IMG/VR virus record: IMGVR_UViG_3300025362_000035
Coordinates: 1 to 25,400 of that record
Reading direction: 5' to 3' (one strand)
DNA from: a virus
Length of the DNA: 25,400 nt
The notes under the pieces: model-generated
What the model was told of the DNA's origin: nothing
Databases searched by the model: none
The model's input: the letters and a program-made list of their open reading frames with translations, nothing else
Shown here: positions 1-25,400 of the stretch, in pieces
Numbering within the stretch: the first letter of the stretch is position 1
Layout: each line of letters begins with the position of its first letter
Translations under genes and position numbers: made by a program

Positions 1-439
1 GGTAGGCAAATGATTCTTCCCTCATTGTTTTAATTTCCAGAATCAATTGTTCCTCTCCCCACTGAACTACCCCATCAGCAAATCCAAAGATTGGTGGGTC
101 TTGAGCAACAACTCTTTTTTCCTTTTCCACCAGGAGGCCTTCAACATTGCCCATTGCTGTTTGAATTCTTTCGTGACCGTCAATACCACTTATCATATTT
201 GCTGAGGCATACGCATCCACATCATCTTGAAAGTCTGCTCCAGAGAATGCTAGGAACCAGTATCTTGGGCAAGCTCCGCTTCCATATACTAGGGTTGATG
301 GACTAAATGATTTCTTAGTCTTAAACTCAGTCTTTCTGTTTACGGTATACCCCGATTCAATTTTTTCTATAAATGCCTTTGTATCTATTAAGCTGTCTGG
401 TTGTTTGTCAATCACTTGCTTTAAAAAGTTTTTAGCCAT
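1..439 (-). CDS. Cas4-like PD-(D/E)XK exonuclease, 3' part missing
   Basis: I translated this frame by hand: it starts ATG at 439 and stays open for 146 codons to the window edge, so the C-terminus is outside. Residue 57 is a cysteine in the context GACPRYW, as in the first iron-sulfur cysteine of Cas4/AddB-type nucleases. His89, Asp122 (FGFADG) and Glu135-x-Lys137 (LEIKT) fit the H...D...ExK catalytic set of the PD-(D/E)XK superfamily. Family knowledge: such proteins are iron-sulfur DNA exonucleases, and phages carry them in recombination modules without CRISPR. The other three cluster cysteines should lie near the missing C-terminus. AGGA sits about 8 bases before the ATG, and an extended -10 box lies upstream inside the tail of the preceding gene. 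Proximity to a RecA-like gene suggests a role in end processing for recombination (inference). No cas1 or cas2 is seen. Confidence 0.8.
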   Translation of the reverse strand, partial: MAKNFLKQVIDKQPDSLIDTKAFIEKIESGYTVNRKTEFKTKKSFSPSTLVYGSGACPRYWFLAFSGADFQDDVDAYASANMISGIDGHERIQTAMGNVEGLLVEKEKRVVAQDPPIFGFADGVVQWGEEQLILEIKTMREESFAY

Positions 440-467
440 TTTTATTTTCCTGTCGTTTTAGGTAATA

Positions 468-476
468 ATTATATCA
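468..476 (-). promoter_or_regulatory. Extended -10 promoter for the Cas4-like gene
   Basis: The minus strand reads TGATATAAT, a perfect extended -10 (TG, one base, TATAAT), 28 bases before the ATG at 439. No good -35 is visible at 16-18 bases, as is usual for extended -10 promoters. Transcription would start inside the 34-base gap and leave a leader with the AGGA ribosome binding site. The motif overlaps the stop end of the gene ending at 474. Confidence 0.5.
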
Positions 477-776
477 CTTGAGTATAAATTTTAGTGCTGC
501 AACAATCTTGTCTAGTTCTGCTGCTGTTGTAAAATAAATATTCTTTCTTGGTCTATCCGACTTATCAACATTGGCCATCCACGTTGCCCTCATCTGCATC
601 TTAGCAGCAATGGATTGTAGTCTAACAATTTCTAACGTTGCCACCTGTGGTGGAATGTCTGGCTTAAGAATTATCTTAGCAATAAATTCTAATGCCTGGG
701 ATAGCTCTTTATCGTTCATGTATTCTGATATCTCGTACAAGCCATCAACCATGTCAATCGTTGTTTGACTCGTCAT
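474..776 (-). CDS. Hypothetical 100-residue protein
   Basis: Starts ATG at 776, overlapping the previous gene by 23 bases, which suggests translational coupling. The ribosome binding site is weak: GAAAGG about 10 bases upstream. The protein looks mostly helical with no membrane segment. It has an acidic N-terminal half (EISEYMNDKELSQ) and a more basic middle (KSDRPRKN). No catalytic motif or metal-binding cluster is visible and I do not recognise the family. It lies between a PD-(D/E)XK-like gene and a Cas4-like gene, so a DNA-processing accessory role is possible, but only from position. A + strand frame over the same bases (571-768) is a shadow. Confidence 0.7.
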   Translation of the reverse strand: MTSQTTIDMVDGLYEISEYMNDKELSQALEFIAKIILKPDIPPQVATLEIVRLQSIAAKMQMRATWMANVDKSDRPRKNIYFTTAAELDKIVAALKFILK

Positions 777-1053
777 TATCTACTAACCTTTCAAACTCAG
801 ACCACTCAATTATGGCAAGACGGGTTTTTCCGTCAAGGATTAATGATATCACGGGGGACTTGCTTCTGTCAACCTTTAGAGTATCTGTTACCACTTTGGC
901 CCAAACATTTTGGGTAATACTAAATGATTTTGTAAACTCCTTAAAGTCCAGCACATAATTTCTCCATGTGGCATCCCCCTTTTTAAACTTTCCTCTTCCA
1001 GAGTTTGGTTGTAGTTTTGCCCCTATCCTTAAGGACTCTCCCTTTTCACTCAT
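754..1053 (-). CDS. Small protein with PD-(D/E)XK nuclease-like motifs
   Basis: About 99 residues from the ATG at 1053, which has AGG five bases upstream; a GTG at 1059 is an alternative start. Motifs in order: a flexible basic stretch with NSGRG (residues 17-21), KGD at 25-27, LDFK with Asp36 and Lys38, SFSIT, then WAK followed by a predicted helix. A lone Asp followed closely by (D/E)-x-K and a strand matches the core of compact PD-(D/E)XK endonucleases and Holliday-junction-resolvase-like phage proteins. Sequence shows the motifs; nuclease function is inference. The neighbours (RecA-like, Cas4-like) fit recombination or repair. It starts 52 bases after the endolysin stop. A clear promoter is not visible there, only a poor TGATTTAAA match. 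It could equally be a non-catalytic DNA-binding protein. Confidence 0.7.
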   Translation of the reverse strand: MSEKGESLRIGAKLQPNSGRGKFKKGDATWRNYVLDFKEFTKSFSITQNVWAKVVTDTLKVDRSKSPVISLILDGKTRLAIIEWSEFERLVDNDESNND

Positions 1054-1110
1054 CTTCACCTATCTTCTGTCTTTGACGACATAGAGTAATGGTTTAAATC
1101 AGAATTGTTT

Positions 1111-1764
1111 TTACAGTCTTCCTCTAGGATGCGCCTTCACAAATGCAGTTATCTCGTTGCGAGTTTTCACAGTCTTGCGCCGGTTCCTGCGAGCAATCCC
1201 AATAACTTCGTGCCACCAATCGAGGTCTTGCTTAACGTCGGGCTTACGGGAAGTCCAGTCTCTGTGTCGAATGACCCTGGAAACAGTGAGGCTACGCCAC
1301 CCGCGACGCATCGCGTTAAGTAATGCCGCGCTAAGAATCGCGGTGCTGATGACCTGCTCAAGGCTCATGCCTTCCAGCGATCCATCAATCTTAGACGATG
1401 ACCCCAGCGATTCAATCTCAATCCCGTACAAGTGCCGGTTGCCGAGATCCCTAGGGATCGTTGGGCCATTGGGGAAACGCCAAGGGCCACCCTTGCCGGC
1501 GTGGTATGCGCCGACGCCTGAGACAACGTTTACGGTTCCATCTTTATCAACAAGAAAATGACAAGCCCTCACTGGTGCGTATGGATTTGAATTAACAACC
1601 CAGTTTAATGAGTTTGTTCCTGCGGTATGGTGTAACAACACCCCCCAGAAGTTTGATTTTCCGTTGTAGGGATCTATCTTAGATGAATCCCAACCATCGA
1701 TGTACTTGGTGTTAACCCCGTACTGCTTAAGTTTATATTCTAGTCGTTTTGTTTTAACTCTCAT
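1111..1764 (-). CDS. Endolysin, N-acetylmuramoyl-L-alanine amidase (Amidase_2)
   Basis: 217 residues; cuts the amide bond between MurNAc and L-alanine in peptidoglycan for host lysis. Amidase_2/T7-lysozyme-type motifs are visible: LHHTAGT with zinc-ligand candidate His45, a HFLVDKDGTV strand, YHAG, IEIES, and RHRDW (His167) followed by Lys174 and Asp176, the expected second and third ligand region. There is no signal peptide and no obvious cell-wall-binding repeat; the C-terminus is short and basic. No holin is seen beside it. The ATG has no Shine-Dalgarno, but an extended -10 box ends 6 bases upstream, so the mRNA may be leaderless. By hand count 200 of 360 bases in 1141-1500 are G or C, against about 40% in the N-terminal part and recA, so the C-terminal part may have been acquired separately. 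Confidence 0.92.
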   Translation of the reverse strand: MRVKTKRLEYKLKQYGVNTKYIDGWDSSKIDPYNGKSNFWGVLLHHTAGTNSLNWVVNSNPYAPVRACHFLVDKDGTVNVVSGVGAYHAGKGGPWRFPNGPTIPRDLGNRHLYGIEIESLGSSSKIDGSLEGMSLEQVISTAILSAALLNAMRRGWRSLTVSRVIRHRDWTSRKPDVKQDLDWWHEVIGIARRNRRKTVKTRNEITAFVKAHPRGRL

Positions 1765-1770
1765 GCGACA

Positions 1771-1779
1771 ATTGTATCA
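1771..1779 (-). promoter_or_regulatory. Extended -10 promoter of the endolysin gene, leaderless
   Basis: The minus strand reads TGATACAAT (TG, A, TACAAT), followed by six bases and the endolysin ATG at 1764. A start site about seven bases after the -10 falls on or beside the ATG, giving an mRNA without leader. The lack of any Shine-Dalgarno before this ATG agrees. No convincing -35 is seen. Confidence 0.5.
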
Positions 1780-1791
1780 TATGGTGTTCGT

Positions 1792-1950
1792 TCACTTATA
1801 GCTCTTTGCTGCCAAGGAGACCCTTGAGGTGTGCCTTGACTCACAGAACCAGGTTAGATCTAGGGTGTCATTCCAAAGCCTTAGCTTGTCCACTGTGGCC
1901 CCGCACCGCTGACATATAAACTCTCCACCACAAACTGTAAATTTATTCAT
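1792..1950 (-). CDS. 52-residue zinc-binding protein
   Basis: Found by hand translation in the gap after recA. ATG at 1950 and TGA at 1792-1794 enclose 52 codons. It overlaps the recA stop by 8 bases, and AAGG lies a few bases upstream, so translation is probably coupled to recA. Cys13-x2-Cys16 and Cys36-x3-His40 form a plausible four-ligand zinc site, with an extra cysteine at residue 7. The hydrophobic pattern between the pairs (KLRLW, LDLTWFC) looks like a small zinc-ribbon beta fold. There is no catalytic motif. Small zinc ribbons are common in actinobacterial phages and usually unassigned; DNA, RNA or protein binding are all possible. Its 3' end lies only 27 bases before the endolysin start, so it fills nearly all of that gap. 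Confidence 0.75.
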   Translation of the reverse strand: MNKFTVCGGEFICQRCGATVDKLRLWNDTLDLTWFCESRHTSRVSLAAKSYK

Positions 1951-2953
1951 TGTTTACCTTCTTTGTTAGGGTTTCTTGTAGTCCTAGATCTTCTTTAACT
2001 CCAAGAACCAGCTTTTCTCTTCCCTGATATCTCTCTCCTTCAACGGTATACCATGCGCCAGCCCTCTCAATGAGTCCCATAGACTCTGCGGTATCCACAA
2101 GGTCTGCAACTGCATCTACCCCAACCTCGTCACCCCTAAAGTAAAAGTCATACTCTCCAGTTTGGAAGGCAGGGCTTGTTTTAGAAAACTGTACATCCCA
2201 ACGAACCTTTCTACCAACCTTTTCTTCAATAATCTTGTCACCAACATAGATCTTCCCCTTGATGGCTTGATTGTCTGATTCTGATGAGAATAGCTTAATT
2301 ATGGTGGATGAGTAGAACTTGGTTGCCATTCCTCCTGTTGGTTGCTGACTGACGTACATAGCACCAATATTATTTCTTGCCTGACTAATAAGGATAAGTA
2401 GAGTAGGCTTCTCCTGATTATTGGCATAGTTAAGCATCTTAACTGCATTGGTCATGTCTCTGGCTTCTGCGCCAATTTGCTTAGTATTCTCTAACTGCTT
2501 AAGATCCTTAGAATCTTTTTCAAAATAAATAGCAGGCAGAAGTGCAGAGATGCTATCTACAACTATAAGATCAATTCCCGCCTTCATAAGGTCTGTACCC
2601 ACATCTACCATGTCGTTCATTGTTCTGGCAGTGGAAACTATAAGAGATTCTGTGTCTACCCCTAGTTTTTGCGCCCAGTCTGGAGAAAAGCTCATTTCTG
2701 CATCTATCCATGCACACACCTTTCCTTCTTTTTGTGCGTCTGCTATTAGTTGAAGGCAGAACGATGACTTTCCGCTTGACTTGTTTCCCCATACCAATAC
2801 CTGTCTACCGTATGGAAAACCACCATTTAGTGCTCTGTTTAGTCCAAACGAGGGACTTTTTGCAAACTGTGTGTCTGCTATCTCACTTCCAAGGGTTATG
2901 CTTTTCCTTAGTTTTGGGTTTAGTCCCGCGAGGACTTCTTCTACTGATGTCAC
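1943..2953 (-). CDS. recA: RecA-like recombinase
   Basis: 336 residues; an ATP-dependent strand-exchange protein that coats single-stranded DNA for homologous recombination and repair. Walker A is GNKSSGKS at residues 56-63, the catalytic glutamate is in DAE (Glu86), and Walker B is LIVVDS with Asp133. The region LISQARNNIG fits the glutamine sensor/loop L1 area, and TGGMATKFYSS the loop L2 area with the conserved glycine pair. The length is close to bacterial RecA (about 350), with a shortened N-terminus. The start is GTG at 2953, sharing GTGA with the stop of the MazG-like gene. It sits in a run of polymerase, pyrophosphohydrolase and recombinase, so recombination-dependent replication or repair is a natural reading (inference). 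Confidence 0.93.
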   Translation of the reverse strand: MTSVEEVLAGLNPKLRKSITLGSEIADTQFAKSPSFGLNRALNGGFPYGRQVLVWGNKSSGKSSFCLQLIADAQKEGKVCAWIDAEMSFSPDWAQKLGVDTESLIVSTARTMNDMVDVGTDLMKAGIDLIVVDSISALLPAIYFEKDSKDLKQLENTKQIGAEARDMTNAVKMLNYANNQEKPTLLILISQARNNIGAMYVSQQPTGGMATKFYSSTIIKLFSSESDNQAIKGKIYVGDKIIEEKVGRKVRWDVQFSKTSPAFQTGEYDFYFRGDEVGVDAVADLVDTAESMGLIERAGAWYTVEGERYQGREKLVLGVKEDLGLQETLTKKVNNE

Positions 2954-3282
2954 GCCAGAACCTCATGCATGGCTGGGCGTGTCAAATTAAAAACATTCTT
3001 TCCTGTCATCATTTCGTCCAAGGATAGCTCTGTATATCCGTCTGCCACAAGACCCTGATAAAGATCTAATGTACGAATTATTATGTCTGCCAGTTCGGTT
3101 ACTACTTCGCGGTCACCCTTTTCTTTTCTGATTGCTTCCAAGGCTTCGGAACACTCAGAGTGAATCATTGCAATCTGCTTGAGATAAAAGATTGTGTGAT
3201 TTTCTTCTGTGTTTGGTTCCCAAAACCCCTTAGCTACCGCGTTGTGATGAATCATCTTAGACATACTATCTAATGTTGTCAT
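2950..3282 (-). CDS. MazG-like nucleotide pyrophosphohydrolase
   Basis: 110 residues, all-alpha, with the MazG signature Glu43-x2-Glu46 (SECSE) and, 16 residues on, Glu63-x2-Asp66 (ELAD). These four acids coordinate the magnesium ions used to cleave NTPs or dNTPs to the monophosphate and pyrophosphate. The size matches single-domain phage MazG proteins. Starts at the ATG overlapping the dnaE stop as ATGA and ends overlapping the recA start as GTGA, so the three genes are translationally linked. Family knowledge suggests house-cleaning of dNTPs or lowering of host (p)ppGpp; which applies here cannot be told. Placement directly behind the polymerase favours nucleotide-pool control (inference). 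Confidence 0.85.
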   Translation of the reverse strand: MTTLDSMSKMIHHNAVAKGFWEPNTEENHTIFYLKQIAMIHSECSEALEAIRKEKGDREVVTELADIIIRTLDLYQGLVADGYTELSLDEMMTGKNVFNLTRPAMHEVLA

Positions 3283-6200
3283 GCTATAACTACCTCCTGA
3301 AATACTAGATCTTCATCTTTACTTATACTGTACTCAATCTTATAGGCAGAACCTTCTTGTATCCCCATGTAGGCTTTTGCAAAGCTGCTAGGAAAGACAA
3401 TCAAGGACAGTAGCCCTCTGTCTGAGTTGGCTACAACAATCGATCCCATCCTTTTGTTTGATTTTGTCATTCTCTTTTTAAAAGCCATAACAAAGTACTC
3501 CTCCTGTCCATACGGCAACTGTTTGTAGTTTAGGAACCGTACCAACGCTGATTTACTTTCTCGTATCTCCTCCACAGGTATCGCCTCAACGATCCTGTTA
3601 GACCCAACAAGAATAATATAAGTGCGGCCTGCTTCGATTGTTGTTTCCTCTTCATCAAATACTCCCATCGATCCTGTAGAGTCAAGGATGTCAACCCTGC
3701 TCCACCCCTTACCTCTTTTAATGCTTCTGACTACCCCCATCAATATGTATGCGCCCTTTTCTTCAAACTCATCCACAGAGCTTATGTAGGCGTGAAAGTG
3801 CTGGGGGACTTGAATATTAAACTCTGGAAGATTAAGATACTCATACATACTCTCCTTAATCTTTTCATCGTCCCTTGGGTTATCTGGAAACGTCAGGGCT
3901 CCCACAACATTCATTGAAGCTAGTGCCCGACTGTTGACACCATTACCCTTGGTAAAAGTAAACTCTTCTACATCTTTGTATGATGTAAATGGCCCACCCT
4001 CAATATAACGAGATGCTATCTTATCTGATATAAACTTAATACTTGATAGGCCAAACCTAATCCCCTTGCCCTCAATCTTAAAATCCATTCCAGAGTCGTT
4101 AACGTGTGGAAGTCTCATGGGAATCCCCATGCGCTTTGCCTCAATTAGATATTCTGTTCGGGCCTCTTTATCTTTTTCATTTTTAAGAAGGGCAAACATA
4201 AACTCTAGTGGGAAATAATACTTTAACCACGCCGTCCAGTACGATACGGTTGAGTAAGCAACAGCATGAGACTTATTAAACGAGTATCCTGCGTGTGCTT
4301 CAAAGTCATTCCACATCTTTTCAGCACCTGGCCCACCCAACGCCCCAGTAGCATTCCGAACAAATAGCTCCTTGAACTCATCAAAATCCTTAGCCTCTCC
4401 CTTTTTTCCAATAATTTTTCGAACCTTGTTTGCTTCCCCCATACTCATACCGCCAAGGTTGGTGCAAGCAAGCATAACTTGCTCCTGATAAAGAATTGTA
4501 CCGTAAGTATCCTCAGTAAAATCTTTCATCAATGGACTTGCATATGTTATTCCCTGTTTTCCATGTTTACGAGCAATGTAGTCCTTGCCGATTGTATTCA
4601 TGGCTCCTGGCCTTACAAGAGCGTTAGAGGCAACGAGTTCGTTAAACTTACTTACCCCCATCTTAACAAGAAGGTTAGTGTATGGCGTTGCCTCGCACTG
4701 AAACACCCCCTTCGTGTGTCCGTCAGAAAGCATGTCGTAGATGTTCTTATCTTCCATGTCCACCTTATGGAGGTCTAGCTTCTTACCTGTTCGATCCTTG
4801 ACGATGTTCAGCGTGTCATGGATAACGGTCAGGGTTTTAAGTCCAAGGACATCGATCTTAATCAGACCGATGTCTGCTGCCTCTTCCATGTCGACTGCCA
4901 CAACCGGAATCCTTTTATCGCTACCAGCAACGCTGCGAGTTTCCATTGGAGCGACGCGACTAATCGGAATCTTTGAGGTTACAACCCCTGCTGCGTGAAC
5001 TCCCGTACCTCGAATTCTTCCACGGAGTTGTCCAGCGTACACCTCTACCTCTGGATATTTATCACGGAACCACAAGGTGTTCTTTGAGAATACAAATTCC
5101 TCCCAAGTATCAACTGTCTTGAGGGCTCTGTTAACATCAGCCAATGGTACGTTAAAGCAACGAGCAACGTCTCTAACAACCCCTTTATCCTTAAACTGTA
5201 GAAAGGTTGCAATCGATGCAACGTGCTTGTATTGGTCCTCAAGGTAGATCTTAACCTCTTCACGACGAGTGTCCATGATGTCGCTGTCAATGTCGGGTAG
5301 ATCTGAACGGGCATCATCGATAAATCTAAAAAATAGCAATCCATGCTTTATTGGATCAATCTCTGTGATTCCTAGTGCGAAGCACAGCAGAGACCCTGCC
5401 GATGAACCACGGCCTGGTCCCACCATGATGTCATTCTTCTTTGCCCAATTGAGCATATTTTGAACAACGAGAAAGTATGATGCAAACTTCTTATCTCGAA
5501 CAACATCCAGCTCTTCCTTGAGACGATCAACATATTCTTGATTCGTATCCAAACCCCTTTCCTTTAGGAAGGCTTCTGCGTATTTTTTGATCTGTGCATC
5601 AGGGTTCTTGTGCTCAACAGGAAGAAGATTGAGATTGCGATGGATGGTATATTCCTCAACCTTGTCTGCAACCTCAAAAGTATTCTTGAAGTATTCCTCA
5701 ACGTCGATGCCCTGCTTGCTCATTGCCTCACGCATTTCATCACCAGAAAGCAGATGAATGTCAAACTTGTTAAACGACATCTGGCGATCTTTTCCATATA
5801 AGTAGTCAAGTCTATCCATCATGTCGGAGTGCTTTAGCGATTCTTTGTGCGATACCCCTTTCTCAAACTTGGCGTGGGTGGCCGTGATGAGCATGATTTC
5901 TTGAATTACCTTTTGATCTACCGTTGCGTGGTGGCAATCTGGTGTCACTATAACCTTGTTTCCAAATGCTTCTGCAAGGTCAATGAGTGCTTTGTTTATT
6001 TCAGGCTTGTTGTGATTCATAATCTCTATGTAAAAGTCTTCTCCAAATCTATCTTGGAACCACTGAAGATGTCTTTTTGCAACAGCATAATTGTCTTCCT
6101 CAATCGCCTTCGCAATCAAGCCCTGGATACAGGAAGAGCTTACAATCAAGCCCTCCTTGTATTTTTCCAAAATCTCAAAGTCAATTCGTGGCTTACGGTA

Positions 6201-6554
6201 AAATCCTTCATTCCAGGCAATCTCATTCATACGATTTAAATTTTCAAGACCCTTATCATTTTTAGCAAGAATTATTATGTGATTGTATACAAGGTCGAGG
6301 GGATCAGTTCTTTCTTTTTTATCTCGTTGATCGAAGCGGTCTTGGGTTATATATCCCTCAATTCCAAGGATTGGCTTGATCCCACGAGCAGTCATTGTTC
6401 GGTGAAAATCTCTATGCCCCGACAGCGTTCCATGGTTTGTTTGGGCAATCGCAGACAATCCAAGATCTACACATCTGTCTGCATAGTCCTCTGGTCTTGC
6501 AGTCCCATCCATTAATGAGAAATGATCATGTACGTGTAGCGGAATAAAGTTCAC
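3279..6554 (-). CDS. dnaE: DNA polymerase III alpha subunit (C-family, DnaE-type)
   Basis: 1091 residues, slightly shorter than bacterial DnaE (about 1160). The N-terminal PHP domain keeps all nine metal-ligand positions known from active PHP exonucleases: His7, His9, Asp16, His41, Glu66, His92, Cys142, Asp206 and His208. GPGRGSSAGS and LPDIDSDI (about residues 421-428) give the first two catalytic aspartates, and KIDVLGLKTL (about 564) the third. Helix-hairpin-helix and OB-fold regions follow; the C-terminal tau-binding part seems reduced. Start is GTG at 6554, with GGA about 8 bases upstream, overlapping the end of the HNH gene by 29 bases. It is the phage's own replicative polymerase, working with the nearby helicase, primase and SSB. 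No clamp or clamp loader lies in this window, so host factors may be used (inference). Confidence 0.97.
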   Translation of the reverse strand: MNFIPLHVHDHFSLMDGTARPEDYADRCVDLGLSAIAQTNHGTLSGHRDFHRTMTARGIKPILGIEGYITQDRFDQRDKKERTDPLDLVYNHIIILAKNDKGLENLNRMNEIAWNEGFYRKPRIDFEILEKYKEGLIVSSSCIQGLIAKAIEEDNYAVAKRHLQWFQDRFGEDFYIEIMNHNKPEINKALIDLAEAFGNKVIVTPDCHHATVDQKVIQEIMLITATHAKFEKGVSHKESLKHSDMMDRLDYLYGKDRQMSFNKFDIHLLSGDEMREAMSKQGIDVEEYFKNTFEVADKVEEYTIHRNLNLLPVEHKNPDAQIKKYAEAFLKERGLDTNQEYVDRLKEELDVVRDKKFASYFLVVQNMLNWAKKNDIMVGPGRGSSAGSLLCFALGITEIDPIKHGLLFFRFIDDARSDLPDIDSDIMDTRREEVKIYLEDQYKHVASIATFLQFKDKGVVRDVARCFNVPLADVNRALKTVDTWEEFVFSKNTLWFRDKYPEVEVYAGQLRGRIRGTGVHAAGVVTSKIPISRVAPMETRSVAGSDKRIPVVAVDMEEAADIGLIKIDVLGLKTLTVIHDTLNIVKDRTGKKLDLHKVDMEDKNIYDMLSDGHTKGVFQCEATPYTNLLVKMGVSKFNELVASNALVRPGAMNTIGKDYIARKHGKQGITYASPLMKDFTEDTYGTILYQEQVMLACTNLGGMSMGEANKVRKIIGKKGEAKDFDEFKELFVRNATGALGGPGAEKMWNDFEAHAGYSFNKSHAVAYSTVSYWTAWLKYYFPLEFMFALLKNEKDKEARTEYLIEAKRMGIPMRLPHVNDSGMDFKIEGKGIRFGLSSIKFISDKIASRYIEGGPFTSYKDVEEFTFTKGNGVNSRALASMNVVGALTFPDNPRDDEKIKESMYEYLNLPEFNIQVPQHFHAYISSVDEFEEKGAYILMGVVRSIKRGKGWSRVDILDSTGSMGVFDEEETTIEAGRTYIILVGSNRIVEAIPVEEIRESKSALVRFLNYKQLPYGQEEYFVMAFKKRMTKSNKRMGSIVVANSDRGLLSLIVFPSSFAKAYMGIQEGSAYKIEYSISKDEDLVFQEVVIA

Positions 6555-7128
6555 TATATTTCCATTCTGATAGGGTTCTTGCGCCTTTGCTTGAATTACA
6601 GCTCTTACATAGTGTTAGGAGGTTTCCTATTCCGTGAACACCTCCGCGAGAAAGTGGAATTCGGTGATCCATTGATTGATTTTCGTTTGATCCGCAGGCG
6701 AAGCAACTGTCTCTGTATATCTTTGCAATCTCTTTTTTAGTTATGAAAAATGTTTCTGCTGACATCTCTCTTGCCTTACGCCTTTGGTTTGCCTCAAAAG
6801 ACTTTTGTTTATTGTCGTGATAATACTTTTTCTGGGCTTCATTTATTTTGTTCTTATTTTCTTCAACAGCCCTGTACTCTAATCTATACTTTTGCTTTTT
6901 ATCTTTGTTTATTTGACGATATTTTTTTTGCTTTTGCTTTTGCTCTACCCTATTTGCAATGTGGTAATTGTGGCTGTATTTATTTCTACTCTCTTTGTTT
7001 TTTGCGTAGTAATTTCTAGACCTTTCCGCATTGCAGGACTTGCATTCGGCTCCCCGCCCCGACTTTGAGTTACATTTTTTAAAGTCATCAACGTCTTTCT
7101 CTATTCCGCATATCTTGCACACCTTCAT
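6526..7128 (-). CDS. HNH homing-type endonuclease with N-terminal zinc finger
   Basis: 200 residues in three parts. Residues 1-35 carry Cys4-x2-Cys7 and Cys29-x2-Cys32. The middle (about 36-125) is a very Lys/Asn/Tyr/Gln-rich helix with loosely repeated NK..Y units. The C-terminus (about 143-190) is an HNH nuclease: CxxC, MDHRIPLSRGG with the catalytic Asp-His, GNLLTLCKSCN, SKG. Family knowledge: such free-standing phage HNH proteins are often mobile homing endonucleases or packaging nickases. The middle is much more A+T-rich in codon choice than the neighbouring genes. It has its own promoter ending 6 bases before the ATG and no Shine-Dalgarno, and it separates the SSB gene from dnaE, overlapping dnaE by 29 bases. 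This fits an inserted selfish gene (inference). Confidence 0.9.
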   Translation of the reverse strand: MKVCKICGIEKDVDDFKKCNSKSGRGAECKSCNAERSRNYYAKNKESRNKYSHNYHIANRVEQKQKQKKYRQINKDKKQKYRLEYRAVEENKNKINEAQKKYYHDNKQKSFEANQRRKAREMSAETFFITKKEIAKIYRDSCFACGSNENQSMDHRIPLSRGGVHGIGNLLTLCKSCNSSKGARTLSEWKYSELYSATRT

Positions 7129-7134
7129 TTACCC

Positions 7135-7164
7135 AGTGTACATCATTTCTATATTTTTTGTCAA
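7135..7164 (-). promoter_or_regulatory. Promoter of the HNH gene, leaderless
   Basis: The minus strand has a perfect -35 TTGACA (7164-7159), an 18-base spacer, and -10 TACACT (7140-7135), then six bases to the ATG at 7128. The expected start site is at or next to the ATG, so the transcript would have no leader, in agreement with the absence of a ribosome binding site. Confidence 0.6.
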
Positions 7165-7173
7165 ATGGATTAA

Positions 7174-7279
7174 GGTAGGAGGGCAACTTCTATACTGGAT
7201 TTCAACCTCGCTTTGCCGATTAACTATAACCACCCTAGGGGTTGCGAGAATTCAGCACGATGGAGTATACCCTCCTACC
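7174..7279 (-). repeat. 106-base nested inverted repeat between SSB and HNH genes, possible structured RNA
   Basis: Perfect 10-base arms GGTAGGAGGG and CCCTCCTACC occupy the two ends (7174-7183 and 7270-7279). Directly inside, TATACT (7191-7196) and AGTATA (7264-7269) pair, with a one-sided bulge of seven bases. Further in, CTCGC (7207-7211) pairs with GCGAG (7244-7248), and AACC (7228-7231) with GGTT (7240-7243). This stacked order gives one long branched hairpin on either strand. It begins 7 bases after the SSB stop and ends before the HNH promoter. It is not a tRNA: no T-arm precedes the 3' arm. Candidates are an RNA element or processing site, or a small mobile element with terminal repeats; no clear target duplication is visible. 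Confidence 0.6.
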
Positions 7280-7286
7280 AGCCTAA

Positions 7287-7946
7287 TTACCAATCAATGT
7301 TGGTGGTATTACCTGTTGTTGGAGCATCAAATCCTAGATAAAAGGACTCCTGCTCTGCGTATACTACTTCACGAACAACCTTTTCTAGATCAAAAGGCTC
7401 CACGCCCGTCCAGTCATGCTTCTCTGTATCGGGATCTCCTGGAAGTAGGATATAGGTTGTATCCGTTCCACTACCCTGGCGTTTCATGCGCCATACACGG
7501 TTAGAGATAGATCCAGTTTCAATAGCGTACTCTTTAAGAGTGTTAAATGCAGACTGCTTTCCCACTCCTTGTGACCATACAGCCACATAGGGGTCTTCAA
7601 GCCCATCGTCTACCAATAGATTGGTATAGAATCGGAACCGCGCTCTCCAACCACTCTTTGGCTCCTTACGAGCCATTTCACATCCGAAGCACCGTCCTTC
7701 GCTTTCTACGGTACAAACAGCCTTACGTTTGTAATCCTTTGGATTGGTATGCTCAGATACAACAATTGCAAGATTACGTTCTGCGTCAAAGTTTGGTGAA
7801 TCTTCATCCAGTTCATTAACAAAACGAACTTTGGCACTTTGACCATCGTCTAGCTTAAGCCAGCGATTTCTGGCACCGCCTTCACCAGACACTGATGGAC
7901 GCTCTAAAGCCTTTTCCATCTCCTTCAATCCCCTCAATACTGTCAT
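7287..7946 (-). CDS. Single-stranded DNA-binding protein, T4 gp32-like zinc pattern
   Basis: 219 residues. His66, Cys78, Cys86 and Cys89 give H-x11-C-x7-C-x2-C, very close in place and spacing to the zinc ligands of T4 gp32 (His64, Cys77, Cys87, Cys90). The region around them is rich in basic and aromatic residues (KDYKRK, WRARFRFYTN) suited to ssDNA contact. The protein ends with an acidic-aromatic IDW tip, a weak parallel to the protein-recruiting tails of SSBs. GGAG sits about 8 bases before the ATG at 7946. It follows helicase and primase and originally probably preceded dnaE. It would coat ssDNA at the fork. Assignment rests on motif spacing and context rather than overall similarity. 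Confidence 0.75.
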   Translation of the reverse strand: MTVLRGLKEMEKALERPSVSGEGGARNRWLKLDDGQSAKVRFVNELDEDSPNFDAERNLAIVVSEHTNPKDYKRKAVCTVESEGRCFGCEMARKEPKSGWRARFRFYTNLLVDDGLEDPYVAVWSQGVGKQSAFNTLKEYAIETGSISNRVWRMKRQGSGTDTTYILLPGDPDTEKHDWTGVEPFDLEKVVREVVYAEQESFYLGFDAPTTGNTTNIDW

Positions 7947-7986
7947 TTGTGTTTCTCCTCATTGTTTTAGTTTCCCCTATAAATGG

Positions 7987-7995
7987 GGTATAGCA
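7987..7995 (-). promoter_or_regulatory. Possible extended -10 promoter before the SSB gene
   Basis: The minus strand reads TGCTATACC in the 53-base gap between primase and SSB genes, a partial match to TG-N-TATAAT. No -35 is visible. A short CCCC/GGGG inverted repeat (7974-7977 and 7985-7988) lies just downstream. SSB is needed in larger amounts than helicase or primase, so an extra promoter would make sense, but the match is weak. Confidence 0.3.
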
Positions 7996-7999
7996 CTTT

Positions 8000-8944
8000 T
8001 TAATACATTGCCAGCAACGGATCACTGGTCTTTATGGTTAACTGCATTATATCAGCATCTGTCATGTCGCCAATATCCTTGAATCTATCTGGTAGTCCGA
8101 AAGCTGCTGCTCTTGGCCCTACGTTGTCTATGATCTTGTCTGCCATATTTCTGCCAGCATCATCATTGTCAGGTATAACTATAACAGAGTTAAAGCTCTT
8201 TGTCAACAGCCCTATCTGAAACTTTGAAACATTAGACCCCAGGGTGGCTACCGCTGCTAACCCACACTGATCCATCCGTATGGCATCAAAAGACGACTCT
8301 ACCACATAAACCACATCATACCTTTTTGCTCTATGAAGGTTGAACAATATCTTAGACTTTGGTAGTCCTGGAGTATTCTTAAAATCTTTCCCCTCTATAC
8401 TTCGTGCGACAAAGCCAATAAACATAGATCCGTTGGGTGTTTGCATTGGTATTGTTATCATGTCTTGATTTTCACTATACCCCAAAGAAAACTTAACCAT
8501 AGAGTCTTTTGTTATTCTTCTTCCCTCGAAGTATCGTACTGCTCTGGGAGACTCCAATGCTTGATTGTTTAATCTCTTAATCTGAACCTCATCATAAGAA
8601 ACATACTCCACCTTGTCTTTAAGTATTAGGTCTAGGCTGCTAACAATGTCTGTCTCTGTCTTGGCAGAATCCACAACCCTTGATGCCTCAAAGTATGACT
8701 TCCTTGTTGTATACATAACTAGATCAATAAGAGATCTTGATTCGTGGCAGGAGAAACAAAAAAATGTTCCCTTTTCTTTACTCACTTCCCCCGCAGGAGT
8801 ACGATAGTTGTTATGGTATGGACAAAATATTAAATAGTCAGAGTCTACTTCTGATTCGACTTCGATTCCTGATCCTGTAAGGACTCTTCTAATTTGCTCA
8901 CCTGAGTATATATTGGTCGATTCTTGTCTAGACCGTCTATACAT
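8000..8944 (-). CDS. DNA primase, DnaG-type with CHC2 zinc finger and TOPRIM domain
   Basis: 314 residues; makes RNA primers for DNA synthesis. The zinc-binding domain has Cys41-x2-His44 and Cys63-x2-Cys66. After a helical region comes the RNA-polymerase/TOPRIM core: the catalytic glutamate in VVESSFDAI (about residue 217) and the DxD-type motif IPDNDDAG (about 257-264). It is much shorter than bacterial DnaG (about 600), lacking the helicase-interaction C-domain, as is normal for phage primases. The ATG at 8944 has an excellent AAAGGAG 6 bases upstream, which fixes the start even though it overlaps the preceding gene by 100 bases. It lies two genes after the DnaB-type helicase, so the two likely act together. 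Confidence 0.93.
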   Translation of the reverse strand: MYRRSRQESTNIYSGEQIRRVLTGSGIEVESEVDSDYLIFCPYHNNYRTPAGEVSKEKGTFFCFSCHESRSLIDLVMYTTRKSYFEASRVVDSAKTETDIVSSLDLILKDKVEYVSYDEVQIKRLNNQALESPRAVRYFEGRRITKDSMVKFSLGYSENQDMITIPMQTPNGSMFIGFVARSIEGKDFKNTPGLPKSKILFNLHRAKRYDVVYVVESSFDAIRMDQCGLAAVATLGSNVSKFQIGLLTKSFNSVIVIPDNDDAGRNMADKIIDNVGPRAAAFGLPDRFKDIGDMTDADIMQLTIKTSDPLLAMY

Positions 8945-9180
8945 TCCGCACTCCTTTTTCCGATATATGAACCATATAAGCTTAACACAAAATCATAATA
9001 ATTACCACTATAGGATATAGACCAGTCTGGATCTATGTCATATCTTTGAACGTACCCACTATCCCTCATTGATTCAGAAAGGAGCCTGATATATTCCTGC
9101 CTCATTCTTGGAATAAAGGAGTCGTCAAGTATTTGACCCGATAACTCAAACCTCTTTATTCTTTTGTGAAGGTAGTTCAT
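8845..9180 (-). CDS. Hypothetical 111-residue protein overlapping primase
   Basis: Reads from an ATG at 9180 without a Shine-Dalgarno; a TATAAT box ends seven bases upstream. Its last 100 bases overlap the first third of the primase zinc-finger region in another frame. The N-terminus is basic (HKRIKRF) and the middle is rich in Tyr, Ser and Asp (GYVQRYDIDPDW, YSGNYYDFVLSLYGSYIG). The C-terminus is Glu/Gln/Ser/Lys-rich and probably disordered, which fits with it being constrained by the overlapping gene. No known domain is recognised. Position between helicase and primase suggests a replisome accessory function, but that is only context. The overlap length is unusual; the gene could be shorter if a downstream start is used. 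Confidence 0.65.
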   Translation of the reverse strand: MNYLHKRIKRFELSGQILDDSFIPRMRQEYIRLLSESMRDSGYVQRYDIDPDWSISYSGNYYDFVLSLYGSYIGKRSAECIDGLDKNRPIYTQVSKLEESLQDQESKSNQK

Positions 9181-9187
9181 GGATTAA

Positions 9188-9193
9188 ATTATA
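9188..9193 (-). promoter_or_regulatory. TATAAT -10 box, leaderless start of the 111-residue gene
   Basis: A perfect TATAAT on the minus strand ends seven bases before the ATG at 9180, just after the helicase stop at 9201. Here TG directly abuts the hexamer rather than standing one base away. No -35 is visible. The spacing predicts a transcript beginning at about the ATG. Confidence 0.45.
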
Positions 9194-9200
9194 CAGCATT

Positions 9201-10415
9201 TTACTCAAACTCCTTGTTTACAAACCTTCCACTATCAAAGTCTGCTTGAACCAGGAAGTCTCCTAGCGGTCCATTTCTTGACTTACGGAAGACGCATTCG
9301 ATTACATCACTGTTCTGTGCCCTGCCTAAAGCCAAGAGCCAATCAGCATCATAGGCAATCTGGCGTGACCAAGATGTTTGACCAAGAGTGGGAACGGTAT
9401 TCATATTCGTCACATCATCTGGCGTGGCAGACGAGATGGCAACAATAGGAACATTCGCACTAATGGCTAACAACTTAAGTTCACGGCTAAGGTTTTTCAT
9501 CTTAACCACCTCGTTGTCAGTCCTCTGATTACTTGTCATTAGGTTGAGGTAGTCTAGGAAAACAATATCAGGCTTATACTGGTCAATCTTACCCTTAACC
9601 ACACTGGGTGAAACTTCCCCCATACCGTCGCTGGAGATGATATGTATCGGTGGCTTCCCTTCAAATGTTTCCGTTGCCCACTTCTTAAACATATCTATTT
9701 CTACTTGTCCAGAACCAAGCCTTCTATGAGACCACATACTATTACCAATTATTGTTAGAATTCTGTTTCTTACTTCGGATTCGGTCATTTCAAGGCTAAT
9801 GATGAGGGGTGTCTTTCCACTTTTCCATGCCGCAACAGCAATGTATTGGGCCATCCAGCTCTTACCTATTGCAGGGTACGCTAGAAGGACACCTAGCTGC
9901 CCAGGAACAATACCAGAGGGCATAAACTTGTCAAAACCCTTGATTCCAGTGTAGATCCCGTGATTGCCACTCTCCTTCATCTTTCGTATATGCTCAAAAT
10001 ATGCAATAGTTTCATCAACATTTGTCACATCAAGATCTCGTACCGTTGAAGTAACACGCTTAATATCCGATGTTTCTGTTATAAGTCTGTCAAGGGCATC
10101 TGATGCATGTCCATCTTGTAGGTCTGTAGCGGCAGACCTAAGCATCATCTTTACGTTGTCAACAAGATAGTCCTGGCGCAACTCTTCTAGGTGATGTTTG
10201 GTTGCCCCAGTATCAGGAGAGTAATCAAAGTCTGGAAACTCTTGCTTAACAATGTTTATTGGGGGGACTGATTGATTCTGATCATAGTAGTTACGAGTGA
10301 ACTCCCAGATGTCATTATGAGTTCTCAATAACGTATCAACGTTTGCTTGTAGCAGCACATGAACTTGCTTGTCATTAAGCACTGCTGACAATGTTCTTGC
10401 CTCTAAATTAGCCAT
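9201..10415 (-). CDS. dnaB: Replicative DNA helicase, DnaB-type
   Basis: 404 residues from the ATG at 10415, which has AAGGAG seven bases upstream; a TTG at 10418 is a less likely start. The N-terminal helical domain (about 1-150) matches the DnaB oligomerisation region in size and helix content. The RecA-like core begins with Walker A AYPAIGKS (about residue 183), followed by PLIISLEMTESEV (motif H1a region), and Walker B IVFLDYLNLM (about 288). The late MTS/VPIVAISSA strand and a Gln/Arg-rich segment (TSWSRQIAYDADW) complete the hexameric helicase pattern. The protein is a little shorter than bacterial DnaB (about 470). It overlaps the preceding small gene by 8 bases. It unwinds DNA ahead of the phage polymerase. 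Confidence 0.93.
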   Translation of the reverse strand: MANLEARTLSAVLNDKQVHVLLQANVDTLLRTHNDIWEFTRNYYDQNQSVPPINIVKQEFPDFDYSPDTGATKHHLEELRQDYLVDNVKMMLRSAATDLQDGHASDALDRLITETSDIKRVTSTVRDLDVTNVDETIAYFEHIRKMKESGNHGIYTGIKGFDKFMPSGIVPGQLGVLLAYPAIGKSWMAQYIAVAAWKSGKTPLIISLEMTESEVRNRILTIIGNSMWSHRRLGSGQVEIDMFKKWATETFEGKPPIHIISSDGMGEVSPSVVKGKIDQYKPDIVFLDYLNLMTSNQRTDNEVVKMKNLSRELKLLAISANVPIVAISSATPDDVTNMNTVPTLGQTSWSRQIAYDADWLLALGRAQNSDVIECVFRKSRNGPLGDFLVQADFDSGRFVNKEFE

Positions 10416-10716
10416 CAAGCCACTCCTTAGTCTTCACTCGCATCTCTTTTCTAAACCTATCATCTTCTTCTTGTGTCTTTATGGATTGTAGGAGACGATC
10501 AACATTTCTAGCAAATCCCTTCCATGTGGGGCTGGCGCTTATAGTAAAATAATAAGACATTGCAGAAATGACATCCTTGTATTCAAAAGACTCTAGTATC
10601 GCATCGGCTGCCCACTGTTCAACATATTTGTTGATTGCTGGCCTTGTGATCTGGTTAAGCTTACAGTGCTGTTCAAATTTACTTATTAGAGCAAATCTAT
10701 CCTTGCGATCAGACAC
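10408..10716 (-). CDS. Hypothetical 102-residue helical protein, candidate helicase accessory
   Basis: GTG start at 10716 sharing one base with the previous stop, and an 8-base overlap with the helicase start, so it is translated in series with the helicase. The sequence is basic at both ends and helical throughout, with aromatic residues in the middle (YVEQWAADAILESF, AMSYYFTISASPTWKGF) and a charged C-terminus (EEDDRFRKEMRVKTKEW). It has no Walker motif, so it is not a DnaC-type ATPase. Small helical proteins immediately before a phage DnaB are sometimes helicase loaders or inhibitors; here that is inference from coupling only. I do not recognise a named family. Confidence 0.72.
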   Translation of the reverse strand: MSDRKDRFALISKFEQHCKLNQITRPAINKYVEQWAADAILESFEYKDVISAMSYYFTISASPTWKGFARNVDRLLQSIKTQEEDDRFRKEMRVKTKEWLDG

Positions 10717-10943
10717 TAGAACCCCACTATAGATAGTGTTGCTGTAACGCAGAACTCCCCGTCTTCGTCATATGAGGAGTTTAATCCAAGAACTAAGACA
10801 TCTGGATTCTCTTTTACCAGATCGTCAATCAATTTTCCCACCTTTTTTAGGGCAGATCCATGGGTATTTCCATATCCACAGACAATGAATGCATCTTCCC
10901 CATGAGCTATGTAAACATTTGAGTTTTTTTCTTTATTGTTCAT
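10716..10943 (-). CDS. Hypothetical 75-residue protein
   Basis: Starts ATG at 10943 with a 4-base ATGA overlap on the preceding gene and ends sharing one base with the next. After a hydrophilic N-terminus, the pattern is strand, helix, strand, strand: DAFIVCGYG, SALKKVGKLIDDLVKEN, VLVLGLNSSYDEDGEF, CVTATLSIVGF. This looks like a small alpha/beta fold. No catalytic or metal-binding motif can be named. The coupling at both ends and the promoter upstream place it among early replication genes. Confidence 0.7.
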   Translation of the reverse strand: MNNKEKNSNVYIAHGEDAFIVCGYGNTHGSALKKVGKLIDDLVKENPDVLVLGLNSSYDEDGEFCVTATLSIVGF

Positions 10944-11137
10944 CCTATTTCTTCCTTTACCTCGTTTAATTTTTCTGAAAGTTGATTTTCTACAAACTTA
11001 TATACCCTGTCAGATGCCTCTTTTGCTGTTTCGTCTTCATGCTTATAATCTGTAACTTGACAGTCAAGACGCAGGGATTGAAAATTGCCCGTATTAAGCG
11101 TGTATCCAATGCCCCATTGTACTTTTGTTGGCTCCAT
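10940..11137 (-). CDS. Hypothetical 65-residue protein, first gene of replication operon
   Basis: ATG at 11137 with AAAGG six bases upstream. It is the first gene after the strongest promoter in the window. A beta-rich N-terminal half (VQWGIGYTLNTGNF, LRLDCQVTDY) is followed by an acidic amphipathic helix (ETAKEASDRVYKFVENQLSEKLNEVKEE). The fold suggests a small single-domain protein, perhaps a dimerising partner. No enzyme motif is visible and I do not assign a function. Its place at the head of the operon makes early expression likely. Confidence 0.72.
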   Translation of the reverse strand: MEPTKVQWGIGYTLNTGNFQSLRLDCQVTDYKHEDETAKEASDRVYKFVENQLSEKLNEVKEEIG

Positions 11138-11166
11138 TAAAAACCTTTCCGTTGCTGTATGAACTC

Positions 11167-11195
11167 AGGATATCAGGTAAACGTTACAATGTCAA
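11167..11195 (-). promoter_or_regulatory. Strong promoter of the replication operon
   Basis: On the minus strand, perfect -35 TTGACA (11195-11190), a 17-base spacer ending in TGA, and -10 TATCCT (11172-11167), which has the extended TG. Transcription would start about 7 bases on, leaving a leader of about 20-25 bases that contains the GGAAAGG ribosome binding site of the 65-residue gene. It sits two bases after the stop of the HTH gene, exactly at the border between the regulator pair and the replication genes. Confidence 0.7.
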
Positions 11196-11197
11196 CA

Positions 11198-11740
11198 CTA
11201 TATGGTTTCAGAAAATATTGGAGTAAATCTTCCAGTTTCATCTTTTGTATATAGTAGCATTCCGTCCCCCATAGCGTATCTCAACTCTTGTTCTGTGGGG
11301 GTTTTGTTATTTGTAATTAATCCATCTTTTCTTTTTGCCCCGTGATGTATCTGAGACATTGCCCTTCTCGCTTCCATTATAACTTCTTCTGAGTAATATG
11401 ACAAGTAGTGAAAAGCTCTTTCCCCGCCTGGAAGTTCACCCGTAGGATTTGGAATCATCCCCCTCAAAACAAGTCTTGGGATGTGTTTTCTGTGACAATT
11501 CAAAAGAATAGACGTTTCCTTTACGGTAAAGGCTCTTTTTCTTTTTTTCTTAAACTCTACAATGGTTGTGATTTCTTTTTTATCTTTTGTAAGATTATAT
11601 AATGTAACAATTCCAGCAGCCCTGCTTATGTGTTCAATTCTAACAAGATCACTATTCAAAAACCACACTTTTCTCCTTGGCCTTCTTATAACGGTGATAT
11701 TGTTGTTTTGGACTTCTTCTTCTCCGTATCCAATAGCCAC
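11198..11740 (-). CDS. Helix-turn-helix DNA-binding protein (MerR/excisionase-like)
   Basis: 180 residues. GTG start at 11740 with AAGGAGG only 4-5 bases upstream, a near-perfect site that fixes this start despite a 55-base overlap with the preceding gene. Residues about 66-125 (RAFTVKETSILLNCHRKHIPRLVLRGMIPNP, then a wing with GGERAFHYLS) match the winged-helix pattern of MerR/excisionase-type DNA-binding domains. The N-terminus is beta-rich and basic (RRPRRKVWFLNSDLVRIEHI); the C-terminus is mixed. It lies at the boundary of tail and replication modules, directly before the main early promoter, so transcriptional control of that switch is plausible (inference). Alternatives are an excisionase-like accessory factor or a terminase-type DNA binder. 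Confidence 0.8.
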   Translation of the reverse strand: MAIGYGEEEVQNNNITVIRRPRRKVWFLNSDLVRIEHISRAAGIVTLYNLTKDKKEITTIVEFKKKRKRAFTVKETSILLNCHRKHIPRLVLRGMIPNPTGELPGGERAFHYLSYYSEEVIMEARRAMSQIHHGAKRKDGLITNNKTPTEQELRYAMGDGMLLYTKDETGRFTPIFSETI

Positions 11741-11880
11741 TGTGCCTCCTTGTTATCTGGACCCCAATTATGATAGAACTTTCTTTTCCCACAAATAATG
11801 CAAAAGGTTTCTATATGTGTTTCAGAACTGAACATTCTGTCAACAAAAACCTTACCCTTGCATCTTTTACAGCATAACAT
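11686..11880 (-). CDS. 64-residue zinc-ribbon protein
   Basis: Cys4-x2-Cys7 and Cys27-x2-Cys30 form a classic four-cysteine zinc ribbon, with the strand FVDRMF after the first knuckle and FCIICGKRKF around the second. The C-terminus is basic and Lys-rich (EKKKSK). The ATG at 11880 has no Shine-Dalgarno; instead a -10 box ends seven bases upstream. The 3' end overlaps the HTH gene by 55 bases, so the two are co-transcribed. Zinc ribbons of this size often bind nucleic acid or RNA polymerase; pairing with an HTH protein suggests a regulatory unit (inference). Confidence 0.75.
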   Translation of the reverse strand: MLCCKRCKGKVFVDRMFSSETHIETFCIICGKRKFYHNWGPDNKEAQWLLDTEKKKSKTTISPL

Positions 11881-11887
11881 GGTGGCA

Positions 11888-11915
11888 AGTATATCACATT
11901 ACGCAGGAATCCCAA
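11888..11915 (-). promoter_or_regulatory. Promoter of the zinc-ribbon/HTH pair, leaderless
   Basis: The minus strand shows TTGGGA (11915-11910) as a fair -35, 16 bases of spacer ending in TGA, and -10 TATACT (11893-11888). Seven bases separate the -10 from the ATG at 11880, which predicts a leaderless mRNA. The -35 lies inside the end of the fibre-like gene. Confidence 0.5.
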
Positions 11916-12342
11916 TTGCAACGATATTAATTGAAGTTGATACTTGACCAGAGGAGTTAAATCTGACAATCCCCTCTACTCTAGTTGTGGAGACTGAGGT
12001 AATTACCGCAGAGACATCATTACCAATAGTGCTTGTACCAATATTTACTGGGGTTGCAGTTACTACGGGAGTGTATTTAAAATCTGATGCAAAGTCAATG
12101 GCCCAGGGCTTTGTTGTGTTTGCTGTGACAGTTTCTTCAGTTACGATGTCTTTGTATCCCGCGTAAAACTTGGCATTATTATTTTTCATGTCTTGTCTTC
12201 CAACAGCTCTAGTATCAACGGTTGTGTAGTTATAGGATGCTGTAGAAATTGTATCTGATATATCATTAACTGCATTTGCAATTTGATAAAGATAGGTTAC
12301 GTCAAGTGGTTGACCACGATCTGGTAAAGGAACTTTAGCCAT
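11899..12342 (-). CDS. Small tail fibre-like protein, possible H-type lectin fold
   Basis: 147 residues; ATG with AGGGAG six bases upstream. The N-terminus (about 1-40) is a short helical segment (YLYQIANAVNDISDTI) that could trimerise. The C-terminal 90 residues are beta-rich: WAIDFASDFKYTPVVTATPV, AVITSVSTTRVEGIVRF, INIVAIGIPA. This strand order resembles H-type lectin domains at the tips of phage fibres and receptor-binding proteins. Sugar binding is inference. It is the last gene of the tail module and has its own extended -10 box upstream, so it may be expressed separately. Confidence 0.7.
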   Translation of the reverse strand: MAKVPLPDRGQPLDVTYLYQIANAVNDISDTISTASYNYTTVDTRAVGRQDMKNNNAKFYAGYKDIVTEETVTANTTKPWAIDFASDFKYTPVVTATPVNIGTSTIGNDVSAVITSVSTTRVEGIVRFNSSGQVSTSINIVAIGIPA

Positions 12343-12370
12343 TCTTACTCCCTGCTTCTGTCATTTAACA

Positions 12371-12379
12371 ATTATACCA
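12371..12379 (-). promoter_or_regulatory. Extended -10 promoter before the fibre-like gene
   Basis: The minus strand reads TGGTATAAT, a perfect extended -10, just after the stop of the upstream tail gene. Twenty-eight bases lie between it and the ATG at 12342, long enough for a short leader carrying AGGGAG. No -35 is evident. Confidence 0.45.
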
Positions 12380-13177
12380 CTATAGGGTAGTTATTAGAGC
12401 ATCATACATTCTTAGAGGGAACCCAGTAAACGATCCAGTTCCAGTGGGCGTTCCCGTTAAACTGATTTTGTTGGTATTGTCCAACGAGTCCTGCACTGTG
12501 GGGAACAGGGCAATTGTTGTGTAGTCTATCGTTCTTGTGTAGTATGTGGTATTGTTCGTTAGCCCGCCGATGGGGGTAGACGAAAGATACAGCTCTGGAG
12601 TTCCTGTGCTATACCCGTGCCCCCTTCCAAAATTGATATAGTCGTTCGTAGTGTCTACTGTCGTGATGCTTTGAACAAACTCATAAACCTGTTCGTATCT
12701 AATTATTGGTCTGCCTGGCCTGTATACCTCTGCATACATATACTTAATGCTATTTCTAGTGGTACCCGTAGCATCAATGTATTGACTTGGAATGTTAATG
12801 TTGGTGGAGGTGCTACTGGTTCTTTCAACATAGATCCAATCGCTTGGATTTACTCCTGCAGTCCCTGCCCACCTAATCCATAGATCATACATTTCCACTG
12901 TTGAAAGATAACTAAACTCTTCAGAAACCATCTTATATCTTGATACGGAGTCCCAGGTCACCCCCACAAAGGTTAATCCTACTTTTTCTAAATACATATA
13001 CCCAGGAATCTCCAGCGTACCCCTCTGAAAGATAATCTCTGGATCTACTTCATAAATTGGTGACCAGTAGGAGAAGTTGTTCTTGTTATCCGATATCAGT
13101 CTATATCTTACGTTGTACTTCTGAGTATAAACATCTATCTCTTGAAAAAGACTTTCTGAAATTGATACTTGTGGCAT
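12380..13177 (-). CDS. Minor tail protein with C-terminal beta repeat domain
   Basis: 265 residues; ATG directly abuts the upstream stop with no gap. The first 165 residues are a mixed beta structure (VRYRLISDNKNNFSYWSP, YDLWIRWAG) suggestive of a fibronectin-like or baseplate domain. The last 90 residues hold a module I recognise from many phage and surface proteins: GHGYSTGTPELYLSS, IGGLTNNTTYYTRTID, then LTGTPTGTGSFTGF, a beta fold with a Thr/Gly-rich end. Located among tail genes, it is most likely part of the tail tip or a side fibre. The exact role is unknown. Confidence 0.75.
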   Translation of the reverse strand: MPQVSISESLFQEIDVYTQKYNVRYRLISDNKNNFSYWSPIYEVDPEIIFQRGTLEIPGYMYLEKVGLTFVGVTWDSVSRYKMVSEEFSYLSTVEMYDLWIRWAGTAGVNPSDWIYVERTSSTSTNINIPSQYIDATGTTRNSIKYMYAEVYRPGRPIIRYEQVYEFVQSITTVDTTNDYINFGRGHGYSTGTPELYLSSTPIGGLTNNTTYYTRTIDYTTIALFPTVQDSLDNTNKISLTGTPTGTGSFTGFPLRMYDALITTL

Positions 13178-14509
13178 CTATCCCACACCCAGGTTAAACC
13201 TAAACTCAACATAGTTGTTTGTGTTTTGATACTTGTATAGTGGCTCTCCGCTGTCTGTCCGTACAACGGAATACCCCACCATCCCATAAATGGGGTTTAC
13301 TGTGGTGTCGTTTTCAATTCTTAATCCCTCTAGTTCAACGTAGTGGTTTGAGGATGTAGATGTTTCTCCGCTGTCTGTATCTACTACCGATGCAAAAACT
13401 CTTGCAACCCTTACCTGCTGGGAGCTAAAGTCTGGGCTGGTAACTAAACTAGAAATGGGTATGTTTACTACCTTATACCTATCGTTAGTAAAATCTGCCC
13501 CAGCCACATATATTTCTGCCTTTGCAAAGCCAGTGGTAATTGATGTTTCATTTCTGTAAAACTCAATAAGTATCTTTACATAGTCGGGGACTCCGTTTCC
13601 CACATTGTCTTTATCTATTAGGCTAAATGCCAGGGATATGTTGTCAGAGGGGGAGTTTCTGGAAATATCAAAGTTAATGGCATTAAGGTGAATGTGTGTT
13701 GATCCTGAAAACAATACGGTACCCGTTGCAGAAGTAGATGCTACGGTTCCAGCCAAAGCATAACCAATTGTTGTATCGGTTCTTGCAGTAACCACATGAA
13801 CTCCGTCAAAATCTACATCGGAAATGTCTACGGTTATGCTGTCTCCAACACTAATAAGATGAGTCCCCGCTGTTAAGGTTGCCGTTCCTCCAGTTTTTTC
13901 TTTATTTGTTACCGTATATGTTGGGTTTTCCCCCTTCCAAGATCCATTAGATCCTTGGATTATTGAAGAGTCCCCCCTTAAAAGAATTTTTGAATCAAGG
14001 AATCGTGGCCCCTCCCTTCTGTTTTTACGAGCAATTCCAGAGAACACACTGTCACTACTCAAAGCCCTAAATTGTCTTAGGAGTGTTGTAATGTCCCCCG
14101 TTAACCCTAGTGGGCTTGGGGTTGTTAGGGTAGAGATGGATGTACTGTGGGACTGCCAGTCTTCTGAAAAGTTAAACACAACCCTACTGCCAAAACCTTC
14201 TGCAAGGCTGTTGCTTCCAGACGACCACAATCCTATTTCTGTGATGTCATATCTATTCTCTTTTGGAAGCTCTGCCGTAAATGCAACCTTTGTAGTCCCA
14301 TTATCATCAACAAATCCTTTGGAGGATATGGGTACTCGGATCATCTCAAAATCCATCTTTGTTTTTGCTGCCAGTACACTGGAGCTTGGGGCAGCGTCGT
14401 TTGCATCTAGCGGTACTGCTCCGCAACCAATAGATATGTGGCTTGCATACCCTGGGACTTGCCCCAAAAGGTACTTGGATATAATTTCTTTTCCTGAGTC
14501 TGTAATCAT
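13178..14509 (-). CDS. Minor tail protein with inserted beta domain
   Basis: 443 residues; ATG overlapping the upstream stop as ATGA, with AAGG about five bases before. The N-terminal 110 residues (ITDSGKEIISKYLLGQ ... NRYDITEIGLWSSG) resemble fibre/baseplate attachment regions of phage tail proteins. From about 140 on, the sequence looks like a beta-sandwich (INFDISRNSPSDNISLAFSLID, YVKILIEFYRN, YVELEGLRIEN), possibly carbohydrate-binding. It is interrupted at about residues 196-270 by a short Thr/Gly-rich module (VGDSITVDISD, FDGVHVVTA, TTIGYALAG) related in pattern to one in the large tail protein at 15150-19934. A receptor-facing structural role is inferred. Confidence 0.78.
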   Translation of the reverse strand: MITDSGKEIISKYLLGQVPGYASHISIGCGAVPLDANDAAPSSSVLAAKTKMDFEMIRVPISSKGFVDDNGTTKVAFTAELPKENRYDITEIGLWSSGSNSLAEGFGSRVVFNFSEDWQSHSTSISTLTTPSPLGLTGDITTLLRQFRALSSDSVFSGIARKNRREGPRFLDSKILLRGDSSIIQGSNGSWKGENPTYTVTNKEKTGGTATLTAGTHLISVGDSITVDISDVDFDGVHVVTARTDTTIGYALAGTVASTSATGTVLFSGSTHIHLNAINFDISRNSPSDNISLAFSLIDKDNVGNGVPDYVKILIEFYRNETSITTGFAKAEIYVAGADFTNDRYKVVNIPISSLVTSPDFSSQQVRVARVFASVVDTDSGETSTSSNHYVELEGLRIENDTTVNPIYGMVGYSVVRTDSGEPLYKYQNTNNYVEFRFNLGVG

Positions 14510-15147
14510 AATATAATCCTTGTCAATGTTCCGCTTTGAGAAATTTCAACCTCAATATTTTCCTCTAACCTAATTATATCAACTTTTGCAATTAAATTTC
14601 CCTCATCATCAAAATATGGCTTACTCATTCCCCTTGAAACCAAATCTATACTTGATTTTGCAAATTCATTGTCTGATATTGCGTCAGTAGCAATGATGTT
14701 GTTTGGATTAAACCTTTGCCTCAGTCTTGATAGATTTGCTATAGGGCTGTAAGAAACACCTATTCCATCAATTAGATCATGTCTAGATAGGTTAATCAGC
14801 TCTGTTCCGCCAAGTTCTTCAAAAAATCTTTCAGTGATATAATCTCCAGATGTGACTATATCTGGGTCTAAAACAATATCTGGATCTGCTTGTTTTATTC
14901 CAGTTGGTGCTATATAAGAACTTGTTGTTACCCATGGATTCGGGGGTGTTGGTGCTGGGGCTGGCGGGGAGTTCGCTGGGGTTGGCGAGGAGGCTACGGG
15001 GGAAGATGTGGCAGGAGTTGAAATACGAGAAAGTTCTGCTTGAAACTGATTAATAATCTGTTGGGCTTGAGGAGCCTCTGGTGTGCCAGCGTCTACCTGT
15101 CTTTGGTGCTGAGCAATAGAAGCCTCAAGATTTTCACGGTACCCCAT
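14506..15147 (-). CDS. Minor tail/baseplate protein with proline-rich linker
   Basis: 213 residues; ATG with GGAGG seven bases upstream, two bases after the previous stop. Residues 1-45 form a charged helix (ENLEASIAQHQRQVDAG). Residues about 46-75 are a Pro/Ala/Ser/Thr linker. The rest is a compact domain ending in strands (LIAKVDIIRLEENIEVEIS). The pattern fits a structural adaptor: a coiled segment tethered flexibly to a folded domain. No enzyme motif is visible. Sandwiched between the large tip protein and another minor tail protein, it is almost certainly in the virion. Confidence 0.75.
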   Translation of the reverse strand: MGYRENLEASIAQHQRQVDAGTPEAPQAQQIINQFQAELSRISTPATSSPVASSPTPANSPPAPAPTPPNPWVTTSSYIAPTGIKQADPDIVLDPDIVTSGDYITERFFEELGGTELINLSRHDLIDGIGVSYSPIANLSRLRQRFNPNNIIATDAISDNEFAKSSIDLVSRGMSKPYFDDEGNLIAKVDIIRLEENIEVEISQSGTLTRIIL

Positions 15148-15149
15148 CC

Positions 15150-18100
15150 TTACACCTCCACCAAGTATAACGTAGTTGATAGACCCGATTGGTCTTTTTT
15201 ATATTCCATATTATACACCACAAACCTTGTGGTAGTTGGAGAAATTACGCTAATTCCAGCACCCTGATTGTCCTTATAGTCAATTGCCAAAATGTCTCCA
15301 AGTTGCAAGTTTGTTGTTGCAAATGTGTTAATTCCCACAGTCTTTTTGGGAGACTTGACTTTACCAATAACCCATCCAAAAACACTTTCTGCAACGTCTG
15401 TACTCTGAATGTATGGGCTATTTATTGCTGCAAATTGCTTCACCCCATACTTAATCCTAGAGTTTTTAATCTCATTATATTCATCCAAAACCCTAAACGG
15501 GTTGTGCAGTGTTGATGATGTCCCTATTTCTGTGTTTTTAAGAATAGACATTTTTTTATAATAGTCATCTACTGTTAAGGTATAGGTTGTGTCTTGGGTG
15601 AAAGCTATTCCCTGAATCCTAAGATAGTTACCAGAAGTGTCGTCAAGGTTCAGATTGAAATCGGTACAGTTAAATATCAAGAAGTCTGCTCCATAAGAAC
15701 CAGCATAGAATCCTGATACCGAATACCCCTGAACTCTGTTCATTATCTTCATGAGTCTTGCATATAATGCTGGATATGCCTTGTCATATTTGATATTGAA
15801 ATGAGAAGCTTCTCTTAAGATAGTTCCGAATTCCTCAAAATAAATCTTATACTTTGGGGGCTCGCTTGCACTAATTCCAGACAGGTATGTTTTTTGAATC
15901 ATACCGCTGACGGCATACTTTCTCAACGCCTCTGTTGCATCTACTTCCTGGTCTCCAAATATCTTTGAAATACAAGCATCTATCGTAAAGGTGGTATTTT
16001 CTGAATAGTTGTTTGACAATGCATACACATTCTCAAACATACACCTAGAAGACCCCCTAGCAAATATAGCCATATTGTTGTATTCTGGTAGAGGATCTGT
16101 ATCATCAACGGTTGCCACCTGTTTTCCGTTTAAGTATAAGAAAAATCTTCTTGATGCTCCGACATTTATATACTCTGCCGCTAGATCATATACTGTTTGA
16201 TTGGCCTCACCCGCAAGTCTATTTTGTCCAACAAAATTTCCATCATCAACATTTATCTGACCCAATCCAGACCAAAGCTTTACTGGTATTGCATTTCCGC
16301 TTCCATCAGAAAGAATTTTGTAGAAGTATATGTTTGCTATGTTTGTCGATTGTGCTAGGGACTGTGAGGCGGTGCCACCAGTAGATGCGGTGGTAGTTAG
16401 TGGTGGTGAGGAAGTTATTACATACTTAAAAGATTTTTTACTTGTATTTATTTCGGTGATTGCATACTCTCCATTTAGAAGAGTCCTTGTATTTGTTGGA
16501 TCGTTAGAATCAACTAGGCCAACTATGTTTACCGACTCCCCCACCTGAAAATCAAACTGGTTTTCAGTGTGAACCGTAACAGTATTGCTTGTACAACTTG
16601 CGGCTGGGCTACTTAAGATGTTTGCAATCTTTACCCCAGCACTGTTGTCCGTTATGTAGTCTTCAACGTTGTCTGCTGTGAGGGCAACAATTTCAAAAAA
16701 GTAGCCGTTGTTGGTTGCCTTGTTTATTCCAAATCCAACACCGCCCGAACCTCCATAAATTTTAACCTGGTGGTCAGCAGCGGTTTGAGATAGCGCCCCT
16801 GATGATTCCGCCAATGTGTCCCCCGCAGATCCCTCAAACATGGGAAAGCCGCCACTTGGTGTTTGAGAGCTATTCGTTCCAGCCTCTACCTTTCCCACAA
16901 TTCTCATTCTAGTTCCAAAGTGCTTATAGGGTACAGCTTCACCTGATGAATCAACAAAGTCTTTATATACATAAGAAACAAAAGATGATGGTGGGACGCT
17001 ATCGGTAAACTTTGGACCATTAAGAATAAGGGCAGAGGTTTGAATGGTTCCTGGGCCAGTTGTTCTATAGTAGTTTATTTCTTTTTCAGTGGCATACCTT
17101 TCTGCAAGAAAGTTTTTAATTATTCCATTTCTTGTTGAAGACTGTGCAAGAATATCTGAGTCTATGTATGGGCTACTTTGAATCTTACCCGCTATCCCTT
17201 GAGAAAGTCCGTCTGGATAATCTATATACGATCCAGTTGTAAATAGATACTTTGATGCATCCATAATACACCCATTGACATAGTTATTGTTTGTCCAGTA
17301 GTTGTCATTGCTTAATCCAGCAGAGTGAGAAACTACAGTGGTCCCAAACTGCCCCCTACCATGATCAACAACATCCCCATCCTTTATGTTGGTGACACCA
17401 TCGATGACTTCATAATCTAGCTTTGTGTAAATTCTTACATTTCCTGTCGGATACATCTTTCCATTAAAAGTAAGAGCAGACATATAATTTTGATATTCTT
17501 GATTGTTTGTTATCCATACTGGGTTTGCCTGGCCAGCAACAGAGTACTCAACAGCATCATATCTAATGACCTCCCCATTGGCATAAAAATATCCTGAATA
17601 GGACGGAATCCAGTAGACATTTTCTCCAACGTCAATAATGTTATTATACAAAACATTTGTTAAGGCATAGGGAAGGTCTTCAGATAGGTCTGAGTTTATG
17701 GGAACCGCCCCTAAGGTATACCCTGCATTCTGTGCCCCGATCTGGTTGATTGTTTGCCTTGACTCTCTTCCTGGAACTTCCCACAAAAGAACTGGCCTGT
17801 ATATAAACTGCTTATACTCGTCAAGCCTCTGCGCCGTCTGGGTAGATCCAATTGATCTTTGAATATACCTTGTTGTGTAGTCAACCTGTCCATCATTATA
17901 GATCAACTTATCTTGCGAAGAAAGGTTAATAATGTTTGGCAGGGTAGTTCCTTCCACCTGACCATAAAGCGTGTTGTCTGTTGCTCTCTCGTCCACACTG
18001 TTCGGCAACAGATATTCCTTTGACATGATGATTAGGTTATTGTATTCATCAAAAAACATTGCTGACTGACTGGCTACCGCTAACTTTTGTAATATTTCTG

Positions 18101-19934
18101 CGATATTTTGATTTGGCTCAACAAAGAAAAAGGGAATGATTATTTCTGGATAATTCAATATTCTTCTAAAGCTATAATTGGAAAACCCAGCATAGTCAAG
18201 CAAAACTGTTATTGCCCAACTTAAAGATATGTCTGTAAGCAATATCTCTGGGGCAGGCATTGATTCTAGCAAAAAGAACAAGTCTCTCAGTTGAACATCA
18301 ACAGTTGATGCTGCACCTGTAACTTGAGGAAAAGATTCTGAGTACATTGTCTTTACTGGAATGAAGTAATCAATTCCACCAACATTACTCGTTATGTCAT
18401 AAAACAAAAACTTTATTGGCATGTTTAAGTATCCAGCAAGGATGCTTCCCGTGTTTGCATCAAAACTAAATGTATTGTTTTCGTTAAAAGAAAAGTCAAC
18501 ATCAAATATTTGTGCTGAACCAGTTGAGACAGATAGTCCACTTACCGGCAAGGAGCTATTCCCCAGATCTGACATTGTTTTTGTAATGGAAAAAGATGAA
18601 ACTGATTCACTAATGTCAACCGTCAGCCTTGGAGAAAACTCAATAAGATCGAATGTAGAATTGTTCTTGTTCATGGTTTGAACAACAACTCTGATCCCAT
18701 TGATCCATTCAAACTCTCTAAACTTTGCTAATCCATTTGTATCATAAAAGTAGTCTGGGTCCGAAGCCTTTGTCACAAACTTGCTATTATAGTTAATTAC
18801 ATCATCTGATACCCCCCAAGAGTAGTCTGGGGAAAATGATTCCCATGAGGAGTTGGTATATATGTACATGGTTCCCAAAACATGGTCTGTCTCTTTTACT
18901 AGGTATGAATAACCCTCTGGGGCTGTCTCTGGAAGAAGTGTAGCACTTGAAATAGTCTCTGCAAATATAAAAATATCTGAATATTCTTCTGGTATATTGA
19001 GTCCATAGGATATTTCTACATTCCCATCTGATCCAATTATTGCTGTACCGTCGGCTCTTAAAGAATTTTGGTCAAAACTTTCTAGTTCTTCCCAGCTATT
19101 ATCCTGATTCAGCTTTTCTATTCTCCACATTACGGGAGTAGTTTTATTTACATTTCCGTACATTGGATCTGCAATTGAATCATTTCCATACCTCAAATTT
19201 CCAAGGTCTACGTCTCCGACATTTGTTTGCATCTTTATGACTATCTTATTTGTTGGTACCTGTTCGTTATACACAACGAATGGCACTGCATCTTCTATGT
19301 AGTTCGTGCTGTTGAGGATAAAGGAAACTCCCCTCTCTACCTGCCTTAAAACCCCATCATCGGTGTCTCCTGGTCTTGGAGTGGGTAGCCCGTATTCTGT
19401 TCTATAGGATGTCCAGTATTTAAAAAGATCATCTCTGTGTGACATGTAGTATCTGGGCCTTCTCACGATGTAAGGCTGAGCTACTGTCTGTGCCCCAGTC
19501 TCCTTGTCTATTGGAGATGGGTTGGTGATGTATTGAGATGTTGTGTATGACGTACCACCACTTCCAAGATATATTGGTTTATTTATTCCAGACCTTGGTC
19601 TGTGTGGCTTTACACACTCTTCGAGAGAATACAAAAGTTTCATTTTTTCTTTTCGTGCAATAAAAAGTGTTGGCTGGTCTAGATCATCAAACCCACTATC
19701 AATAGCAATGTCTGCATCTGTAGCCCCAGTATAATAATTACCGATGTCTGCTGAGTCATAGCTCATTGGCAGAAGGTAGTACTGTGATGATGTGTAGGTT
19801 GGCCTATACCTATAGTTACCTAGCAGGGCAATGTTTCCTGGCTGATTCATATTCCATTCAGCATATACCGCCGACTCTGTTTGAATGGTGTCAGATGTTT
19901 TTAAATGATTAGACAACGCTTCTGATTGAAACAT
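15150..19934 (-). CDS. Large tail-tip protein with lectin-like domain
   Basis: 1594 residues; ATG overlaps the upstream stop by one base (TAATG). As the second gene after the tape measure it holds the place of tail-associated/tip proteins in siphophages. The N-terminal 400 residues are Tyr-rich beta structure. The middle (about 430-720) has alternating strands and ILQKLAVASQSAMFFDEYNNLII, typical of hub-like tail proteins. Residues about 985-1310 look like a ConA/LamG-type jellyroll (FFEIVAL, FFLYLNGKQVATVDD, MAIFARG), probably binding cell-surface glycans. A 96-codon module appears inserted in it at about 1105-1195. The C-terminal 280 residues probably anchor or trimerise. Receptor recognition is the likely role; no hydrolase motif was found. 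Confidence 0.85.
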   Translation of the reverse strand: MFQSEALSNHLKTSDTIQTESAVYAEWNMNQPGNIALLGNYRYRPTYTSSQYYLLPMSYDSADIGNYYTGATDADIAIDSGFDDLDQPTLFIARKEKMKLLYSLEECVKPHRPRSGINKPIYLGSGGTSYTTSQYITNPSPIDKETGAQTVAQPYIVRRPRYYMSHRDDLFKYWTSYRTEYGLPTPRPGDTDDGVLRQVERGVSFILNSTNYIEDAVPFVVYNEQVPTNKIVIKMQTNVGDVDLGNLRYGNDSIADPMYGNVNKTTPVMWRIEKLNQDNSWEELESFDQNSLRADGTAIIGSDGNVEISYGLNIPEEYSDIFIFAETISSATLLPETAPEGYSYLVKETDHVLGTMYIYTNSSWESFSPDYSWGVSDDVINYNSKFVTKASDPDYFYDTNGLAKFREFEWINGIRVVVQTMNKNNSTFDLIEFSPRLTVDISESVSSFSITKTMSDLGNSSLPVSGLSVSTGSAQIFDVDFSFNENNTFSFDANTGSILAGYLNMPIKFLFYDITSNVGGIDYFIPVKTMYSESFPQVTGAASTVDVQLRDLFFLLESMPAPEILLTDISLSWAITVLLDYAGFSNYSFRRILNYPEIIIPFFFVEPNQNIAEILQKLAVASQSAMFFDEYNNLIIMSKEYLLPNSVDERATDNTLYGQVEGTTLPNIINLSSQDKLIYNDGQVDYTTRYIQRSIGSTQTAQRLDEYKQFIYRPVLLWEVPGRESRQTINQIGAQNAGYTLGAVPINSDLSEDLPYALTNVLYNNIIDVGENVYWIPSYSGYFYANGEVIRYDAVEYSVAGQANPVWITNNQEYQNYMSALTFNGKMYPTGNVRIYTKLDYEVIDGVTNIKDGDVVDHGRGQFGTTVVSHSAGLSNDNYWTNNNYVNGCIMDASKYLFTTGSYIDYPDGLSQGIAGKIQSSPYIDSDILAQSSTRNGIIKNFLAERYATEKEINYYRTTGPGTIQTSALILNGPKFTDSVPPSSFVSYVYKDFVDSSGEAVPYKHFGTRMRIVGKVEAGTNSSQTPSGGFPMFEGSAGDTLAESSGALSQTAADHQVKIYGGSGGVGFGINKATNNGYFFEIVALTADNVEDYITDNSAGVKIANILSSPAASCTSNTVTVHTENQFDFQVGESVNIVGLVDSNDPTNTRTLLNGEYAITEINTSKKSFKYVITSSPPLTTTASTGGTASQSLAQSTNIANIYFYKILSDGSGNAIPVKLWSGLGQINVDDGNFVGQNRLAGEANQTVYDLAAEYINVGASRRFFLYLNGKQVATVDDTDPLPEYNNMAIFARGSSRCMFENVYALSNNYSENTTFTIDACISKIFGDQEVDATEALRKYAVSGMIQKTYLSGISASEPPKYKIYFEEFGTILREASHFNIKYDKAYPALYARLMKIMNRVQGYSVSGFYAGSYGADFLIFNCTDFNLNLDDTSGNYLRIQGIAFTQDTTYTLTVDDYYKKMSILKNTEIGTSSTLHNPFRVLDEYNEIKNSRIKYGVKQFAAINSPYIQSTDVAESVFGWVIGKVKSPKKTVGINTFATTNLQLGDILAIDYKDNQGAGISVISPTTTRFVVYNMEYKKDQSGLSTTLYLVEV
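16330..16628 (-). repeat. In-frame 96-codon domain insertion flanked by short direct repeats
   Basis: Within the large tail protein, the near-identical 11-mers ATGTTTGCAAT (16618-16628) and ATGTTTGCTAT (16330-16340), read on the + strand, lie exactly 288 bases apart. In protein the flanks read KIANI and NIANI. Between them is a Thr/Ser/Gly-rich beta module (VGESVNIVG, LLNGEYAITEIN, SFKYVIT). Removing it would rejoin two parts of the lectin-like jellyroll in frame. Confidence 0.5.
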
Positions 19935-20566
19935 TAAACTTCTTCCAGAGACAGGCTAATATTCCAAAAGTCAAATCCAGTACTTGTTCCCCCGCTTGAC
20001 CATGCGTTGCCTCTTTTTTCAATGGTGTAGTCAAATGAAGAGATGTACATCTTTAGTACCTGATTGTACGAACCAAGCCTATCAAAATTTTCCACTCCAT
20101 CAATTCTAAATTTGTCATATGCAAGGAAAACCCAAAATGGTCCAGTGTGATCTTCATACCAAGAGAGGATATCCATTCCTCCTGCACCGCCGTCAACGGT
20201 ATACATAGAATAGGTTCCTTCACTGTTAGAAATTAAACCAGTGGTTGTATTAAAAGTAACATCTTCAGAAAATGCTCTAGAGGGTATCTTTGACCAGGAT
20301 GTGGATAGGGTTAGCTTGTCTGCCGTCCAATATGACCTCATGTTTCCATTGACCATTCTTTGTTTTGATTCAATTCTTTGCTTAGCCATTGATATTTCTC
20401 CCCGATTTCCATCAGTAAGTATGATAAAGTCCGTTCCCTCAACCCCATTTGGAATGTACTGCCCACTTTGAAGTGTTCCGGCATTATCTGAAAGAAGTAT
20501 CGCCTGTGGTCTGCCAGCACCTCTCAGGTACCCCTTCCTTCCAGACATATATGCACTAGTTGCCAC
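19934..20566 (-). CDS. Minor tail protein in the distal-tail (Dit) position
   Basis: 210 residues. GTG start at 20566 with AAGGAG five bases upstream, overlapping the tape measure stop by 11 bases. The sequence is beta-rich with several aromatic strands (YWTADKLTLSTSWSKIP, GPFWVFLAYDKF, VLKMYISSFDYTIEKRG, FDFWNISLSLEEV). This order of strands, and the position directly after the tape measure and before the giant tip protein, match distal tail proteins, which form the ring joining tube and tip. The assignment is by context and shape; no diagnostic motif is present. An internal ATG (MSGRKG) is a less likely start. Confidence 0.75.
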   Translation of the reverse strand: MATSAYMSGRKGYLRGAGRPQAILLSDNAGTLQSGQYIPNGVEGTDFIILTDGNRGEISMAKQRIESKQRMVNGNMRSYWTADKLTLSTSWSKIPSRAFSEDVTFNTTTGLISNSEGTYSMYTVDGGAGGMDILSWYEDHTGPFWVFLAYDKFRIDGVENFDRLGSYNQVLKMYISSFDYTIEKRGNAWSSGGTSTGFDFWNISLSLEEV

Positions 20567-23500
20567 GACTACTCCTTACCTGCATGTTCTGCATCTGCTT
20601 AATTTTCATTACTGCCGCTGTTGCGATCTCGTCAGGGTTAGCATTTGTTGTTGCGCTGACATTGACACTATAGTTATTATACATGGGTGCAGAGATGTTT
20701 GCACTGTTGTTATTGACAGAGCCAATCTCTATGCCCTGTTGAGCACCGCCAGTGTCATACTTAGGCATCTTGAATGATCCTTGGTTTATTGCCCCAAGCA
20801 TTGGAATTCCATATTTGTTTACCATTGACTTACGAACAACAAACTCCCCTGGAGTTAATCTTGCTGGAACTGAATCCCTGCTTCCTTCACCATTAATCAT
20901 TCCTCCAGAACTCTTACCTAGCTCTCCCATTGACTTAATTCCCGAAGCTTTTGCATTGTCTATAGACGCTTGCCAAACTTCTTTTATTTTACCAATCTTG
21001 TTTTTCCATTTTTCAACCCTTGCTTTATAATCCTCTGTCGAATCCGTGGGGAGTCGGTTGGGCTTTAATCCAGCATTAGTTTTTTTGGTTTCCATTAGAG
21101 TATTTGCAGTAGCAATTTGCTTATTAACCTCATGCCATGATGTTGCAAGATCATCCACCTTTTTCCTCTGAGCATCAGTCATTTCTGCATTATCAATTTG
21201 AATCTCCAGGGCTTCCACATTTGCGTCAAGAATGTTTTCCATTTCTGTTCTTTGCGTTGTCAATCCATTTAAAATTTCCTGCTGTGGTTCAAGCCTTTTT
21301 CTAGTTATTTCTAGTATTTGGGTCTCTCTACCATAAATTATATCTTCAAGATCTCTGATTTCCATATTTATTCCAGCAATTTTGCTCTTTAGAGGAATAA
21401 TGTCAAGATTTCTTTGGTAAACTCTATCCTCAATGTCTCTAACTAGAAGGCCTGTTTGATAATTTTGCTCTGTGATGTCTTTCATTTGTTTTTCTGCTTC
21501 TAGCCTTGTGAGACCCCCAGAGGTTCTTAGGGAGTCAACCTGATTTTCCATTCCCTTTTGTAAAGCATTTCTTGTATTGTCCATGGCATACTGGGCATTA
21601 CCTGCACGAATCTCTTGTACGGATTGAGTAGCAGCATAAATATCTCCTTGACTTAGTGCTTGAGCTAATCCAAGCTGCCCCTTTTGCTGTTCAAGAATCC
21701 TCTTGTTTACTGACTCAACCTTCTCAAGTGATTCTAATCTCTTATCATATGCATCTTTAATTTCAGTTTCTGCATCACCCATAACTTGAAGATCGTGAGA
21801 AATTGCTGACGACACCCTACTTCTAATTTCAGAATTTCTTTTTAGCTTGTCTGAGCTTTCTTTATCTGCTTTATTGAGTTTTTCTTTAGCCTCAACTTGT
21901 CTATTGATCATTTCAATGTCACGTTGTTTTGATCTTATGCTATCGTTCTCTACATCGTTAAGTTTTTCTATTGCTCCTATTTCATCTTCAATGGAATCAA
22001 TAAGATCTTCTTGCTTTTCTATTTTGTCATCAAGTGGCTTGATCCCCTCTTCAAAGGACTTGTTGAGGTTATCGATTGCATCTCTATACTTGTCTGTTGG
22101 ATCTTTTGCTTCGTCTGTAGATGTTCTTAGTGCACCAAAAAATTCTTTCCATGTCTTTCCTGCTTTTTTGGGGAGGTTGGCGATGTCTGTCATAAGATCT
22201 TCATCTTGCAACATCTCTTTTATTTCTTTTTCTGAAAATCCTTCTTTGGTTAGTCTTTTTTCAGCCTTTGTCTTATTTGTAGCCCTAACAGCATCTCCAC
22301 CCAAATTAAAGGTTCTCTCCTGTATTCTTCCAATAGAATCCAACTTGCTTAGTCTTTTTGCCTGACTCTTCCTTTCATCTTTTGTTTTTCCAAGATTTTT
22401 AATAAGCTTACTTGCTTCCTTTGGACCCTTAGAGATTATATCTGCAATCATTTGCTCATTTATTCCCCAGTCCCTTAGCTTTTGTGCAAGACTTCCCTTT
22501 GTAGTCATCTGACCAAGGAATTTTCCAAATTTTTTCTTTGAATCTGCGAGCTTTTTCCCAAGTTTGGTTAGATTTCCATATATAGCTAATCTGTCTGTGA
22601 TGGTTTTCTTTAAGTCTTTTAGTGGTGTTGTTGCTTTGCTGCCGCCGGCGCCAGACTTATCTTTTGTGTCATCATCCAACTCCTTTCCCATTGGTACATC
22701 TGGGGACAATCCTAGGACAATATCGTATGCCTTTACTGCCGCAACATGTTCGGCAGTGATTACCTGACTACTACCGGCTGCGAAGCTTGTCCCCGGTGCA
22801 CCGACATAAGTTCCCCCCTCTCCCAACCCACCCCTAATTGCATCCTGTGCCCCTGGAGACAGTCCAGCCAAAGCGGTCAGCATTTCTGGATTCATCAAGG
22901 ATAGAATTATTGGCAGCGTGGCTGGCGGAAGATTTTTGGGGAATGCAGCTTTTAATGTTTTTGCCAACCCATCTGCATCTACACCCTTTCCAAATAGCTG
23001 TGTGACAATCTCTGTATTTATCTTTATGTTTCCAAATTCATCAAGATTTGTTTTTGACAACCCCTTTATTTTTTGTGTTGCGGTTGATACAGCGGAAACA
23101 ACTTTTCCTGGAATACTGTCTAACTCTTCCCCTGATTCCATTAAAGCATTTGTGATTGCTTGTGCGTCTAGTGCCGCAGAACCAAATATTTTCTTGTTTA
23201 ACTTTATATCCGATATTTCTTTTATAGACTTTTTAATTTTTCTTGATATTCGAAGTGCGCCTATCCCCTCTTCTTTCATTGCCTTGAAAGCGTTTTCTTT
23301 TTCTATTCCGTTAAGCCCTTCAAGTTCAACCAGTAAAATTGAAAATTCTTTTAGATCCTCAGTACTTCCAACTATATCTTTAAAAAGTTTTTTATCTCCA
23401 AGTTCGACAAGAGATGAAATCAATTCATTTGTTGTTACACCAAGTGCGTCCAGGTCTAATTCTTTGATGTTTTTGGCAGCATCTTCACCAACATTTGTTC

Positions 23501-25400
23501 GGGGGTCAAGGTGATCGGGTTGGCTGGATTCTGTGCCATCATAAAGGATGTCGTTTACGGCTTGAGCAATTGATAAGTTTTCTGATTTTTTTTGAAAATC
23601 ACTAAGGCTGAGTCCATCCATCGCAGCACCCTGAAGGTCTTCACCCATTTTTTTGTATATTGTTTCCACTTTAGCAATTTTTTCTGCAGCATTTTCTGGA
23701 GTTAATCCACTAAAAATGTCTGCAATTGCCGTATTTACAAATTCTTTTTCTTGTGGAATGAGATCTTTAAAATCTTTCCCATTAAACATTTTGTTAGCCA
23801 TAACATCTTTATCTGTTGCGTCAGCAACGACATCAGCAATATCTTTTTCAAACCCCCCTAAAACCAAAGAACTAGAAATTGCAGTCTTTCCTGCACCCAC
23901 ATCAACCTGGGCCTTGATAGATTTCGATAGTATTTCAGATTGAACATCTTTTATTTTATTTAGTTCTGCCTGTCTTTTTGCCCCCTCTTTAACAGTTATC
24001 AACCCTGACCGCCTCTCTTCTGTTAAAAGTGCTTCGGCATTGTCCACCTCTTTAAGAATCTGTATGGTTGATCCCAGACCGGCAGCGACGGCGCGGTTAT
24101 TTTTGTCTAGCTGACCAAAATCGTCCACTACGCCAGCGGTGGCAGCGGCCACCCCCACGATTGTGCCAACGATGGCTCCTGGAACCGCCCCCACGCCTGC
24201 CCCAACAGATCCAACTGCGGCACCAGAAGCCGCGCCAATGCCCACAGTTAGGGCCGCCTTGCCCAGAATATCCACAGCTGTGTTCGTTGTTCCAACCATA
24301 TCTGCAAGTCCTCTGGTTAAGAAGTTTACCCCCTCATACATGGGGTTCATGGCTGATTCGACTGCCCGCTTTGAGAAATCAGCATTGTCTCTCCAGTCTG
24401 CACTGGGAATTTTCGAGCTCTCCCCCTGCCTTTTTTCAATCAACTCAACCATTGCTTTACTTCCAGACCCCATTGTTCCGTTTTTAAAGTCTGACATTAT
24501 TTTAGAATTAAGCAGCGAGTCTTCTATTTCATAGGCTATGCCTTGGGCAAACGATTTTGCTCTTTCTGGGTCCAACCCGTCTGCTATTGCAAATGAAATT
24601 TGAGAAGATATCTTTGAGTATCTTTCTTCAGATGTTGAATCTTTTAGATCTTTTAGGAATTTTTTTCCAGATTCTGAACCAAAGTAATTGTCAAACTCTG
24701 ACTGACCCTTCTTATCCTTTTCTGTAAAACTAAAACTTCTATCCTTAACTCTATCCTTTGCAAAGTCATATCCAAAAGCTTCTCCGACTGACTCCATCCT
24801 GTTCGCAGCGCCGCCAAACCCAGCAGCTGCGCGGGCAGCCTCTTTTGCCGAATCATCAAGGGTTTTTCTCATCCATATAAAAGATCCAACCAGTGCGGTA
24901 ATTGCAATAATAGCAAGTCCGATGGGGTTGGTAAGCATTGGAATTACCATCTGAAGACTCATCAATCCCATGGATACAGGCATAATCTTTTGAGCCATCT
25001 CTCCAATTTCCCCGCTCGCCATTGATGCTGCCATGGAAAGTCCCATTATCCCCATCATGGCACCTTGGCCGCCGGATTTCATCCTAGCCAGTCTTGAATT
25101 TCCCATATTTCCGTCAGCATCAAGCTTTCCAGTATTCATAAATACTCGTAACCTGCTGGCCGCTGTTTTTATGCTGGTGGCAAGAACCACCCCAGCCTCT
25201 GTAATAAGTGTTCCAACGAGTTTCCCAGATCTCATAACTGCAGATCCAATATTCCTAAAGGATTGTGTGATGTTCGTTCTAGCGGTGGATGCTGCCAATT
25301 TTATACCAACCCCCGCACCTATAATTGATTTCTTGATGTTGGATGATCTAAGAACCTGAACAACCCTGTCCCACTCTGTTTTTACTTTAAAAGCTACCTT
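20556..25400 (-). CDS. Tail tape measure protein, N-terminus outside window
   Basis: The frame stays open to the right edge (1614 visible residues); the TTG at 25298 is only an internal codon, since 34 further sense codons precede it. Hydrophobic segments lie at visible residues about 114-176 and a Gly/Ala/Val-rich one at about 373-425, typical of the membrane-inserting parts of tape measures. Residues about 1095-1435 are long charged coiled coils. Near the C-terminus (about 1517) is the tape measure motif LTPGEFVVRKSM. The protein fixes tail length and helps DNA entry. At about 0.15 nm per residue the visible part alone predicts a tail of at least roughly 240 nm (inference). No peptidase or lysozyme motif was noticed. 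Confidence 0.93.
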   Translation of the reverse strand, partial: KVAFKVKTEWDRVVQVLRSSNIKKSIIGAGVGIKLAASTARTNITQSFRNIGSAVMRSGKLVGTLITEAGVVLATSIKTAASRLRVFMNTGKLDADGNMGNSRLARMKSGGQGAMMGIMGLSMAASMASGEIGEMAQKIMPVSMGLMSLQMVIPMLTNPIGLAIIAITALVGSFIWMRKTLDDSAKEAARAAAGFGGAANRMESVGEAFGYDFAKDRVKDRSFSFTEKDKKGQSEFDNYFGSESGKKFLKDLKDSTSEERYSKISSQISFAIADGLDPERAKSFAQGIAYEIEDSLLNSKIMSDFKNGTMGSGSKAMVELIEKRQGESSKIPSADWRDNADFSKRAVESAMNPMYEGVNFLTRGLADMVGTTNTAVDILGKAALTVGIGAASGAAVGSVGAGVGAVPGAIVGTIVGVAAATAGVVDDFGQLDKNNRAVAAGLGSTIQILKEVDNAEALLTEERRSGLITVKEGAKRQAELNKIKDVQSEILSKSIKAQVDVGAGKTAISSSLVLGGFEKDIADVVADATDKDVMANKMFNGKDFKDLIPQEKEFVNTAIADIFSGLTPENAAEKIAKVETIYKKMGEDLQGAAMDGLSLSDFQKKSENLSIAQAVNDILYDGTESSQPDHLDPRTNVGEDAAKNIKELDLDALGVTTNELISSLVELGDKKLFKDIVGSTEDLKEFSILLVELEGLNGIEKENAFKAMKEEGIGALRISRKIKKSIKEISDIKLNKKIFGSAALDAQAITNALMESGEELDSIPGKVVSAVSTATQKIKGLSKTNLDEFGNIKINTEIVTQLFGKGVDADGLAKTLKAAFPKNLPPATLPIILSLMNPEMLTALAGLSPGAQDAIRGGLGEGGTYVGAPGTSFAAGSSQVITAEHVAAVKAYDIVLGLSPDVPMGKELDDDTKDKSGAGGSKATTPLKDLKKTITDRLAIYGNLTKLGKKLADSKKKFGKFLGQMTTKGSLAQKLRDWGINEQMIADIISKGPKEASKLIKNLGKTKDERKSQAKRLSKLDSIGRIQERTFNLGGDAVRATNKTKAEKRLTKEGFSEKEIKEMLQDEDLMTDIANLPKKAGKTWKEFFGALRTSTDEAKDPTDKYRDAIDNLNKSFEEGIKPLDDKIEKQEDLIDSIEDEIGAIEKLNDVENDSIRSKQRDIEMINRQVEAKEKLNKADKESSDKLKRNSEIRSRVSSAISHDLQVMGDAETEIKDAYDKRLESLEKVESVNKRILEQQKGQLGLAQALSQGDIYAATQSVQEIRAGNAQYAMDNTRNALQKGMENQVDSLRTSGGLTRLEAEKQMKDITEQNYQTGLLVRDIEDRVYQRNLDIIPLKSKIAGINMEIRDLEDIIYGRETQILEITRKRLEPQQEILNGLTTQRTEMENILDANVEALEIQIDNAEMTDAQRKKVDDLATSWHEVNKQIATANTLMETKKTNAGLKPNRLPTDSTEDYKARVEKWKNKIGKIKEVWQASIDNAKASGIKSMGELGKSSGGMINGEGSRDSVPARLTPGEFVVRKSMVNKYGIPMLGAINQGSFKMPKYDTGGAQQGIEIGSVNNNSANISAPMYNNYSVNVSATTNANPDEIATAAVMKIKQMQNMQVRSSRGN

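Follow-up and report, generated by a model that had tools for sequence, protein, structure and literature searches.

Bacterial and phage antisense RNAs, as well as sRNAs derived from 3′UTRs, are structured, co-transcribed with an mRNA and complementary to their target over an extended stretch, and the element described here shares all these properties, its complementarity to a defined target being extended beyond what is expected by chance. However, the antisense sRNAs of bacteria and phages are directed against mRNA, whereas the target of the element is 23S rRNA. The 3′UTR-derived sRNAs often end in a terminator hairpin, and so do the capsid and nrdA families presented below, whereas the family found in the window (the whole analysed stretch of 25,400 nucleotides of viral DNA, IMG/VR record IMGVR_UViG_3300025362_000035) has no clear terminator. 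RNAs antisense to rRNA, like the element, are the snoRNA and sRNA guides (C/D, H/ACA) of archaea and eukaryotes; the element differs from them in lacking a C/D box or an H/ACA end, and no partner proteins are known in the hosts. In phage T7 the gene 10 "epsilon" is an rRNA-complementary translation enhancer, a short motif of the 5′ leader aimed at 16S rRNA. Both are elements of phage mRNA proposed to pair with rRNA, but the one in the window is a structured intercistronic or 3′UTR RNA aimed at 23S rRNA and not a short leader motif. Finally, intrinsic terminators and intergenic stability hairpins also place a GC-rich stem between genes, and plain hairpins do occur in the same slot of relatives, but the element has a long conserved inner domain and no U-tract. 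No published description of a phage antisense RNA to 23S rRNA was found in the open-access literature searched.

Location and Folding of the Element

The element lies in a gap of 158 nt between the SSB gene and an HNH endonuclease gene (Table 1). The original prediction called it the only sizeable non-coding gap, which is inexact, as positions 1765-1942 are also open. The neighbouring genes are all encoded on the minus strand, hence this is the transcribed (mRNA) strand of the element, as had been stated. The element is probably a non-coding RNA co-transcribed within the SSB-polymerase operon. A sigma-70-like sequence (TTGACA-18-TACACT; 7135-7164, minus strand) directly precedes the HNH gene; this gene and the start of the polymerase gene overlap by 29 bases.

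Table 1. Features of the element and its neighbourhood in the window (23S rRNA in E. coli numbering).
Feature	Position	Strand	Basis
Structured RNA element (whole), long imperfect hairpin	7174..7279	-	z = -4.48; covariance model 77.2 bits; homologues at the same position
P1 outer stem, 5′ arm GGTAGGAGGG	7270..7279	-	P1 helix 96.8% paired, double changes at 5 pairs
P1 outer stem, 3′ arm CCCTCCTACC	7174..7183	-	Same as 5′ arm (P1 pairing, double changes)
Antisense core TAGGGTGGTTATAGTTA	7221..7237	-	17 uninterrupted WC+GU pairs with 23S 1911-1927 (H69)
Second antisense segment GAATTC-TCGC	7244..7253	-	Complementary to 23S ~1934-1941 (H70 strand); alignment and duplex
Third antisense segment TACTCCA-TCGTGC	7255..7267	-	Complementary to 23S ~1964-1977 (H72 side); alignment and duplex
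SSB, single-stranded DNA-binding protein, upstream neighbour of the element	7287..7946	-	PHROG 9721, E 4.6e-41
HNH endonuclease gene, inserted between element and polymerase	6526..7128	-	PF01844
DnaE-like DNA polymerase III alpha (PolIII-type)	3279..6554	-	PF07733, PF17657, PF02811

The predicted inverted repeat is real: the 10-base arms are perfect, and the minus strand folds with -41.5 kcal/mol, a value that none of 200 shuffles equalled, while the plus strand gives -37.4 kcal/mol (z = -3.65). The nested inner pairs proposed by eye proved only roughly right in detail; the best minus-strand fold is a single long imperfect hairpin, which does hold several nested helices.

It had also been proposed that no named RNA class fits, and this agrees with Rfam, where the window matched no family at or above its gathering score (a permissive search gave mir-942, E 3.9, at best) and the relatives matched only tRNAs located elsewhere. 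ARAGORN found 0 tRNA or tmRNA genes in the window. A C/D or H/ACA guide was rejected because the minus strand of 7174-7279 has no RUGAUGA and no terminal ACA, and an intrinsic terminator because 0 terminator-like sites were found in 6950-7450; in two related records, L087 and L089, the stem is followed by TTTTTT, unlike in the window.

Conservation and Covariation in Related Phages

A homologous element is present at the same place in four viral contigs selected by their SSB genes (L002, L006, L007, and L008), and further contigs were added by a scan with the core of the element. In total, about 17 phage contigs besides the window share it at this position. Most of them lack the HNH gene, the element being followed directly by the polymerase gene in most relatives. 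Relatives L003, L004, L005, and L014 have a plain GC hairpin in this slot and others are almost gapless.

Covariation was analysed in an alignment of 12 distinct relatives. The outer stem P1 is 96.8% paired with five pairs doubly changed, and the whole structure contains 19 double-changed cells, compared with 7.7 on average after column shuffling and 4-9 in slid controls. The inner helices are less well supported, since they vary mostly on one side, with little double-sided covariation. The minus strand folds better in all relatives folded (9/9), the consensus fold reaching -12.4 kcal/mol vs. -4.9 kcal/mol for the opposite strand, and a covariance model scored the members at 57-115 bits and recovered no others within the SSB loci searched. 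The recurrence at the same place together with the compensatory changes of the outer stem, which were the proposed check on homologous loci, indicates that the element is not a product of chance. With the strand preference in folding and a working covariance model, the small structured RNA that had been suggested is borne out, and the element is almost certainly a structured RNA of the minus strand.

The same element, identical or near-identical, is found in L087 and L089, whose records have no HNH gene; it is therefore independent of this gene, and neither the suggested HNH recognition site nor a homing site finds support. The search for further copies, proposed as a check on a MITE-like insertion, showed that the window record and all 17 related records searched contain a single convincing copy each, so the element is not a dispersed repeat. 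An element acting at the level of DNA, whether as a target of the neighbouring HNH enzyme, as a target of an endonuclease directed at rDNA, or as a MITE-like insertion, could be argued from the adjacent HNH gene and from the 23S stretch matched by the antisense core, which overlaps the I-CeuI target. Yet the presence of the element without HNH, its one copy per record, the RNA covariation, and, in other families, the strand bias of 48:0 and the split and permuted order of the pieces (see below) leave this reading with hardly any probability.

The SSB intergenic slot is used in various ways. Some distant relatives (L538, L540, L545, and L551) carry genuine tRNA genes for Ala, Trp, and Lys there, and others plain hairpins. 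In L519, L522, L523, L531, and L533 the SSB gene is followed by a different structured element, GGGCGGTG[T/C]GT...TTC[A/G]CTTT...GCCC, with a compensatory change. In L519, L522, and L533 it has 11 exact bases antisense to 16S rRNA in the vicinity of the decoding site, a match that may be due to chance; the change in L523/L531 covaries within the element's own helix, so that a 16S antisense function is at most a lead.

Complementarity to 23S rRNA

A relation absent from the original prediction concerns the conserved core, which on the minus strand is antisense to H69-H72 of host 23S rRNA (E. coli ~1911-1977; Table 1), the functional region in which this rRNA is most conserved. H69 comprises positions 1906-1924 (PMC3973299). 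The complementarity skips the self-pairing H71 hairpin (~1945-1961). When bacterial genomes were scanned with the core, almost all hits were to actinobacterial 23S rRNA genes, the rRNA being encoded on the opposite strand.

Scored against the whole 23S rRNA, the window and its relatives reach 36-46 in antisense and 18-21 in sense orientation, while shuffles have a mean of ~22 (sd ~2.3, maximum 33). For the window itself the values are 36 and 19, and 200 shuffles scored on both strands of the whole 23S gave 21.6 ± 2.2 with a maximum of 32. Over the entire 23S rRNA, the most favourable duplex falls within 1907-1972 for 12/12 relatives, and the computed net binding, with both partners folded, amounts to -1.6 to -19 kcal/mol, and to zero for plus-strand RNA. 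Single-duplex energies of the window copy and L087 lie only at the edge of those of shuffled cores, and the 17 uninterrupted pairs of the window copy are fewer than the runs of some relatives. When 23S was compared with 81 sequences by plain blastn, the short single matches were unremarkable; gapped and duplex tests were needed to reveal the complementarity.

A sense mimic of 23S rRNA was rejected, given a sense score at background, no predicted binding of the plus-strand RNA and the 48:0 strand bias. Contamination of viral contigs with rRNA was likewise rejected, 0/120 scanned sites lying within an intact 23S stretch. A circularly permuted match of the 3′ arm (GGTTGA.A ... AGAAGT vs. 23S ~1980-2001) is suggestive by eye and not significant.

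Independent Cases in Unrelated Phages

The core of the window family corresponds to one form of H69. Among Actinomycetota, some genomes carry the CCATCC variant and others GGTCC or CGTCC, and a scan with the CCATCC form recovered almost only Actinomycetes. All window-type cores (12/12) prefer the Actinomycetes (CCATCC) H69, and all the other cores (17/17) the general bacterial form, counts that partly follow from the cores having been found with those same patterns. An argument independent of H69 comes from the SSB homologues, which in INPHARED are found in actinophages only, so that the phage of the window probably has an actinobacterial host.

A 19-mer antisense to the general form matched 32 viral contigs, compared with 0 for a scrambled control; contigs within one family are related, so this and the other counts given here are not independent events. 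The sites follow two unrelated major head genes (L240 and L224 types), nrdA and terminase. Where an intergenic site is preceded by an ORF at less than 150 nt, it is always (48/48) on the strand of that ORF, 2-91 nt past its end, whereas matches inside ORFs (4 on the same strand, 11 on the opposite) are distributed as expected by chance. TTCGCTA, the complement of an adjacent piece of 23S, is present near 26 of 55 sites vs. 0.68 expected, often in permuted order and within the loop of a terminator-like hairpin. The longest pairing noted, in L246 and L251, has 31 uninterrupted WC+GU pairs with 23S 1911-1941.

Isolated phages are also among the cases. The Vibrio isolates PWH3a-P1, R16F, P018-4, and qdvp001 (L349, L350, L558, L559), whose loci were read, have 25 uninterrupted WC+GU pairs with 23S 1907-1931, and Vibrio phage 10AMN was also matched. 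The stretch is intergenic and unannotated, and TCGCTACC follows after about 45 nt; in PWH3a-P1, a phage of Vibrio natriegens with its site at HQ634156.1 80887-80910, the two pieces are GCCTTGGGACCGTTATAGTTATGGC ... TCGCTACC. The R16F site is near tRNA genes and a NUMOD4/HNH gene.

In the capsid 3′UTRs the antisense stretch is present in 40 of the 44 closest loci, which were chosen by protein and not by motif. Of the six kinds of substitution, five retain pairing by means of G-U, so that full pairing is seen in 39 of the 40 sequences; more distant capsid relatives mostly lack the stretch. One capsid-gene match, L514 (G009 20492-21394), has 1 TGA and 2 TAG inside, attributable to sequencing error or recoding, and N bases also occur in the stretch.

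The nrdA family shows a middle hairpin with a freely covarying stem, in contrast to the nearly fixed CTTAGGACCG and loop TTCGCTAC; in relatives L474 and L476 the first piece is lost and the second decayed. The gene that follows the nrdA-type site, without a PHROG match, looks like a sliding clamp. In L227, L230, and L431-L506 the region from nrdA to this clamp-like gene forms a three-hairpin 3′UTR, composed of a fixed CTTAGGACCG, a covarying hairpin and a terminator with a fixed loop TTCGCTACT, which has the appearance of a separate RNA family.

One may ask if the complementarity is coincidental and the element a conserved structured RNA of some other function. The inner helices, with little double-sided covariation, and the single blastn matches of 23S, which do not stand out, would agree with this. 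But several unrelated families converge on the same stretch of 23S in a host-matched, wobble-preserving and strand-biased manner, which makes coincidence quite improbable, and the 23S complementarity has very probably been selected. RNAs of unrelated phages directed at the same spot suggest an undescribed way in which phages act on ribosomes. It appears fairly probable, as judged from sequence, that unrelated phages repeatedly evolved structured RNAs, borne on intercistronic or 3′ parts of their mRNAs, that pair with host H69-H70 and track its rRNA variants in an RNA-based action on ribosomes. If so, base-pairing has repeatedly given phages access to the central intersubunit bridge of the ribosome, in forms matched to the host; this would offer a testable handle on phage takeover of translation and a natural example of ribosome-targeting RNA, and the matched rRNA variant would hint at the host lineage. 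The isolated Vibrio phages, one of them growing on V. natriegens, a laboratory species, make the idea directly testable.

Possible Action on the Ribosome

The element is best explained as a phage antisense RNA that would base-pair at the subunit interface of free 50S or pre-50S particles, a reading predicted from sequence comparison and computed pairing to which we assign a probability of roughly 0.6. The outer stem would enclose a domain, with H69, the H70 strand and H72 at the subunit interface as the complement of its conserved core. During infection the RNA, either still within the mRNA or freed from it, may then base-pair with H69-H70, which are exposed on free or precursor 50S. Such pairing with 23S in vivo is somewhat favoured; the RNA's own fold competes with it, so that the computed net gain is no more than the -1.6 to -19 kcal/mol given above.

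H69 forms bridge B2a with h44 of 16S rRNA, and 50S subunits without H69 cannot join 30S (PMC9067457), hence an effect on subunit joining would be the simplest one. The RNA might hinder or delay formation of the bridge and 70S assembly, by which the phage would withhold, tether or mark large subunits. This is the least certain step, and interference with joining is doubtful as the main effect. A pure inhibitor is also hard to square with the location in capsid 3′UTRs, because the phage needs working ribosomes.

The element may instead act in cis, as a hairpin for processing, stability or attenuation between SSB and polymerase, where any pairing with free 50S would sense the supply of ribosomes or tether subunits to the mRNA to the benefit of the next gene. 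The sites 20-90 nt past stop codons and ahead of key genes, the plain GC hairpins in the same slot of relatives, and the antisense stretch forming part of a terminator-like 3′UTR in other families all speak for such a role. We consider it unlikely, however, as a plain stability hairpin does not need a host-matched complement of rRNA, and the true tRNA genes of relatives show that the slot accepts trans-acting RNAs.

The antisense RNA proposed above could also be protective, shielding the H69-H70 region of 23S in free 50S against cleavage by toxins of the host or other RNases, such as MazF-mt3 and MazF-mt6, which act at helix/loop 70. In actinobacteria, MazF toxins cleave at UUCCU in helix/loop 70 when the 50S is free, though not within 70S (PMC5408214), and the window-type complementarity extends up to this stretch. 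Protection is nevertheless improbable, since most elements of the other phages span 1910-1931 and thus fall short of the cut site.
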